The notes under the pieces were generated by a model, which saw only the letters and a list, made by a program, of their open reading frames with translations, did not search any database and was not told the DNA's origin. Positions 1-64,000 of a stretch of DNA of 64,000 nt are shown piece by piece (the stretch's first letter is position 1; the number at the start of each line of letters is the position of its first letter). Source of the DNA: Planctomycetota bacterium (GTDB taxonomy: Bacteria > Planctomycetota > Planctomycetia > Planctomycetales > Planctomycetaceae); contig JAHZKX010000051.1 of assembly GCA_022600195.1 (NCBI GenBank), forward strand, positions 124,001 to 188,000. Direction: 5' to 3'. The translations under genes were made by a program, and so were the position numbers.

Positions 1-590
1 AATTTTTTTGCCTGAGTATTTGCCAGCTTGTATTTATCTTCAAGGTTTGGTGCTGTCGCCTCATCAAACCAAAAAAGGACATGGGAGGAATGAGCGCCTC
101 GGAATCCCTCAATATGTTGTGGATTTGCAAGAGAAATAGAATGTTGTTTGTTATCATATACACCGGAAGTAAGAAGTTTTCCCGGCGGTTTAAAGGACAT
201 TTGGCGCCACCATTTATCAACTTCACCAAAGGCAATTTTTTGTGCCATTTTCATGGAATCACGAGTAATGATTATTTTGGCATCGTTCCAGATATGATAG
301 TACATACAACAGGCAATACCTGCTGCAGCTCCTTTTCTGCAGCCTGTATTTCCTTTTACAAAAACGCGTCGAATTGTAGGATTGAACAGCGACTCAATAA
401 TGTCCCACTGCCAGTGATCTAATTTCACTGTCGGCCATTGTAATTTGACAAAAGGACGAATCTTCCCAGAGCGAGCCTGACCAATGGCTGCATTTAGCTC
501 AGTCTCCCGAGTTGAATGAAGACGGTCTCTGTTTTCCTGTTCAATTCGAATGAGCGAGTTATTCTTAAAGTGATTCAAAATCATCACCAT
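1..590 (-). CDS. Phage terminase large subunit-like ATPase, truncated by window edge
   Basis: About 196 codons read leftward from the ATG at 590-588 and run off the window. The translation shows a terminase-like ATPase core. A Walker A-like segment, GNTGCRKG, lies at residues 80-87, followed by a strand-forming AKIIITR segment and then a Walker B/acid motif, VLFWFDEATA, at residues 171-180. This order is that of phage packaging ATPases. The Walker A is atypical because the Ser/Thr after the Lys is Gly. The first stop upstream is a TAA six bases before the two closely spaced ATGs. A short coding-like stretch in another frame precedes it, so the true N-terminus may be lost to a frameshift. The C-terminal nuclease domain, if any, lies outside the window. 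The fold call is fairly sure; whether the gene is intact is not known. Confidence 0.7.
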   Translation of the reverse strand, partial: MVMILNHFKNNSLIRIEQENRDRLHSTRETELNAAIGQARSGKIRPFVKLQWPTVKLDHWQWDIIESLFNPTIRRVFVKGNTGCRKGAAAGIACCMYYHIWNDAKIIITRDSMKMAQKIAFGEVDKWWRQMSFKPPGKLLTSGVYDNKQHSISLANPQHIEGFRGAHSSHVLFWFDEATAPNLEDKYKLANTQAKK

Positions 591-854
591 TTCTGTCTTT
601 TATTGATTCAAGTGCAAATCGCTTTTGAATTTCCTGAATCAAAAAGACAAATTACTATCGCTCTGCGAAATTGGTCTTTCTGGCCTGGTAACTACTCAGA
701 TTTTTAAATTTCAGTTCAAAATTGTTGCGATTGGCATCTGCCGGTCAAGACTAACTTTCCTGACAGGTCTGGCTTAGACCGTTGTGAACACAAATGTAAA
801 TCGATTAGAATCGTAAGACATAAAAGTTCATTATCATATTACTGGGGATCAACC
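591..854. other. Intergenic region with a frame-broken coding trace
   Basis: Between the divergent terminase-like gene and the esterase. On the minus strand, 590-650 reads as a coding-like stretch ending in FESL then stop, overlapping the terminase start in another frame. This may be a frameshifted N-terminal part of that gene. The esterase promoter presumably lies in 760-850, but no clear -35/-10 pair was found. Confidence 0.3.
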
Positions 855-1718
855 ATGAAATCCGTCTTCATCGCAACCTTGCTTGCTTCCATTTTGTTAC
901 CAGTCTGTTCATTGAGTGCCGACGAAAATGTGAAAATTACTCCCGATGTTGTTTATGGGCATAAATATGGAATGGCTCTTACCTTTGACGTGTATCGTCC
1001 CAAGGAAAAGCCTAATGGGGCAGGTGTTTTATTTATGGTAAGTGGCGGCTGGCATTCGAGATGGACTGATCCCCAAAACATGCTGGGCTGGTTTAAACCG
1101 CTACTCGATGAAGGATTTACCGTATTTTCGGTAAGGCATGGAAGCAGTCCCAAATTCGTCATTCCAGAGGTTGTGAATGACGTTCGCCGCAGTGTGAGAT
1201 TTATTCGCCTGCATGCCAAAGATTATGGCGTGTATCCCGAGCAGTTAGGTGTCTGGGGAGGTAGCGCCGGTGGTCATTTATCGTTAGTTCTGGGGACGAC
1301 TTCAGACAAAGGAAACCCAAAAGCAAAAGAGACTGTATTACGAAACAGTAATCGCGTTGCTGCCGTCGTTGCGTATTATCCACCGACGGATTTACGAGAG
1401 TTTGTTAACGAAAAATCGCCTTATTACCATCGCTTTCCTGCTCTGCAATTTGATTTTGACCTCGCTGATGATTTTTCCCCGGTGTTGCATGTCACGCCGG
1501 ACGATCCCCCAACGTTACTCATTCATGGAGATCAGGATAAGCTCGTTCCGATCAGTCACAGCGAAAATATCATGAAGCAATTTCAAGACCAGAAAGTTCA
1601 AGCAGAATTATTAATCATTAAAGATGCGGCGCACGGATTTCAAGGCGAAGATAAAACCCGTGCCAGTCAAGCTGTTGTCAGATGGTTTAAACAACATCTG
1701 CTAAAAAAACAGGAGTAG
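855..1718 (+). CDS. Secreted alpha/beta hydrolase (esterase/lipase-like)
   Basis: A 287-residue alpha/beta hydrolase with an N-terminal signal peptide (about residues 1-22, ending near SLSA). The nucleophile elbow is GGSAGG inside GVWGGSAGGHLSLV. The acid is probably in LLIHGDQDKLVP, and the catalytic His in DAAHGFQG, near the C-terminus as expected. The oxyanion segment is VSGGWHS where many esterases have HGGG. The size fits the BD-FAE/acetyl-xylan-esterase-like hydrolases common in planctomycetes. It probably acts on an ester in the periplasm; the substrate cannot be read from sequence. It stands alone, convergent with asnS, with only a weak ribosome binding site (GGGGATC). Confidence 0.8.
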   Translation: MKSVFIATLLASILLPVCSLSADENVKITPDVVYGHKYGMALTFDVYRPKEKPNGAGVLFMVSGGWHSRWTDPQNMLGWFKPLLDEGFTVFSVRHGSSPKFVIPEVVNDVRRSVRFIRLHAKDYGVYPEQLGVWGGSAGGHLSLVLGTTSDKGNPKAKETVLRNSNRVAAVVAYYPPTDLREFVNEKSPYYHRFPALQFDFDLADDFSPVLHVTPDDPPTLLIHGDQDKLVPISHSENIMKQFQDQKVQAELLIIKDAAHGFQGEDKTRASQAVVRWFKQHLLKKQE

Positions 1719-1739
1719 TTCACTCTCGCTGAATGACAA

Positions 1740-3131
1740 TTAAAACTCTGCGTTTTTAGGAGTTCTGGGAAATGGTATGCAATCTCGAATATTCGTCATT
1801 GACGTGATTAATTGAATCAGACGTTCAAACCCCAGGCCAAAACCTGAATGGGGAACCGTCCCGTATTTTCGTAAATCGGTGTACCACCAATAATCATCCG
1901 GATTTAATCCTCCCTCTTTCATCCGATCAACGAGGACATCATACCGCTCTTCGCGCTGACTTCCACCAATAATCTCTCCCACACCTGGCACAAGTACATC
2001 CATAGCGCAAACAGTTTTACCATCGTCATTGCATCGCATATAAAACGGCTTAATTGTTCTGGGATAGCCATGAACGATCACCGGTTGTTTAAAATGCTCT
2101 TCAGTTAAAAAACGTTCGTGCTCTGATTGCATGTCACTTCCCCACTCAATGGGAAAATCAAATTTCTTTCCACTGGATTTTACGATCTCAATTGCCTCGG
2201 TATAAGAAATACGGATGAATTCGTTATCAGTAATATTTCTCAGTGTTTCGAGAGTCGTATTATCAATTCTTTTATTAAAGAATTCCATGTCTTCAGAACA
2301 GTTCTCAAGAACATCTCCCACTACAGTCCTCACGAAACTTTCTGCCAAAGCCATATTATCTTCCAGATCGTAGAACGGCATTTCAGGTTCAATCATCCAG
2401 AATTCTGCTAAATGACGAGAGGTGTTTGAATTCTCTGCGCGAAATGTGGGACCGAATGTATAACATTCTCCAATGGATGTTGCAAAAATCTCTGCCTCTA
2501 ATTGTCCACTCACAGTTAATGATGCAGGCTTTCCAAAAAAGTCTTGTGAGAAATCGATCTCTGTCTGCACCTGAGCGAGGCGTTTTAAGTTGAGAGTTGT
2601 GACCTGAAACATCTCACCTGCCCCTTCACAATCACTGGTTGTGATAATCGGAGTTTGAATATAAACGAATCCCCTGGACTGGAAAAAACGGTGAATCGAA
2701 GTCGCTGCCTCATTACGAACGCGGGTAATTGCTCCAAAGGTGTTTGTACGCGGACGCAAATGTGCAATATCTCTTAGAAACTCAAAGCTATGTCGTTTTT
2801 TCTGTAAGGGATATGTTTCCGGGTCTGCAGTCCCGTAAACATGAAATGATTCAGCATGTAATTCGATGCGTTGATTTTTCCCCGGCGATTCATGCACTTT
2901 TCCATTGATGGCAACACTCGCACCAGTTGTGACATCTTTGATCATCGATTCATAATCTGGAACACTTTGATCAATGACAACCTGTAAATTGGCCATACAA
3001 CTGCCATCGTTTAATTCAACAAAGGAAAAACCACTTTTAGAATCACGACGAGTTCGCACCCAACCGCACACTTTAATCGTTTCGCCCGACTGAGATGCAG
3101 ATAATGCAGATTTTATTTTAGTTCGAATCAT
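1740..3131 (-). CDS. asnS: Asparaginyl-tRNA synthetase
   Basis: Class IIb aminoacyl-tRNA synthetase that charges tRNA-Asn in the cytoplasm. The N-terminal OB-fold anticodon-binding domain contains [14 protein letters not shown]. Motif 2 is in [19 protein letters not shown] and motif 3 in GFGLGFERL near the C-terminus. The frame is open back to 3230, but the first 33 residues do not resemble the family. The ATG at 3131 gives 463 residues, close to the usual ~466, starts just before the OB-fold, and has an AGGAAA box about 11 bases upstream. I therefore choose 3131. An AsnRS implies direct Asn-tRNA charging rather than relying only on the amidotransferase route. Confidence 0.95.
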
Positions 3132-3524
3132 ACGAGCAGAGCTTTCCTGATTTGAAATCGAATTTGTCTCATAAAGGTTTCCTTTTTTAGTATGCCATCC
3201 TGAATCTGTAAACTGTAATCCTGCTGACATCCTGAGAGTCAGTAAATGTAAACCCTCTGATCGACGGGAACAAATACATGGTCAGATTCTTAAAAAACTG
3301 TCAATTTTCGATCTTTATAAACAAAAATGCTGATGAAACGTGTTCTATTTTGAGACTGGTATGAGAAAATTCGACAACCATTTAGCGATACTTGTCTCTA
3401 CTGAGAGGGCATCTGCCTTAAAACGTTCAAATTCTTCTTGATCTGTGGCGGTAAAACTTTCTCTCGATTACAATGAACACAAGGCCACTTCACCAAGTAG
3501 ATCACCTGCGAGTCTTGAATCATC
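3132..3524. other. Intergenic region between asnS and the pseudopilus operon
   Basis: About 390 bases between the divergent asnS and gspF-like genes. It should hold both promoters. No RNA gene, strong hairpin or convincing small ORF was seen; the extra open frame upstream of asnS lacks family similarity. Confidence 0.4.
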
Positions 3525-4631
3525 ATGGTTAACTCTGACAAACCCTCAATTCAGAAATTATCTGCAGAAAATCTGACAGATCTGAATGAAGAACTCTCTT
3601 CCATGGTTCGCGCAGGAATCCCTTTAGATGAAGGTCTGCGAAATGCAGCCAAGCATTTAAGAAAGGATTCACGCAATTTCACAGAACAACTCATATCAAG
3701 AATCGAACAAGGCTCCACGTTAGAAGAGGCGATCGACTTAGAGTCGAAAAAATTACCAGTCGCTTATACATCGCTGGTTAAGTCGGGGCTCCGCATGGGA
3801 CGTCTTCCGGAAGCGCTGCAAGCATACACATCCTTTTCTCGTTCACGAATGGAGCTACGCCAGGAAATTGGTAATGCTTTGCTATACCCTGCGCTTGTCT
3901 TGATCATGGCGTTTCTCCTCTCGCTTTTTGTTAGCTTCTTTGTCTTTCCAGAACTACAAATTATTCAAAACATGTTCCAACTGGAACAAACACCTTTGAT
4001 GCATTTCGCCTATCAATTAATTGAACTATATCAGAACTGGTACTTTTTGATTCCTTTGTTTTTTTTACTTTTGGTCATTAGCTGGAAAGTCAGTCGTTCT
4101 TCGTTTCTTGTTCCTCGGGAACAACATGAATCATTATCTGGAAAATTTTTCTTAACCATCGCTTATGGCTGGATCCCCGGATATCGAACACTATTTAAAG
4201 AAATGAATTATTCCACTTTTGCGGAAATGGCAGGCATGCTGCTTTCCTACGAAGTGCCTCTCCATGAATCACTCACACTTGCTGCCGAATCGACGGGCAA
4301 CACGCACCTCATTACGGATGCCAGATCTCTCTCCTCTCAGTTGGAAAAAGGGGGTTCGCTGCAAGAGGGCATGAAATCCTGCAAGCAATTTCCTGCTTTC
4401 ATCAAAACGATGCTGATGGAACAAACTCACCAAAATTATCTCACAAATATTATGTCTGAAATAGCGAGAGTATATCGAATACGAGTGTTGAATCGTCTCG
4501 ATTGGATCAAAAAAATCATTCCTGTTGGACTATTGATTTTCGTTGCAGGAGGCATTACCGCCTGTTACGCAATCATCCTATTCCTGCCGTTTGTTGAAAT
4601 TTTAAAAATGTTAGGGAGTCCTTCACTCTAA
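3525..4631 (+). CDS. Type II secretion GspF-like inner membrane protein (first of three)
   Basis: A 368-residue polytopic protein of the GspF/PilC family, the inner-membrane platform of type II secretion and type IV pilus machines. Two T2SSF repeats are visible. The first starts around residue 20 (LSSMVRAGIPLDEGLRNA), with a membrane segment near 125-145. The second starts around 230 (FAEMAGMLLSYEVPLHESL), with a last membrane segment near 335-360. Further hydrophobic segments lie near 165-190. The length is near the family norm (~400). Its TAA overlaps the next ATG (TAATG at 4629-4633), so the two are likely translationally coupled. It heads an operon of pseudopilus genes. No clear Shine-Dalgarno precedes the ATG. 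Confidence 0.85.
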   Translation: MVNSDKPSIQKLSAENLTDLNEELSSMVRAGIPLDEGLRNAAKHLRKDSRNFTEQLISRIEQGSTLEEAIDLESKKLPVAYTSLVKSGLRMGRLPEALQAYTSFSRSRMELRQEIGNALLYPALVLIMAFLLSLFVSFFVFPELQIIQNMFQLEQTPLMHFAYQLIELYQNWYFLIPLFFLLLVISWKVSRSSFLVPREQHESLSGKFFLTIAYGWIPGYRTLFKEMNYSTFAEMAGMLLSYEVPLHESLTLAAESTGNTHLITDARSLSSQLEKGGSLQEGMKSCKQFPAFIKTMLMEQTHQNYLTNIMSEIARVYRIRVLNRLDWIKKIIPVGLLIFVAGGITACYAIILFLPFVEILKMLGSPSL

Positions 4632-5887
4632 TGAATCGGTATTCCTATATCTGTGTTGACGATGAAGGGCAGGAAATGAAAGGCTTCCTGCAAGCGGTGA
4701 GTGATGAATCCGCGCGGATTCAACTGATGAAACAGGGACTAAAAATAATTCGCGTTGATTTATGTGGAATCGATGACTCTATTACATCGGAGGCGGCTTT
4801 GGAAATCACGGATTTTTCCGGAGATCAACTCTCAAAGTTTGGAAAAGCCGCCTGGAACTCCGAGTCAGAATATCTCGACATCGCATCTCAAAGTTCTCAC
4901 TTTAAAATCTGTGGAGTACCACTTTCTGCGAGCCTGCGTACTTTAGCAGAAGAAACAACATCAAAAAAACTTTCCCGTGCATTTAAAAAAATTGCCGTTG
5001 AACTGGAAGAAGGTAAAACGACCGAAGAGAGCTTTAAACAAAACTTAAATGACGTTCCAGAAAACCTTGTCTCCCTAATCAAAGCTGGGTCGCAAACAGG
5101 AAAACTGGATTCTATCATTGAAGATTATATCGACAGCCAGCGACTTCTTGCTCAGTCGCGTCATAAAATTTTGCTTTCCCTATTTTATACGGGCGTTCTG
5201 TTCTTCGGATCCTTTCTCATTTTTTACTTTCTTATGGTATTTATTGTTGGCGATTTCAAAAAACTTTTTTTTGACTTTGGAACAGAGCTCCCTGGTATAA
5301 CATTAATGGTGATCAGTATTTCTGATTTCATGTCCCAATATGGACTCCGCATCATATTCTGGCTGACAGTCATTTCTTTGGGAATCTGGTTCAGCTTTGA
5401 TCTCTTCAAAATGCGAGGGACACGCAGACGCCTTCTTAATTCGATACCTGTCTTTGGAAGAATCTTGAATTATACATCAATTGCTCAATTTTGCCGCATG
5501 CTGGCTACGTTGATTGAAGCCCAGATGAAATTACCGGAAGCTCTCAAATTAGCGGCCCAGACTACCAGAGACCCGAATCTCATCGAAGGTTGTGATCTAT
5601 TGATAAAACGGATCCAGCAAGGACTCGCTCTCACAGAGGTTGCGAAAGAAACACGCCATTTTTCAAAAAGTTTCGCACATATTTTCCGTTGGCAAGATCG
5701 CCCGGAACTATTTATCGATTCGCTGCGTGCCAGCAGCAATATTTTTCAAGCAAAAGCAAACATGAAAACAGGCTCTCTCGTTTTCGCACTGCAACCACTT
5801 GTGTTAGCAGGAATTGTGTTAATCATCAGCATACCTGTCATCGCACTCTTTATGCCTTTAATCAAATTATTGAACGATCTCTCGTAA
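4631..5887 (+). CDS. Type II secretion GspF-like protein (second of three)
   Basis: A 418-residue GspF/PilC-family protein. The N-terminal ~90 residues look like the cytoplasmic lead-in found in many GspF proteins (MNRYSYICVDDEGQEMKGFL). Two T2SSF repeats follow: FKICGVPLSASLRTLAEE near residue 95, and FCRMLATLIEAQMKLPEALK near 285. Hydrophobic segments lie near 185-210, 225-260 and 385-410. The C-terminal stretch IALFMPLIKLLNDLS is nearly identical to the end of the third GspF gene, which argues for tandem duplication. The start is coupled to the stop of the preceding gene by a one-base overlap. Confidence 0.85.
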   Translation: MNRYSYICVDDEGQEMKGFLQAVSDESARIQLMKQGLKIIRVDLCGIDDSITSEAALEITDFSGDQLSKFGKAAWNSESEYLDIASQSSHFKICGVPLSASLRTLAEETTSKKLSRAFKKIAVELEEGKTTEESFKQNLNDVPENLVSLIKAGSQTGKLDSIIEDYIDSQRLLAQSRHKILLSLFYTGVLFFGSFLIFYFLMVFIVGDFKKLFFDFGTELPGITLMVISISDFMSQYGLRIIFWLTVISLGIWFSFDLFKMRGTRRRLLNSIPVFGRILNYTSIAQFCRMLATLIEAQMKLPEALKLAAQTTRDPNLIEGCDLLIKRIQQGLALTEVAKETRHFSKSFAHIFRWQDRPELFIDSLRASSNIFQAKANMKTGSLVFALQPLVLAGIVLIISIPVIALFMPLIKLLNDLS

Positions 5888-5915
5888 GTTACCTTGTTGG
5901 AAAGCTAATTGATCC

Positions 5916-7490
5916 GTGGAAGTATTTGGACTTATATTTTGTTTGGCCTTTTTTGTTAATTTTCCGATTACGGGCATCTCTTCTATCATGCTCGCTCGAC
6001 GAATTAATCATTTTGGGCATCAGGGTGTGAACCCCTTTATTAAATCCATGTGGATTTTCTATGCTCTGTTCATGGTTTTCTGTAGTGGGATTCTGTTGGT
6101 TCTCTGTGTTCTGATCGTGCTGAATAATGATCATTCACTTTCAGGATCACTGTTTCTAATTCTGCCGATCATGCTCTTTTTCCCCATCCCCATTATTCTG
6201 GAACTCTATTGTTTTCAAGCAATAAAATACTTAAATCAAGGCGAACAGTATGAGTTACCTGAATCACTACGAACCCTGACACTTAAAATACAGGCTTTGG
6301 GTTGGATCTCACTGGGAATACCGTTCCTGTTATTTGCTCCGGTAATTATCTTTGCACCTGTGCTGTTCGTTGCCTCTCTCTCACCCATCATTTCGTTGAT
6401 ATTAGTTAGTCTTTTATTTTTCGCTATTGTGATCGTAACCTCAATTCTAAATATCAGTTATATAAACAAACGGGGAAACGAATCGGAATTACTTTGGCTA
6501 CTCGCAGTCTGTGTCGAAAAAAACATCCCTCTCGCCACGGAACTCGACACATATTCCTATACATTGTCTGGCAAATATCGAGATAAAATCCAACAGCTCA
6601 GCAGTTTGCTGCATTCTGGTTACTCGCTTACAGAAGCACTATCATCAATTCCAGGGCTGGTGTCACAATCTGTAATCGTGGCGGCGCGAATTGGAGAAAA
6701 GAGAAACAGCCTGGGAATCGCTCTACGCGATGCCGCATTCCAGACAACAAAAAAACTGAAGAGACTCTCTGACAGAGCAAATGCCACAAATCTCATTCTC
6801 TATCTAACCACTGTAGTCACAATTCAATGCTTAATAGCCGGCTTCATTATGTATTGGATTATTCCCAAATTTAAAATGATCTTTCTGGACTTTGGGATCG
6901 AACTTCCTCAGATGACACTGACTCTCATTGATGTGAGTGATTTTATTATCTATTATTTTTATTTGTTCTTGCCATTATTCTCCATTCCACTCGTCACATT
7001 AGCCGTACTCTATTTTGGAAATTATTATGGGTGGTATAATCTCCGCATTCCTTTTATTACAGGATGGTTCCCTCGGTTAAACACCCCACACTGTCTCAGA
7101 CAAATTGCTCAGTCGATCTCAGTCCAGGACTCACCTCAGATTGCACTGGAATCTGTTTCTAAATTTCATCTCTGGGCTGATGTGAGACAACAAGCGCACT
7201 CTGTCAATACCCAAATCAATCAAGGCGAAATCGCCTGGGAAGCACTTCGTCAGAATAAAGTGATTACAAACGCAGAAGCGGCCTTGTGCACTACAGGCGA
7301 GAAAATGGGAAACCTTCCCTATATATTGAGAACTCTGGCAGACACCATCGAATTACGAAGAGCAAGAAAAGTAAGATTTTTTGTGGATCTCTCTAAACCA
7401 ATATTGATCAGTTTGCTGGGGCTTCTAGTTGGTTTTTTTGTGATCGCGTTATTCATGCCACTCATTCAACTGTTAAATGACCTTTCGTGA
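5916..7490 (+). CDS. Type II secretion GspF-like protein with extra N-terminal membrane domain (third of three)
   Basis: A 524-residue protein. Residues ~190-524 are a GspF-like two-repeat unit (LLAVCVEKNIPLATELDTY near 195; a second repeat near 395), ending in IALFMPLIQLLNDLS. The first ~185 residues are unusual: four to five strong hydrophobic segments with no cytoplasmic lead-in. The fusion of a polytopic membrane domain to GspF is not the standard layout. The start shown is GTG; an ATG at 5988 would shorten the extension but keep most of its membrane segments. It follows the second GspF gene by 28 bases and precedes pseudopilin genes, so it belongs to the same operon. Confidence 0.75.
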   Translation: MEVFGLIFCLAFFVNFPITGISSIMLARRINHFGHQGVNPFIKSMWIFYALFMVFCSGILLVLCVLIVLNNDHSLSGSLFLILPIMLFFPIPIILELYCFQAIKYLNQGEQYELPESLRTLTLKIQALGWISLGIPFLLFAPVIIFAPVLFVASLSPIISLILVSLLFFAIVIVTSILNISYINKRGNESELLWLLAVCVEKNIPLATELDTYSYTLSGKYRDKIQQLSSLLHSGYSLTEALSSIPGLVSQSVIVAARIGEKRNSLGIALRDAAFQTTKKLKRLSDRANATNLILYLTTVVTIQCLIAGFIMYWIIPKFKMIFLDFGIELPQMTLTLIDVSDFIIYYFYLFLPLFSIPLVTLAVLYFGNYYGWYNLRIPFITGWFPRLNTPHCLRQIAQSISVQDSPQIALESVSKFHLWADVRQQAHSVNTQINQGEIAWEALRQNKVITNAEAALCTTGEKMGNLPYILRTLADTIELRRARKVRFFVDLSKPILISLLGLLVGFFVIALFMPLIQLLNDLS

Positions 7491-7501
7491 GTTCTATGTA
7501 A

Positions 7502-7960
7502 ATGAAAATTTACCGTCGAAACAATCCGTTACCATGCTCATCATTGAAAACCCGAAAAGGTTTTTCGATTCTGGAAGCTTTTGTCTCAATGATTCTGATC
7601 AGCGCGACAGTTTCGATTGCCATTCCTGCATTGAGGGTTATAAATTTTCAAAGAAAATCGATCGATCAACGACTATTGGCAACAATGGAAGTGGCCAATC
7701 TGGGCGAACGAATCGCTGCTGATAATTCATGGCACAGCCTCACCCCTGATAGACTCGCACAGTATCAATCAGGGATGCTCAAGCAATTAAATCTGAAAGA
7801 ACCCCAATTATCCGTGACTCTCATTCAAAATAAAAAAGAGCCAACAAAACGTCAGGTGCGAATCCAGCTTTCCTGGAAAAACCCTTATGGCGAATGGGTT
7901 GACCCCTTACTACTTTCCCTCTGGTTTCATCGAGAGAGGAGTAGTAATGAATCAAAGTAA
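7502..7960 (+). CDS. Type II secretion minor pseudopilin (GspI/PilV-like)
   Basis: A 152-residue protein with a prepilin-type N-terminus: a basic leader ending KTRKG, then FSILEAFVSMILISATVSIA, the usual Phe at +1 and Glu at +5 after the peptidase cleavage site. The mature part is short, as in minor pseudopilins. Position after the GspF genes and before other prepilins supports a role in initiating or capping a pseudopilus in the periplasm. It lies 11 bases after the previous stop, and its own stop overlaps the next start by 14 bases. Confidence 0.75.
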   Translation: MKIYRRNNPLPCSSLKTRKGFSILEAFVSMILISATVSIAIPALRVINFQRKSIDQRLLATMEVANLGERIAADNSWHSLTPDRLAQYQSGMLKQLNLKEPQLSVTLIQNKKEPTKRQVRIQLSWKNPYGEWVDPLLLSLWFHRERSSNESK

Positions 7961-8516
7961 AATCCATCAATCCAGAATCCCCAGAGGGGTTACTTTGATT
8001 GAACTCATGGTGGTCATTTCGCTTCTGTCAGTCCTCTTTACTGTCGGTATCACGACTCTGGCTTTTCTGATGCGTGTAGAAATGAAAGGCACTGCCCGGA
8101 TTCAAGAGACATTAAATCTACAGAAATTATCTCAACAATTTCGCGAGGATGCAGGAATTGCTCAGAGGGCGGTGATCATTGCGCCAGACAAAAACAGACC
8201 CAACGTACTGCGACTCGAACTGAACTCAGGAAGCTCCATTATTTATTCCGGAAATAAAAAAAGGACTGCTATTCTTCGCCAGAAAATGCAAGCAAATAAA
8301 ATTCTCGCGCGAAATGAATTTCGTATTCCTGAAGATTCTCTTCAATTTACATTAGAGAAACTCAATCAACGTCTCATGGTTTCCATGACCATTAAAATTC
8401 TTCCTGAATTAAAACATGAAAACAAAACAGCCAAACAGCCTGAACGATTTTTCAAAATCGAGTCTTTTATTAACCAGAAACACTCGCTTCAAAGTCGAAT
8501 TTCACAAAAAAAGTAG
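7947..8516 (+). CDS. Type II secretion minor pseudopilin (GspJ/GspH-like)
   Basis: A 189-residue prepilin-like protein. The N-terminus reads RIPRG then VTLIELMVVISLLSVLFTVG, with Gly-1 and Glu+5 of type IV prepilin cleavage sites. The frame is open further upstream to 7887, but the ATG at 7947 has a good GAGAGGAG box seven bases before it and gives a proper leader, so I place the start there. It overlaps the preceding pseudopilin by 14 bases, which suggests coupling. The C-terminal part is hydrophilic and did not match a family by eye. Confidence 0.75.
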   Translation: MNQSKIHQSRIPRGVTLIELMVVISLLSVLFTVGITTLAFLMRVEMKGTARIQETLNLQKLSQQFREDAGIAQRAVIIAPDKNRPNVLRLELNSGSSIIYSGNKKRTAILRQKMQANKILARNEFRIPEDSLQFTLEKLNQRLMVSMTIKILPELKHENKTAKQPERFFKIESFINQKHSLQSRISQKK

Positions 8517-8522
8517 CATTGC

Positions 8523-8981
8523 ATGATGAAATTTAAAATACGGAAACTGAGATCGATAAAAAAGCTGCAGAATAGCAGAACCAAACGCAGTGGGAGCGTT
8601 GTTCTGATCCCTATGATCTGCCTGATACTTGCGTTGGCTATCATTGGGGAACTTCTACAGCAAACATCTATAGAACTCAAGCAACTTAAAAAAGGGCAAC
8701 ACCATCTACAAGCCAATTGGCTGGCAGATGCGGCAGCCCAACGGGCGGTTGAAAAACTGAGTCACCAGCAGAAATATGCCGGGGAAACCTGGAAAATTCA
8801 ACCAGCGGAAATTGGTGGAACATTTCCGGGCGAAGTGATCATTGAGATTGTTCGTACAAACCCAAACAGCAAGTCCCTTACGATTCGGACTCTGGCCAGT
8901 TATCCAGCCAATGCAATAGAACGAGTTCGAATCATCCGTGAGTGGCCTTTTGAATTACAAGACAGATCTTCTAACAACTAA
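8523..8981 (+). CDS. GspK/PilX-like minor pseudopilin
   Basis: A 152-residue protein with a basic N-terminus, one hydrophobic helix (about residues 24-42, SGSVVLIPMICLILALAII) and then a helix with LQANWLADAAAQRAVEKL. That pattern is seen in GspK/PilX-type minor pilins, where an alanine-rich helix follows the membrane segment. A canonical Gly-Phe/Thr-Leu-Ile-Glu cleavage motif is absent, as is common for GspK. It starts six bases after the previous stop and ends the minor pseudopilin set. The assignment rests on context plus helix pattern. Confidence 0.6.
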   Translation: MMKFKIRKLRSIKKLQNSRTKRSGSVVLIPMICLILALAIIGELLQQTSIELKQLKKGQHHLQANWLADAAAQRAVEKLSHQQKYAGETWKIQPAEIGGTFPGEVIIEIVRTNPNSKSLTIRTLASYPANAIERVRIIREWPFELQDRSSNN

Positions 8982-9023
8982 TCATCCTTCTTCAGAGAAC
9001 GATATTTAATCGAAGGACTTATC

Positions 9024-9947
9024 ATGCCACATCCCATTAGACAGTCGAGAGAAATCGAACAGACATTCCGTAAAGGATTTACTTTGATAGAATTACTTGT
9101 CGTAATTGCCATCATTGCGATTTTAATTGCCATGCTCCTGCCCGCAGTTCAGCAGGCTCGAGAAGCAGCACGACGTTCGTCTTGTAAAAATAACCTGATG
9201 CAGGTTGGCGTGGCACTCCAAAATTATGAAATGGCTCATAACGTATTACCTTCCGGTACTGTGAATCCAACAGGCCCCATACGCAATGAAGCAAAAGGTT
9301 ACCATGTCAATTGGATTTTGCAGATTCTCCCTTATTTAGATGAGAGAGTTGCTTTCAATAAATTTGACTTTAACAAAGGCGTATATGACCCTGTTAATCA
9401 AGAAGTCGCCAATTATCGTATTGCCACTTTACAATGTCCTTCAAACCCCAATCGAGGACATAGTTTCGCCGGCATGCATCATGATATGTCGTCTCCCATC
9501 GATGTCGATAACAATGGCGTTTTATTTTTGAACAGCAGTGTGCGTTATGATGAAATTCTGGATGGAAGTTCCAAAACTATTTTTCTTGGTGAAATCAGAG
9601 AAGGAAATGAACTCGGCTGGGTTTCAGGAACCCGATCGACTTTGAGAAATGCCGGAACTGGAATCAATTCTAATCTTTCAACTATTTTCCCGGGTCAAAC
9701 TGCCTTTGAACAACGATTCCCTCCAGAAACCTCTGAAGCTGATTCTGCTGGCCCGAAAAAAGATTCTGAAAAATTAAACAGTGATCCCGTACTTCTAAAA
9801 GTGGGTGGGTTTTCCAGCCACCATGTGGGTGGAGCCCATTTTGGGATTGGTGACGGTGCGGTTCGTTTTTTGAGCGAAAATATAAGTATCATCACCTATC
9901 AGGCCCTTGCAAATCGACATGATGGTCAGCTGATCGGTGACTTTTAA
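9024..9947 (+). CDS. DUF1559 prepilin-like protein (H-X9-DG family)
   Basis: A 307-residue planctomycete DUF1559 protein. A short basic leader (FRKG) precedes FTLIELLVVIAIIAILIAML, a textbook prepilin helix, followed by the family signature [12 protein letters not shown]. The C-terminus carries the H-X9-DG signature: HHVGGAHFGIGDGAVRFL. DUF1559 proteins are numerous in planctomycete genomes and are thought to be secreted or assembled through a type II/pilus-like route; their exact role is unknown. AAGGAC lies six bases before the ATG. Here it directly follows the minor pseudopilins, which suggests it is the major pseudopilin-like partner of this operon. Confidence 0.9.
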   Translation: MPHPIRQSREIEQTFRKGFTLIELLVVIAIIAILIAMLLPAVQQAREAARRSSCKNNLMQVGVALQNYEMAHNVLPSGTVNPTGPIRNEAKGYHVNWILQILPYLDERVAFNKFDFNKGVYDPVNQEVANYRIATLQCPSNPNRGHSFAGMHHDMSSPIDVDNNGVLFLNSSVRYDEILDGSSKTIFLGEIREGNELGWVSGTRSTLRNAGTGINSNLSTIFPGQTAFEQRFPPETSEADSAGPKKDSEKLNSDPVLLKVGGFSSHHVGGAHFGIGDGAVRFLSENISIITYQALANRHDGQLIGDF

Positions 9948-10016
9948 TTTCGCTTTCAAATTAATTTCCACGTATAACAAAAAACTGTACTTTCTACATT
10001 AGAAGCAAGTTATTTC

Positions 10017-10976
10017 ATGTTTATTCGGCATCGTATTCAACGACATCAATCTGGATTTGTGCTGATTGAGCTAATCACTGTCATAGCAGTCATCGCTATT
10101 TTGATAGCACTCTTGCTTCCCGCGGTTCAACAAGCTCGTGAGGCAGCTAGACGCGCTACTTGTAAGAATAATCTGTCACAGATTGGCGTGGCACTCCAAA
10201 ACTACCAAATGGCGCACATGGTTCTGCCTCCAGGTACCGTTAATACGCAAGGCCCCATCCTCAACCAGCCCAAAGGCTACCATGTGAGCTGGGTGATTCA
10301 GATTCTCCCGTTACTAGACGAAAGAGCCGCGTATCTCAGCTATGATTTCAAGTTTGGTGTTTATGCCCCGATTAATATGAAAACTGCTAATTATTTCCTA
10401 CCTTGTCTTCAATGCCCCTCCAGTGCCAGTATTGGAGCTAGTTATGTAGGCTGCCATAACGATACTGAAGTACCGATTGACGTCGACAACAATGGTGTCT
10501 TATTTTTGAATAGTAGTATTCGTGAAAAAGATTTGAAAGACGGTCGTTCGTACACAATTTTTGTAGGGGAATCAAACGACGGCGGATTTCTGAGCTGGAC
10601 CTCAGGTACGTCATCTACACTTCGAAATATGGGAACGGAAATCAACCACGTGTCCCCAAATCAAACTGCATTCAATCAGGGACAAAGGTTTAACTACAAT
10701 AATCAGTATCGTTTCGGAGATGGTACTGACAACCTGGTCGATCTGTTTGATGGCCCCGATTCTTCGTCTGAAAAATCAGGTAGTAATACAGAAAAACTCA
10801 CTCCTGAACAACGAAAGCTCTTACTACAGGTTGGAGGATTTTCAAGTTCTCATACAGATGGGGCTCATTTTTGTCTGGGTGATGGTTCAGTGCGTTATAT
10901 CAGTCAAAAAACGGATTTTTCCATTCTGCAAAATCTCGCGAATCGTCATGACAGCAATCTGATCGGGGAGTATTAG
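10017..10976 (+). CDS. DUF1559 prepilin-like protein, second tandem copy
   Basis: A 319-residue paralog of the preceding DUF1559 protein. The two align along their length: the prepilin helix, [17 protein letters not shown], and a conserved [12 protein letters not shown] segment. The H-X9-DG end is [17 protein letters not shown]. The prepilin segment is slightly altered ([20 protein letters not shown]). It has an insertion relative to copy one around residues 220-255. The tandem arrangement and clear divergence indicate an older duplication with both copies kept. Together they may form a heteromeric fibre or a major/minor pair. Confidence 0.9.
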
Positions 10977-10986
10977 CATTTTTAGG

Positions 10987-12834
10987 ATGAATCTGTCAAA
11001 TTCGCGATATAAGTGGGCTCTCTATTTCTCCGTGATGTTCTTTGTGTGCCCTCAAATCGTAGCAGCGATTGAAATTCATGAAATCCACTGGGGATTCAGT
11101 GACAGTCCAGTGGCTTACAAAATTAATCCGGTAACGATTTTGGTCGAAAATACCAAATCTCATCCTTTTGAGAGTGAGCTCCGATTTCAACGTGAAACAT
11201 TTCGCGGAAACCAAATCGACATCGCGCTTTCAGCTTCTGTCTATATTGCTCCCTTCGAAAAGAAATGGATTCAATTTTATCCTTACTTCGCTGAATCAAC
11301 TGACAATTGGAAAGTCAGGTGGGATGATGGAAACAGTCAAAGTTTTCAATCGTTTTTATCTCCACGCCCAACAATGAAAACTATTACGATTCAATTGACA
11401 CAACCAGATCGTTTGGGGAAAGTTCTCCCCGGTATCAAACAGTATCCCGAAGATCTGTTTCCTCCCATTTTAGGTGCCGTCGATTCGTTAAATGAAATTA
11501 TCTTAGACCATGTTCCCAAGTGGGAAAAATCTCGCAGAACGACGTTTTTAGAATGGGTTTATACCGGGGGTATCGTGCATCTGTTCGAAGATCCGAATGG
11601 AAGTCTGCCTGTTTTTCCAGAATCTTATGCCCTCTTAAAGTTGAATCAGTCTTCATCGTCTGTTCATTATGGGAATGGGGTTATTTATTTTTATCGAAAA
11701 AAACTCAATGAAATCACCTTTTCACAACTCAAACAATTGCTTGCGAAAAATAAACAACCATCTCACAAACAAGAGAAAACTGAGCGTTCTCAATTGTCCA
11801 ACCAATCTTACGACCAATTCCCTGAGTATACGATGAATCGTTTAATCGCCAGTGATGAAGAAATCCTGGTGGCATTAACTGAAATGAGTAAGACCAAACA
11901 AATTTGGTATTTCATTTTTCTGCTATCATTTCTTTACTTAATTATTGCTGGCCCTGGTTATTATTTTATTACAAAATTTTCAGCGAATCATTACACATTT
12001 TATGGTGTTTACCTGGGAAGCACGGCGATTTTTTGTTTGATCTTTTTAATCATCGGTGAATATAGTGCAAACAGTACTTCAAAAATTCATTCTCTGATCA
12101 TTGCGAATCTTTTACCAGATAACGAGATGGACATCATGGAATGGTCTAGTCTGGGAATTGCAACCGGAGGAAACTTCAAGATTTCGCACCCTGGTAACTC
12201 TCATGTTTATGCTACATGTCAACATTTTTCGAAAGTGAATGGAACGGTCATTAGTGGAAGAGAGGGGGAAATGCGTGTTGATATTCCTACCAACTCATCT
12301 CGCAGTTTCTTTCACCGAGCAAAAATACCAGAATCAGGATTCAGCGTTGACGTCAATTCATATTTGGCGAATAACATGAGGCTGGAAGTACTTTCTCTGA
12401 AAATTGGCAAGGATTTTCCTAAGCGAGCAGATCAAATCTATTTTTTGTACGGTTCAAAACTATACGATCTCAAACAAGAAGAGAATCAACTAGTCTTTCG
12501 GGGTACATCAAGAAAGCTCTCTTCCCTGCTGGGAGAAAACTCGCTTCTTGATCAAACTTATTTCACACCAGTGAAGCAAAATATTTTTTTTAGTCAGCAA
12601 GACAATAAAAGTAATCTCTCTTTAAAACACTTGTTTCCCGTTCTGGTACAACGTGCATTGAGTCGATCATCAAGAACAACAACTCGACGATTTCATTTAC
12701 CTCCAAACCAGGGAAAATTGTTTGTTGTAAGCGATATTCCTGAGAACTTGTACCTGGAGACTCCTGTGATTACACAAAAAAAGGGGCTAGTACTTTATTG
12801 CCTGGATGTTCCCTTAAGAGGTCAGGCAGGCTAA
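10987..12834 (+). CDS. Membrane-anchored protein of unknown function next to ABC-2-like permease
   Basis: A 615-residue protein with an N-terminal signal or anchor segment (about 10-28), a large extracytoplasmic part to ~residue 305, two hydrophobic helices near 306-330 and 340-362, and a second soluble part. I do not recognise a named family. The layout (secreted domain, two helices, C-terminal domain) resembles uncharacterised planctomycete proteins encoded beside ABC-2 type permeases. It starts 10 bases after the second DUF1559 gene and is followed 32 bases later by the permease, so co-transcription with the pseudopilus genes is likely. Confidence 0.6.
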   Translation: MNLSNSRYKWALYFSVMFFVCPQIVAAIEIHEIHWGFSDSPVAYKINPVTILVENTKSHPFESELRFQRETFRGNQIDIALSASVYIAPFEKKWIQFYPYFAESTDNWKVRWDDGNSQSFQSFLSPRPTMKTITIQLTQPDRLGKVLPGIKQYPEDLFPPILGAVDSLNEIILDHVPKWEKSRRTTFLEWVYTGGIVHLFEDPNGSLPVFPESYALLKLNQSSSSVHYGNGVIYFYRKKLNEITFSQLKQLLAKNKQPSHKQEKTERSQLSNQSYDQFPEYTMNRLIASDEEILVALTEMSKTKQIWYFIFLLSFLYLIIAGPGYYFITKFSANHYTFYGVYLGSTAIFCLIFLIIGEYSANSTSKIHSLIIANLLPDNEMDIMEWSSLGIATGGNFKISHPGNSHVYATCQHFSKVNGTVISGREGEMRVDIPTNSSRSFFHRAKIPESGFSVDVNSYLANNMRLEVLSLKIGKDFPKRADQIYFLYGSKLYDLKQEENQLVFRGTSRKLSSLLGENSLLDQTYFTPVKQNIFFSQQDNKSNLSLKHLFPVLVQRALSRSSRTTTRRFHLPPNQGKLFVVSDIPENLYLETPVITQKKGLVLYCLDVPLRGQAG

Positions 12835-12866
12835 AAGCGTTTACTCCACTTTGAAAGAAGCCATTT

Positions 12867-14441
12867 ATGTTGCGAGGATCTTTGATTTTTGCCAGCTTCG
12901 CATTGAAAAAAGACATCCGTCTCAAAAGGACACACATTTTCCGCTTTGCCTGCATCGGCATCGTCTTTTTAATATTATTTTCTTCCTGGTTGACCAGTTC
13001 TCGTATTAGTTCACCAGGACTCGACTTTTTCACAAAAATTGTCTGGCTTAATTTCTGGCTCGTAACACTTGCCGGCATCGGTTTCTTTTCAACAGCCATT
13101 ACCGAAGAAAAGGAAGAAAATACACTACCTTTATTACAATTAGCCGGCCTGAATACCCTGGCCTTGCTCTTGGGAAAATCGACTGTCAGAGCCTTAAGAG
13201 TGATTTTACTATTGCTGGGACAACTCCCTTTTTTAATGCTGGCTATTGCATTAGGTGGAATTACTCCTCTTCAAATTTATGCCACAATCATAGCAATGAT
13301 TGCTTATGTCATTCTGATCGCTAATTTCTCATTGCTCTGCTCTGTTTATGCAAATCGATCTGGTATTGCAATTTCTCTCGTAGTAGCGGCATTATTCATT
13401 TTCTTCATATCTCCTTATATACTGACGAAAATTTCGGTGGATCTTCAATCACGGGGGTATCTGGGTACAAACGATTTAATAACCCTGAGTCTCAAATCTT
13501 ACTGTGATTTATTAATAGAATTTTCAGTCATTGAGCGGATCAGAACGATCTTGAGCACCGGTTATTCAGAATCCGTGATCAACGCTCAAGTGGTCAGTAA
13601 CTGTTTGATCGGAATATTTTGCTTTCTTACTGCCTGGATACTATTCGCGCGTTGTACGGAAAATAATCCTACCGCAAAAAAAAGTAGACGTTCACTAAAC
13701 CGCAAAGGGAAAATGAGAAAGACCAGGCCCGGACGACTGGCCATTGCCTGGAAAGATTTTCATTTAATGGCAGGTGGCACGAAAGTATTATGGATTAAAT
13801 CTTTGTTCTATCTGTCAGTGATACTCTTACTTGTGGGAGGAGGGATCTTCCTGGATCGATATTCGCATACCACTTTTATTTTTCGATACTCCTGGAAGGA
13901 GTTAATGGGTGCCTCTCTGTTTTTTTTGATTTCGGGTTTTGTAATCGAATGCACGATTTACTCTTCACGAATCTTTCGTGAAGAACGAACACAAAAAATA
14001 CTCCCGCTCCTCACCCTGCTGCCGCATTCTTTGGTACGTCTCGCCTATGAAAAAATCTGGGGGTGCAGTATTACGATCATACCTGTCTTTGTCGGCATCT
14101 GTCTCATAGTACTTCTTGAACCCGACAGCTTCTCCATTTTTCTTGGATCCGGATTAGACTCTCTTCTGATCTTATTCTTTATTCAATTCGCTGTTTTTCT
14201 GCATTTATTGACTTACTTTTCAATTCTGGTTCGTTGGGGAGCCCTTGCCTTTGCTATTGGTGCGTTCGTCCTGCTCGAATCCTGTGCGACACCGTTCCTG
14301 CATATTACCTTTTTACTGTTTGATACTGCGATTGGAGATGCGGGGATACTCTTCCCTGCATTTTATTTCAGTTTAATGATTTGTTTTGTCCTGCAAATAC
14401 TCATTGCAAAACGTCTACATCAAATTGCTGCTGAAGATTAG
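12867..14441 (+). CDS. ABC-2-type transporter permease-like membrane protein
   Basis: A 524-residue protein with about 12 hydrophobic segments in two halves, separated by a basic loop near residues 268-290 (AKKSRRSLNRKGKMRKTRPG). Each half starts with a segment and a charged FFSTAITEEKEENTLPLLQL or FREERTQKILPLLTLL motif. This EE...LPLL repeat is characteristic of ABC-2 family export permeases (CcmB/NatB-like). No ATPase subunit is encoded next to it, so the partner must be elsewhere. It is the last gene of the plus-strand run and converges on the esterase gene 18 bases later. Confidence 0.65.
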   Translation: MLRGSLIFASFALKKDIRLKRTHIFRFACIGIVFLILFSSWLTSSRISSPGLDFFTKIVWLNFWLVTLAGIGFFSTAITEEKEENTLPLLQLAGLNTLALLLGKSTVRALRVILLLLGQLPFLMLAIALGGITPLQIYATIIAMIAYVILIANFSLLCSVYANRSGIAISLVVAALFIFFISPYILTKISVDLQSRGYLGTNDLITLSLKSYCDLLIEFSVIERIRTILSTGYSESVINAQVVSNCLIGIFCFLTAWILFARCTENNPTAKKSRRSLNRKGKMRKTRPGRLAIAWKDFHLMAGGTKVLWIKSLFYLSVILLLVGGGIFLDRYSHTTFIFRYSWKELMGASLFFLISGFVIECTIYSSRIFREERTQKILPLLTLLPHSLVRLAYEKIWGCSITIIPVFVGICLIVLLEPDSFSIFLGSGLDSLLILFFIQFAVFLHLLTYFSILVRWGALAFAIGAFVLLESCATPFLHITFLLFDTAIGDAGILFPAFYFSLMICFVLQILIAKRLHQIAAED

Positions 14442-14459
14442 TTAAAAGCAGTTCAGAGA

Positions 14460-15401
14460 TTACTTGCGATAAAAAACCTCTTTTAATTTTTGGCCAGCCA
14501 TTTGTACTGCTTCAAATGCCCGGTCATACAAATCGGACCGTCGGAAAAATCCATGAATCATATCTTCATAATTAATATGTTCAATTTTAATTCCTGATTG
14601 CCGCATTTGTTCTGCATACTCAACAACTTCAGAATAAAGCGGGTCATACCCTGCGGTGATAACTAATGCGTCAGGCAATCCACTCAGGTCTTTACACCGT
14701 AATGGAGATGCATATATTTCACGACCTGCAGATTCATCCGGAAGATACTGATCCCAAAACCACTCCATGGCACGTTTTGTGAGAAAGTAGTTAGAGCCAT
14801 ACTTCTGATATGAATCTGTATCGAACTGAAAGTTCGTCACAGGATATACCAACATCTGATACAGTAGGTTCAGATGATCAGACTGTCTCGATTTGATCGC
14901 TACTGCCGTTGCCAGGTTCCCACCGGCACTGTCACCGCCTACTGCAATTCGATGCTCGTCAATTCCTAAAGTACAGGCATTGCTTGAAATCCATTCTGTC
15001 GCGGTATAGGCATCTTCAAATGGAACAGGATAAGGAAATTCGGGTGCCATTCTGTAATCGACTGAAATGATTTTACAACCTGCAATGCCTGCTAAATCCT
15101 GGCACAATCCATCATATGCGTCTAATGTACCCATCACCCAGCCACCGCCGTGAAAATAAACAAGTGCAGGAAAGTTTGCATCCGATTCTGCCTCTTTCTC
15201 TGCAGGAGTGTAAATCCTGATTGGTATTTCTGCCTTATTAATCGATAGCGTGAGATTTTCAATCGATTTGGCTGGAATATGAGGTTCTGGAGATGGCGTG
15301 AGAGTGGATCTGATCAACTCTGGAGTCATCTCATCAAATGAAGGCAAGTCATAATTAGCTATCTGTTCAAGGTATTGGACGACTTGAGGGTGGACAGGCA
15401 T
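14460..15401 (-). CDS. Alpha/beta hydrolase, hormone-sensitive-lipase-type esterase
   Basis: About 313 residues, cytoplasmic. It has the HSL-family oxyanion motif HGGGWVMG, the nucleophile motif GGDSAGGNLATAVA, the Asp in TAGYDPLYSE and the His in HGFF. These are the full catalytic features of the HSL/acetyl-esterase group (class IV lipases). The frame is open to 15431, but the ATG at 15401 has AAGGA seven bases upstream while the one at 15431 has none, so I use 15401. Likely substrates are short-chain acyl esters. It stands alone between a convergent permease gene and divergent cheB. Confidence 0.85.
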   Translation of the reverse strand: MPVHPQVVQYLEQIANYDLPSFDEMTPELIRSTLTPSPEPHIPAKSIENLTLSINKAEIPIRIYTPAEKEAESDANFPALVYFHGGGWVMGTLDAYDGLCQDLAGIAGCKIISVDYRMAPEFPYPVPFEDAYTATEWISSNACTLGIDEHRIAVGGDSAGGNLATAVAIKSRQSDHLNLLYQMLVYPVTNFQFDTDSYQKYGSNYFLTKRAMEWFWDQYLPDESAGREIYASPLRCKDLSGLPDALVITAGYDPLYSEVVEYAEQMRQSGIKIEHINYEDMIHGFFRRSDLYDRAFEAVQMAGQKLKEVFYRK

Positions 15402-15677
15402 TTCAGAATCCTTGGAGGGTTTTATCTGCATAATTAAATAAAAATGTATCTCTCATAATCAACAAGTTCTAAGTTGACGAGCCAATTATAACGGATAGGC
15501 CTGTTGTTCTAAAAACGGTATGCCAATCGTTTTAAAAAAAAGATTACTCTCTGCAAAGGTCCAATTTTTAACCTATTCTTATAATAGAAAAGACCTTCTC
15601 CGATCTAGAGAAACCTCGAGATCCGTATTTAAAAACTATATCACTCCATTGAGCTTTTGACACCAGGAAGTCCTATC

Positions 15678-16790
15678 ATGACCCCTAATTCCACACGAGT
15701 CTTAATTGTAGACGATTCCGCTGTCATTCGAGGTTTGATAACAAAATCGCTAGAAAAAGAGCCTGATATCGTCGTTGCAGGAACTGCAATGAACGGAGAA
15801 CGCGCATTAAGCTGGATGGAGTCAAATCCAGTTGATGTCGTGATTCTAGATGTCGAAATGCCTGTGATGGACGGACTTACTGCTTTACAAAAAATACAGC
15901 AAGATTTCCCTGAAGTACCAGTCATCATGGCTAGTGGATTGACAAGCAAAGGAGCAGAAACGACTGTTAAGGCGCTCTCTCTTGGAGCAGTAGGGTGTGT
16001 TGCAAAGCCCCAGACCGGGAGCGCAGCTGAAAGTATCCGCGTACTCTCTCGCGAATTGGTCATGATGATTAAAGCGGTCTGTTCTAAAAAAACAGGAACT
16101 TCTCCTTTATCAGATAAAAAAGTTCAAAATCAAACCAACAATCAACTAAAACCATCTCGCCTCGCCCCTTCTGGGAAGGCCCTGTATTCAAAAAACATAA
16201 AGTTTTTTAAACAACCTGAAGTGTTAGTCATTGGTACAAGTACGGGTGGGCCTAAAGCACTTGCAGAATTGTTACCTAAAATACCTGTAGATTTCCCAAT
16301 GCCCATTCTAATCGTTCAACATATGCCAGCAGGATTTACCGAAATTCTTGCATCACATATTCAGAAAGACAGTGGTCGAAAAACTGTTGAAGCAAAACAC
16401 AATCAACCACTTGAATCTCATATGACTTATGTTGCCCCTGGAGGCAGTCATCTCTTGATCGGAGAAAAGAATGGTCAAAAGGTAACTCTGATAAACCAGG
16501 ACCCTCCTGAGCATTTTTGTCGACCTTCAGTGAATCCCTTATTTCGATCGGCGGCAGCACATTTTGGTAATTCAACCCTGGCTGTGATGCTCACTGGAAT
16601 GGGTGAAGATGGTATCGAAGGTAGTCATGAAATTGCTCAAGTTGGTGGTACTATTTTCGCTCAGGATGAAGCAACAAGCGTAGTATGGGGAATGCCAGCG
16701 GCAGTCGTCGCTGCCGGTCTGGCTGATAAAGTCTTACCACTCTCTAAAATTGCGGCGGAAATAAAATCGCAGTGTCTGGTTCGTACATAA
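15678..16790 (+). CDS. cheB: Chemotaxis response regulator protein-glutamate methylesterase
   Basis: A 370-residue CheB. The N-terminal receiver has VLIVDDSAVIR, the phospho-acceptor Asp in VVILDVEMPVMDG, and the Lys in CVAKPQ. The C-terminal methylesterase has the Ser in VIGTSTGGPKAL, the His in VQHMPAGF, and the Asp in MLTGMGEDGIEG. It removes methyl groups from (or deamidates) chemoreceptor glutamates. The start at 15678 has AGGAAG seven bases upstream; a longer TTG start at 15657 is less likely. No other che gene is adjacent in this window, so it may serve a che set elsewhere or a non-chemotaxis path. Confidence 0.92.
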   Translation: MTPNSTRVLIVDDSAVIRGLITKSLEKEPDIVVAGTAMNGERALSWMESNPVDVVILDVEMPVMDGLTALQKIQQDFPEVPVIMASGLTSKGAETTVKALSLGAVGCVAKPQTGSAAESIRVLSRELVMMIKAVCSKKTGTSPLSDKKVQNQTNNQLKPSRLAPSGKALYSKNIKFFKQPEVLVIGTSTGGPKALAELLPKIPVDFPMPILIVQHMPAGFTEILASHIQKDSGRKTVEAKHNQPLESHMTYVAPGGSHLLIGEKNGQKVTLINQDPPEHFCRPSVNPLFRSAAAHFGNSTLAVMLTGMGEDGIEGSHEIAQVGGTIFAQDEATSVVWGMPAAVVAAGLADKVLPLSKIAAEIKSQCLVRT

Positions 16791-16859
16791 ATCATACCAG
16801 CGTCATTGTTTTGAAATTCGTCATTTCCACGTGCCAACTATCGTCAAAACCGATACTTC

Positions 16860-17206
16860 TGTAACGATCAGGTAATCCAAGAAAATCATTTTAATGGTCG
16901 ATTTTTCGATTCAGCTACGGTTTGGCTGAAGAAAATCACGATACTTTAAAATGACCTGATAAAGGCTACTTCTTATTCAGTACTAGCCGGAACTTATCAG
17001 ATTCACGACTAAGTTACCACTCAAGAGAAAGCAGCTTTGAATCTATCTGGTTGGAAATGAAGCATAGTTGATCATCTACTTAGGTTTCATCATTGCCGAA
17101 TTGAAAAAGTAGTTCTTAGATCAATCCGGCTTTTCAATTAGAAAACCAGATTTTTGTTGATCGCCAGTATCGTTCACCCCCCTCTGAACGGTGCTGGCGT
17201 TTTTTT
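16860..17206 (+). ncRNA. Possible structured non-coding RNA upstream of a terminator
   Basis: ATCAGG (16867-16872) can pair with CCTGAT (16955-16960). TCATTTTAA (16886-16894) can pair with TTAAAATGA (16946-16954). An inner hairpin TTCAGC/GCTGAA sits at 16910-16930. Downstream, 17162-17206 is a strong intrinsic terminator with no ORF before it back to cheB, 370 bases away. An sRNA, or a long cheB 3'-UTR, would explain this. It does not match tmRNA, SRP RNA or RNase P RNA features I know. The 5' end is a guess. Confidence 0.35.
17162..17206 (+). terminator. Strong intrinsic terminator
   Basis: A 15-pair stem including two G-U pairs: CGCCAG-TAT-CGTTCA pairs with TGAACG-GTG-CTGGCG around a short C-rich loop, followed by seven Ts. 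The nearest upstream gene on this strand is cheB, 370 bases away. Confidence 0.85.
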
Positions 17207-17571
17207 ATCTCCGGGTTTACTTTACATTCTCTACAGCATTCGCTTGTAAGAAAATCGTGTGAATTTCACTTCACATTCAACCCCACCTGAGATTGGCTTT
17301 GATCGCGTCTGAATAAAGACAAGTGGTTGGCATTTTCGCTGTAATCCATACTCTCCATATTTCGCAAATATCATTCGATCAATCTTTAATCGATCCGTAG
17401 ATCTACTCCATTCAGAAAATGCTTTTGAAGTTAGAGTTACTATGGAGGTAAACGCCTCTTTTGGTAAGTGGGTCTTTTCTCAACTCACAGTCAGATTATT
17501 CACCATGAAGCATTTCGTATCTCATTGATTCATAGCATCTGATGAGATAGGACCGATTCACGATCATATCC

Positions 17572-19933
17572 ATGAAGAACCTAAAGCCATCGATTCATTC
17601 AGTAACGACCTTGAGAAAATGGTCCATCGTCGATCGACTCAAAATCGCTTTTGGCTTGTTGGTGATGGTACAAATCATAAGTGGAACAGTTACCTTATTT
17701 CAACTTTTGAATATCGAACGAGATATTTCGCAACTTGTGAATGTTGAAGAACCTCTCCAAGAGTCAATTCTTGAAATGGAGATTAAAGCAGGAGAAATCG
17801 CAAGGACGGTATTAGATTATGTTAGAGATCGAGACCAAAAACATCTCACTAAATTAACCAATGCTCAAGCAAACTTTGACAAATACCACATACAATTTCA
17901 AAAGCTTGCTGCTGCTGATGAAGAGCTCATTCTGAGCAAAATAATCGCAACTCAATATTTATCCTACACTCAAAAGTCGGCATCTATTATTCGTTTATCA
18001 GATCAAAGAACTGCTGCTTTAAAAAAGTTTGTAAACCATGTCAATCACATTGAGCAATTCATTAAAAATGAGAAACTGAACTTAAATGGTGATAAGGCTG
18101 CAGAGGGAATCAAAAAAGTAGATGCTTCCCACAAGATGGAAAAGTATCTGAGCTTCATATTTGACTCTATCGAAAAACACCATGTCAATCGAAATCAAAA
18201 TTTGATCTCGCGAATCATTGAAGCCCAAGAACGAATCAAGCCATTTGAAGACCAATACCTCGAAGCAATTTCTAAACATTTAGAGAAGCAACAAATCACG
18301 GAGATTGATCTTGAATTCGCGAAAGTGACAAAATATGCAAATCAGTCCAGGAAGTTAACCGATGAAATCAATCTACTTCTTGGCCAGTTTGAACTGCACC
18401 TGGACGAGTTTAATAATCTTCTTTCTAACCAGGCTCACCCCCTGGTTTATGCTAATACAGTCCGAGTAACTCATCATGCAGATTCTTCGATTCAGTCTTC
18501 AATCATTATGATTGGTCTGCTAGCCACGATTGGTACTCTGATTGGATTATTTTCAGTCTGGATACTATCACGCGGAATTGTGGTTCCAATTCAAGAGCTG
18601 TCAGAAAGCGCAGAACTCATTGCAGACGGGGATATTGAACATCGTATCCAGGTAAAATCACAGGATGAAATCGGGCGTCTTTCAGAAAAATTTAACCGTA
18701 TGGTCGATGACCTTGTCATTGCGCAAAAAGCAGCTGAAAATGCCAGCAATATTAAAAGTGCATTTCTGGCAAATATGAGTCACGAAATTCGAACACCTAT
18801 GACTGCAATTTTAGGTTTTGCAGAAATACTGCGACAACAAAATAAAGACTCGGAGACAGCTCGGCACGTCGATATCATCAAAAAAAAATGGAGGCTATTT
18901 ACTCGAACTGATCAATGATATTCTCGACGTTTCAAAAATTGAAGCAGATAAAATCGATGTTGAATCGATACCTTGCTCGCTCATCGAGCTAATCGAAGAT
19001 GTTAAAACGTTAATGGAATATCGAGTACTCGATAAGGGACTTAATCTTGTTATAAAAATCGATGGAAAAATCCCAAGCTTGATTCAAAGTGATCCCATCA
19101 GACTTCGACAAATATTGATAAACCTACTAGGTAATGCGATCAAATTTACGAATCAGGGATGTGTTCAACTTATTGTCAAGACTCTTGATCTTGATTCTGA
19201 AAATCCGAGATTACAGTTTGAAGTCATCGACACTGGAATCGGGATGACAGAAGAACAGATTGCTCGGTTATTTCAGCCATTTGTCCAAGCGGACTCTTCA
19301 ACGACACGAAAGTATGGTGGGACTGGCCTGGGTTTAACTATCTGCAAAGGTCTTACCAACATTTTGGGTGGAGACATCTGCGTCAAAAGTGAATATAGAA
19401 CGGGAACCACCTTCACTGCAACGGTAAAAATAGGAACGATCTCTGAAGTGGAATTTGTGGACAATCATGCTATTAAAAATAACGTCCATCATGCGCTGAC
19501 TCATTCAAACAGGACCGCCGATTTGGAGATGAGGTACAACATTTTATTGGCAGAAGATTGCCGTGATAATCAAAAATTAATTTCCTTCTTACTGAATAAA
19601 TCCGGTGCCAAAGTCACGCTGACTGGGAATGGTGAAGCGGCTGTCGCTAAGGCTCTTGAGGCCGCTGAAAAGGGAGCTCCCTTTGATGTGATTCTGATGG
19701 ATATGCAGATGCCAGAATTAGATGGATATGCTGCTACAAAGCGACTTCGCTCAAAAGGATACCACTATCCAATCATTGCACTTACTGCGAATTCAATGAG
19801 TGGCGCCTGTGAAGAATGCCTCGCTGCAGGATGTAATTATTATGCCACAAAACCAATCAACCGTGACCAATTCTTCGCCACAATTCATAAGAGCATTACA
19901 GAATTTCGTGAAAATATGAAAAATGCTCTCTGA
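17572..19933 (+). pseudogene. Hybrid histidine kinase split by a +1 frameshift in a poly-A run
   Basis: Two overlapping frames encode one protein. The first (17572-18918) has a membrane segment near residues 25-47, a long periplasmic helical domain, a second membrane segment near 310-332, a HAMP domain (~335-385), and the HisKA helix with His404 in MSHEIRTPM. It runs into an early stop. The second frame continues at 18889 with [19 protein letters not shown], then the HATPase domain (DTGIGM, GGTGLGL), and a receiver with Asp in VILMDMQMPELDG. The break is at nine As, 18880-18888; eight As would restore the HisKA sequence [12 protein letters not shown]. It could be a sequencing error, transcriptional slippage or a real mutation. 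The stop abuts the Sua5 stop with no gap. Confidence 0.8.
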
Positions 19934-20911
19934 TTACGATTCGGCAGCGCGATCCAAGCGATTATTTATCGTTCTTCCTAGTCCTTTTTCTGGCATACGT
20001 AGCGCAACAATATTTTCAACTCCGGCTGAATCAAGATTCCTTAATGCTGTAAACAATTTTGCTGCAGCGACTCTCAAATCACCGGCTGGAGACAAGATCT
20101 CCTGAGCCGAAAATTGAGAACCCTTTAAAAACGTCTCTTCAAGCGGATACAAACTCAGTAGACCATTTACACCTTTTGCAGGTAATTGGTCTAACTTGTC
20201 TGCTATTACTAACCGAGCGCGCGGGGCATAATGTTTAGGCAACATACCAGGGCTTTCAGGGGATTTCACTTCTGCATGATCTTCAATTTTTGCGATGCGT
20301 ACCCGCCCTATACATGCTTCGATCTCTTCAAGCGATATTCCTCCCGGTCTTAGTAAAACCGGGATTTCATCGATGCATTGGATGACCGTCGATTCAACAC
20401 CTACAGAACATGGCCCTCCGTCTAAAATCAGTTTTATTTCATTGCCTAGCTGCTCTTCAACATGCTGAGCCAGTGTGGGACTCAGGCAACCAAACTTATT
20501 CGCACTGGGTGCTGCAATTGGAAGTTTCGTAGCTTCCAATAGCTGTCTCGCTATTGGGTGCGCAGGGATACGAATCGCAACAGAGCCTAAGCCGGATGTA
20601 ACGAGATCGGGAACCACTTCTGTTTTGGGAACCACCAGGGTTAAGGGGCCTGGCCAAAACTGTTCTGCAAGTTTTTCAGCCTGTTTTGATAATCCAAGTG
20701 TAAGTTGGTCAAGTTGATTGACATTGGAAATATGAACAATCAAAGGGTCAAAGTGAGGCCTTTGCTTTACTTCGAATATCCTGGCAACCGCTTCTGAATC
20801 AAGTGCATTTGCTCCAAGGCCATAAACCGTCTCCGTTGCAAATGCAACGAGCTCACCAGCTCGAATCAGATCGACACCGGCAGTGATATCCTGACTAATT
20901 GTGCATTTCAT
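19934..20911 (-). CDS. L-threonylcarbamoyladenylate synthase (Sua5/YrdC family)
   Basis: A 325-residue two-domain Sua5-type enzyme that makes threonylcarbamoyl-AMP from Thr, bicarbonate and ATP for t6A37 formation in tRNAs. The N-terminal YrdC domain has FATETVYGLGANA, KQRPHFDPLIVH, SVAIRIPAHP, and PIAAPSANKFG. The linker SPGMLPKHYAPRARL leads to the C-terminal Sua5 domain (about 220-325), which distinguishes it from short TsaC. The start ATG at 20911 has no clear Shine-Dalgarno, but the sequence fits the family from its first residues. It is convergent with the split histidine kinase, stop against stop. Confidence 0.93.
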   Translation of the reverse strand: MKCTISQDITAGVDLIRAGELVAFATETVYGLGANALDSEAVARIFEVKQRPHFDPLIVHISNVNQLDQLTLGLSKQAEKLAEQFWPGPLTLVVPKTEVVPDLVTSGLGSVAIRIPAHPIARQLLEATKLPIAAPSANKFGCLSPTLAQHVEEQLGNEIKLILDGGPCSVGVESTVIQCIDEIPVLLRPGGISLEEIEACIGRVRIAKIEDHAEVKSPESPGMLPKHYAPRARLVIADKLDQLPAKGVNGLLSLYPLEETFLKGSQFSAQEILSPAGDLRVAAAKLFTALRNLDSAGVENIVALRMPEKGLGRTINNRLDRAAES

Positions 20912-21132
20912 TATTATATTTAAGTACGTAACTAAGAAAAAAGCCTATTGATATTTGCAATTCTACTTCTGACGATCCCTTGAATAAATCAAAAAAAGAC
21001 CCTCGCATCATATCAGTCTCGATACCCGGGGCAACCGGAAAAGCACACAGCTTCAAATCGAACCTAAGATGATTACGAGAGTCTCAATTTTATCAGAAAC
21101 AAGTAAAAACTTGATTAGCAAAGGAGTTTATT

Positions 21133-23217
21133 TTAACCCGAAAACTGAAATTGCACTGGAGTAGCCTGCTGCCTTCTTGGCAAATTATTTACGAGTTCTC
21201 CGGGTCTTTGACCTAAAATTGCGTTGACCCCTGCTTCAAGATCTCGATCGAGAGGTCCCACTTCTTCCAATTCACGCTCAGTCATTTTGACTGAAACATC
21301 AGGAGTCACGCCAGTCCCTGCCATTTCCCGTCCCGTAGGTGAATAAAATTTAGCAGTTGTTAACCAAAATGTTCCAGCTACAGATTGCAATGGAAAATGT
21401 GTTTGGACCGTTCCCTTACCGTAAGTTTTCCGGCCAACTATCAAACCTCGACGGTTCTCTTGAATAGCAGCCGCAAAGATCTCACTTGCGCTGGCACTAT
21501 CACCATCTACCAATACAACCAGAGGAGTTTTCCAGGTTTGCTCATGCGTTGCTGACTCAACGGTATTGTCACCCTGGTTTCGTCCACGGGTCGATACAAT
21601 TTGACCCGATGGTATAAACCGATTCGAAACAGCAATTGCCTCAGTTAACAAGCCTCCCGGATTTCCACGCAAGTCAAACAGTAAAGATTTCATACCCTGC
21701 TGGTGTAGATTCCATAACGCCTTATCTAATTCCTGAACAGCTCCTTCTCCAAACTTTTCCAGACGGATCAATCCTATTTTTTGTTGTGCATCAACCATTT
21801 TCACTTCACTGATGTTTGTGATCCGAATGGATTGTCGACTCAGATTGACTCTGGCATCCCTGCTCCCTCTACGCACATTGAGGGAAATTGTTGAACCAGC
21901 GGGTCCGGTAATCAGATTTGCAACTTCGTCAAGCGAAAGTCCTGTTAAATTCCTTTGATTTACTCCTACGATTACATCACCACGTTGAAGTCCCGCTTTC
22001 TGCGCGGAACCTCCTTTGATCGTTCGTAAGATGACTGCGCCTTCTCGGTGCGTTTTTAATTGTACACCCACACCCACAATATTATTGCCTCCTGAATCGA
22101 CACGCGGTCCAGATACACTGGGCGTAAATTCGAATCGTGAGTGTTTATCAAGTGCATCCAACGATCCATAAGCGAACTCGTAAATCACACCAGTCGCCTG
22201 CATTTGAAGTTGGCTTCCAGCTATATCCGCCGCCTGACGCAAAACGGTTACCGCTTCCTGTGAATTGCGAGCAGGATTTTGATTCATCAATTGTTGCCAA
22301 CTTTGCTGTGCCATTCGAATTTGTTCCGGTGAGGCTGAAACACGATTGGTGCTCATAAACGCTTGATTTTCTACAGCGAAAATCAGATTCTGTAACGATT
22401 TTTTAGTTCGCACATCGTAGGAAGGAGGTTGCACATGACGTGAGTCAATCATCCGATTTACTTCCAGGTAGAATGCATAAGCCCTTTGCGGGTCAAGTCT
22501 CTGCATGGTTGCCACTACGGAAGGGCTGGAATATCGCTGAGACAACTTGGCTTTTAATTCCCGGTTAGGGTCTATGGGAATTTGATTGGGGAATCTTGTT
22601 TCATATCGATCCCGATCATACTGAGGCTGAGTCCTCTGACGAAGTTCTCTAATTAACTCTCTTAATTTCTGGTTGTCGAAATCATCTTCAAAAGACTCAC
22701 GTGGCTGACGTGTTGGAAAAGACTCACGTGGCTGACGTGTTGGAAAAGACTCACGTGGCTGACGTGCTGGAAACGACTCGCTTGGCTGACGTGTTGGAAA
22801 CATCTCGCCTGGCGGACGTGTTGGAAACGAATTGCGTCTTTCTCGGGGTTTGTATTCATAGTCATCACGAGAGCGATCATATCGAGGATCGTTACCAGAT
22901 AATAATTTTTTTAATTTTAATTCAAACTCATCAGATCGAGTAGCGTCATATCTCGGACGCTGTTTTTGAAACGTCTGATCTCTGGAATAAGACGGCGGTA
23001 GAAGATCATAAATGGAATGCTCCAAATTACGATCAAAAGTTGGATCATCGGCTGGATGATAGGAATTTTCTCGATACGAATCGTACTCTGCTGCGTGCGA
23101 TAGTGTAGTACACCCAGACAAGAAAACGGCCGTCATTAATAAGACCATTCCCCAAACAAAAAGGCGTGCTGAATTAAAGGTTTCGTTTTGAGTGTCATTT
23201 ATTTGTGATCGATTCAT
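21133..23217 (-). CDS. Lipoprotein C-terminal processing peptidase (S41 family, PDZ domain)
   Basis: A 694-residue envelope protease. It has a lipoprotein signal (hydrophobic helix then LSGC), and a long disordered Arg/Pro-rich region that includes tandem repeats of FPTRQPRES (~residues 140-175). A PDZ domain lies around 370-455 (GGSAQKAGLQRGDVIVGVN) and an S41 peptidase domain around 470-660. The catalytic pair is visible: Ser in DGDSASASEIF (~574) and Lys in RKTYGKGTVQ (~601). Such enzymes cleave the C-termini of periplasmic substrates. The ATG at 23217 has GGAGG just upstream, so I prefer it to the TTG four codons earlier. The ~350-residue N-terminal extension is much longer than in typical Ctp proteases. 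Confidence 0.88.
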   Translation of the reverse strand: MNRSQINDTQNETFNSARLFVWGMVLLMTAVFLSGCTTLSHAAEYDSYRENSYHPADDPTFDRNLEHSIYDLLPPSYSRDQTFQKQRPRYDATRSDEFELKLKKLLSGNDPRYDRSRDDYEYKPRERRNSFPTRPPGEMFPTRQPSESFPARQPRESFPTRQPRESFPTRQPRESFEDDFDNQKLRELIRELRQRTQPQYDRDRYETRFPNQIPIDPNRELKAKLSQRYSSPSVVATMQRLDPQRAYAFYLEVNRMIDSRHVQPPSYDVRTKKSLQNLIFAVENQAFMSTNRVSASPEQIRMAQQSWQQLMNQNPARNSQEAVTVLRQAADIAGSQLQMQATGVIYEFAYGSLDALDKHSRFEFTPSVSGPRVDSGGNNIVGVGVQLKTHREGAVILRTIKGGSAQKAGLQRGDVIVGVNQRNLTGLSLDEVANLITGPAGSTISLNVRRGSRDARVNLSRQSIRITNISEVKMVDAQQKIGLIRLEKFGEGAVQELDKALWNLHQQGMKSLLFDLRGNPGGLLTEAIAVSNRFIPSGQIVSTRGRNQGDNTVESATHEQTWKTPLVVLVDGDSASASEIFAAAIQENRRGLIVGRKTYGKGTVQTHFPLQSVAGTFWLTTAKFYSPTGREMAGTGVTPDVSVKMTERELEEVGPLDRDLEAGVNAILGQRPGELVNNLPRRQQATPVQFQFSG
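22690..22831. repeat. 27-bp in-frame tandem repeats in the S41 peptidase gene
   Basis: About five units of 27 bases, e.g. around GACTCACGTGGCTGACG, encode FPTRQPRES-like nonapeptides on the minus strand. The three at the low-coordinate end are nearly identical; the last two have diverged. Recent slippage or unequal crossing-over is likely, and copy number may vary between strains. Confidence 0.85.
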
Positions 23218-23349
23218 GATCCCCTCCAATATAAGTCGCTTGGCGACTATTAAGTCCGGCCGATCAACTTCCTTTGTGATGGCTTAACGGAAATGAAAAA
23301 AGAAAATAATAAACGGTTCACATAGTATGTACCGTTCCGCTTAAATTTT

Positions 23350-23574
23350 TTAAGCACACTGAGTATTCAAGGCCTGGTCCTGTTTTGTAGAGAGAGCAGA
23401 ATCGATGGATTCTGAAATCTTTTCTTCTTCCAGTAGTTCTCCCCGAGTGACCCGTATCTCGCTTGGGGCATCGATGCCAATTTTAATGGCCCCCTTGCCT
23501 GTCTTAAGAATTTTAATCACGATGTTGTCACCAATTTGAATTACTTCATCTCGTTTTCGTGTTAAAACTAACAT
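23350..23574 (-). CDS. csrA: Carbon storage regulator, RNA-binding translational regulator
   Basis: A 74-residue CsrA/RsmA homodimeric RNA-binding protein. The family start MLVLTRKRDEVIQIGD is present, followed by IKIGIDAPSEIRVTRGE, with the Arg of the VTRGE region that contacts GGA motifs in target mRNAs. The last ~20 residues form a variable tail (STKQDQALNTQCA). AGGAG lies eight bases before the ATG. It usually represses translation by masking Shine-Dalgarno sites; targets here cannot be read. It stands alone, 133 bases downstream of the S41 peptidase start on the same strand. Confidence 0.95.
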   Translation of the reverse strand: MLVLTRKRDEVIQIGDNIVIKILKTGKGAIKIGIDAPSEIRVTRGELLEEEKISESIDSALSTKQDQALNTQCA

Positions 23575-24290
23575 CAGATAATCTCCTGTTATTGCTGACC
23601 ACCAATGCGTTCTCTCACAAGAATCATATTGATGTCATATTGTTATTGTTAAGTGGCTAAAACTGATACATAGCATTCGGTGTGCCAATTGATTTATTCA
23701 AATAGTATCGACCACTTATATCATTATATCACTTACACTTACATATTTTTTGATTTCTTTGCCGCAATTACGAACACGTGATCGTGGCGTGTAATATTGA
23801 CAACATATCTACTAACGAACCCAAAATTACAATGGATCAAATTATCAATAGTCCATTTTATGATTACACACAAAGGAATGTTTCCCTCCAAAAAACCATC
23901 AGTGTTTACTCAATCCGACAACTCAGCGGCAATGCCCCAGCTTCTCAACAAGAGTTTTGCTGCCTTCTAAAAAAGTTCAACCTTTTCATTTCGATGACAA
24001 TCCATCTCTTCAATTAGGGTGCGATGAATCGATGGCCAGCATGGTCTTGACGTAATTTACAAAACCAGTAAACTTCGCCGCCTGATATGATGAACTTTTA
24101 AGTTGAGACTGCTTTGCCAGCAGTATTGCTGCCTTTTCATCTTCTATCAGATCTTACAAAAACACTTTAGCTATCAAACGGGCCAAAATTACCAACCATC
24201 GTTTGATGTTCAGCCTGTTCTCGACAGAGTGACAGTCATGGAAGACACTGGTTAATCAAGCCGTAGAATTCACAAGAAAGGATTGTGTGA
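23575..24290. other. Intergenic region, 716 bases
   Basis: AT-rich, between divergent csrA and the secreted unknown at 24291. A 79-codon open frame at 23778-24017 starts with GTG and has no ribosome binding site or recognisable sequence, so I do not call it. TTGACA near 23798 could be a -35 element by chance. No hairpin followed by a T-run was convincing. Confidence 0.4.
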
Positions 24291-25940
24291 ATGTATTCCC
24301 GCTCCAGCCACACCACTACTAGTTACAAAAATCTCTTGGGATTTTTGTCCCCTACGTCAAAAGTTGTCGTTGTACTTTTGGTTTTTGGATTCGCAGCTGT
24401 TTGTTTCAGTCCAATCGCACATGCACAATCTTCAAGCGACAACAACAGTAAACTTGTGAATGATTTACTTCGCTTGTTGGAAAAATCCGAATTAGCAACA
24501 CGGGACCGTGAATATAAGCCATCAGGCTTGTATCTTCCTCCAACCCCTCAACTGAACACTTCACGAATCAATATCAACGAGGTGAGGAATTTACTTGATA
24601 AGTTCTCGAATGATAGCTCGGCATTAGCAATCAGCCTTAACAGAGTAATGTATCAAGTCCCTGGGGTTCGTGAGTATATTTCCGATGTACTAAAAGTGAG
24701 AGCCCGGTCATCAATTCTAGCCGAAAAAGTTCGTCGTAGTAGTGATCTTACTTTGGTAGCTGCAGAATACGGTGAACTTGACCAATTGTGGAGAGTTGTC
24801 TCTCATCAACTGGATCAAGTACGCGGCCTGGATAGAGAATCAAAGAGAATCGTTGTGCGAATGAATGACCATGATCGCAAGTTAGGCGACTTGCTGCAAA
24901 CTGGTCCTCAACTTAAACGAACCGAGCTCTTAAGACAAACTTCAGCACTGAGCAATGCACTTAGCATTTTAGTGGAAGACATCGAAATTGAGCTCTCGCG
25001 GGAGCCACAAAAATTTGATCTGGTGAGAGAAGGACAAAAAGTTGAACAAAGAATGATTCAGGTTTCTAATCTGATTATTGATCGACAGAATTATGATTCC
25101 ATTAAACGAGAATATCTGGCTTTTCGTGACAGCTGGTACAGTTACGCAGCTCGCTTGCGTCCTTACCATAATCGCATTTTAAGTCGTGGAATCCAACGCG
25201 TTGTACAACAGGACCGGTCTATTCAAGAACTGCTCTGGTTACCTCAGGATGGAGCCAATCTTGAGGAAATAGCGCATTTAACGGAAGCTTTAAAACGGGA
25301 CGTAGACGAATTTTATCGCAGAGCTACACTTCGCCTCTTGATCAGCTTACCTCCAGCAAATTACATCTCAACGTCTGATGAATTTTATGGGACGGTTGAA
25401 AATCTGATCGACACAGTCAACCACAATGAGTCCAGCAATGAATTGGTTACTTCTTTCTCTTACATTGACGATTCATGGAAAGATTTTTCCGCTTTGTTTC
25501 ACAGTGTAGAAAGCCCTGCGGCATTACAGCTGCTGGATAAAGTCGATGCTTCCATCAATGCATTGCGAATAGCACTTCGTGTTGAAGTACCCTCAGAAAA
25601 TCTCGACCTCGCTAAGCTTGTCGTATCATTGGAAACGCAAACCTCACAGCTTTCTATTATTGCTGAACAATGGTTGGCAACTGAGTCACCTTCAGTTAGA
25701 AGATCGACACAAAATTCCATTCGTGATTTCTCAACCATTGCTCATGAGCTTCATCGGCTCGTTGTAATGAAACCTTCTTCAAGGTCGCTGATTTCTGCGA
25801 AGACTTCAGAACTTTTCGAAAGTTGGTTTACCGTACATGAGAAAATATCACGATGTGAATCTCGTGAAAAATATCAAATTCAGGAGACCGCAGTTCGTAT
25901 CACACAAATGTTAATGGATGTGCGATACGCGACCAAGTAG
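24291..25940 (+). CDS. Secreted helical protein of unknown function
   Basis: A 549-residue protein with an N-terminal signal peptide (membrane segment near 23-42, cleavage near AHAQS). The rest is almost entirely charged and helical with no cysteine-rich or catalytic motif. Repeating heptad-like stretches suggest an all-alpha or coiled-coil periplasmic protein. I do not recognise the family. AAAGGA lies about eight bases before the ATG. It is monocistronic, with its own promoter region and an intrinsic terminator at 25969-25998. Convergent and tandem neighbours give no functional hint. Confidence 0.7.
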   Translation: MYSRSSHTTTSYKNLLGFLSPTSKVVVVLLVFGFAAVCFSPIAHAQSSSDNNSKLVNDLLRLLEKSELATRDREYKPSGLYLPPTPQLNTSRININEVRNLLDKFSNDSSALAISLNRVMYQVPGVREYISDVLKVRARSSILAEKVRRSSDLTLVAAEYGELDQLWRVVSHQLDQVRGLDRESKRIVVRMNDHDRKLGDLLQTGPQLKRTELLRQTSALSNALSILVEDIEIELSREPQKFDLVREGQKVEQRMIQVSNLIIDRQNYDSIKREYLAFRDSWYSYAARLRPYHNRILSRGIQRVVQQDRSIQELLWLPQDGANLEEIAHLTEALKRDVDEFYRRATLRLLISLPPANYISTSDEFYGTVENLIDTVNHNESSNELVTSFSYIDDSWKDFSALFHSVESPAALQLLDKVDASINALRIALRVEVPSENLDLAKLVVSLETQTSQLSIIAEQWLATESPSVRRSTQNSIRDFSTIAHELHRLVVMKPSSRSLISAKTSELFESWFTVHEKISRCESREKYQIQETAVRITQMLMDVRYATK

Positions 25941-25968
25941 AGAAATTCTCAGATTGATCTCTCCATGC

Positions 25969-25998
25969 AAGGCCCTCATAAATTGAGGGCCTTGTTTT
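25969..25998 (+). terminator. Intrinsic terminator after the secreted helical protein
   Basis: A perfect 10-pair stem, AAGGCCCTCA/TGAGGGCCTT, around a five-base loop, followed by GTTTTT. It lies 28 bases after the stop at 25940. Confidence 0.85.
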
Positions 25999-26076
25999 TG
26001 CGCAACGACATATAAATAATTTAGTAATGGCTCTATTCTCAGAAAGCATTGCCATTTTCAAAGGCTAATCGAACTG

Positions 26077-26922
26077 ATGATGAATTCTTCAAGCCCTGCG
26101 GAAGGGGGCCCGCATTCAAATAATTCTGACGTACCAGATCAAAATATAACCGACTGGGTGGATTATATTGTTGCATATTTTATTGCTATTCAACGCTATT
26201 CACGAATTTCCTTTTTACATCTGCATGCTGATAGAAAAGAAAGCATTGAATCAAGAAGTACTTCTTTTTTACCGCTGGCAGGAATGAGCCTGGCGTTTTT
26301 ACTGACAATATTATTGGCCCTCACACAATTTTTTTGGCCTTTAGCGATCGCCGTTCTGCTTATTGGCTCACTCGAGTTAGTGTTTCTTCGCACTTTTGTT
26401 CCTGAATCGATCCCCCTGAGCCGAACACTTTTAGTCTCTCAGAAGTCATCCACTGCATCTGGAAATATTTTTGTCCTGACAATTCTTTTCATGCTATTGA
26501 GAATCGTCATATTTTATCAACTATTCTCCGATGTCACTTCGATTCTCACACCCTGTATACTGATACTGACTTCCATTTCTTTGGGAACATGGATTGTTCC
26601 TTTTTCTATCAGCTTTGCTACCTCTCATGATGAGACCGCCAGATGGTTAAATCCCAACCGTCCTTTATCGAAGAAACAGCTGGGATACGCCAGTTTATGT
26701 TTGATTCCATTATTTTTACTTGGATTTTGGGCCTCATTGCACTATCTGGCTCCAGCACTCTTAGCCTCTGCATTGGTAATATATTGGATTATGAGAAAAC
26801 TGGAAGATCGTGATATCGAAGTGACTGACACGCACATTGAAGGACTGGCGTCTCTTTTTCAGATCATTTTTCTATTAGTCTGTACCATTGACTTTTCTTT
26901 TCTGAAGGAATTGTCTGAATAA
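26077..26922 (+). CDS. Polytopic membrane protein, possibly a degenerate CobS relative
   Basis: A 281-residue protein with about six to seven hydrophobic segments. The start of the membrane region (AIQRYSRISF, then RSTSFLPLAGMSLAF) resembles the N-terminus of cobalamin-5'-phosphate synthase CobS, where an FLTRIP-like segment is followed by an FPLVG helix. The Asp-rich metal-binding motif expected near residue 100 in CobS (DGLADTADG type) is absent; the equivalent position reads LRTFVPESIPLSRTLL. It is therefore either a divergent non-catalytic relative or an unrelated membrane protein. No cobalamin genes are nearby. Two adjacent ATGs open the gene. Confidence 0.5.
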   Translation: MMNSSSPAEGGPHSNNSDVPDQNITDWVDYIVAYFIAIQRYSRISFLHLHADRKESIESRSTSFLPLAGMSLAFLLTILLALTQFFWPLAIAVLLIGSLELVFLRTFVPESIPLSRTLLVSQKSSTASGNIFVLTILFMLLRIVIFYQLFSDVTSILTPCILILTSISLGTWIVPFSISFATSHDETARWLNPNRPLSKKQLGYASLCLIPLFLLGFWASLHYLAPALLASALVIYWIMRKLEDRDIEVTDTHIEGLASLFQIIFLLVCTIDFSFLKELSE

Positions 26923-27049
26923 ATCAACGGTCGTCATCAAGAGCCAGTGATTTGTTAAGCTTGGAATTGAGAGCCAGGAGTGTTGTTTACGTGCTTCTTT
27001 GTCGCACTCGCGTGATCTCGATCACACAAAATTCAAAAATGACACTACG

Positions 27050-27694
27050 CTAGTCCCTTTGCCTTAACTCCGACCGCATTAATCCTCGTCCAAACTCTGA
27101 AACAGCTTTTAATTGAAAGCCCTGTTGTTCGAGAATCATGGATGGATCTACCAGCTTATGTGCTTGAATTTGAGCCACTATTTTGAAAAACAGATACATC
27201 AAATTCAGCCATATGATTGCTCTGAGTTGCTGGAACTTTCCACCTGAGATCTGAAAATCTGCGTATAACCAAAATGTGCCTCTTTTGCAGGAAGCAGTGA
27301 TTTTAGAAATGCTGTCAACGAGCGACTCTTCGTTAAACACGTCCAGAAAGAAGTTCGTTACTATCAAATCATAGTCTTGATCTGGCATGGATTCAGATAT
27401 TAAATCGCGATGGAAAAATTCGACTCGTTTTACTGCCTCTTCAGAGTGTTCCTGCAACCGATTTCTAGCAAGCTTGAGCATTGCCTGACTGGAATCAATA
27501 TAATGTACTTGTTCACAATCACAGCGTTTCAGTAATTCAATTAAAAAATCTCCATCGCCTTCACCGACTAATGCCACTTTCTTCACGCCAGGTAAAGCAG
27601 TTAGATGTGCTGTCCTACATTGTTGCATCAAATTGTTAAAGACAATTTTTTCCAATCGTTTGAAATAAGGTGCAATCCGATCAAAGTTCATCAT
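27050..27694 (-). CDS. SAM-dependent methyltransferase, class I
   Basis: A 214-residue Rossmann-type methyltransferase. Motif I is VALVGEGDGDFLIELL, the acidic end of strand two is in VHYIDSSQAMLKLAR, and motif IV is in YDLIVTNFFLDVF. The N-terminus FDRIAPYFKRLEKIVF resembles that of UbiE/COQ5-like and related planctomycete methyltransferases. The ATG at 27694 overlaps the stop of the upstream UbiA-like gene in an ATGA, so I choose it over the longer frame to 27715. Coupling with a UbiA-like gene suggests a small membrane-lipid or quinone-like substrate; this is inference. Confidence 0.75.
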   Translation of the reverse strand: MMNFDRIAPYFKRLEKIVFNNLMQQCRTAHLTALPGVKKVALVGEGDGDFLIELLKRCDCEQVHYIDSSQAMLKLARNRLQEHSEEAVKRVEFFHRDLISESMPDQDYDLIVTNFFLDVFNEESLVDSISKITASCKRGTFWLYADFQISGGKFQQLRAIIWLNLMYLFFKIVAQIQAHKLVDPSMILEQQGFQLKAVSEFGRGLMRSELRQRD

Positions 27695-28623
27695 ACCAAA
27701 CTCAGAAAAACACAAGGAGTAAATAATGCAAAATCTGCTAACACCGGTTTTAAATGAGAGCCCAGAGAAGATCGATCCAACACCAGCAGCAAAATCGCGC
27801 TCGACAGCACAGACATTTCAAATACGGGTATGCGACCCGCAAATATTACAGTGCTGCAGGCGATGACTTGCATACCAATAAACAATATTAATACCGGGCG
27901 AAGCCGATGCATTTGATCTGGTTTCGTCGTAAAAAAAGTAATTTCACCTACCTGCTTATCAGATGAAAGTTCCCAGCGGGAAATCAAAAGACAGTTCAAA
28001 CTACATAAACTCATAAAACAAACGAAGGTCCAGACAGAATAGAAACTCCAGTGACTCATTTGAACCAGAACAAAAAAGTGCGTGGCAGAGGAAAAAAATA
28101 ATCCGACTAATAATTCTCTGGGGAGCAAACCTCTTGCCAGACGCGGAATATAAAAACATCCCAGAAAATAAATCGACAATAGGACAAGCAAACAAATGCC
28201 CCACCCTATTTCGGCCCGACTCAAAAAATGAAGCAGGTATAGAATTGATAAAACTGCTACCAGCACCCAGGTGAAAATCAGAGGCTTGAAATAGATCGTA
28301 GAAAAAACATGCCGGTGAGGTTTAGCCAGCGCTGCGGGCATACGAATACTATCCAACAGACGATCACCGGCATAGGATAACCATGTTACACTAAATAAAA
28401 TGAGATAATGGTGGATTTCGATACTGCTCGAATAGAAATGTGAAAAGCACCAAAGCCAAATGACTCCCACGAACGGTGCGTCCAAACTTGTTGAATTCGC
28501 GAGAAGAATCGCCTTTTCCAGACTTGTTCCCACGTGATTTTCACCTTGGGTCTCTGCAACGGGACACGAGAGACTCGCATGGGAAGTGCGCTCAAAGATT
28601 CTGGATGATAATTTGCTTAACAT
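27691..28623 (-). CDS. UbiA-like prenyltransferase-family membrane protein
   Basis: A 310-residue protein with about eight hydrophobic segments after a ~45-residue soluble N-terminus. A degenerate first Asp motif, YAGDRLLDSIRMP, followed by KPHRHVF, matches the position of NDxxDxxxD and the PxRP-like segment in UbiA enzymes, which attach prenyl chains to aromatic or other acceptors. The second Asp motif is poorly kept (DKQVGE region), so activity is uncertain. It is co-translated with the downstream methyltransferase (ATGA overlap). The product of the pair is unknown. Confidence 0.6.
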   Translation of the reverse strand: MLSKLSSRIFERTSHASLSCPVAETQGENHVGTSLEKAILLANSTSLDAPFVGVIWLWCFSHFYSSSIEIHHYLILFSVTWLSYAGDRLLDSIRMPAALAKPHRHVFSTIYFKPLIFTWVLVAVLSILYLLHFLSRAEIGWGICLLVLLSIYFLGCFYIPRLARGLLPRELLVGLFFSSATHFFVLVQMSHWSFYSVWTFVCFMSLCSLNCLLISRWELSSDKQVGEITFFTTKPDQMHRLRPVLILFIGMQVIACSTVIFAGRIPVFEMSVLSSAILLLVLDRSSLGSHLKPVLADFALFTPCVFLSLV

Positions 28624-28907
28624 CGTGTTTTTAAACGACTTTTGACAGAATGATTCGATTGTAGCTGAATCGGATTATAGACCAGGCACGTTGATATTTT
28701 TCATGATGCTATGTGAAACACCGAGGAAAGTCGACGGTTGCCTGTCTGATTAGTGATATAATGTCCTGAATAATAGTCGATGGCTTCAGAATATTCACCT
28801 GTTGATACAGAGGCATGTCTTCGAATACAGTATAATAGCTGGTCAGGTTTTACCAATAGAGCAAGAGGCATTTCGGGACCGCTGTCGCTCAATTCAGGAA
28901 TAGATTC

Positions 28908-29321
28908 ATGCCGTTAAAAACGGGTACTGTCGAAGAGCCCAAGCTCGATTTAACACCAATGATAGATATTGTGTTTTTGCTGATTATATTTTTCATGGTC
29001 GGGACACAATTTACGGAGATGGAACGTCAATACGATATTAAACTTCCTACTGTGACCGATGCTAAGCCGTTAACAAATCTTCCCGATGATATCATTGTGA
29101 ACGTGCAACAAGATGGAGAAATCTCAGTAAACGGTGAAAAGAAAAGCCTGCCAGAATTACAAGCCAGTTTGGAACTGGCAAAACAGAATTTTCCAGGTCA
29201 GTCTGTTGTGATCAGGGGTGATGCGTCTGGCCCTTATCAGAACGTGATGAATATTTTAGAAATCTGTCACCGCGTAAAAATACGTTCTGTCTCTTTGACC
29301 AATCGTTTGAGAGACGAATAG
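28908..29321 (+). CDS. ExbD/TolR-family biopolymer transport protein
   Basis: A 137-residue single-span inner-membrane protein. It has the ExbD core LDLTPMIDIVFLLIIFFMVG (about 13-33), with the proton-path Asp at PMIDIVF, then a periplasmic domain with VVIRGDASGPYQNVMNILEICH. ExbD works with the pentameric ExbB channel to couple the proton motive force to envelope work. No ExbB gene is next to it. AGGAAT lies eight bases before the ATG. It is followed five bases after its stop by a large toroid-fold protein, so the two are likely one operon. Confidence 0.9.
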   Translation: MPLKTGTVEEPKLDLTPMIDIVFLLIIFFMVGTQFTEMERQYDIKLPTVTDAKPLTNLPDDIIVNVQQDGEISVNGEKKSLPELQASLELAKQNFPGQSVVIRGDASGPYQNVMNILEICHRVKIRSVSLTNRLRDE

Positions 29322-29326
29322 GCATT

Positions 29327-31570
29327 ATGACTAATCGAATCCACAATTTCATAGAGAGAGTGCTGGCTGGTCGGGATATCTCATTTGACCAGATCCTTTG
29401 GGGTGTATTAATCTTGGCAGCGATTTTTGCATCTATTCATTTATTATCAATGCTGGTGACTCGCTGGGGAGATAGAAATGCTTCATCAAAAGCGCTCCTT
29501 TTTTCTATTATCGTTCATCTTTCCCTCTCTTTGGGTGTTGTGACATTCTGGCCAGACTTTGCCCCGAAGTCCTTAGCAGAAGCTCAACCAGAACAAGAAA
29601 AAATTGAACTCAAACAACTTCTGGCTGAGAGTACTGAGACGATAAAAAACAAACAGACTGGAAACACACCTGTTTGGGAAAAGCTCACTAACTCTGAAAA
29701 GCAGAAATTGTCCCGAATTGATTTGACCAGGCCGGAATTTACTCCATTAGAAGCTCCTCCTGAAAAAAAACGACCTCAGGAGATTTCCGAGTTACCGATG
29801 CCAGATATTGTTTCCAAAGCGGATCTGTCTAATACTCCCTCGAAAGCGACCGTCCAAAGTGTCAGTCAGAAACGAATTCAGTCGCAAGCCCCTCTTGAAA
29901 TTACTGATACCACTGCTGAATCACGGGCTGAAGTTTCTGTACCATCAACATCTAATATTCGCAGCAAGATGATACGTACAGGGCAAACAAACCAGAATAT
30001 CGAACGGCAATCGACACTTGGTGCCGTTGATAAAATCCAACCCACTTTCAGTAACGAAAAGAAAACGCTTGCGTTGAATGCACAATCGGACGCTCAATCC
30101 AAATTAGAACGAACTGCCCGGGACACAATGATTCGAAAAAGGACGGGCCCGGCCCCTTCAAATCTCAAAATTGATGTCACAGGTGTTGAGACAGGAAAGC
30201 CGGCATCTAATAACAGTAACGTGGCGCCAACGGCACCACGTTTTACGCGAACAAAATCTCGCACGAAGCGTTCCATGTCTGAGGGATCGATTCAGCGATC
30301 TTTACCACAAACACCGACAGGAAAAGCAAACCCGAATTCAGAACGATTGATGGCAGAGAGAAGCACAGTTCCTCTTACCATCAATCGTAAAGGGCCTCAA
30401 CCTGACGCATATCGTCCCAATTTCAATGCTGTTTCCAATCGCACGAAAGCCAATATTCCGGCAACGTATCGATTGAGAAATCTGTCAAAACGAAAAGAAA
30501 TTGCCCAGCGTTTTGGTGGAACTGAAGAATCTGAAAGGGCCGTGGAAGCAAGCTTGAAATGGTTGGCAAGCAATCAGGAACAAGCCGGTTTCTGGGATGC
30601 GGATCGATTTGAAGCAGGAAAGGTTCGCATAGACGAACAGGGAATTGATCGACGTAACGCGGGAGCGCAAGCTGATTCAGGATTGACAGCATTGGCAATT
30701 TTGTCTTTTCTGGGCGCAGGCTATACTCAGGATGAAGGGCTCTATTCTGAAAACTTAAATCGTGCGATCCAATGGATGGTTGGCCAACAAAGACCCAATG
30801 GTTTTCTCGGCGGTGAAGCAACTCATTATGCCCGCATGTATTCACACGCGATGGCAACTTACTCTCTGGCTGAAGCCTATGGGTTACAAAATGACCCTAA
30901 ATCAAATCCAAAATTGCGCGAAGCAATCGCTCGAGCTGTCTCTTATATTGTAGAAAATCAGAACCCCTATGATGGTGGCTGGCGGTACGTTAAGGGTCAG
31001 AAAAGCGATATGAGTATGTTTGGATGGCAGTTGATGGCTTTAAAAAGTGCGGAGATTGCCGGCATTCCCATTCCATCAGATACAAAACAATTGATGGTGA
31101 AATTTTTGAAAGAGAGAAGCCTCGGGAAAAATAACGGTTTAGCGACCTATCGTATGGTTTTACCCTCAACACCTCCCACACCAGCAATGACTGCTGAATC
31201 ATTATTCTGTAAACAAATGTTGGGAATTAGAAGGGATAATCCTTCCTGCAGAGAGGCTATCCAATTTATCGCAGAACGGCCCCCACGCCTCTCAGAATAT
31301 AACCTCTATTACTGGTATTATGGAACATTAGCCATGTATCAGTATGGTGGTAATCCCTGGAGGGAATGGAATGAAGACTTGCGCGAGTTATTGATTTCAG
31401 AACAGGTGACTCGTGGCAAAAATGCGGGCAGTTGGAACCCGCGTCCACCCTGGGGCCCTTACGGCGGGCGTCTTTACTCAACAACATTGAGCACACTTTG
31501 CCTGGAAGTTTATTATCGATTTTTACCCCTCTACCAAATGGGAGGACGCTACGATGATGAATCTCCATAG
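29327..31570 (+). CDS. Membrane-anchored protein with C-terminal terpene-cyclase-like alpha/alpha toroid
   Basis: A 747-residue protein. It has one or two N-terminal hydrophobic segments (~25-45 and ~62-80), and a long low-complexity, Ser/Thr/Arg-rich region to ~residue 395. A C-terminal alpha/alpha toroid domain runs from ~400 to 740, with repeats such as AVEASLKWLASNQEQAGFWD, DSGLTALAILSFLGAG and YDGGWRY. The toroid is of the squalene-hopene-cyclase/prenyltransferase-repeat type, but the DxDD catalytic motif of cyclases was not seen, so it is probably a binding domain. Linked to ExbD, it may be the periplasm-spanning partner of a Tol/Ton-like motor, as seen in other planctomycete ExbD loci. 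Confidence 0.7.
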   Translation: MTNRIHNFIERVLAGRDISFDQILWGVLILAAIFASIHLLSMLVTRWGDRNASSKALLFSIIVHLSLSLGVVTFWPDFAPKSLAEAQPEQEKIELKQLLAESTETIKNKQTGNTPVWEKLTNSEKQKLSRIDLTRPEFTPLEAPPEKKRPQEISELPMPDIVSKADLSNTPSKATVQSVSQKRIQSQAPLEITDTTAESRAEVSVPSTSNIRSKMIRTGQTNQNIERQSTLGAVDKIQPTFSNEKKTLALNAQSDAQSKLERTARDTMIRKRTGPAPSNLKIDVTGVETGKPASNNSNVAPTAPRFTRTKSRTKRSMSEGSIQRSLPQTPTGKANPNSERLMAERSTVPLTINRKGPQPDAYRPNFNAVSNRTKANIPATYRLRNLSKRKEIAQRFGGTEESERAVEASLKWLASNQEQAGFWDADRFEAGKVRIDEQGIDRRNAGAQADSGLTALAILSFLGAGYTQDEGLYSENLNRAIQWMVGQQRPNGFLGGEATHYARMYSHAMATYSLAEAYGLQNDPKSNPKLREAIARAVSYIVENQNPYDGGWRYVKGQKSDMSMFGWQLMALKSAEIAGIPIPSDTKQLMVKFLKERSLGKNNGLATYRMVLPSTPPTPAMTAESLFCKQMLGIRRDNPSCREAIQFIAERPPRLSEYNLYYWYYGTLAMYQYGGNPWREWNEDLRELLISEQVTRGKNAGSWNPRPPWGPYGGRLYSTTLSTLCLEVYYRFLPLYQMGGRYDDESP

Positions 31571-31594
31571 GAATAGGGAATAGATTCTCTCTAT

Positions 31595-31627
31595 CTAGAC
31601 ATTGAATTGATTGATTCGATTGTCTAG
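31595..31627. terminator. Hairpin downstream of the toroid gene, possible terminator
   Basis: CTAGACATTGAAT can pair imperfectly with ATTCGATTGTCTAG, about 25 bases after the stop at 31570. No T-run follows, so it may be an RNA-stabilising hairpin rather than an intrinsic terminator. Confidence 0.4.
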
Positions 31628-31735
31628 AAATAGTCTGCTGCCCGTTGTCCCAAAGTACCACTTCCCAACGACATAATCATTCTCGTGAATATAAAGCTGT
31701 GTTAATGAGTCTCTTTACTGAAGAAAGAACGATCG

Positions 31736-33250
31736 ATGAATGCTTCCACGAAAGCATATGAAGAATTAATGACGCGGCTCAAGAGAACTGCTTTACTCGC
31801 ATCCTGTTCAGCGGTACTGGAATGGGATGAGCAAACATATCTTCCCGCGTTAGGATCCGAACATCGCGCCAATCAACTGGCATTGCTGGCAGGGATGGTT
31901 CACGAACAAGCCACCAATCCTGAAATTGGAAACCTTCTACAAGAGCTGGAGACAAACGCTGATTTTACCGAAGGCTCATTCGAGCAGGCTAATGTCCGAG
32001 AAGCCCGTCATGAATTTGATCGTGCTACCAAGCTTCCTCGTCGGCTGGTAGAAGAACTCTCAAGAGTTGCCACGCTTTCGCACCATGCATGGGTACAAGC
32101 AAGAAAAGCAAATCAGTTTAATGATTTCTTGCCCTGGTTAGAACAAATGATCGACCTCAAACGCGAAGAGGCTTCTGCGATAGGCTATCAGGGAAGGAGT
32201 GCCTATGACGCATTACTCGATGAATATGAACCAGGGGCTACTTCTGAAATGATCGAACAGGCATTTCTCCCATTGAGAGATGAGCTGGTCTCTTTAGTTT
32301 CTGCCATCAACAATTCGGCAGTCGCTCCTGAAATTTCTATTCTTACAAGAAAGTATCCAGTCGAGAAACAACGTGAATTCAGCATTTCTGCTGCAAAGGC
32401 AATTGGCTTCAATTTTGACGCTGGTCGGTTGGATATTGCAGCGCATCCTTTCTGTAGTGGATTTGGACCGGGAGATTGTCGATTAACGACCCGGTATGAC
32501 GAACACCATTTCCCCGGTGCTTTCTTTGGTACGCTGCATGAAGCCGGACATGGAATTTATGAGCAAGGACTTCCAAAAGAGCATTTTGGTACTCCTTCAG
32601 GCCATTCCACATCACTGGGAATTCATGAGTCTCAGTCAAGAATGTGGGAGAATCTGGTGGGACGAAGTCGCGCGTTCTGGGATGTTTTTTTTCAACCTGC
32701 TCAGGCTCTGTTCCCGGAAGCATTAGGTAATGTTAGTCAAGAAGAATTTTATCGGGCGATCAATGATGTCCGGCCCTCCTTCATTCGTGTAGAAGCAGAT
32801 GAAGTGACTTATAACCTGCATATCATGTTACGTTTTGAATTAGAAAAATCATTAATTTCAGGAGATTTAAAACCGGCTGATCTGGAGTCCGCCTGGAATG
32901 AGAAGTTCGTAGAATATTTTGGAATCAAACCTGATACTTCTGCCAATGGTTGTCTACAGGATGTGCATTGGAGCGCGGGATTGATTGGCTATTTCCCCAC
33001 ATACGCTCTCGGCAATATGTATGCCGCCCAATTTTTCAATGCCGCAGAAAAAGAATTAGGAGATATCAACAAACTGATCGCAAGTGGCGATTTTGTTCCG
33101 TTGAAGGAATGGTTGAATAAAAATATTCATAGCCGAGGTAAGTTGTATCGAGCAAATCGTCTGGTCGAAGTCGTGGCTGGAGAATCTCTTTCCCACGAAC
33201 CCCTGATTGCACAATTACAAAACAAATATAGTGAGCTCTACAATTTATAG
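31736..33250 (+). CDS. Metal-dependent carboxypeptidase, M32 (Taq) family
   Basis: A 504-residue all-alpha zinc carboxypeptidase. The zinc motif HEAGH is at residues 268-272 in TLHEAGHGIYEQGLP, followed by the family IHESQSRMWEN block containing the third ligand Glu, and the C-terminal block NIHSRGKLYRANRL. The length matches the family (~500). It removes C-terminal residues from peptides in the cytoplasm and prefers to leave Pro or acidic ends untouched in characterised homologues. It follows the toroid protein but is separated by 165 bases and a hairpin, so it probably has its own promoter. Confidence 0.93.
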   Translation: MNASTKAYEELMTRLKRTALLASCSAVLEWDEQTYLPALGSEHRANQLALLAGMVHEQATNPEIGNLLQELETNADFTEGSFEQANVREARHEFDRATKLPRRLVEELSRVATLSHHAWVQARKANQFNDFLPWLEQMIDLKREEASAIGYQGRSAYDALLDEYEPGATSEMIEQAFLPLRDELVSLVSAINNSAVAPEISILTRKYPVEKQREFSISAAKAIGFNFDAGRLDIAAHPFCSGFGPGDCRLTTRYDEHHFPGAFFGTLHEAGHGIYEQGLPKEHFGTPSGHSTSLGIHESQSRMWENLVGRSRAFWDVFFQPAQALFPEALGNVSQEEFYRAINDVRPSFIRVEADEVTYNLHIMLRFELEKSLISGDLKPADLESAWNEKFVEYFGIKPDTSANGCLQDVHWSAGLIGYFPTYALGNMYAAQFFNAAEKELGDINKLIASGDFVPLKEWLNKNIHSRGKLYRANRLVEVVAGESLSHEPLIAQLQNKYSELYNL

Positions 33251-33288
33251 TGATTCCTTTAAAATATAATTTTGCCGAATGAACCATC

Positions 33289-33852
33289 ATGGTTAATAAA
33301 AGTGTCAAAAAAGATTTTCTGCTGGCTCTTGTTCTCGTCATTGCTGGAGCAACTATATTTTCTGCATGGATTAGCCTGAGTACGGTTGGTCCTCCTCAGT
33401 CAAATGGAAACCGTGCACAACTGAAAGTGGGAGATATCGCCCCACCCATTCAGGCTGCAGGCTGGGTGAATGGAAATCCAACTGAAAATAATGAGTTGCA
33501 GGGAAAAGTCATTGTTGTCGATGCCTGGGCAACCTGGTGCGGCCCTTGTCGTTTACAGGCACCACACATGGTCGAGACATACCAAAAGTTCAAAGACCAG
33601 AAAGTTGTTTTTATTGGACTGACGACAGACGATGAGGAATTACTTCCCGAAATTCGACAGTGGTTAAAAGATACTGGTATCACCTGGCCGAATGGTTATG
33701 GCGCCTTTGATTCACTTATGGCATTTCATGCAGACACCATTCCTCAAGTCTGGGTCATTGGCATTGATGGAAAAGTTGTATGGAATGTCGATTCTGAATC
33801 CAAGGAGTCCTTAGAGCAAGGAATCCATCGTGCTTTGAGCCAGATTCCATAA
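33289..33852 (+). CDS. TlpA/ResA-like membrane-anchored thioredoxin
   Basis: A 187-residue protein with an N-terminal membrane anchor (about 10-30) and a periplasmic thioredoxin-fold domain. The redox motif is WATWCGPCRLQAP, with both cysteines present, and a cis-Pro segment DTIPQVWVIG. TlpA/ResA proteins reduce disulfides in the periplasm, often for cytochrome c or secreted-protein maturation. Linked genes give no specific partner. It starts 38 bases after the M32 peptidase stop and may be co-transcribed with it. Confidence 0.88.
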   Translation: MVNKSVKKDFLLALVLVIAGATIFSAWISLSTVGPPQSNGNRAQLKVGDIAPPIQAAGWVNGNPTENNELQGKVIVVDAWATWCGPCRLQAPHMVETYQKFKDQKVVFIGLTTDDEELLPEIRQWLKDTGITWPNGYGAFDSLMAFHADTIPQVWVIGIDGKVVWNVDSESKESLEQGIHRALSQIP

Positions 33853-33932
33853 CAGGTTTTTTGTCATTAGACAGCAGGCACTTATCAACTATTGAGATGG
33901 ACGGGCTGAATTCAGGATGTAAGGGACTTCTT

Positions 33933-34739
33933 ATGGGCCAACTATTGATGGATCAAAGTGTCAATGGAATCAAAATGAGCGTCCGCGTGAGTGGTTCGGG
34001 GCCTCCCCTGCTCTTTGTACATGGATTTCCATTAAACCATCAGATGTGGCAGGCACAGATTGATTGGTTCCAGAATCATTTTACCGTAATCGCCCCGGAT
34101 TTACGCGGTTTTGGTGATTCTGAAATTACACCGGGAACGGTTAGCATGGAACAACATGCGAATGACCTGAATGCGCTCTTAGATTCATTGAAAATCGTAG
34201 AGCCCGTCATATTTTGTGGCCTCTCGATGGGGGGATATATTGCCTGGGAATTTTGGTCTCATTTCCCAGAACGTCTGCGGGCATTCATTCTTTGCGATAC
34301 GCGATCTGACTCAGATTCCAATGCAGGCATTGCCACACGCTTAAAAATGGTTGACCTTGTCTTGAAACACGGCCCGGAGTCCATTTCATCGTCTATGATT
34401 CCTAATCTTATAAGTGAGGCTTCTCAACACGATTCTCCCACAATTACCAAGAGTTTGACAAGTATGATCGAATCAACGGACCGTGAGGGAATTGCTGCCA
34501 GCCAGCGAGGTATGGCTGAACGCAAAAATTACTTTGACAAATTAACCGAGATTCGAATCCCAACTTTACTGATCGTCGGAAGCGAAGATCGATTAACATC
34601 TCCAGACGTCATGAAGTTGATGTGCTCATCCTTACCACATGCAGAATATTGTGAAGTGCCGGGTACCGGCCACATGTCACCCATGGAAGCACCCATTTTT
34701 GTCAATCAGGCAATAGAAGCATTTTTGGCTTCCTGCTAG
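33933..34739 (+). CDS. Alpha/beta hydrolase (esterase/epoxide hydrolase/haloperoxidase-like)
   Basis: About 268 residues. It shows the canonical hydrolase fold order: oxyanion motif FVHGFPLNHQMW, DLRGFGDS, nucleophile CGLSMGGYIAWEF, Asp in VGSEDRLTSPD, and His in PGTGHMSPMEAP. It is closest in pattern to the RsbQ/3-oxoadipate enol-lactonase and non-haem haloperoxidase group. The frame is open to 33861 through a TTG, but the ATG at 33933 has AAGGGA at a good distance and starts near the family N-terminus. The substrate is not known. Confidence 0.85.
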   Translation: MGQLLMDQSVNGIKMSVRVSGSGPPLLFVHGFPLNHQMWQAQIDWFQNHFTVIAPDLRGFGDSEITPGTVSMEQHANDLNALLDSLKIVEPVIFCGLSMGGYIAWEFWSHFPERLRAFILCDTRSDSDSNAGIATRLKMVDLVLKHGPESISSSMIPNLISEASQHDSPTITKSLTSMIESTDREGIAASQRGMAERKNYFDKLTEIRIPTLLIVGSEDRLTSPDVMKLMCSSLPHAEYCEVPGTGHMSPMEAPIFVNQAIEAFLASC

Positions 34740-34868
34740 AATATGAGAAATGAAGTGAGCCAACTCATCTCATAGTAGTTTGTAGAATTGCTACACGTTT
34801 TTTGTGTCGTATTTCTTCGCTCCTGTTTTCCAGTGAATGCTAAACCCTTGTTACAATGAAGGACCATT

Positions 34869-35249
34869 ATGGCCAAGAATCATTCCAAACTATTTCTGGA
34901 CATTGTTGATGATGCAAAATCACGCGTCCTTGAATGCACGGTACAAGATGTAAAAAAACGAAGAGAACAAGGAGAGGAATTTCACCTGATTGACGTGAGA
35001 GAGGACCATGAGTTTCATCTCGGGAGAATTCCCGGAGCCTTGCATCTCGGCAAGGGAATTATAGAGCGAGATGTGGAATCAAAGATTCCGGATTCCACTG
35101 CCTTGTTGATTCTCTATTGTGGCGGTGGCTTTCGCTCCGCTCTGGCAGCTGACAATCTGCAAAAAATGGGTTATACACAAGTCATCTCAATGGATGGCGG
35201 GTTCAGCGGCTGGAAAGCCGCTGGTTATGAAATTGAAACGCCTGAGTAA
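34869..35249 (+). CDS. Rhodanese-domain sulfurtransferase
   Basis: A 126-residue single-domain rhodanese. It has the CH2A-like VREDHEFHLGRIPGALHL and the active-site loop YCGGGFRSALAA with the catalytic Cys. The C-terminal Gly-rich MDGGFSGWKAAGY is typical. It transfers sulfane sulfur from a persulfide, or acts as a persulfide carrier, in the cytoplasm. GAAGGA lies about seven bases before the ATG. It follows the hydrolase gene with a 129-base gap. Confidence 0.9.
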   Translation: MAKNHSKLFLDIVDDAKSRVLECTVQDVKKRREQGEEFHLIDVREDHEFHLGRIPGALHLGKGIIERDVESKIPDSTALLILYCGGGFRSALAADNLQKMGYTQVISMDGGFSGWKAAGYEIETPE

Positions 35250-35319
35250 TTACCTGTTCTGATATGTAATGATCAGATACAGATAAGAAATGAAACGTTT
35301 ATGAATCATGTGTACCTGT

Positions 35320-35353
35320 AAAAACAGCACTGCAATAGAAGAAATGCAGTGCT
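35320..35353 (-). terminator. Intrinsic terminator for the minus-strand coiled-coil operon
   Basis: Perfect nine-pair stem AGCACTGCA/TGCAGTGCT with a ten-base loop. Read on the minus strand it is followed by GTTTTT. It lies 25 bases past the stop of the small membrane protein and may also act on the plus strand after the rhodanese gene. Confidence 0.75.
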
Positions 35354-35377
35354 ATCAAAATGAAAGCGTGTAAACAG

Positions 35378-35542
35378 CTAACCACCCAATTCAAAGTTAT
35401 ATGCGCCTAATTCCATTACGAGGAATGCAATTCCAATAGCGAGGGCCATTAATGAAACGAACAGCAGTCCTACATAAATATCGGGGCCTCCCGATTCTCC
35501 TGCAGGAGCTTTTCCTTTAGTTTTAGAGCTTCGAGTTGACAT
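35378..35542 (-). CDS. Small single-span membrane protein, 54 residues
   Basis: A short gene: ATG at 35542, TAG at 35378-35380. It begins MSTRSSKTKGKAP with a basic N-terminus, then PDIYVGLLFVSLMALAIGIA, a hydrophobic helix, and ends FELGG. AGGTGA lies just before the ATG. Its first 20 bases overlap the last codons of the larger coiled-coil gene, so translational coupling is likely. A terminator follows. Such small proteins are easily missed by length cut-offs. I do not know the family. It probably assembles with the coiled-coil membrane proteins of this operon. Confidence 0.7.
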   Translation of the reverse strand: MSTRSSKTKGKAPAGESGGPDIYVGLLFVSLMALAIGIAFLVMELGAYNFELGG

Positions 35543-36395
35543 GGTCACCTTTCTCAATCACGCCATTCTTTGCGGCGTCAATAACAGTCCCGACAGCTTT
35601 ATCAGGATCGACATATACGAGTTCAATTTTTCCCAGATATTTAGGACGATTTCCATTTTCTTTAGTGCCAAAGCGATAAACGAATAATTGATGCCCTTTG
35701 CTGAGGCCGTCATCACTTCCCAATGAAACTTCAACGAACTTTGTTCCGTTCTGTTTATCTTTTTTCGTATTGAGAATCAAACCTTCGACTGCAGGTGGTG
35801 CTGATCTCATTCCCGCAATGGCTGGGTCTTTGGGATCTACACCCAGATTAGCAACGATCTTATTTAGGTATTTCAGCTCATTAAGAACTTTACTGTGTTT
35901 GGCGATGAGATTTTTTTCACGAATTGACTGCGTAAAAATAGTGTCTTCCAGACTTTTGATCTTTGATCTTAAATCATTGACCGTGTCGTGCAGAGTTTTA
36001 TTCACAACCCGTTGTCTGCTGGACTCTTGACGCCGAAAGCTTGCTTCTTCTCCAGTCGTTTCAGCTTGTGCGACTGAGGTGTCTCTCTCAGCACGAACCG
36101 TTTCCAATTGGTTCTGATACGATTTGTTCTGTGCCTTTAGTGCATCATTGGCCGCTTTGGCTGTTTGTGCAGCGGTAAGAGATTCATTAATTTTCTGAGT
36201 TGTTTCGGTTTTATAATTACCGTACTCAGACTCCAGGTCGGTCATATTTTTCTGCAGGTTCTTAGCATTTTCCTCAAATTGCGCACTCTTTGCGCGCCAA
36301 TTACTTTGAGCTGTATACACAGCCCCTGCAAAGCCCATGAAACAAATGCTGAGCACAACCTGAACGACGACCAGTACTTTGCCGACAAACGACAT
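35523..36395 (-). CDS. Coiled-coil membrane-anchored protein of unknown function
   Basis: A 290-residue protein with an N-terminal membrane helix (about 5-28), a long coiled coil (about 35-190), and a small C-terminal beta domain (about 205-290) containing VEVSLGSDDGLSKGHQLFVY and GVIEKGDHV. The C-terminal part resembles the beta-barrel domain at the end of FlgT-like and other envelope proteins (VSLGSDDGLxKG). It probably reaches from the inner membrane into the periplasm. It is in one operon with a second coiled-coil protein upstream and a 54-residue membrane protein downstream. Confidence 0.7.
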   Translation of the reverse strand: MSFVGKVLVVVQVVLSICFMGFAGAVYTAQSNWRAKSAQFEENAKNLQKNMTDLESEYGNYKTETTQKINESLTAAQTAKAANDALKAQNKSYQNQLETVRAERDTSVAQAETTGEEASFRRQESSRQRVVNKTLHDTVNDLRSKIKSLEDTIFTQSIREKNLIAKHSKVLNELKYLNKIVANLGVDPKDPAIAGMRSAPPAVEGLILNTKKDKQNGTKFVEVSLGSDDGLSKGHQLFVYRFGTKENGNRPKYLGKIELVYVDPDKAVGTVIDAAKNGVIEKGDHVNSKL

Positions 36396-36486
36396 CTAAT
36401 CGCTCCTGATACTTATATTAAATGACAAGTTTTTGTGTTATCCAATTTCAATTCATCTACCATTGACATTGATAACATCAAATTAA

Positions 36487-37164
36487 TTATTTTTTTGAGA
36501 CGTTCTCTTCGTAGCTATTGCCAGTTGCTTTCTGCAGTGACTCTTTTTGTCTTTGAAGGCGCTGTACTTTACCTTCGATTCTGGCAATATAATCTCGTAG
36601 CGTTTTTTGTTGTTCCTGAGTTAAGTATTTCTCATTCCGTATTTCTTCAATCTGATCTTGCAGGCGAAAGACATCTGCTCTTCGTTCTGCTGCCTGCTGA
36701 TTGACTTCCAGAGTTTGTTGGCTGATCTTGATTCCTTCATTGGCAAGCTGAGTAATTTCAGAATCCAGCGCCAAAATTTTTCCTTTCAAATCCTCTGCCA
36801 TCAGGTTCATGGCTTCGCTATCGACCTGATTGATCTGTTTCCAATTCTTGATTGCTTTCTCAAGGGGAGCAATTGTCTTGGTGGCTTGCTCGATTTTTTC
36901 ATTTTGTTGTTGAATTTTATGTTTTTGGGCGGCAACAATCACTTTCGCTAAAACGGGGGATGTTGAAATCTGCTCACCCGCTCTTCGCGTCTTCACAGCC
37001 CATATAGGATTTTCACCAGGCTGATACTCAAACAAATAGTCTGTCATCGCATCTTTTTCTCTGTACCAGTTGGGGCCACCAACTGAGCTGACTGCGGTAA
37101 ATCCCATAAAAGCGATACTAGCAAAAAGTACCAGCACCAACAGGATTTTACTAAAAAGGGTCAT
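36487..37164 (-). CDS. Coiled-coil membrane-anchored protein, first gene of the operon
   Basis: A 225-residue protein with one N-terminal hydrophobic helix (about 5-27, KILLVLVLFASIAFMGFTA) like that of the downstream gene, then a linker containing PNWYREKD and a coiled coil from ~75 to 215, rich in Gln and Glu. The shared N-terminal pattern (membrane helix ending FMGF) suggests that it and the 35523 gene are distant paralogs. No known family was recognised. There is a 91-base gap to the next gene in the operon. Confidence 0.65.
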   Translation of the reverse strand: MTLFSKILLVLVLFASIAFMGFTAVSSVGGPNWYREKDAMTDYLFEYQPGENPIWAVKTRRAGEQISTSPVLAKVIVAAQKHKIQQQNEKIEQATKTIAPLEKAIKNWKQINQVDSEAMNLMAEDLKGKILALDSEITQLANEGIKISQQTLEVNQQAAERRADVFRLQDQIEEIRNEKYLTQEQQKTLRDYIARIEGKVQRLQRQKESLQKATGNSYEENVSKK

Positions 37165-37964
37165 TGTTAAATTCCTGAGTCTTGAAAGAGACGCAAATCT
37201 ACTCTGTTATTCTGACTGATTATGTGTAATTTTTTAGTTTATATCTATGCACATCATCCCAGGCTGAGAATATAAGAAGTGTTTTTCCCTACTTATTCTC
37301 CTTAGAGAATAAAACAAGATTGATCACCATTCCTGTATTGAAGGCTATAAATACAAGCCCTCAGACCTGGATCTTTCAATTCATGCTGACATGCTTAATA
37401 AAATACTACAGATAACCTGTGCGCAAAAACAACCTATTTTGTGAAATCGGTTATTTCTTAATTATAAATACGCTTAAAAAGCATAGTCAAACTGAATTTC
37501 ATCTAACTGGTTGGTATTTAACTGTTTGACCTTTGTAACTTGGCTGGCAGATACAATCGCTACCTTCAGAAAACTTGACATAACATCAACTTTTCATCAT
37601 ACATTAAGTAGTAATCTTCAAAGCATTTCTGAGATTCGATTCCCATTTCACAGTTACAGACTTGCCTGATCTACTCAAAAAAGTGGTCAATTGAACCCTT
37701 GTTACTCTGTATTCATAAAGAAGCCTACTGGGATTTGTTAACATATGATGATGCAAACTTGTTTCACTGGAAATACTTACCAAATCCTGTACTTTGTTTT
37801 GAATTGAGATAGGTAAAAACGAGCTGCATTGGTATTTTGGACTAAATTCCGTATTCATCACGGATATTAGACAGAAACACCAAGCCAGTATTCAATGATA
37901 GAACATTGAGTGATTACAGGGCCCTCGGCTTCTGAATGTACCGAGATAAGTTGGAGATTGGTTT
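37165..37964. other. Intergenic region, 800 bases, AT-rich
   Basis: Between the divergent coiled-coil operon and the STAS gene. An 85-codon minus-strand frame at 37604-37861 has no ribosome binding site or recognisable features. A small hairpin, ATTCTC-CTTA-GAGAAT, lies near 37297. Both promoters must lie here. Nothing else was identified. Confidence 0.4.
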
Positions 37965-38615
37965 ATGGCTACCCAAGAAGTTCCTTATCATATTACCTCG
38001 TTCAACAAATTTCTCAAGATTCAGCTTCTTCCTGAGCTAAATGAATCCGCATGGAATGAACTAGAAACTCTGGGTGATTCTTTGCTTCTGGAACTCAAAG
38101 ATCATAAGAGTCCCTCTGTCATTATAGACTTAACAAAACTGACATATATCAGCAGTTCTCTTGTTGCTGTAGTCATTCAAGTCTGGAAGCTGGTTGATGA
38201 AGCAGGTGGAAAAACAGCCATACTCAATACCAGTGAGATGGTCGAAGAAGTGCTGCAGATCTCCGGACTCAAAAAGGTATGGTGCATCGTTTCTACTGAA
38301 GAAGAAGCGATTGCTCATTTAAGCCAGGCTTTGAAGAAAGAACGTATCGAACGCCAGCGCGTATTCTCCATGCCGATACTTTTGGGAATTGTGGCCGTTT
38401 TATCTGCCATAGCTTGCTATATCCTTTATATGAGTGAGTATGTAGCCGTTGATCCTAAAGTCACATTGGCAGCCACGATCGCGTTCTCTGTAGCAGGTCT
38501 GTTTCTTGGGGCCACCGCCCTGAAAGATCGCAGAAAAAATTTACGAATTATGGGAGTGATGGTTCTAATTTGCAGCCTCATCCTGGGTGGAATTGGATTA
38601 TTTAAACTTATCTAA
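37965..38615 (+). CDS. STAS-domain protein with two C-terminal membrane segments
   Basis: A 216-residue protein. The N-terminal STAS domain (~1-110) has the LEL...SPSVIIDLTKLTYISSSLVAVVIQVWK pattern of anti-anti-sigma factors, with the phosphorylatable Ser pair in YISSSLV, then LNTSEMVEEVLQISGLKKVW. A linker leads to two or three hydrophobic segments (about 135-215). STAS fused to membrane helices is not the standard SpoIIAA layout, so it may report to a membrane-bound switch. GGAG lies about nine bases before the ATG. It is followed 78 bases later by a GspE gene. Confidence 0.8.
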   Translation: MATQEVPYHITSFNKFLKIQLLPELNESAWNELETLGDSLLLELKDHKSPSVIIDLTKLTYISSSLVAVVIQVWKLVDEAGGKTAILNTSEMVEEVLQISGLKKVWCIVSTEEEAIAHLSQALKKERIERQRVFSMPILLGIVAVLSAIACYILYMSEYVAVDPKVTLAATIAFSVAGLFLGATALKDRRKNLRIMGVMVLICSLILGGIGLFKLI

Positions 38616-38693
38616 AGGTTTGAGCAAAATCTTGTTCCCACTCAGACAAACTCACCTTGAGAACGAATTGTTAGGACAGAAAGAGTTGATGAA

Positions 38694-39935
38694 ATGTCAG
38701 ACAAGCCAGCAGAAAGTGAAAACCATAACGAAAGTCGCCAGCAAGCACTTCAGGCAGAACTGAGAGAATTAGTCGATGTCGTAGGCCCTGGTCCACTTGT
38801 TGATTTATTGATGGAACGGGCTTTTCAATTACAGGCAACAGATATCCATTTGGATCCACTGGAGGATGGTCTTCGACTTCGCCTGCGAGTGGATGGCATG
38901 TTGCATGACATCATCCAGCTTCCCAAGGACGCAGCTGCTTCAGTGATTTCCAGACTTAAGTTAGCAGCCAATATGGACATTACCGAAAGACGGGTTGCTC
39001 AGGATGGTCATATTAATAATCAGACGTTGCAGAATCGACGTGATATTCGTGTCGGATCTGGTCCTACAATTCATGGTGAGCGATTGGTATTGAGATTAAT
39101 GCCAGACCATAAGCGTTTTACTGAATTCAGTGAATTAGGACTCAGTGAAGAGCAGGCAGCAGATATAACCCGCTATTGTCATGCACCATATGGAATGGTC
39201 TTGAGTGTGGGACCAGTCGGGTCTGGAAAAAGTACAACTATTTATAGTTGCCTGGATTATCTGAACCAACCAGAGATGAGTCTTGCTACCATAGAAGACC
39301 CTGTTGAGCGTCGAATTGAAGGAGCCAATCAAATACAAATTGATCCTAAAATTGGTTTTGGTTTTGCTGCCGCTTTGAGGGGTGTTCTTAGACAGGATCC
39401 CAATGTCATTATGGTTGGCGAAATCCGAGATTCAGAAACGGCACATATTGCCGTGAGGGCCGGACTGACAGGTATCCGAGTTCTTTCAACCCTGCACTCG
39501 AATGATGCCGTTGCTGCAATTGATGTGTTCAGAGAATTTGGTATTCCCTCGATGTTCATTACGGATAGTTTACAAGGCATTATTTCTCAGCGTCTCATCA
39601 GACGAGTCTGTGAAAAATGCCGAGCCCCTTATCAACCCGATGCCGGGGCATGTGAATATCTGGGAATCAATTCAGACCATTTAAGCGATTCTAAAATTTC
39701 TAAAGGGACTGGCTGCGAACACTGTTTTCATACGGGGTATCTGGGTCGAACTGGTATTTATGAAACGCTTGGAATCCAAGGGGACCTACGGGAAGCAATA
39801 CTCAGAGGCGATTCGCAAGCAGAAATATTAAAGATGGCATCTGGCTTAGGAATGACTACAATGGAAGAATCGGGTAAAGCGAAAGTACTTGAAGGGATCA
39901 CAACCGTTCAGGAGCTCCATCGAGTTCTTGTTTAG
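38694..39935 (+). CDS. Type II secretion/type IV pilus assembly ATPase (GspE/PilB family)
   Basis: A 413-residue hexameric secretion ATPase. The N2 domain starts with [23 protein letters not shown]. Walker A is GPVGSGKST at residues 173-181, the Asp box is in TIEDPVE, the Walker B region is in [16 protein letters not shown], and the His box is in TLHSND. A zinc-binding Cys4 set (CEKC ... CEHC) lies near 305-345. It lacks the N1 domain of full-length GspE, which explains the shorter length. It powers pseudopilus growth in the cytoplasm. It is the likely motor of the GspF/pseudopilin genes at 3.5-9 kb, which have no ATPase next to them. Confidence 0.9.
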
Positions 39936-40173
39936 AATTGACTTAAGACTGGATCTGTTTTTTTTAAAGAGAGCAACCAAAGGAGCATTTTTTCGAAGTT
40001 AGAGTCATTTTCATGACTAGTTTGCCGTTTTGATGTATATCTTATGGTTCTACGGAAAAAAAGAATCCATTTCTAGTTGATTCGTTATATAATTACACGT
40101 AATTAGTGATACAGAAAAGACCTTGTCGGGCCATCCTCATTTCCTGCTCAAGCATGATATAGGATTGTGCCTC

Positions 40174-41169
40174 ATGAATTTGAATAAAACAGAACGGTCT
40201 GATAACGCTTGTTTTCTCAAGCCGGAGGCCAGTTCTTCCCAATCGGCGACGATTTCTATGTCGAATCAAACCAAGTCCGTTATTCAAATCGTGACGGACT
40301 CAACTTTGAGCACTCCCAGCAAAGACAGGAATTTTTCCGCGCAGGCTGAGACGCAAGATAACGAAGAGGAAGAACCTGTTTATTCTCTCAAAGAGAAGGT
40401 CATCCTTTGGCTGGCCAGTTTTACGGCTGCAGGTTGGGTCATTTCTTTTCTTTTTCACTCCACCCTACTGACGGTCATGGCGATTGTCATCGTAGGTGGC
40501 CTCCCAGGAAACGACGATATCTCAACGCTGCTCAACCTGGACGACGAAGAAAATATTGTTCTGAATGGCCCGCTGGATACTCGCATTGATGAAGAAACGG
40601 GAGGAAAAACAACCGAATTTAACATCATGCAGCCGGTCAAGACGATGGTTGGAGAAAATGAATCGACACTCAAAGAGATTGAAGAAGACATCCTGTCCCT
40701 TCTTGGAAAAGGGGAAGGGGAAGATGATGGTGATGGTAAGGGCGGTGGTGGAGGAGAATTTAAATTCAAACCTAAGGGAAATGCGGTCACTGCCGGGAGT
40801 TTCACAGCCTGGACCGTTCCTAAAGATCCAGATCTGAATGAGGACTATCTGATCTTTATTCAGGTCAAACTTCCATATACTTATAAATCAAAGCGGTATC
40901 GTGCTTCTGATCTCAAAGGAATTGTACTGGGGACCGATAATCACCGCCAGGCAATCCCCTGGGACGTCCGATGGCCAAACTCCACATTTTCTTCCAATGC
41001 TGTCGGTGACATCAATCCAGTCAAGAAGGGGGGCTATTTAATTGTCAAGAAGCGCTTCGCTCAATTAATAGTCAAAGTTCCCGGTTCAACAATCCCGGCT
41101 ACGCGCGATACGATCAAAATTGAATCCAAGATTCTCAAGGAGAAACGTACATTGGAGATTGAATTCTAA
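40174..41169 (+). CDS. Membrane protein of unknown function with Gly/Asp-rich linker
   Basis: About 331 residues. It has a hydrophilic N-terminus, then one hydrophobic segment (about 90-120, VILWLASFTAAGWVISFLF and LLTVMAIVIVGG). An acidic and Gly-rich linker follows (GEGEDDGDGKGGGGGEF) and a C-terminal beta-rich domain of ~150 residues (FTAWTVPKDPDLNEDYLIFI, YLIVKKRFAQLIVKVPGSTI). I do not recognise the family. The start is uncertain: TTG at 40123, ATG at 40174 (AGGA upstream) and ATG at 40258 are all possible. The C-terminal domain is probably periplasmic. Confidence 0.6.
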   Translation: MNLNKTERSDNACFLKPEASSSQSATISMSNQTKSVIQIVTDSTLSTPSKDRNFSAQAETQDNEEEEPVYSLKEKVILWLASFTAAGWVISFLFHSTLLTVMAIVIVGGLPGNDDISTLLNLDDEENIVLNGPLDTRIDEETGGKTTEFNIMQPVKTMVGENESTLKEIEEDILSLLGKGEGEDDGDGKGGGGGEFKFKPKGNAVTAGSFTAWTVPKDPDLNEDYLIFIQVKLPYTYKSKRYRASDLKGIVLGTDNHRQAIPWDVRWPNSTFSSNAVGDINPVKKGGYLIVKKRFAQLIVKVPGSTIPATRDTIKIESKILKEKRTLEIEF

Positions 41170-41189
41170 TTCAATCATTCCGTGTGAAG

Positions 41190-41462
41190 TTAATCCGTTT
41201 CTCCTTTGATCGTAGAGATCCAGCCTCTCATAAAAATTTCTCCCAGACTGGCCCAGCGAGCCGGAGCGTCCATCAAATTTCCCAGGCAATAAGGGCAGGG
41301 GAGATTCGGTTCTTCGAGAAAAACAGGTTTTTCTGTAATCTCCGGTGAAACCCAAAGTGCATCGCACTCATCACACAGAATAACTGCATGCTCTGTTTTG
41401 CTACAGATACGAACTCCCAGATTCCCTTGTTCACAAAAAGGACACGTCCCAATATAGTACAT
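41190..41462 (-). CDS. Small zinc-ribbon protein
   Basis: A 90-residue protein with three CxxC pairs: GTCPFCEQG near the start, LCDECDALW in the middle, and PCPYCLG near 55-60. A single Cys near 20 could complete a site. The pattern fits one or two structural zinc ribbons. The rest is short and hydrophilic, so it may bind a partner protein or nucleic acid. It lies between a convergent unknown gene and the anchored BECR-like gene, both separated by about 20 bases. Confidence 0.7.
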   Translation of the reverse strand: MYYIGTCPFCEQGNLGVRICSKTEHAVILCDECDALWVSPEITEKPVFLEEPNLPCPYCLGNLMDAPARWASLGEIFMRGWISTIKGETD

Positions 41463-41484
41463 GAATTCAATTCCTGTCCTTCCC

Positions 41485-42291
41485 TTACAGTGGAAAAGCT
41501 GTAATCACATTGGTTCCTTCCAGAACCAACCTTATTTTAGAGGCAGCGGGTTTCCCCTGTTTATTTCCAACCTTCCCTCCGACAAACCCAATACGTCGCC
41601 CCATATCCACTGTATAAACAACGCGATTTCCCTCCTGTTTTTTTGCTACTTTCCGGCCCCCTTTGAGTGCTTTTAGATAGGCTTCATCAATCAACGCCAG
41701 AATTTTTTTTCGCTCCCCATCTCCCAAAAAAACGCCATGTTTACCGGGCCTATTTGGCTGATCTTCGGCATGCCGCATAATATGCAGTAACCGATGTTTT
41801 TCCTGACTCCCGGGACCGTACCTTAACCCAGCGGCTGATTCCCAGACCTTACCCCCTAACTCCCGAAGTTGCCCTAATTCTGGTTGAGACTTAGCCGTTG
41901 ATTTGGAAGAGTCAGTGGGTGGAGGTCGATTCGAGTTCGCGGGAGTCAGTTTCGCTTTTGTGGGAGATGTTGTTATGGGCTGTGTCTTCTTTTGTGAAGT
42001 ACCGGAGTCGGCCTGTTGCTTGAAGCCTGGGTGAAGTGCGCCCTTATTTTTTTTGATTTGTGTTTGATGGATCGTTTCGTTCGATGCGGGAATTGCTTTA
42101 GCCCCCGTCGGCTCCCCGGAAGTCGAGATAGACTTATCTTTTTGAACTACTTCTCTCTGTTGGTTCGGCAGTTTTTTTTGATCTTGCTGCGATTGCAGAA
42201 CAAAATACAAGACCAGGAAAACCACAATCCAAATGGTCCAACTTGACGATTTTGCTTTTGATCGATTTTGTTGCTGATCTGGCTGGTTCAT
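41485..42291 (-). CDS. Membrane-anchored protein with C-terminal BECR/EndoU-like domain
   Basis: About 268 residues. One membrane helix (about 18-36, WTIWIVVFLVLYFVL) is followed by a disordered Gln/Lys/Ser/Pro-rich linker to ~145 and a C-terminal domain of ~115 residues. That domain has a conserved-looking order: RYGPGSQEKHRLLHIMRHAED, GKHGVF, VVYTVDMGRRIGFVGG, and NVITAFPL. A His-containing start, a beta hairpin and a final IxTAFP strand are typical of BECR-fold RNase-like domains used by many toxins. No immunity gene is visible. The start at 42291 lies 25 bases after the sulfatase stop; the frame is open further upstream but overlaps that gene. Confidence 0.55.
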   Translation of the reverse strand: MNQPDQQQNRSKAKSSSWTIWIVVFLVLYFVLQSQQDQKKLPNQQREVVQKDKSISTSGEPTGAKAIPASNETIHQTQIKKNKGALHPGFKQQADSGTSQKKTQPITTSPTKAKLTPANSNRPPPTDSSKSTAKSQPELGQLRELGGKVWESAAGLRYGPGSQEKHRLLHIMRHAEDQPNRPGKHGVFLGDGERKKILALIDEAYLKALKGGRKVAKKQEGNRVVYTVDMGRRIGFVGGKVGNKQGKPAASKIRLVLEGTNVITAFPL

Positions 42292-42316
42292 ACTGAATTT
42301 CTTATTCCAAATTTTT

Positions 42317-43705
42317 TTATTCTGAGAGCGATCTTTGATACCGGTCATAGATTTTTTTGAGTTGATCGATCTTCTCTGGATAGCGGGCAGCAAGATTTTG
42401 TTTTTCGCTAATATCTTTTGACAGATCAACCAGAAATAGACGATCCTCTTTCGTAAGCTGGCCTTTTAAACTTGTGTCGCGGGGGTTACCCAGTAATTTC
42501 CAATCCCCTTTTCGGACCGCCCAGCTTTTCCCAATCTGCCAATAAAAGTCGCTGTGAGGGCTTTGCGCTTGTGGGGAATCGATCACAGTTTTCAAACTTT
42601 TTCCATCGAGTTGATGCTGTGGAAGTGGGACACCCGCTAATTCGGCAATCGTTGGCAACCAGTCACAACCAGTGGCTAATTGATGTCGTTCTTCACCTTC
42701 TCGTATAGACCCGGGCCAGGAAATCATAGCTGGCACTCGAATCCCTCCTTCAAACAGACTAAATTTTGCACCGCGAAAATGTCCCGCACTGCCACCTCCG
42801 CCGAAGGTTCTCTCTTCCTGTGAGTGTCCGTGGTCTGATTGAAAAATGATGATTGTATTTTCACGAAGCTTGAGCTCATCAAGTGTTTTTAACACTTCTC
42901 CAATACAGTCATCCATAGTCGAAACGAAGGCCGCATACTTACTCCGCGGGGCAGGGAGGTGTGAGTACTTCTTTCTCCACTTCTCCGTTCCCTGTAAGGG
43001 GTAATGCGGAACGTTGATTGCCCAATAAAGAAAAAATGGTTTGTCTTGAAATTTTTTGATGTAACCCTGACACTGTTTCACCATGAGATCCGGAAAGAAT
43101 TCGCCGTCATGCCAGATTTCTTTTCCGTTATTCCAGAGGTCGTGCCGATTCGGACCATTCCAATAAAAGAAGTGCGAATAGTTATCGATACACCCTCCCA
43201 TGTGACCAAACGATTGATCGAAGCCTTGCCCGTTTGGCATCGTTTCGGGTGTATAGCCTAAATGCCATTTTCCGACATGGCCTGTCTGATATCCTGACTG
43301 CTTCATCATTTCGGCAATCGTAACCTGTTCCGCAGGCATTCCACTTTTTCCATGATGTGAAGATACATTTCCAGGCACGCCAGCGCGTCGCGGAATTCTT
43401 CCCGTCAACAGGCCAGCACGCGAGGGAGAGCAAACCGGAGCAGCGGCATAAAACTGCGTGAAACGAATTCCTCTTTTGGCAATAGAATCCATATGAGGCG
43501 TTATCAAATCTTTTGCCCCATAGCAATTGAGGTCTATTGATCCTTGATCGTCTGTAAAGATGATAATGACATTCGGTTTTTCTGATCGGGTAGACGCCCA
43601 TCCTTCATTACTGGAAAGTACAATCAAGCAGGGAAAGAGGCATAAAAAATACCAGAGAAAACCATCTGTAATGATTCCGGCACTTCTATTCTTAACGATA
43701 ACCAT
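42317..43705 (-). CDS. Secreted sulfatase (formylglycine-dependent, Cys type)
   Basis: A 462-residue type I sulfatase. An N-terminal signal segment (about 15-32) is followed by the catalytic core with FTDDQG metal ligands. The Cys that becomes formylglycine is C92 in PVCSPSRAGLLTG, matching C-x-P-S-R. HVGKWHLG and SDHGHSQEE carry further metal/sulfate ligands. It hydrolyses sulfate esters, probably of algal polysaccharides. Planctomycetes carry many such genes. An AGGAT box lies just before the ATG. The maturation enzyme is not seen in this window. Confidence 0.93.
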   Translation of the reverse strand: MVIVKNRSAGIITDGFLWYFLCLFPCLIVLSSNEGWASTRSEKPNVIIIFTDDQGSIDLNCYGAKDLITPHMDSIAKRGIRFTQFYAAAPVCSPSRAGLLTGRIPRRAGVPGNVSSHHGKSGMPAEQVTIAEMMKQSGYQTGHVGKWHLGYTPETMPNGQGFDQSFGHMGGCIDNYSHFFYWNGPNRHDLWNNGKEIWHDGEFFPDLMVKQCQGYIKKFQDKPFFLYWAINVPHYPLQGTEKWRKKYSHLPAPRSKYAAFVSTMDDCIGEVLKTLDELKLRENTIIIFQSDHGHSQEERTFGGGGSAGHFRGAKFSLFEGGIRVPAMISWPGSIREGEERHQLATGCDWLPTIAELAGVPLPQHQLDGKSLKTVIDSPQAQSPHSDFYWQIGKSWAVRKGDWKLLGNPRDTSLKGQLTKEDRLFLVDLSKDISEKQNLAARYPEKIDQLKKIYDRYQRSLSE

Positions 43706-43770
43706 ACGAAATCCTGATCTGATTGAGACCTAGAAAAGAGTTGTAATATATTTAAGCCAAATAGTGGCCG

Positions 43771-44433
43771 TTAATTTTTCGGCGTCGCATCCCAGGCATC
43801 CTGAAAGACTTTTTCCCCATGAACCGTGTAAGGATTTTGCATACTTTCCTGATACACTGAGAGTCCCGCGGTGACACAATGTGCTCCCGCCAGGGCAACA
43901 TCTGCAATTTGCCGACCATTGCGAATTGCCGCAGCGATGATTTCTGAATCGTATTGATGTCGTTCCAGCATTTCAGCAACTTCCATGATAAAAGTCGTTG
44001 TTGAATCGCCGTAGGTCTCTTTCCATCCAATAAAGGGACTAATAAAATACGCACCCGCGCGCGCTGCATGCCATGCTTGTGCGACAGAAAATACGAGCGT
44101 TGCATTCGTTCGAATTCCCTCTTTCGTCAGTTCGCGAATCGCCTTAAATCCATTCTCGCTGACACCCACTTTAATTACGAAGTTGGGAGACATTTTGGAA
44201 AGTTTGATACCCTGTTCGATAATTTGATCGGCATCTGTAATATTGGGATCGACCTCAACACTCACAGGTTTTTCGGTACCAGCAAACAACTCTGCAATCT
44301 CTTCAATGACTTTCAGAAATGGTTTGCCAGAGTTTTTGATATGTTTGGGGTTGGTTGTAAGCCCATCCAGGTCCCAATAATCAAGGCCATGTTTAATCTC
44401 ATCTGTGATGGCACTATCCAGAAACAATTTCAT
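43771..44433 (-). CDS. Transaldolase-family protein (fructose-6-phosphate aldolase-like)
   Basis: A 220-residue single-domain class I aldolase of the small transaldolase/FSA group. It has MKLFLDSA at the start, GLTTNPKHIKNSG, the Schiff-base Lys at residue 88 in NFVIKVGVSENG, and TNATLVFSVAQAWHAARAGA followed by ISPFIGW. The length matches the ~215-220 residue FSA/TalC type. It moves dihydroxyacetone units or cleaves fructose-6-phosphate; sequence alone does not settle which. It is divergent from the nagB-like gene, so the two sugar-phosphate genes may share a control region (44434-44655). Confidence 0.9.
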   Translation of the reverse strand: MKLFLDSAITDEIKHGLDYWDLDGLTTNPKHIKNSGKPFLKVIEEIAELFAGTEKPVSVEVDPNITDADQIIEQGIKLSKMSPNFVIKVGVSENGFKAIRELTKEGIRTNATLVFSVAQAWHAARAGAYFISPFIGWKETYGDSTTTFIMEVAEMLERHQYDSEIIAAAIRNGRQIADVALAGAHCVTAGLSVYQESMQNPYTVHGEKVFQDAWDATPKN

Positions 44434-44655
44434 TGTGAATTCCTTTAGTCAGGATAAGATGGTTTATTACCGTATTAAAATATTAAATCGCATTGTCGCC
44501 TGGACCTAATACTGGTCTGATGGCTTTATTATAAGTTCATCCGTTTTGAATATACCACGCTGGCATTTTGTATTATGTTATATTAAGAAGCTTTCATGAC
44601 GAAATAAACATATCAAAGCGGAATCATTCCTCAAAGTAAAAGTACACTCTACACA

Positions 44656-45504
44656 ATGACCACACAATTCCCCGATTATCTCAAAATCAGCGGTGATATG
44701 TTGGCCAAGGAAACAACGGTCAATCTCTCTATTGTAAAAGATATGCCGGAAATCGCCCAGCATATGGCAACAGCAATACTACAGGTAATCGAAGCAGCAA
44801 AATCGAAAGGTCATCCTGCAACGTTAATCGTTCCCGTCGGCCCGGTAGATCAATATCCCATCCTGGCTGAAATGTTGAATGAGAGGCGATACTCGATTAG
44901 AGAAGTCATGTTGATTAACATGGATGAGTATCTGACTGACGATGATCAATGGGTTGACATATCCCATCCCCTCAGTTTTCGCGGATATATGAATCGCAAA
45001 TTTTATGATTTATTGAATCCGGAATTGGCGCCTCTGCCCGAAAATCGAATCTGCCCGGATCCAAATGATGTGGAAGCGATTCAACAATTGATAGATCAAC
45101 GGGGAGGTGTCGATGCCTGTTTTGGAGGAATTGGGATCAATGGGCATATTGCTTTTAATGAACCACCCGAACCAGATCAAACTATGTCTGCTGAAACATA
45201 CGCTCAGTTACCCACTCGAATTCTTGACTTAACTCGCGAAACCAGGACCATCAATTCAGTAACCGTTGGCGGTGAAATTTCCATTATCCCCTGGCGGGCA
45301 GTTACTGTTGGTATGCAAGAAATTCTGGGAGCGCGGGAACAGCATTTCTACTGCAACCGTCTCTGGCAAAGTTCTGTCATACGCAGGGTTTTGCATGGCC
45401 CGGTGACCAGTGCCTGCCCGGCTTCACTTTTACGAACAAGACTGAATGTTAATATGACTGTCGCGGAATATGTTGCCGAACCTCCCGAGATTCGTCTGCG
45501 GTAG
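44656..45504 (+). CDS. Glucosamine-6-phosphate deaminase-like protein
   Basis: A 282-residue NagB/6-phosphogluconolactonase-fold protein. Asp in INMDEYLT, the Gly-rich CFGGIGINGHIAFNEPPEP and the RILDLTRETRTIN region match the NagB active site. NagB converts glucosamine-6-phosphate to fructose-6-phosphate and ammonia. The sequence is fairly divergent and lacks the usual DGIGTNGHLAF exact form, so it could deaminate a related amino sugar. It is followed 42 bases later by a PIG-L deacetylase, consistent with amino-sugar breakdown. No Shine-Dalgarno was seen. Confidence 0.85.
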   Translation: MTTQFPDYLKISGDMLAKETTVNLSIVKDMPEIAQHMATAILQVIEAAKSKGHPATLIVPVGPVDQYPILAEMLNERRYSIREVMLINMDEYLTDDDQWVDISHPLSFRGYMNRKFYDLLNPELAPLPENRICPDPNDVEAIQQLIDQRGGVDACFGGIGINGHIAFNEPPEPDQTMSAETYAQLPTRILDLTRETRTINSVTVGGEISIIPWRAVTVGMQEILGAREQHFYCNRLWQSSVIRRVLHGPVTSACPASLLRTRLNVNMTVAEYVAEPPEIRLR

Positions 45505-45546
45505 TTTCAACCCAGGCAATTCACAACAGGACTTTTATCTAGAGCT

Positions 45547-46257
45547 ATGAAGTTAAATTTCAAACAAGAACGAATTCTTGCCGTTGTCGCCCATCCTGAT
45601 GATGCAGAGCTATTGTGTGCAGGTACTTTGGCACGCGCTCATCAAGAAGGGGCTACCATTGGAATTTGTGTGCTCTGCCAGGGAGATAAAGGACAGCCAG
45701 AACCGCCGATTGATAATCTGGCCGAAGTTCGGCAACAGGAAATGCAAATGGCTGCAAAAGTGCTCGGTGCCGATCTCTTCTTTGGTAATAGCCCGGATGG
45801 TGCCCTGTTTGACTGTTTAGAGCAGCGTCGCATATTAACGGAAATCATTCGTCAGTTTTCACCGACGCTCGTATTGGCACATTCACAATCAGACTACCAT
45901 GCAGATCATCGTGCCGCCTCTGTCATCACCGAAGCAGCGACCTGGTTCAGTGCCTCGACTGGGAATCAAACGCATTCACCTGCCGTGAAAAGTCCACCTG
46001 CTCTCTGGTGGCTGGACACCGTTAACATGACGCAATTCGAACCCCATTTTTATATCGACATCAGCGAATTTGTCGACACTAAGCTTGCTATGCTCAATTG
46101 TCATCAAAGCCAACTGCAACGAGGCAATGACACCAGCTTCTCCCCCTTGCAGGATTTGATGCTGAAACAATGTGCGACGCGTGGCTCACAATCGGGTGTC
46201 TCTTCTGCGGAAGCCTTTCGAAGCCATACTGCCTGGAAACGTTGTGCTGCATGGTAA
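45547..46257 (+). CDS. PIG-L/LmbE-family deacetylase
   Basis: A 236-residue zinc-dependent N-deacetylase. The zinc motif AHPDDAELLCAGTLA contains the HPDD ligands, and SDYHADHRAAS contains the second H-x-x-H pair. The family removes acetyl groups from N-acetylglucosaminyl substrates. It lies directly downstream of the NagB-like gene; a deacetylase followed by a deaminase makes a plausible route from an N-acetylamino sugar to a glycolytic intermediate. It is the last plus-strand gene before the phage-like module. Confidence 0.88.
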   Translation: MKLNFKQERILAVVAHPDDAELLCAGTLARAHQEGATIGICVLCQGDKGQPEPPIDNLAEVRQQEMQMAAKVLGADLFFGNSPDGALFDCLEQRRILTEIIRQFSPTLVLAHSQSDYHADHRAASVITEAATWFSASTGNQTHSPAVKSPPALWWLDTVNMTQFEPHFYIDISEFVDTKLAMLNCHQSQLQRGNDTSFSPLQDLMLKQCATRGSQSGVSSAEAFRSHTAWKRCAAW

Positions 46258-46284
46258 GTCTAAGCAAAGCACATTGATCGATAC

Positions 46285-47403
46285 TTAAATCAGACCAAAT
46301 CGCTTTGCTTCTTTCATTCGTTTCGGACCAATGTAGCGAAAGCTGGCTGTGATTCTTCCGTGACTGGATGCTTTTCGATGTTTACCCTCTCTATCGAATC
46401 CATCCTGGCGATTTGCAGAAGACGGTTTGCGAATCAATTTCCAGAGCCTGGATTTTGCACGATGGTAAATCATGGCTGGATGGCCGGTAACACTGGAATA
46501 TTTTTTTTTACAAGCATAGAGAGAGGCTACGTATTCGCTTAATGCATGACCAATGCCAGCCCCTTGAAAGTCCGGGAGACAGACTGTTCTATGTTCTCTG
46601 AAGGAAGAGGCTGTTTTGTGCGGAAAATGTATCACCGCGGTGAAAGCAGCAGGTTGGCCCTCAACTAAAGCCATAAAGCAGTTCGCGGATTTATGAATCG
46701 ATCCATCTAAATAATGATGTTTCCGAAATAATTCCCACGCACTTCGATGCACGTTAATAATTTCGAGAGAGATTGGGGGTCGCGATTGCCTTTCGCACCT
46801 CCACTGAAAATCATCCGTGGCTGGCTGGTAGATCCAATCGGGATCAAGCCAGTTTATAATGTCGTAGTGACAAGTGATGGCTATGAATTTCTGTTTTCTT
46901 TTCCGAACTGTTTTTGCAATGGCGCAACTACTGATTTGCGCTACGGTCCGATCCACTACCGAAGAATACTCATCGATGGCGACGATGTCTGATGGTTCGG
47001 CCAAAGCCCTGGCGATCGTCACTCGGAACTGTTCACCGTTCGAAAGCACATGATAAGGCTTTAACCAGCCTGGAGGTGATGAGAATCCGACCGAAGAGAG
47101 CAGGGCAGCAATCTCTTTCATTCCCATTTCTCTGGGAAAAGCATCAATGATACTTTTCTTCTGGAACCATTCAAAACCATCGATTAAATCATTTTTGAAT
47201 AGTTCTCTGGCAAGAGTCGTCTTCCCACAGCCGGATGGACCGACGATCAATCCAATGTTCCACGCAAACTGTTCCAGAGGCAGGTTTGCCGACCACGCAA
47301 CTCGGCTTGTCTTTTCGGCTGGAATGCCAAACATACCCTCCAGTTGAATCACACGAGGACTGCGGATGACTTGAGACTCTCTTATGATATCCACGATCGG
47401 CAT
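46285..47403 (-). CDS. ABC-type ATPase fused to a GNAT acetyltransferase domain
   Basis: A 372-residue fusion. Residues ~1-205 are an ABC-type ATPase: Walker A VGPSGCGKTT (54-63), a signature variant LSNGEQ (120-125), Walker B DIVAIDEYSS (139-148) and switch His in AITCHYD (179). Residues ~213-325 are a GNAT-fold domain with KHHYLDGSIHKSANCFMAL, then the acetyl-CoA loop DFQGAGIG (278-285), and SVTGHPAMIYHRAKS. There is no membrane segment and no transporter partner, so this is not a transport ATPase. Its start overlaps the end of the ParB-like gene by 22 bases. Phage Mu Mom, a DNA base modifier, also has a GNAT-like fold; a similar role is an inference only. It is the last gene of the phage-like module. 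Confidence 0.8.
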   Translation of the reverse strand: MPIVDIIRESQVIRSPRVIQLEGMFGIPAEKTSRVAWSANLPLEQFAWNIGLIVGPSGCGKTTLARELFKNDLIDGFEWFQKKSIIDAFPREMGMKEIAALLSSVGFSSPPGWLKPYHVLSNGEQFRVTIARALAEPSDIVAIDEYSSVVDRTVAQISSCAIAKTVRKRKQKFIAITCHYDIINWLDPDWIYQPATDDFQWRCERQSRPPISLEIINVHRSAWELFRKHHYLDGSIHKSANCFMALVEGQPAAFTAVIHFPHKTASSFREHRTVCLPDFQGAGIGHALSEYVASLYACKKKYSSVTGHPAMIYHRAKSRLWKLIRKPSSANRQDGFDREGKHRKASSHGRITASFRYIGPKRMKEAKRFGLI

Positions 47404-47939
47404 ACGAATCCCTCTTTTTTTAATCGCTTTAAGAGTGCAATCTGCTCAAATTCATCTTTGCAATCAATCAGTACACTGAAAGAATCCGTCAAGAGATGCG
47501 ATTCATCTTCGCCTTCGATCTTTTCCATAACATCAGAACTGACACTCGACAGAGAATCGAGCAGTTCCTGCAGATCCTTTGAATCAGTAGAAACCGAAGT
47601 AATCAGAGTGTCCAATGCAATCTGATCCGTATTTGCCATTGATGTGACAGTATCGAATGTCGCCAGAATTTTCTCTGCTTCGGGTTTCGTTACATCCAAA
47701 ACCAAACAGGGAACTTTTTCCTCTTCAGCGATATCGGCCCGTAAATGACCATCAATGATTTCGAATGTTCCATTCTTACAATCTCGCACCAGACATGCAG
47801 AAGCAAACCCCACTTCTTTCAGAATCGCGCGCAATACTGTTTCCTGTGTTTCTTTATGAATTCGCCAGTTCTTCAGATTGCGTTTCAGTTGAGAAGCTTG
47901 AATGCGTCGAAAACTTTTGATGCGGTCTTTGAATTTCAT
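47382..47939 (-). CDS. ParB-like nuclease-domain protein
   Basis: A 185-residue protein. An N-terminal ParB/Sulfiredoxin-like domain runs over ~15-100, with the nucleotide-binding core TFEIIDGHLRADIAEEEKVPCLVLDV (DGHLR at 63-67 corresponds to the G-x-x-R-x-x-A box of ParB). A C-terminal acidic part (about 120-185) is mostly helical. No helix-turn-helix partition domain follows, so this is the phage/DNA-modification type rather than a chromosome-partition ParB. The frame is open to 48056, but the ATG at 47939 lies 20 bases after the zinc-ribbon gene stop and fits better. It overlaps the ABC-GNAT start, suggesting the two work together. Confidence 0.8.
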   Translation of the reverse strand: MKFKDRIKSFRRIQASQLKRNLKNWRIHKETQETVLRAILKEVGFASACLVRDCKNGTFEIIDGHLRADIAEEEKVPCLVLDVTKPEAEKILATFDTVTSMANTDQIALDTLITSVSTDSKDLQELLDSLSSVSSDVMEKIEGEDESHLLTDSFSVLIDCKDEFEQIALLKRLKKEGFVCRSWIS

Positions 47940-47959
47940 ATTTATTCTCAAATTAATTT

Positions 47960-48220
47960 TTATAGACAATCCAGACAGCGATTTGATCCATAACGTTGAC
48001 GGATCTGGTCTTTGTGATAATCGCCTTTGAAGATGGGCGCACCACAGCGGGCACAAGCAGAAATGGGTTCGTGTTTCACAAGCACTGAACTGACGACAAG
48101 ATCCGGAAACTCTGCTTCGACCATTTTTGCTGCCAGGATATGTGTTTGCGCTTCCCGGTCAAGACGTTTTACAGGGCGATGATTTTTTTCTTGAGCAAGA
48201 TAAACAATAAAATGAGGCAT
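47960..48220 (-). CDS. Small zinc-finger protein in the phage-like module
   Basis: An 86-residue protein. It has a basic middle part and a C-terminal treble-clef-like zinc site: CARCGAPIF ... RCLDCL, two CxxC pairs about 27 residues apart. AAGGAA lies eight bases before the ATG at 48220; an ATG at 48256 has no such box. Its position directly before ParB-like and ABC-GNAT genes, 20 bases away, indicates co-expression. Short zinc-ribbon proteins are common phage nucleic-acid binders. No named family was recognised. Confidence 0.65.
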   Translation of the reverse strand: MPHFIVYLAQEKNHRPVKRLDREAQTHILAAKMVEAEFPDLVVSSVLVKHEPISACARCGAPIFKGDYHKDQIRQRYGSNRCLDCL

Positions 48221-48289
48221 GTCACATTCCTTTTCAAAACTGGAAATCGGTCTCAAACGACATTCATTACATATTTTAAAAGGAAATTC

Positions 48290-48410
48290 CTGTTTGTCAT
48301 GAGGTGCATGCAGGCATGCGTGATCAAGCTGAACCCGCGGTCTCTGAGTTATGGGCCCCGTAGGATGACCTGTTCTCTAACCGGCGTTAATTACTTAAAT
48401 AGGATGGGGA
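48290..48410 (-). other. tRNA-like remnant or structured element
   Basis: On the minus strand, between DUF5131 and the zinc-finger gene, are tRNA-like blocks in order: GGTTAGAG (D-loop like), CCCATAA (anticodon-loop like, CAT), GACCGCGGGTTC (variable/T-arm like). The T-stem cannot close properly and ~10 extra bases separate the first two blocks, so a working tRNA is not possible as read. GCATGC occurs twice nearby in a short palindrome. It may be a decayed tRNA, an attachment relic or a regulatory RNA. Confidence 0.3.
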
Positions 48411-48481
48411 ATGCAGTGGGAAGGTCCATAAAAAGCCTGTAACGCGTAAGGGTACATGATTGGTTTTGATCCAATCATGAT

Positions 48482-49276
48482 TTACACACGCGAACTCACT
48501 ATCATTCCCGATCCCAAACTTCGAAATGGTATCGAAAAATCATACTCTCTGGGAGTTGGAAACTGACGAATGAGATCGCCGTCCAATTCGATTCCCATTT
48601 CAGTGCGATGCCCGGCAGATTGCTTGTGAAAGAATGCGGCTCCAGAATCAGTACACTTTTTCCACATATCTCTTGCCCACTGCTTATCCTCTGGTCGATG
48701 ACCGGGGCCAGACTCACCTCCATAAATCACCCAGTCAATCCCGGAGAGATCAAGATCTGTGAGAGATCCGAGCGCTGGTTCATAGCTGATAAATCTTAGA
48801 ACAGCCGGAATTTTTCTCAGTAGATCCGCACGCTCCGCAACTTGCATATCTTCAATGGAAGTTCCGAGCCACACATTCGGGTAACCACTGTCTCCCCAGT
48901 TGTCGGGAAGGTTGTTAGCGATTCGCTCAGGCCGTTTGGTCAACACTTGAAAATGAAGCCACGAATTTTTTTTCATCAGCTCAAATACTTTTGGGCGTGT
49001 TTCATTTGCTACAGGATGATCTTCAAAAATGTCGCAAAGCGAAGCACAAAAGACTCTCCATAAGTTTCCTTCGCTGGCAGCTTTCGTATTCCACTTCCTG
49101 ACATTTTCCCAAGGTGCCTTTGTCACCTGTCGAGGCGCGTTTCCCCAAAGATCAAGACCCATGCGATTTTTTGTCAAAGTCAGCGCATAGCAATTTCGAC
49201 ACCCTTCACTGACTTTCGTGCATCCCATCCAGGGGTTGAATGTTGCATCAGTCCAAGCGATCAGTGTTTTTTCCAT
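48482..49276 (-). CDS. DUF5131 family protein (phage Gp37/Gp68-like)
   Basis: A 264-residue member of the phage Gp37/Gp68 family. The N-terminus has WTDATFNPWMGCTKVSEGC and NCYA, giving the cysteine cluster C19-x6-C26-x2-C29 that looks like a metal or Fe-S site. VLTKRPERI, WLGTSIED and SYEPALG follow in family order, then YGGESGPGHRP. The biochemical role is not established; the family is frequent in phages and mobile elements and has a radical-SAM-like look. GGGGAG lies seven bases before the ATG at 49276, a strong site. Confidence 0.88.
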   Translation of the reverse strand: MEKTLIAWTDATFNPWMGCTKVSEGCRNCYALTLTKNRMGLDLWGNAPRQVTKAPWENVRKWNTKAASEGNLWRVFCASLCDIFEDHPVANETRPKVFELMKKNSWLHFQVLTKRPERIANNLPDNWGDSGYPNVWLGTSIEDMQVAERADLLRKIPAVLRFISYEPALGSLTDLDLSGIDWVIYGGESGPGHRPEDKQWARDMWKKCTDSGAAFFHKQSAGHRTEMGIELDGDLIRQFPTPREYDFSIPFRSLGSGMIVSSRV

Positions 49277-49287
49277 GACTCGCTCCC

Positions 49288-49449
49288 CTAGAGTGCGTCG
49301 GATTGGAGCCCTGTTCCCTCACGAACGAAGTCGTTTTTTGGTTCCAACCGCACACCAATATATCGGGCATTACCTGACGAGACTGCTTCCACAGCCTCTA
49401 CTGCCAAAATATCATATTCGCAGCACCTGTTCAAAAAGCAGGTTAACAT
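49288..49449 (-). CDS. Small unknown protein upstream of DUF5131
   Basis: About 53 residues from the ATG at 49449, ending 11 bases before the DUF5131 start. The reading frame has coding-like content (AVSSGNARYIGVRLEPKNDF). A TTG at 49461 would add four residues, and the frame stays open to ~49500 without a good start. The stop codon sits just before the Shine-Dalgarno of DUF5131. It may be a short phage gene or the 3' end of a decayed one. No family was recognised. Confidence 0.4.
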   Translation of the reverse strand: MLTCFLNRCCEYDILAVEAVEAVSSGNARYIGVRLEPKNDFVREGTGLQSDAL

Positions 49450-49496
49450 AATTCCATGCAATTGTAATGCGATTCCGGGAGGTATTTTCTCATCTT

Positions 49497-49928
49497 TTAC
49501 TCAACCAATTCCAAATCAAACAGCGTGTCGGAATCGGTTCCTACTGGATTTGTTACTGGTGCTAGCTTTGATTTCAATGCGTCCGCAATTAACCAGCCTC
49601 CAACCGGCACGCCTAAACCCGTCGCAATCAGTCCAGCCCCAAGTGTCAGCTTTGCAAGAGTTCCCGCCGTGTTGTTTTGTGGTGGCATGTATTGGTGCGT
49701 CACCCGGTTATCATCGCCTATGTGCATTTCTTCGCCCTCGGGACGATTGTTATCAACGATTTCTTTTCCCAACAGCTTTTCGCGTGTGGACATCACCAGA
49801 GATTCCACGTTGTTAAATCGGTGGCTGGCCTGCCTCAGGTTCTCCGCTCGTTCCCCCACTTTGATTGACCAGAAGTGTTTCGCGATTCGCTCCTTCCACG
49901 TCAGTGGTTTCGTTTCCTCCGTCATCAT
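49497..49928 (-). CDS. Phage-like membrane protein of unknown function
   Basis: A 143-residue protein. An N-terminal helical, basic part contains WKERIAKHFWSIK. A Pro/Asn-rich patch QYMPPQNNT precedes a hydrophobic helix (about 82-112, LAKLTLGAGLIATGLGVPVG and WLIADAL), and there is a short acidic tail. GGAGAG stands just before two adjacent ATGs (49928 and 49925). One hydrophobic region plus helical soluble part would suit a virion-associated or holin-like small membrane protein. The first ~115 bases are also read in another frame by the 82-residue gene. Confidence 0.55.
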   Translation of the reverse strand: MMTEETKPLTWKERIAKHFWSIKVGERAENLRQASHRFNNVESLVMSTREKLLGKEIVDNNRPEGEEMHIGDDNRVTHQYMPPQNNTAGTLAKLTLGAGLIATGLGVPVGGWLIADALKSKLAPVTNPVGTDSDTLFDLELVE

Positions 49929-50061
49929 CTGCTCTCCATGAATGCACAAGTTGACCGAGCGTCCCACTTTGGAACGCACGGTCTAACTCGTTGTTTTGTT
50001 TGATCAGGCTGTTATGAAATTCATTGTTCTGCCTGATCAGTTCTTCCAGAGACTCGGCCAT
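49813..50061 (-). CDS. Small hydrophilic phage-like protein, coupled start
   Basis: An 82-residue protein with an N-terminal helical segment (LEELIRQNNEFHNSLIKQNN, heptad-like) and a disordered Gly/Glu-rich C-terminus. Its ATG overlaps the stop of the preceding gene in TAATG, which supports translation. The last ~115 bases overlap the start of the next gene in a different frame. It may be shorter in reality if the overlap is not tolerated. No family was recognised. Confidence 0.5.
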   Translation of the reverse strand: MAESLEELIRQNNEFHNSLIKQNNELDRAFQSGTLGQLVHSWRADDDGGNETTDVEGANRETLLVNQSGGTSGEPEAGQPPI

Positions 50062-50330
50062 TATGCAGCAGCCGGTCCGCCGGGATTCACCTTGGATTGA
50101 ACCTCACGAATGCCGACCGCTTCATCCAGGGTCACCATTCGTTTGTTTTCCAGGTAATCGTAATCGACCACTTTCTGAACCGTCACAAAGTTATTCTGTG
50201 CGACAGTTCCCGTCTGCATGAGTTGCGTCAACATGTGGTTGGCAACATTATCAGATAAGTCTACAGCCATCTCCTTTTCTCCTTCACCCTCTACAGGGAT
50301 CTCAACTTCTAAAATATCGCCGTCTGGCAT
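50061..50330 (-). CDS. Small acidic phage-like protein
   Basis: An 89-residue acidic protein (GDILEVEIPVEGEGEKEM near the N-terminus, helical after ~30). Its ATG overlaps the stop of the protease gene in TAATG, and its own stop overlaps the next start in the same way, so it is part of a tightly coupled chain. No known fold was recognised. Short acidic proteins placed after a protease and before a small hydrophilic protein could be tail or inhibitor proteins; this is only a guess. Confidence 0.6.
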   Translation of the reverse strand: MPDGDILEVEIPVEGEGEKEMAVDLSDNVANHMLTQLMQTGTVAQNNFVTVQKVVDYDYLENKRMVTLDEAVGIREVQSKVNPGGPAAA

Positions 50331-51190
50331 TACTTAGCCTCACTTTGTTTAACGGCTTTAAACCTGAGTTTGATCGGTGATCCAAGCGGGTATGTCTGCT
50401 CGCTTAAAACCTGATCGTCAGAACCAATGATCTGGACCGGGATTTCAGTTTTTGAAAGTCGGTCCAACTGTTCGCGGAGTTTGGAAATCTCACCTTTCAA
50501 GGCTACGATTTCCTGACTGTCCTTAGGAATGGGGGGATCGGTTTTTTGCGGTGGAGAAACTACAATCGACGATCCCCGGCAAGCGGGCATCCTTCCGTAA
50601 ATCCTGAGAATTTCTGATCTGATCAAGACAGAATCGGTATAAATGGTTGTGCTTCGACTGGGTACGATCGCGCTGATAATTCCTACTACTTGACCGTTGG
50701 CCAAAATCGGCCCGCCTGAATCGCCCTGCGCTACCATTTTGGAGAAATAGCGACCGTTCCGATTGACTCTGATTTTTGCTTTCAGTCTTCGCAGTTTGTA
50801 AATGCCCTGTGAGTAGCCGTAGGCCGTTGCATCAATTCCATCTGTCGGCTGACTGCTGGCAACGTGAAAACATTTGGGCGCTGATATCACCCGCGTCTCC
50901 ACAATGGCATAGTCCAGGCTGTCAGTGTATTGCTTAAAAACCACCTTGGCAGGCCACCATTGCCCGCCATAGCCAATTCGGATTGTAGTCGCGTCATTGA
51001 CGACATGTGCCGCTGTGAGATAAACAGAGCGATTGTCGATGTTCCCGATGTAAGCACACGCGCCTGTACCTGTGATTTCACGACATCCATTCGCCGTGCA
51101 TTGTCGTTCAATGGTTCGGATCGCCAACGCCTGCGCCTGCACAATAACAGTTGTCATCAGCACAAATATCATAGTGAGTGTTTTTACCAT
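50330..51190 (-). CDS. Secreted trypsin-like serine protease in the phage-like module
   Basis: A 286-residue protein with a signal peptide (about 1-22, ending VQAQA), then a chymotrypsin/trypsin-fold protease. His62 is in TAAHVV, Asp93 in SLDYAIVE and Ser158 in QGDSGGPI, a full catalytic triad in the right order. The C-terminal ~90 residues include a coiled-coil-like stretch (EIVALKGEISKLREQLDRL) and a beta tail. The ATG at 51190 overlaps the stop of the PLA2-like gene by seven bases (ATGGTAA), so translation is probably coupled. The frame is open further upstream but overlaps that gene. A secreted protease is unusual in a phage-like block. Confidence 0.8.
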   Translation of the reverse strand: MVKTLTMIFVLMTTVIVQAQALAIRTIERQCTANGCREITGTGACAYIGNIDNRSVYLTAAHVVNDATTIRIGYGGQWWPAKVVFKQYTDSLDYAIVETRVISAPKCFHVASSQPTDGIDATAYGYSQGIYKLRRLKAKIRVNRNGRYFSKMVAQGDSGGPILANGQVVGIISAIVPSRSTTIYTDSVLIRSEILRIYGRMPACRGSSIVVSPPQKTDPPIPKDSQEIVALKGEISKLREQLDRLSKTEIPVQIIGSDDQVLSEQTYPLGSPIKLRFKAVKQSEAK

Positions 51191-51558
51191 GAAATATATC
51201 TCTCCCAAAACAACCAAAAATAATGCCACGGATTTTTGGGGACTTTTCCCCGATGCCAACTGAAGGCACCTACACCAAACAAACGAACGCGACGGTAATA
51301 AAACCCCGCCATAAACTTCGAGAGGTCGCACGCTCTCAGGTTCCGATAAAGAGCCTGGTCTGCCCGTTTACGATCTTTTTTACAGCCACCCAGTTGATAA
51401 GCCCAGTCGTGAAAGTGGCACGCAGGACGAATATCCACGCCGCCGAATTCGTCTGGAGAGTAACTGCATCCATTCGATTTGAAGGTATCAATGGGTTTGA
51501 AGCCTTCCATCTTATTTAGCAGTGATTCGGGTAGATCGGCGTTGGTGATTTCTTTCAT
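51184..51558 (-). CDS. Phospholipase A2-like protein
   Basis: A 124-residue protein. The active-site helix is ACHFHDWAYQLGG (about 46-58), matching the CxxHD of PLA2, with His50 and Asp51. The Ca-loop equivalent CSYSPDEFGGVD precedes it, and RADQALYRNLR follows where PLA2 has a second helix. No disulfide network of animal PLA2 is expected. The start ATG overlaps the stop of the upstream membrane protein in TGATG. PLA2 domains occur in phage and parvovirus particles for membrane passage; whether it acts on the host envelope or elsewhere is not known. Confidence 0.7.
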   Translation of the reverse strand: MKEITNADLPESLLNKMEGFKPIDTFKSNGCSYSPDEFGGVDIRPACHFHDWAYQLGGCKKDRKRADQALYRNLRACDLSKFMAGFYYRRVRLFGVGAFSWHRGKVPKNPWHYFWLFWERYISW

Positions 51559-51803
51559 CAATTTTCCCCGAAGACTCGATCTTCCATGCGACTGATGCGT
51601 CTTTCATGTGAATTGACCATTTCAATTAATAACTCCTTGTTGGAATCGAGCTTTTCATCAATTTCAATGAGTTGATGGCTGTGCTCAAGTAACGTCTTCG
51701 CAGTCCATGTGATGGCCCCCACTCCTCCCGCAATGATGGGCGAGAAAACACAAGCAATGACCCACGCTGGAATGAAGATTCCCTTACGAACGGTTTCTGG
51801 CAT
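51558..51803 (-). CDS. Holin-like small membrane protein, first gene of the phage-like module
   Basis: An 81-residue protein with one hydrophobic helix (about 10-30, IPAWVIACVFSPIIAGGVGA) followed by a charged helical tail that could form a coiled coil (LIEIDEKLDSNKELLIEMV). GAGG lies six bases before the ATG at 51803; the frame is open to 51914, but that would run into the terminator. It is holin-like in size and layout, and its stop overlaps the PLA2-like start. Holin next to lytic-type enzymes is typical of phage lysis modules, but sequence alone cannot prove it. Confidence 0.55.
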   Translation of the reverse strand: MPETVRKGIFIPAWVIACVFSPIIAGGVGAITWTAKTLLEHSHQLIEIDEKLDSNKELLIEMVNSHERRISRMEDRVFGEN

Positions 51804-51891
51804 ATTGGCCTCAGTAAAATCAGCAGAAAGGATTGAAGTCTGAGGTTGCTCATGTTCGCGATCGGCGTGCGTGATACAAGGTGAGTTGCAT

Positions 51892-51928
51892 AAAAAAAAC
51901 ACCTCTCGTTGCACAGAACGACAGGTGT
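51892..51928 (-). terminator. Strong intrinsic terminator upstream of the phage-like module
   Basis: On the minus strand, ACACCTGTCGTT pairs with AACGAGAGGTGT across a six-base loop, ten Watson-Crick pairs with one two-base mismatch, followed by seven or more Ts. It lies 71 bases past the stop of the 51999-52340 gene and insulates the module from it. Transcription of the module must therefore start between ~51890 and 51803. Confidence 0.85.
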
Positions 51929-51998
51929 TGAAAAATCACTTGATCAAACAAATTAATTAATGAGCATCAAATAAATGCTGGTGTTGTTTCTGAATAGT

Positions 51999-52340
51999 TC
52001 ATTGCATTTTTAATGGAAAATCACTGATCGCAAGCTGCTTGCTTTTTACTTCGCACAACCTTTTCCAGCCATCGGTTACTAACTTCTCTCTGAGACTGAC
52101 CTCAGCTGAATCAAGCTCACGCTTATCAAATGGCCCCTCTGCTAAAACAGGCTCAAAGTCGTTATCAATAATGAATTGCGCCATTGCAGGATTACATCGA
52201 ATGTGATGTTCGGGCTGCGCCTGTAATTCGTTCTCTTTCACTTCGCCAATGATATAGCGTAAGTAGAGGCCGCTATCTTTGATTTCTTCTACTTCCTGAC
52301 CACAGACGACACACAGATAACCCTGATCACATTTTGCCAT
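51999..52340 (-). CDS. Conserved-looking small protein with a CxxC motif
   Basis: A 113-residue protein. It opens with MAKCDQGYLCVVCGQEVEE, with one CxxC plus an earlier Cys, then SGLYLRYIIGEV, and HHIRCNPAMAQFII with a further His/Cys pair, so zinc binding by C/C/H/C is plausible. The C-terminal ~45 residues are charged and helical. I chose the ATG at 52340 over the one three codons upstream because the family-like start begins there; neither has a strong Shine-Dalgarno. It lies just before the terminator and is not part of the phage-like block. Function unknown. Confidence 0.65.
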   Translation of the reverse strand: MAKCDQGYLCVVCGQEVEEIKDSGLYLRYIIGEVKENELQAQPEHHIRCNPAMAQFIIDNDFEPVLAEGPFDKRELDSAEVSLREKLVTDGWKRLCEVKSKQLAISDFPLKMQ

Positions 52341-52462
52341 AGCGCACACTTACAAATTCAAAACCACCGGAAAGAATCCACGGCAGACAAATCAGGCCAT
52401 GAAAGAAACATTGATGACGAAAGTGAAATATTACCCTGGATCTCTCAACAAGCGAACGATCA

Positions 52463-53041
52463 TCAAGCGATTTTTAAGTATTTCTTCAAGTTCTCAATTT
52501 GTTCCATGAGAATTTGAAGAAAGTCTGATGCAGCCTCTTTATTGTCAGCTTCGATGATTTCTTTTACTGATTCTCGAATCTTTTGTGTCGGAGAATATAA
52601 ATCAAGGGGTGACTCTTCTGCAGAGGAGTGAATGACATTTAACGACATGTCTTTCAATTCTTGTTTCAACTCCTCTTGATCCAAGGGCTTAAACATAATT
52701 TTGGAAAAACCCAGTTCATTCGCGAGTTGAATCCTCTGAAGATTTCGATCTGGAGAATTTTTTTCGGGTCTGAACGCAGTCATCAAAATAAACTGGGGAG
52801 CAGGAACAGCACCACTATCAGAATAGCGTTCTACCAGTTGTGCCTTCTGGAATAAGTCGACTCCATCCATACCACTCATCACCAGATCGGTCAGTACGAC
52901 GTGGATTTCGTTATCTGTTTGAAGATAGTTCAGAGCTTCAAAACCCGAGGATGCTGTAGCTACAGGAAAGCCTATTTTCTCCACTAATCGTGCATAATAG
53001 TGACACGAATACCCTATATCGTCGACGACAAGAACTTTCAT
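52463..53041 (-). CDS. Response regulator, receiver domain with helical C-terminal extension
   Basis: A 192-residue protein. The receiver domain (~1-130) has acidic DDIGYS near the start, phospho-acceptor Asp in VVLTDLVMSGMDG, Thr/Ala in ILMTAFR and Lys in IMFKPLD. No DNA-binding or enzymatic output domain is present; a helical tail of ~60 residues (ESVKEIIEADNKEAASDFLQ) follows. It probably acts by protein contact. The cognate kinase is not next to it. It is followed by the 52340 gene 122 bases downstream on the same strand. Confidence 0.88.
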   Translation of the reverse strand: MKVLVVDDIGYSCHYYARLVEKIGFPVATASSGFEALNYLQTDNEIHVVLTDLVMSGMDGVDLFQKAQLVERYSDSGAVPAPQFILMTAFRPEKNSPDRNLQRIQLANELGFSKIMFKPLDQEELKQELKDMSLNVIHSSAEESPLDLYSPTQKIRESVKEIIEADNKEAASDFLQILMEQIENLKKYLKIA

Positions 53042-53566
53042 GGATCAGCTTGGAATTTTGAGGTATATTGGCTCGACTGCTGTTCATTCAGAGTGAGATA
53101 GCGCTGAAGCTAATACTTTCCGAAACGCTCATATTAAATTAGCTATACTTACTTAAGAATCGGCATTTCAAGGTTTTAGGCTGTATATTAGTTCCAGTTT
53201 ATTTACTCACAAATGCAATTATTCAGCTCTTTTGATTCAAGTTTTGAATCGAATCTCCAATAAAACTGCACTGATGGCTACCGTACTATGTTTCGTAGCC
53301 TGTGATCGTCTCCTGCACCTAAAAAATCGCATTTGAGTCTGATTTATTTAAGGCAAGCTGGTCCGGTCTTAAACTGGATTACAAAAGAGAAAATAGACCA
53401 TTCATTATTATGGAAGCGTTCTTTACTCGAACAGAGAGACTCAACGATTGATTACGGCCATTTCAAATGAGACGTTCAACCGTTCTCTTGATACTGTTTT
53501 CAGCATGTTTCGTGTCGAGAAAACCCTCTGTTGCTAAACGTCGAAATTCTAAAAAAAATTGACGAG
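53042..53566. other. Intergenic region, 525 bases
   Basis: Upstream of the response regulator and downstream of the small DNA-binding-like gene. AT-rich, with scattered TATA-like hexamers (e.g. near 53140). No ORF with a ribosome binding site, RNA gene or strong hairpin was seen. Confidence 0.4.
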
Positions 53567-53824
53567 TTATAACGCTTCTTTCTTTTTCTGGCTCGTCCAG
53601 AAATCTTTTGCATCAACGATAACATTACTTCCAAATTTAAAGTGTGGGATTCCTGTCTCTTTTAACAGTTCCTTGAAGTTTTTTTCTGTCATTCCAAAAA
53701 GCTGAGCCCAAACCCTGCTACTAAATTTTCCAGTTTGTGGAAATGCACCCGGGGATCGTGCAAGGTTGGCAACGAGGTCAAATGCAAATTTATCCGACTT
53801 GATGTATTTGTTTGATTCCGTCAT
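53567..53824 (-). CDS. Small excisionase/MerR-like DNA-binding protein
   Basis: An 85-residue protein. The C-terminal ~45 residues read WAQLFGMTEKNFKELLKETGIPHFKFGSNVIVDAKDFW, the layout of a winged-helix excisionase/MerR-type domain: a helix-turn-helix (WAQLFGMTEKNFKELLKE) followed by a wing (IPHFKFGSNVIVDAKDF). The N-terminal 40 residues are helical. The ATG at 53824 has AGGG about ten bases upstream; a TTG at 53866 is less likely. Such proteins control excision or transcription of mobile elements. It stands alone, within a gene-poor stretch 1.7 kb beyond the phage-like module. Confidence 0.5.
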   Translation of the reverse strand: MTESNKYIKSDKFAFDLVANLARSPGAFPQTGKFSSRVWAQLFGMTEKNFKELLKETGIPHFKFGSNVIVDAKDFWTSQKKKEAL

Positions 53825-53866
53825 GAGATCAAACCCTACCAGATTTTTTACGTCGTTGTTTTTCAA

Positions 53867-54325
53867 ACCTCGATAAGAAGTGCGTACCTTTTACGCAGTC
53901 CAATTTTCATTCTGTTAAATAGAAGGGCCGACTCTATTGGAGTCTGAGTTCTCCGATGACAAATAGAATCGGAAAGAAACAACGCGATAAAAAATTCAGC
54001 GACACCTACAGCGGTCACTACGCGGCTGCCTCCTGGCAGATATGGAATCGTGGTAACACCACTCCAAAACAACAAGCGGATCTTAACACAGAATACTGAA
54101 CAAAGCAATATACAGCCTTGTTTTTTCCACGATAAAAATGAACCCAAAGTAAGGAATAAAAGCCTTCGTTTGCAAGGAATACTAACATTAAAAACATATT
54201 TGATCATTGCGTGCAGGGAAACAAGGTGAATCATTCACCCACTTAGATATAATCAGAGGAAATTGCGTTGTTCAGAAACGACTCGCACGACTCCATTCAC
54301 ATACACACATTGAAGAAACTTGCTG
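53867..54325. other. Intergenic region, 459 bases
   Basis: Between the small DNA-binding-like gene and the polysaccharide deacetylase. A 123-codon minus-strand frame (53863-54234) has an unusual, Cys/Leu-rich translation, no recognisable fold and no ribosome binding site, so I do not call it. No terminator or RNA was identified. Confidence 0.4.
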
Positions 54326-55342
54326 ATGAACGAACCTTATTCTGCTTTCACTCGTCGCTCATTCATGAGTATTTTAACCGCTTCTGCTTTCGGAATACGG
54401 TCACCTATTGCACGTTCTGCAGAGACGTCCACTCAAAAAAAAGCACAAATCGCTATCACATTTGATTTGGAAATGAGTCGTCAATATCCCAAAAGAAATA
54501 TGCTCGAATGGGATTTTCAAAAGGGAAATTTGAATTCGGAAACAAAAGCTTACTCACTAAAATCTGCTGAGGTTGCAAGTGAATCAGGAGGCCAGATTCA
54601 CTTTTTTTGTGTCGGACGTGTTCTGGAACAAAAAGATATAGGTTGGCTTAAAAAGATTTCTGAAATGGGACACCCTATCGGCAATCACACATATGACCAC
54701 GTCAATGTCTGGGCTACAAAACCGCAACAAACACAATTTCGTTTTCAACGTTCTCCCTGGCTTCTGGGTGGTAAAACAGCAGAGCAGGTCATTCGTCAAA
54801 ACATTCGCTTGACTACCGATGCAATGAAACAGCGACTGGGGATCGAGCCTGATGGGTTTCGAACGCCGGGTGGCTCGAATAGCGCGCTTAACAAACGCGA
54901 GGATTTGCAAAAAATGCTGTTGGCTGAAGGATTCCAATGGGTGAGTTCCGGGTATCCGCAACACAAATACAGTAAACCCAAGGTAGAGCCCTCACAAGAG
55001 ATTTATCAATCCATTTTACAGGCTCAACAAAAGGCTCAACCATATGTCTATCCCTCAGGGTTGATTGAAATTCCCATGAGCCCGATCAGTGATGTCGGTG
55101 CCTTTCGTTCCAGTTACTGGAAGTTAAAATACTTTCTGAAATCTGTTGAACTCTGCGTTCAGCAGGCGATAGAGCAGGGAGGGGTTTTTGATTTTCTCTG
55201 TCACCCCTCGATCATGTATGTGGAAGACCCGAATTTTGAAACGATCAAACTTATCTGCGATCTTGTGAATCAAGCGGGGAACCGGGCAGAAATTGTTGGC
55301 TTAAGTGAGATTGCAAAACGTGTCTCCGCGAAGCAAAATTAG
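54326..55342 (+). CDS. Polysaccharide deacetylase-like protein with Tat signal
   Basis: A 338-residue NodB-fold protein. The N-terminus carries a twin-arginine motif, TRRSFMSILTASAF, and a cleavage region near RSAETS. The NodB homology domain has FDLEMS (first Asp), HFFCVG, GNHTYDHVN (the HxxxH-type metal His pair) and RTPGG. The core motifs fit metal-dependent deacetylases acting on N- or O-acetylated polysaccharides. The second ATG (54326) is chosen; an upstream ATG at 54320 is two codons longer. It is followed by an isochorismatase-fold secreted protein 47 bases later, likely the same operon. Confidence 0.82.
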   Translation: MNEPYSAFTRRSFMSILTASAFGIRSPIARSAETSTQKKAQIAITFDLEMSRQYPKRNMLEWDFQKGNLNSETKAYSLKSAEVASESGGQIHFFCVGRVLEQKDIGWLKKISEMGHPIGNHTYDHVNVWATKPQQTQFRFQRSPWLLGGKTAEQVIRQNIRLTTDAMKQRLGIEPDGFRTPGGSNSALNKREDLQKMLLAEGFQWVSSGYPQHKYSKPKVEPSQEIYQSILQAQQKAQPYVYPSGLIEIPMSPISDVGAFRSSYWKLKYFLKSVELCVQQAIEQGGVFDFLCHPSIMYVEDPNFETIKLICDLVNQAGNRAEIVGLSEIAKRVSAKQN

Positions 55343-55389
55343 TCCTCTATTCAGTTCACACTTCAAAAAATCAAGGAGCAGTCGTAAAG

Positions 55390-56460
55390 ATGAAAGGCTC
55401 ATATTTTTTAATAGGCAGCTTATTATTTGTCTGTCTGATGCTGGGGCAAACGGGCTCCGTTATGGCTGGTGAAGAAACACGCATTTATCAGAACACGCTG
55501 AAACCGATTCACAACCCCACGCCATTACTGGCAGATCATCCGGAATTTATTCAGCCCATTGAGGAACTTCGCCGCTTTGAAGCTCCCCTATTAGTTGACG
55601 ACGATCAGGCGGATCTCAGTGTGAGAACCTGGAGGTTTTCCTACAATGCGCGAGGCATTATTGAACTGCCCAACAAAATCCGTGCTGACAAAACCGCTGT
55701 GATCATGGTACATCCCTGGGGAATCGATGATGGTCAAGGCTGGAAAACTCCTGAACCGGCGGGAGTCGCAGATTTTTGCACTCCTGAAAAAAATCATTTG
55801 GCGGGGCGGCATACTCGGGAAGTGATCGACCCCTTTCTCAAAAGAATGAGAAAAAACAAAGCGATGGTGATGTACAGTTTGATTGGTGACGTTGATCCCA
55901 TTAGAAAAAAACTGTATCGAACGTTTGATGCCAATCCATCAAAAGCCGAACGAGAACAGGCGCAAAAAGACCTGACAAAGCAATTGAAGAGTCTGCCCTA
56001 TAAGGGAGAGCCTTTACCAACCCAACTCTCTCTTTCGAAAGAACATCCTGTCATTGATTATTTTAAACAATTCTCGGGGCTTAATGCCGGCGATCGATTC
56101 AATGGAAAAGGTTTCTGGAAGGTTCCTGTCCCTGTCACGAGTGACGTAACGGTTCATCATAATGATGTTTTAATCTTTGACCGAGAAGGCTATGGGCCTC
56201 TCAAATTATTTTTAAAAAAACAAGGCATTCGCCATATTTTACTCACAGGGTATGCAACAGATATGTGCTTTTGCAAAACCACAGCCGGTTACGAGAACCT
56301 TTCTCGTGATTTCAATGTATTTCTTGTTGGTGATGCAACATTAGCAACTTTTCCAGCGAATTCCTCACCCAAATATGCAACGAACGCGCATATTTCTTTT
56401 GCTTCATTAAATCATTTGATTACTCAGGTTTCATGGATCAAGAAAATCCAATCTGACTGA
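55390..56460 (+). CDS. Secreted isochorismatase-fold cysteine hydrolase-like protein
   Basis: A 356-residue protein with a signal peptide (about 1-26, ending VMAGE). The second half has an isochorismatase-like layout: VIMVHPWGIDDGQGW (strand with catalytic Asp position), VVLIFDREGYGPLKLFL-like segment at ~255, and the nucleophile motif LLTGYATDMCFCKTTAGYENL with Cys, followed by VFLVGDATLATFP. An insertion of about 100 residues between the first strand and the helix makes it longer than the ~200-residue family core. AAGGAG lies about 11 bases before the ATG. The substrate is unknown. Confidence 0.7.
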   Translation: MKGSYFLIGSLLFVCLMLGQTGSVMAGEETRIYQNTLKPIHNPTPLLADHPEFIQPIEELRRFEAPLLVDDDQADLSVRTWRFSYNARGIIELPNKIRADKTAVIMVHPWGIDDGQGWKTPEPAGVADFCTPEKNHLAGRHTREVIDPFLKRMRKNKAMVMYSLIGDVDPIRKKLYRTFDANPSKAEREQAQKDLTKQLKSLPYKGEPLPTQLSLSKEHPVIDYFKQFSGLNAGDRFNGKGFWKVPVPVTSDVTVHHNDVLIFDREGYGPLKLFLKKQGIRHILLTGYATDMCFCKTTAGYENLSRDFNVFLVGDATLATFPANSSPKYATNAHISFASLNHLITQVSWIKKIQSD

Positions 56461-56582
56461 TTCGTTGAGATATCACCTACGGAATGCAATTTTGTGTGCG
56501 CTGGTGATCTTGACCTGGGTTGAGTGGCGGGCGAGAAACATTCAGTTTAGAATGAACGCTCTCTGAAATCTGCTCGCCGTTC

Positions 56583-58349
56583 ATGAAAGACTTTTCCATG
56601 TCAGATCAAAGCAATCCTGATCTCGATGAAGAATTGGTACCTGACGAGATCATTCCGCATCAATCATTGCCTCCGCTGAAATATAAAGATATGCCGCCGG
56701 CAATCTCCTGGAGAAAAATGATTGGTCCCAGCATTATGCTGGCGGGTCTTTCGCTAGGTTCTGGGGAATTTGTGCTCTGGCCTTACATCACTTATAAAAC
56801 CGGTTTCATCTTCTTTTGGGCCTGCCTGCTGGGTGTGATCACACAGTTTTTTATGAACATGGAAATCGAGCGCTGGACCCTGGCTACAGGAGAGAGCGCG
56901 ATTACCGGTTTTTGTCGCTTGAATAAAAACTGGGCATGGGTGATGCTGCTGTTGAATATCATTCCCTGGGCATGGCCGGGGTGGGCAACTGGTGCGGGCA
57001 CCATGCTGAGTTGGACATTTTTTGGGCCAGAAACCATTGCCAGCGTTCAAGTAGAACCCGCGGCTTCTCCCTTTTCGCTGGAAGGGCTACCAGAAAACGT
57101 TACCTACTCAACAGAAACAGAAACTTTAAAGTGGCGCGGCCCGATGGATGAATCGGAGCGTGACACTTTGAGTAGCGTATTCACTCGCAATCAAAGCCTG
57201 GATCACTCCAGGGAATTGTTCAACAACATTAATCAGAGAAAGGATCTGCAATACGAGGCAAAGTACAGTTCATTTTTAGGAATTGCCGGCTTGCTGTTAG
57301 TGGGAATCGTTCTGACAACCGGTCCGGTGGTCTATAACACCGTTGAAAAAATACAGATTTTCCTGGTTGGTATGATCTTCCTCATCGCCGTAATTCTGGG
57401 GATCTATCTAATCGAACCTTACGCTATCACATCCATGATTCAAGGGAGCGTTAGTATTGGAAAGATGCCTGATGAATCCAGTGGATTGACAACGATGGCA
57501 CTTCTGGGAGCATTGGCGTTTGCCGGTGCGGGTGGCACGATGAATCTTGGCCAGAGTAACTTCATCAAAGATAAAGGTTACGGAATGGGCAAGTATATCG
57601 GACGAATTACCAGCCCGATTACCGGACAAGAGGAAGCTGTGAGTGAAGTTGGTTATCATTTCAAGCATACGGATGAAAACCAAAAACGCTGGCAACAATG
57701 GTGGCGGGCTGCCAATATCGAACACTTCTTCAGTTTTTTCCTGACCTGTCTCGCCTGTCTGGTTTTATTGTCACTCATTTCTTATTCCCTGTTTTATGAT
57801 GCCAACGGGCAACTCAAAGAGGGCGTAGCTCAGTTTGGTTCTGGACTTAATTTTATCTGGGGTCAAGCAACTCTGCTTGAAGACAGACTCGGCGGTAGTT
57901 TTAAGTTGCTCTTTTTGCTGATGGGGGCTGCCATTCTTCTCACAACAGAACTGGGAGTTCTCGACGTCACCGCGCGTATTTCTGCAGATATTCTGAAAGT
58001 GAATTACCTGAGGGATAATGAGCGCTGGTCATTGAGCAAACTTTATTATACTTTCCTCTGGAGCGAAATTCTGCTGGGTTCTGCTATCCTGATGTATGGA
58101 TTGATTAACCCATTGTTCAAGCAGCCTTTGTTCCTAATAGAGACATCAGCGGCCATGAATGGTGGTGTGATGTTTCTGTACTCGATGATCCTGCTGTATA
58201 TGAACTCAAAAATTCTCAGTCGCAGTATCAGCACCAATCCTCTGAGATTTGTGGCCATGGTCTGGGCGGCTGCTTTCTTCGGCTATTTCAGCATCCAGGC
58301 CTTTCAGGTACAAATCATTCCTTATTTTCAATCTATTTTGACCGGATGA
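56583..58349 (+). CDS. Nramp-like divalent metal transporter family protein
   Basis: A 588-residue membrane protein with about 11-12 hydrophobic segments. The first (about 52-80) contains IGPSIMLAGLSLGSGEFVLWP, similar to the Nramp TM1 region with a broken helix, though the DPGN metal motif is changed to GSGEFV. A large ~100-residue periplasmic insertion lies near residues 155-215. TM6 carries FAGAGGTMNLGQSNF where canonical Nramp has an MPHN motif. The metal-site residues differ from canonical Mn/Fe transporters, so substrate specificity may have changed. It may be a planctomycete Nramp-related subfamily. An ATG at 56598 is an alternative start. Confidence 0.6.
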   Translation: MKDFSMSDQSNPDLDEELVPDEIIPHQSLPPLKYKDMPPAISWRKMIGPSIMLAGLSLGSGEFVLWPYITYKTGFIFFWACLLGVITQFFMNMEIERWTLATGESAITGFCRLNKNWAWVMLLLNIIPWAWPGWATGAGTMLSWTFFGPETIASVQVEPAASPFSLEGLPENVTYSTETETLKWRGPMDESERDTLSSVFTRNQSLDHSRELFNNINQRKDLQYEAKYSSFLGIAGLLLVGIVLTTGPVVYNTVEKIQIFLVGMIFLIAVILGIYLIEPYAITSMIQGSVSIGKMPDESSGLTTMALLGALAFAGAGGTMNLGQSNFIKDKGYGMGKYIGRITSPITGQEEAVSEVGYHFKHTDENQKRWQQWWRAANIEHFFSFFLTCLACLVLLSLISYSLFYDANGQLKEGVAQFGSGLNFIWGQATLLEDRLGGSFKLLFLLMGAAILLTTELGVLDVTARISADILKVNYLRDNERWSLSKLYYTFLWSEILLGSAILMYGLINPLFKQPLFLIETSAAMNGGVMFLYSMILLYMNSKILSRSISTNPLRFVAMVWAAAFFGYFSIQAFQVQIIPYFQSILTG

Positions 58350-58532
58350 TTTTTTAACATCCGCTAATAATGGGATTGCCACTTTTTCAGGGATCTTACA
58401 TAATACTGGCGATTTGTCGAGGATTGCTGAATTTGAGTCTCTTGATTGCTTTTCTCACATTGCATATTAATTCGATCTCCGGTTCGATTTTGATACTCCC
58501 TCTAAAAGCTACTGTCATTGAAAGAAAAAGAA

Positions 58533-59462
58533 ATGCCCATTTACAAAGATAATTCTGAAACAATCGGTCAGACACCACTGGTTAAAATCAACCATATAAC
58601 GCAAGGCCTCAAGGCAACTGTACTTGCCAAAATTGAAGGGCGAAATCCTGCATACAGTGTGAAGTGCCGCATTGGTGCGAATATGATTTGGGATGCTGAA
58701 AAAAGTGGGACCTTAAAACCTGGAATGCAAGTCGTTGAACCAACCAGTGGAAATACCGGAATTGCACTCGCCTTTGTTTGCGCTGCTCGCGGATACAAAT
58801 TGACGCTTACAATGCCAGACTCCATGTCAGTAGAACGTCGCTTGATGCTGAAAGGCTTCGGTGCCAATCTAGTACTCACTCCCGGTGCCGATGGCATGAA
58901 AGGTGCGATCCAAAAAGCAGAAGAGTTATCTGGCAGTCCTGAATTTTTCATGCCTCAGCAATTTAATAATCCTGCCAATCCCGAGATTCACTTTAAGACG
59001 ACGGGGCCGGAAATTTTTAACGATACAGATGGAAAGGTGGATTACTTTGTGTCTGGCGTGGGTACAGGTGGAACGATTACCGGGGTCTCACGATATTTGA
59101 AACAAGAAAAAGGGCTCAATGTAAAATCCATTGCTGTGGAGCCAACAAGCAGCCCCGTTCTTTCAGGAGGAGAACCTGGGAAGCACAAAATTCAGGGAAT
59201 CGGAGCCGGGTTCATTCCTGGCAACTGTGACACCTCACTCATTGACGAAGTCGTTCAGGTTACTGATGATGAAGCGTTTGAAATGGCAGAAAAAGTTGCC
59301 TGTGAGGAAGGAATTACCTGTGGCATCAGTTGTGGCGCCGCCATGCATGCCGCCTTGGAAATTGCCAAACGTCCCGAAGCAGAGGGAAAAACGATTGTTG
59401 TTGTACTCCCCGACTCAGGAGAACGCTATTTGTCAACCGCGCTGTTTGACGGAGCACGTTGA
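58533..59462 (+). CDS. cysK: Cysteine synthase (O-acetylserine sulfhydrylase, PLP-dependent)
   Basis: A 309-residue fold-type II PLP enzyme. The PLP Lys is in [10 protein letters not shown] (standard PxxSVKDR, with Asp replaced by Cys). The Asn/Ser substrate loop is in [12 protein letters not shown], and the phosphate-binding loop in [23 protein letters not shown] and [12 protein letters not shown] end the protein, as in CysK. It makes cysteine from O-acetylserine and sulfide, or, as a cystathionine beta-synthase-like enzyme, works with the downstream gene. The ATG at 58533 is preferred to the TTG at 58518. No CBS domain is fused. Confidence 0.9.
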
Positions 59463-59720
59463 TCGGACCTGTGCGTTACAAGTCATTACCAATTCATGGC
59501 TTCTGGAAACCACACTGACAAAGGTATCCATCACTCACACGTTTGATATGAGTTCTCCCGGGAGAACAGTAGCCAGCAGCAGGCTGTGACTGTATTCTTC
59601 ACTAGAACGAATAGAGAGTAGAACCTCTCATCCTGTATTGTGTCTCTTAAAAAACAATGACCTCTTGAGGCTTACACCGAGTCTCTCTCGAATAAATCAC
59701 GAATTATTGGACCGTTTACC

Positions 59721-60866
59721 ATGCGTTTTGAAACAAAGTGCGTTCATACCGGAGTTGACAAAGACAGTACATTTAACAGCTGTACGACTCCGATCTACAC
59801 AACTTCGACTTTCTACTGGGACAGCCTGGAAAGTCATAAGGGATTCGATTACACACGGAGCGGGAATCCAACGCGAAGTGCAATGGAAGAAAACATTGCA
59901 GCATTGGAGGGTGGTGTTTCCTGCCGTGCCACTTCAACCGGGATGGCTGCCATTACTCTGGTAATGCATCTTTTCAAACCGGGCGATCACATTATTGCTG
60001 GCGATGACATTTATGGTGGGACGTATCGTTTGTTTGCAGATGTTTTTACAAAATGGGGAATCACTTTTTCCTTTGTAAAAATGGGGGATATTGAAACCGT
60101 GCGGTCTGCCCTGACACCTGAAACAAAAGCCATCTGGATTGAAACTCCGAGTAATCCCCTGTTGAATCTGGTTGATATCCAGGCTGTCACCAAAATCGCT
60201 TCTGAAGCAGACTCCGAAATTATCACTATTGCCGATAACACTTTTTGCTCTCCCTATCTTCAGAGGCCGATAGAATTCGGCGTTGATATCGTATTACATT
60301 CGACGACAAAATATTTAAACGGCCACTCGGACGTTGTTGGTGGATGTGTCGTCTCACGAACTGAAGAACTGGCCGAACAAGTCGCTTATATATCGAATGC
60401 GCTGGGATTAGGGTGCTCTCCCTTTGATGCCTGGCTTGTATTGCGTGGAATTAAAACTCTGGCACCGCGTATGGAAGCACATCAACGCGGTGCGATGGCT
60501 CTCGCACAAATGCTGGAGACTCACCCTAAAGTCGAACGCGTTTATTACCCCGGTCTGGAATCACATCCCGACCATGAACTGGCTAAGCGCCAGCAAGATG
60601 GTTTTGGTGGGATGCTGAGTTTTGATGTGAAAGAGGGTCGCGTGGCTGCAGAAAAAGTCATGCTGAATTCAAAACTGTTCCTGCTGGCAGAATCTCTGGG
60701 CGGAGTAGAGTCTTTGATCGAATACCCGGAAAGCATGAGCCATGCTTCAATGACGCTGGAAGCTCGTCGCGCAGCCGGGATCACAGAAAAAACAGTCCGA
60801 GTTTCCGTTGGAATCGAGAGTCCTGAGGATCTTGTCGCCGACATGCAACAAGCTTTAGACAGCTAA
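59721..60866 (+). CDS. Cystathionine gamma-synthase/lyase-family PLP enzyme
   Basis: A 381-residue Cys/Met metabolism PLP enzyme, fold type I. It has TTPIYTTSTFYWDS, YTRSGNPTRSAMEE, the Lys in VLHSTTKYLNGHSDVVGG, and SLGGVESLIEYPESMSHASM, all typical of MetB/MetC/CGL. It could make cystathionine or cleave it to cysteine; the family cannot be split by eye. Lying 258 bases downstream of the cysteine synthase-like gene, it suggests a (reverse) transsulfuration route. Many open frames overlap it in other phases, but this frame has all the motifs. Length is as expected (~380). Confidence 0.92.
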   Translation: MRFETKCVHTGVDKDSTFNSCTTPIYTTSTFYWDSLESHKGFDYTRSGNPTRSAMEENIAALEGGVSCRATSTGMAAITLVMHLFKPGDHIIAGDDIYGGTYRLFADVFTKWGITFSFVKMGDIETVRSALTPETKAIWIETPSNPLLNLVDIQAVTKIASEADSEIITIADNTFCSPYLQRPIEFGVDIVLHSTTKYLNGHSDVVGGCVVSRTEELAEQVAYISNALGLGCSPFDAWLVLRGIKTLAPRMEAHQRGAMALAQMLETHPKVERVYYPGLESHPDHELAKRQQDGFGGMLSFDVKEGRVAAEKVMLNSKLFLLAESLGGVESLIEYPESMSHASMTLEARRAAGITEKTVRVSVGIESPEDLVADMQQALDS

Positions 60867-61135
60867 TCAAAAGACCGTTTTGTAACCCCTTGCAGGCAAA
60901 ATAGAAACACTTTGAAGTCTGTTATTTGATACAATCAGGGGTAGAAAGTAATTTCTCACAGAACGAAGCACTGCGCGCGTGCAATATGGCGTTCTTTTAT
61001 GATATGATATTTTTTTGAATTTCAGGCCCGTTCCTATAGACGTGACTCTACTTCAATCCTGTACGAAAAAACTGTTTTCATATCGAGCTACAAGTCCACA
61101 CATACAACCTCCTGAAAACAAAGAAGGCTGAGGTT

Positions 61136-63310
61136 ATGAGTATCGATTCTTACGATCCTTGCCCCTGCAATAGCGGAAAGAAATACAAATTTTGCTGTCA
61201 TTCCATTGGCGATGAAATCAGTAAAATTTCACATCTTCATGAAACGCATCAGACTGCTACTGCGTTGCAATTATTGGATCGGCTCAAGAACAATCACCCG
61301 GAACAGCCTCTGAGCTACATTACAGAGGCTCAGATCTTAATGGCAGAAAGACGGTTTGAAGATGCCCTCCAGCCTCTTGAACAATGTCTGGAGCACGATC
61401 CTGATCATCCCGCCGCCCATTCTTTGTTAGCCACTTCGACATTTCTCGCGCAAGGCTATAAGAAAGCGCAAAAAACGATTTATACTGCCTTCCAAAAATG
61501 TGCCGCCATCGATGTCAGTCTGGCAACGCCTCTGGCCATCAGCATTGCGATTGCCCTGCAAATGCGTGGTTACTATCTGGCGGCCCGCGAACATTTCGCA
61601 TTGGCAATGCGGGTTGCATCTCAGGAGTATCAACAAAACCTATTCATGAACCTCCTGGAATTTGATGGTGATGATCAAATACCTTACCAGTTCCGTGGGG
61701 TGCATGTTCTGGAACGTTGCCCCATCGAAGATTCCGAACAACAGTCAACGTTTGAAAAAGCACAACGTCTTGCCAACCTGGGCTGTTATCGTTTGGCCGC
61801 AGGATTGTTCAAACAACTGGCAGAAGCCACCGGACAGGTTACATTGTGGAAAAACGCTGCATTTTGTTATGCGTGGGCAACTGATGAGATCCAATCGGCT
61901 GATCTATTTCATCAAGCCGCAAAAATCGAAACCGATTTTGCAGCAGCGGTCGAACTGGAAACGCTGGGTCAACTGCTCGATTTGAATAACACCGGTGAAG
62001 TCGTCAATTCCGTAGAAACCGTTTATGAAGTCGAATCGCTTTCGAAGTTCCTGACATTACTGGAAAATCATGCCCAGATGATGCGCGGAAATGTTCCACC
62101 CGAGCAAGAACAAGATCCTGAGGAGAGCACGCCGACCGCCTATTTTCAAATTGTAAGTTCTCCCGTTGATACTGAGTCAAAAGGAGATGAGATCACTCTT
62201 GAGAATGTATCAGTCGTGATTGGCGATATCGATGTCTTTGATGCTGACAGGCAACTGGAACAACCGGCAATCGTCCGACTCTATGCTTATGAAGGCGACC
62301 AACACACATCAGCAGAAAAAGTGTTTGACGAAGCTCTGGGCGATCAAGGAAAAAAAGAATGTGGCTTGAAGGTATTGGATCGAGACAACGATGAGCCGAG
62401 CAATCCATTATCTTCAATCCCCACCGAACAATGGCCTCTTTTTTTCCGCTGGAGTTTTCCACAAAAAATGCCCATTGTTAAACGTCGAGAACTGGAGGCT
62501 CAGAAATGGAACGAGCTGCTTTCCAACACGTGGGCAAACATACCATTAGCGGGGCTGAGTGAAAAAACACCTCAGGAAGCTGCCAGCGATGACGACATGA
62601 AGGTTGCTTTAACGGCTGCCGCGTATGTACTTGATGCCCAATCTCTGGCATTAGGTCATTTCCTGAGCTTCGATGAGCTCGACCCGAAACTCAACATATC
62701 AGAGATCCCTCCTCTTGGAATCGATGAATCGTCGCAGTTCAATACCTGCTCCTCTATGACACAAAACAGAATCCCGGTTAAAGAACTCAGCAATGCACAG
62801 TTAATGTATATTTTCAACCGTGCCTTACTCATCCGCCATCCACGATTTCTGTATGATGTTTTGATCGAAATTCTGGATCGTGAAGAATGTAAAAAAGAAG
62901 TTGATCTGGATCGTGTTTATTCAACGTTGACTGAAATCTGTCACAAACGCAACCAGAGAGAAGAAACGCTCTCGTGGATCCATCAAGGACAGGAAAACGC
63001 CCGAACAAAATCTGAGAATGCGTTTGAGAGTGAGCTGCAATGGAAAATGCGAGAACTTTCATTCCGTTTAGAAGACACAACCGATCCAGAGCTTTTAGGT
63101 TTTATGAAACAAATCTGGGATCAATATGGCAAAAAGACTCCACAAATAAAAGAATACCTCAAAGCATTTGCAGAGGCATTCGAACTGGATGTTCCCTGGA
63201 TGAAAGAATCAGCCTTTCTGGATCCAGAAGGCATTTGGGCTCCGGGAGAAAACACACCAGATTCTTCCTCAGATTCTGAGAATAAACTCTGGTTACCGGG
63301 TCAGTCTTAA
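61136..63310 (+). CDS. SEC-C motif and tetratricopeptide-repeat protein
   Basis: A 724-residue protein. The first ~20 residues carry a SEC-C zinc motif: DPCPCNSGKKYKFCC (C9, C11, C20, C21), as at the C-terminus of SecA and in many proteins of unknown role. It is followed by TPR-like helical repeats (about 30-300): EDALQPLEQCLEHDPDHPAA, HSLLATSTFLAQGYKKAQKT. The rest is helical without a clear enzyme motif; an acidic stretch lies near residues 320-350. Probably a cytoplasmic scaffold. It ends before the ribD gene. Confidence 0.8.
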   Translation: MSIDSYDPCPCNSGKKYKFCCHSIGDEISKISHLHETHQTATALQLLDRLKNNHPEQPLSYITEAQILMAERRFEDALQPLEQCLEHDPDHPAAHSLLATSTFLAQGYKKAQKTIYTAFQKCAAIDVSLATPLAISIAIALQMRGYYLAAREHFALAMRVASQEYQQNLFMNLLEFDGDDQIPYQFRGVHVLERCPIEDSEQQSTFEKAQRLANLGCYRLAAGLFKQLAEATGQVTLWKNAAFCYAWATDEIQSADLFHQAAKIETDFAAAVELETLGQLLDLNNTGEVVNSVETVYEVESLSKFLTLLENHAQMMRGNVPPEQEQDPEESTPTAYFQIVSSPVDTESKGDEITLENVSVVIGDIDVFDADRQLEQPAIVRLYAYEGDQHTSAEKVFDEALGDQGKKECGLKVLDRDNDEPSNPLSSIPTEQWPLFFRWSFPQKMPIVKRRELEAQKWNELLSNTWANIPLAGLSEKTPQEAASDDDMKVALTAAAYVLDAQSLALGHFLSFDELDPKLNISEIPPLGIDESSQFNTCSSMTQNRIPVKELSNAQLMYIFNRALLIRHPRFLYDVLIEILDREECKKEVDLDRVYSTLTEICHKRNQREETLSWIHQGQENARTKSENAFESELQWKMRELSFRLEDTTDPELLGFMKQIWDQYGKKTPQIKEYLKAFAEAFELDVPWMKESAFLDPEGIWAPGENTPDSSSDSENKLWLPGQS

Positions 63311-63376
63311 TCAGAAATAGATCACTCTGTTTTGAACGTACCCATTTTGTAAAAGCGTAGTTCGTTCAAAAACTCA

Positions 63377-64000
63377 ATGTGCAGGAAAGCAAATCAGTCA
63401 GTGGATACCATCAGGCAGTTTTCCAGTCCCGAAGCCGTGATGCAACGTGCCCTCGAGTTGGCCAGACTGGGTACGGGATTTGTGGAACCGAATCCTGTCG
63501 TCGGCTCTGTCATTGTTGATGATAATCTGCGACTGATAGGGGAGGGGTACCATCAAGAATATGGGGGCCCTCATGCTGAAATCCATGCTTTAAATATGGC
63601 AGGCAGCGATGCAAAACATGCGACCATTTATGTCACTCTGGAACCATGCTGCCATCAGGGAAAAACGGGGCCTTGCTCTCAAGCTTTAATTCAGGCTGGT
63701 GTCAAAAAAGCCGTCATCGCCATGCGAGACCCTGCGCCACATGTTGCAGGTGGTGGAATTGCAGAATTACAACAGGCAGGAGTTGAGGTCGAGGTAGGGC
63801 TTTTGGAATCTGCCGCACAAAAACTGGTGCGTCCCTTTATCAAACGCGTAATGAAAGGACTACCCTGGGTACACGCAAAGTGGGCGATGACACTTGATGG
63901 GAAAATTGCAACAGGAAGCGGTCATTCTCAATGGATTTCAAATGAACGTTCCCGGGAAATCGTCCATCGGCTTCGCGGTGGCATGGATGCTATCATGATT
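63377..64000 (+). CDS. ribD: Riboflavin biosynthesis deaminase/reductase, truncated by window edge
   Basis: About 208 codons to the window edge. The N-terminal deaminase domain has the zinc motif HAEIHALN and [11 protein letters not shown], with VTLEPCC in the middle, as in RibD. The C-terminal reductase domain begins with [18 protein letters not shown] and is cut. RibD deaminates the pyrimidine 2,5-diamino-6-(ribosylamino)-4-pyrimidinone phosphate and then reduces its ribose side chain. Start is ATG 63377, or GTG 63401, which has AGGAAAG about 11 bases upstream. It is in the same direction as the SEC-C/TPR gene with a 66-base gap. Confidence 0.92.

Follow-up and report, generated by a model that had tools for sequence, protein, structure and literature searches.

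Background

Gene transfer agents (GTAs) are among the closest described systems to the locus presented here. We use their definition as given in the excerpt of PMC9662315: particle proteins derived from caudoviricetes, endogenisation, often at multiple loci, a genome too large for the particle head to take up whole, mostly vertical inheritance with co-diversification of agent and host, particles that contain mainly random pieces of host DNA, and delivery of this DNA to other cells. In RcGTA and its alphaproteobacterial type I relatives (Rhodogtaviriformidae), a head-tail cluster with an HK97 capsid goes together with several loci, vertical inheritance, purifying selection and absence from some lineages (excerpts of PMC6821227 and PMC9662315). 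A compositional bias of RcGTA proteins towards lower carbon has also been reported (excerpts of PMC6821227 and PMC7947584). BhGTA (VSH-1) of Brachyspira, which is an experimentally shown GTA, has a putative terminase outside its main cluster; the agent is conserved across a single genus (excerpt of PMC9662315). Alphaproteobacteria aside, only a small number of GTA-like elements is known (excerpt of PMC12946183). Judged by titles and abstract openings, none of the listed papers on planctomycetes and Gimesia (25 of 26, 6 of 6 and 12 of 74 matches) reports a planctomycete GTA; the excerpt of PMC12213060 names GTAs only in a reference, and that of PMC10945688 mentions prophages only in general discussion and in a reference.

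The locus lies in a stretch of 64,000 nucleotides from a Planctomycetota bacterium (contig JAHZKX010000051.1, positions 124,001 to 188,000), which we call the window. Based on sequence comparison, we consider it fairly likely that a block of small genes in this window is a piece of a vertically inherited, split and domesticated siphophage of the gene-transfer-agent type.

Gene content and conservation of the block

Ten genes on the same strand are confirmed between 46285 and about 51806 of the window (Table 1), much as a first-pass annotation of this DNA had described them. Its four short overlaps (TGATG, ATGGTAA, TAATG and TAATG) are all present, and it had overlooked two longer ones: the ParB and ABC/GNAT genes overlap by 22 bases, and g49813 and g49497 share about 116 bases out of frame, the latter overlap being present genus-wide. 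Family searches (Pfam, PHROGs) gave no match for the holin-like gene.

Table 1. Features in the window, with their positions, strand and supporting observations
Feature	Position in window	Strand	Remarks
Terminase large subunit (TerL), 5' part	1..590	-	full gene G000:C77:122884-124590, continues left of window
ABC-ATPase/GNAT fusion	46285..47403	-	372 aa; phrog_11143, E 9.9e-105
ParB-like protein	47382..47942	-	PHROGs phrog_620 7e-11; Pfam only 0.017
Small CxxC/zinc-finger-like protein	47960..48220	-	77-95% identity within genus
DUF5131 (Gp37/Gp68)	48482..49276	-	PF07505, E 3.7e-67
g49497, small protein, hydrophobic stretch at C-terminus	49497..49928	-	overlaps g49813 out of frame
g49813, small unknown protein	49813..50061	-	82 aa
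Small unknown protein	50061..50330	-	89 aa; 85-94% identity within genus
Trypsin-like protease, hydrophobic N-terminus	50330..51190	-	PF13365, E 5.6e-10
PLA2-like protein	51184..51558	-	Pfam PF09056, E 3.4e-5, under curated cut-off
Holin-like membrane protein	51558..51803	-	88-95% identity within genus

The recurrence of these genes in a fixed order, which had been suggested as a check, is indeed found: nine of the ten keep their order and place in all 13 same-genus relatives with a contig covering the locus, and because the order is kept genus-wide it is not due to chance. The ABC/GNAT gene is present in 15 of 16 same-genus relatives. With place and order fixed across the genus, the block does not behave as a self-contained mobile unit of patchy presence, and it is neither confined to full-length prophages nor scattered without order. 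A search for empty sites in other genera, via the flanking nagB-like gene, returned only distant paralogues (best 35% identity).

The DUF5131 gene was considered as a member of the conserved unit and rejected. Within the block it occurs only in this genome and its sister genome, and it is a lineage-specific insert, shared with the nearest relative only.

Head and tail genes outside the window

No capsid or portal had been seen at first, which is correct for the block itself; the window, however, opens with the start of TerL, and a head-tail cluster lies just outside it. To the left of the window, on the strand of the block, are genes for terminase, portal, protease, HK97 capsid, connectors and tail, and the cluster adjoining the window includes a tail tube, a neck protein, a tape-measure candidate and tail-tip genes. 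The phage genes fall into three pieces: the block; TerL with the portal; and the protease, capsid, connectors, tail tube, tape-measure candidate and tail-tip genes. Between the second and the third piece there are host genes (a symporter, an aminotransferase and a YkgJ-like gene), of which the symporter was not seen in the present genome. The block is about 46 kb from TerL and the portal here, the distance from TerL to the block is 38.6-48.0 kb in all 12 genomes that have both on one contig, and all pieces together span about 75 kb of chromosome. It is these packaging, head and tail genes, about 46 kb away at fixed spacing, that lead us to reject the earlier suggestion of a satellite or a defence/modification island: the block is part of a phage, and the first view of it as phage-like stands.

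TerL is found in 15 of the 16 other genomes of the genus. Beyond the genus, a sample of 150 genomes of the family gave a single match, weak and partial (G103, E 1.6e-12). Copies of the capsid-tail cluster are stored as viral contigs in IMG/VR (nine loci, 84-100% capsid identity).

As had been noted, there is no integrase beside the block. PF00589 has no match on the whole 385-kb contig (C77) and 12 matches elsewhere in the genome; together with the host genes that split the phage genes in each of 12 genomes, this does not describe a complete temperate prophage. We saw no terminase small subunit next to either the block or the head-tail piece. A shared operator upstream of both pieces was rejected as well, since in eight of eight genomes the best 14-base match did not rise above the top of five shuffles.

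Inheritance and selection

The tree of the block agrees with the host-gene tree in nine of nine splits (12 genomes), and that of the major capsid protein (MCP) in five of five (8 genomes). TerL and portal share seven of nine splits with the host (12 taxa), and in a set of eight taxa the block, TerL+portal and MCP+p170+gp6 share four of five each. The tail gene p510 has only two of five splits in common with the host (8 taxa). Values of dN/dS are mostly 0.02-0.2, with dS like that of the host flanks: MCP 0.02-0.09 (three pairs), TerL 0.055-0.113 and portal 0.040-0.086 (nine pairs each). Higher values occur in some pairs for the prohead protease (0.29-0.45), p116 (0.61), the protease of the block (0.37) and the overlapping-frame genes g49813 (up to 0.64) and g49497 (up to 0.46). 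Low dN/dS and trees congruent with the host, taken together, point to long retention under selection.

Close species differ by replacement of the distal tail genes (TAC, tape measure, p246 and p510), but not of the capsid. PBSX is known for defective phage particles that kill related strains, and the replaced tail genes would fit a killing particle of this kind, a conserved defective phage with swapped tail tips that set its target range. Such particles would, however, also package host DNA, which makes this explanation overlap with a GTA, and in our opinion it is improbable.

Broken and intact-looking copies

The head-tail cluster is broken in seven of the 13 genomes in which it was fetched in full, including the present one (G000). 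Here the portal gene has an in-frame stop and TerL carries a change in its P-loop, at a site where the other 15 aligned copies are all alike; for these two reasons the copy is probably non-functional now. Three other genomes (G004, G012 and G013) have capsid-tail deletions, G016 has a portal frameshift and a cut capsid, in G008 a prophage sits inside the portal, and G011 has lost the tape-measure region.

Thus the eroded prophage proposed in the first-pass annotation is right as far as broken genes in several species, this one among them, are concerned; low dN/dS and host-congruent trees argue for long retention under selection. In its full form this explanation is an immobilised, decaying prophage that does nothing for the host today, was broken up by rearrangement and has so far escaped loss. 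The seven broken loci would be expected from it, and so would the upper values for the prohead protease. On the contrary, TerL and ABC/GNAT stand at one place in all nine single-contig Gimesia genomes, and dN/dS stays mostly below 0.2 over genus-scale divergence, which together call for selection during most of the history of the element. We therefore regard mere decay as unlikely.

It could also be argued that the host has exapted the block alone, for DNA modification or programmed lysis, independently of particles. Indeed, all nine block genes are open in G004, G012, G013 and G016 despite the loss or truncation of their capsid, and in the G004/G012 pair ABC/GNAT, TerL and portal are still constrained (dN/dS 0.099, 0.092 and 0.084). 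However, the capsid deletions end differently and may be recent. By a rough count, the block (about 5 kb) has a single break, in the PLA2 gene of G014, and the head-tail genes (about 20 kb) have seven broken loci, so that the two do not clearly differ. Such exaptation seems to us very improbable.

A proposed gene transfer agent in Gimesia

If the GTA interpretation is correct, a tailed phage would have become fixed in the Gimesia ancestor and been inherited with the chromosome, host genes would have split it into three pieces, and the block would be its lysis/ParB/ABC-GNAT piece. Both pieces would presumably be expressed together in a few cells, the capsids filled with host DNA by headful packaging, and the particles released by the holin-like, PLA2-like and protease genes, with ParB and ABC/GNAT perhaps acting on the packaged DNA. 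Several observations speak against this interpretation: the seven broken head-tail loci, the replaced tail genes, the less congruent trees, the higher dN/dS values of some genes, a PLA2 gene nearer to a phage-like contig (see below) than to its genus, the carbon content of TerL and capsid, and the failure to see a terminase small subunit or a shared operator beside the pieces.

At the level of genes, three parts of the definition of a GTA agree with what is found: capsid, portal and tail genes of caudoviricete descent, three endogenised pieces with the spacing given above, and mostly vertical inheritance, with TerL+portal and p510 less congruent. The features listed above for RcGTA are common to the Gimesia element as well, in a comparison at the level of description. 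The Gimesia element differs in its phylum, its ParB and ABC/GNAT piece, the interruption of its capsid cluster by host genes and the lack of a low-carbon bias. Compared with three to five phage homologues, carbon per residue is slightly raised in TerL and MCP, lower in the portal and level in gp6; the bias is reported for RcGTA and is not part of the GTA definition. The likeness to BhGTA is likewise one of description, between an experimentally shown GTA and an element known from its genes.

The ABC/GNAT pair with ParB has counterparts in viruses. With a single ABC/GNAT protein, a search of viral contigs found no relative; with an alignment as query, and the best 80 of 346 relatives kept, a ParB gene lies directly upstream of ABC/GNAT in 63 of the 66 loci with room for it. 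In three phages with the pair, a terminase gene follows downstream. The adjacency of the two genes (phrog_11143) is thus common to phages and Gimesia, whereas in this genome 46 kb of host genes separate the pair from the terminase, and it is inherited vertically. Phage pT24 is among our homology matches (H40); it is named in the excerpt of PMC7824862, where a GNAT together with an ABC ATPase is predicted to acylate a DNA base in a manner not yet characterised. One may speculate further that a planctomycete GTA, descended from a phage unlike known families, uses ABC/GNAT and ParB to put an acyl mark on host DNA before packaging, against restriction in the recipient, and that tail-tip genes exchanged between species tune the range of recipients; as a whole, we consider this rather unlikely.

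A candidate GTA inherited vertically across a whole genus of Planctomycetota, with intact-looking copies and independently broken ones in sister species, would open a new phylum to direct tests of how GTAs arise, are maintained and are lost. It may also be the first of the GTA-like elements to carry a pair of genes for DNA modification.

A phage-like contig with related genes

A phage-like contig (L118, JAJFIP010000278.1), binned in an Emcibacter MAG (G178), carries related genes in unsplit order: holin-like, PLA2, ..., CxxC protein, ParB, ..., TerS-like, TerL. Unlike the split Gimesia element, it contains genes that by eye and position are helicase-like, RuvC-like and TerS-like, and a glycosyltransferase-like gene where Gimesia has ABC/GNAT, which has no match in L118 or in the rest of G178. 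Homologues of its TerS-like gene were searched for as a Gimesia TerS and rejected: they occur in 15 of 15 genomes searched (E <= 0.1) at differing places, and no phage neighbours were noticed in 20 stretches read by eye. TerL of L118 is cut off after 127 residues, a length too short to give the direction of transfer; a quick tree, in which it is flagged as under-filled, places it among those of Gimesia. Identity to the block is 57% for ParB (residues 2-129) and 44% for the CxxC protein. For the PLA2-like protein it is 76%, and the PLA2 gene of this genome is nearer to L118 than to the copies of its own genus.

Conservation of the block

The first-pass annotation described a compact phage-like gene block that could be a satellite, a defence/modification island or an eroded prophage. 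The block itself is real: ten genes are present on one strand (minus), and so are the four overlaps at gene junctions. It is not a free-standing unit, however, but part of a larger split phage element. With moderate confidence, we read this element as a split, vertically inherited phage of the gene transfer agent (GTA) type in Gimesia, partly decayed.

The block is a genus-wide feature. ABC/GNAT is found in 15 of the 16 other genomes of the genus (absent only from the draft G005), and all 13 loci with contig coverage have a common gene order: holin-like, PLA2, protease, the small genes g50061, g49813 and g49497, CxxC protein, ParB and ABC/GNAT. The contig of G010 covers the block from DUF5131 to ABC/GNAT only, the end of ABC/GNAT in G015 is beyond the contig edge, and in G008 only part of the block was fetched. 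An insertion interrupts PLA2 in G014, while DUF5131 is an insert present only in G010 and in the source genome, G000. The host flanks are the same wherever covered, except for a response-regulator gene that is absent in G002, G003 and G015.

Two small genes of the block overlap by about 116 bases in different frames, and this overlap is maintained across the genus. Just upstream of the holin-like gene, all 12 aligned genomes have a terminator-like inverted repeat followed by a T-run; by eye, its stem shows paired changes in some genomes and, in others including G000, a single mismatch.

Positions of features and family matches of head-tail proteins
Feature	Position	Match (E value)
Block, holin-like through ABC/GNAT	window 46285 to ~51806	
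DUF5131 gene	window 48482-49276	
Overlap of two small genes	window 49813-49928	
Terminator-like repeat	window 51888-51930	
TerL, start	window 1-590	
Portal		PF04860 (3e-23)
Prohead protease		PHROGs only: phrog_80 (6e-7)
Capsid		PF05065 (2e-45)
Connector		PF05135 (1e-4); phrog_442 (4e-26)
Neck		PF05069 (4e-10)
Tail tube		PF18906 (2e-15)
Prophage-like insert, G008 (L141-L143)	G008:C10:about 132006-174942	
Second phage region, G016 (L097-L099)	G016:C1:1.91-1.95 Mb	

The head-tail cluster

A PF05065 search placed an HK97 capsid gene on the same strand as ABC/GNAT and 48-57 kb downstream of it in G000 and also in seven of nine single-contig genus genomes (the G016 copy is cut short); at this site the search found none in G012 and G013. 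In G008 the distance is 97 kb. Other HK97 capsids are sporadic in the genus, namely on C55 of G000, at other sites in G001 and G016, and, as a different capsid, in G015.

To the left of the window (G000:C77:124001-188000) the contig carries TerL (terminase large subunit), portal, aminotransferase and YkgJ-like host genes, then protease, capsid, connectors, neck, tail tube, a chaperone-like gene, a candidate tape-measure gene and long tail proteins. Two other genomes read have, in addition, a sodium/solute symporter, encoded on the opposite strand, in the interval from portal to aminotransferase. No family matched the tape-measure candidate. TerL gave no Pfam match in its G002 copy, and the first 196 residues of TerL gave only a weak PHROGs match of unknown function; we call it TerL because of its position, motifs that we take to be the P-loop and acidic motifs, and similarity to two phage records that name a terminase large subunit (E 8e-9 and 6e-7). 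It is found in 15 of the 16 other genus genomes (absent only from the draft G006), 38.6 to 48.0 kb from ABC/GNAT in all 12 genomes where a single contig holds the two genes. Among 150 sampled genomes of the family, the TerL search matched G000, ten others of the genus and, weakly and partially, G103.

TerL-homologous loci in GTDB are in records titled Gimesia sp., uncultured Gimesia sp. or Planctomycetaceae bacterium, plus L118, a phage-like contig (JAJFIP010000278.1) binned in an Emcibacter MAG. On the strength of these titles, from which the genus name is taken, we regard the host (6.58 Mb, 84 contigs) as a Gimesia-like planctomycete.

Origin and possible function

In the three phages read (SL25, BiggityBass and phiGBSVK-E1), ParB/ABC-GNAT or ABC/GNAT is at most a few genes upstream of terminase. 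ParB directly precedes ABC/GNAT in 63 of the 66 viral loci with room, and the queries used detected a downstream TerL in 18 of 68. ParB, ABC/GNAT, TerS-like (terminase small subunit), TerL-like and portal-like genes are consecutive, judging by eye and position, in G048 and G044 of the same class. The order in L118 is unsplit: helicase-like and RuvC-like, holin-like, PLA2, others, CxxC protein, ParB, glycosyltransferase-like, TerS-like and TerL. Identity to G000 is 76% for PLA2, 44% for the CxxC protein, 57% for the first part of ParB and 72% for TerL (118 residues); names lacking such a figure were assigned by eye. Given this order and the proximity of ParB/ABC-GNAT to terminase in phages, the Gimesia pieces look like a single phage that host DNA has divided and that has lost its replication genes and TerS.

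RcGTA has a TerS that binds DNA non-specifically, according to PMC7947584; in Gimesia no TerS was seen adjoining the block or the head-tail cluster. All 15 Gimesia genomes that were searched do have single TerS-like genes (L145-L164), in varying places and with no phage neighbours noticed.

The GTA definition in PMC9662315 includes particle proteins of phage origin, a spread over several loci, vertical inheritance, a size limit, random host DNA and delivery; the first three of these six were found here. Carbon bias is outside that definition, and a test for it came out negative for the element. Induction would be rare, followed by particle assembly and headful filling with host DNA; lysis would proceed via the holin-like, PLA2 and protease genes, and kin would take up the particles. 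ParB and ABC/GNAT are the unusual part of the GTA-type element; a coupled GNAT/ABC-ATPase pair is predicted, according to PMC7824862, to perform acyl modification of a DNA base.

Trees and selection

Trees were built from concatenated codons with FastTree for sets of 12 and 8 genomes. With 12, the block has 9 of 9 splits in common with the host-gene tree, and TerL+portal 7 of 9. With 8, the figures are 5 of 5 for the capsid, 4 of 5 each for the block, TerL+portal and capsid+p170+gp6, and 2 of 5 for the tail gene p510.

Pairwise dN/dS (Nei-Gojobori, own code, matches of at least 75% coverage) is 0.087, 0.022 and 0.044 for the capsid and, over nine pairs each, 0.055-0.113 for TerL, 0.040-0.086 for portal and 0.075-0.330 for ABC/GNAT, the top value being from a pair with a dS of only 0.05. 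Several genes gave higher values: 0.286 and 0.446 for the prohead protease, and maxima of 0.61 for p116, 0.37 for the block protease and, in the overlapping pair, 0.64 for g49813 and 0.46 for g49497. The dS of element genes is broadly similar to that of flanking host genes.

Decay and exchange

Thirteen head-tail loci were fully fetched (G000, G001, G002, G003, G004, G007, G008, G009, G011, G012, G013, G014 and G016), and seven of them are broken. In G000 an in-frame stop cuts portal, and TerL has a change at a P-loop position that does not vary among the other 15 aligned copies; the element in this genome is probably inactive. Capsid-tail deletions with differing ends occur in G004, G012 and G013, a distant tape-measure-like stretch being kept in G004. 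G016 has a portal frameshift and a cut capsid, G011 misses the tape-measure region, and the portal gene of G008 is interrupted by a prophage-like insert of 43 kb in which an integrase-like gene was seen by eye. No clear break was seen in the remaining six head-tail loci; the tape-measure ORF is short in G009, and the protease is shorter in G002 and G003.

Between close species pairs the genes for the tail chaperone, tape measure and tail tip have been swapped, while the capsid has not (L060-L067, distal tail region). The PLA2 of G000 is closer to L118 than to the genus (67-72% across all or nearly all of the protein; 75% across a part of it in G014), which points to exchange with phages. A second phage region, in G016, is more distant: its TerL, portal and capsid are 47%, 26% and 23% identical to those of the split element. 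Copies of the capsid-tail cluster of the genus are also present in IMG/VR as viral contigs (L129-L137), some with what we take to be genome-type ids, which may be isolate proviruses.
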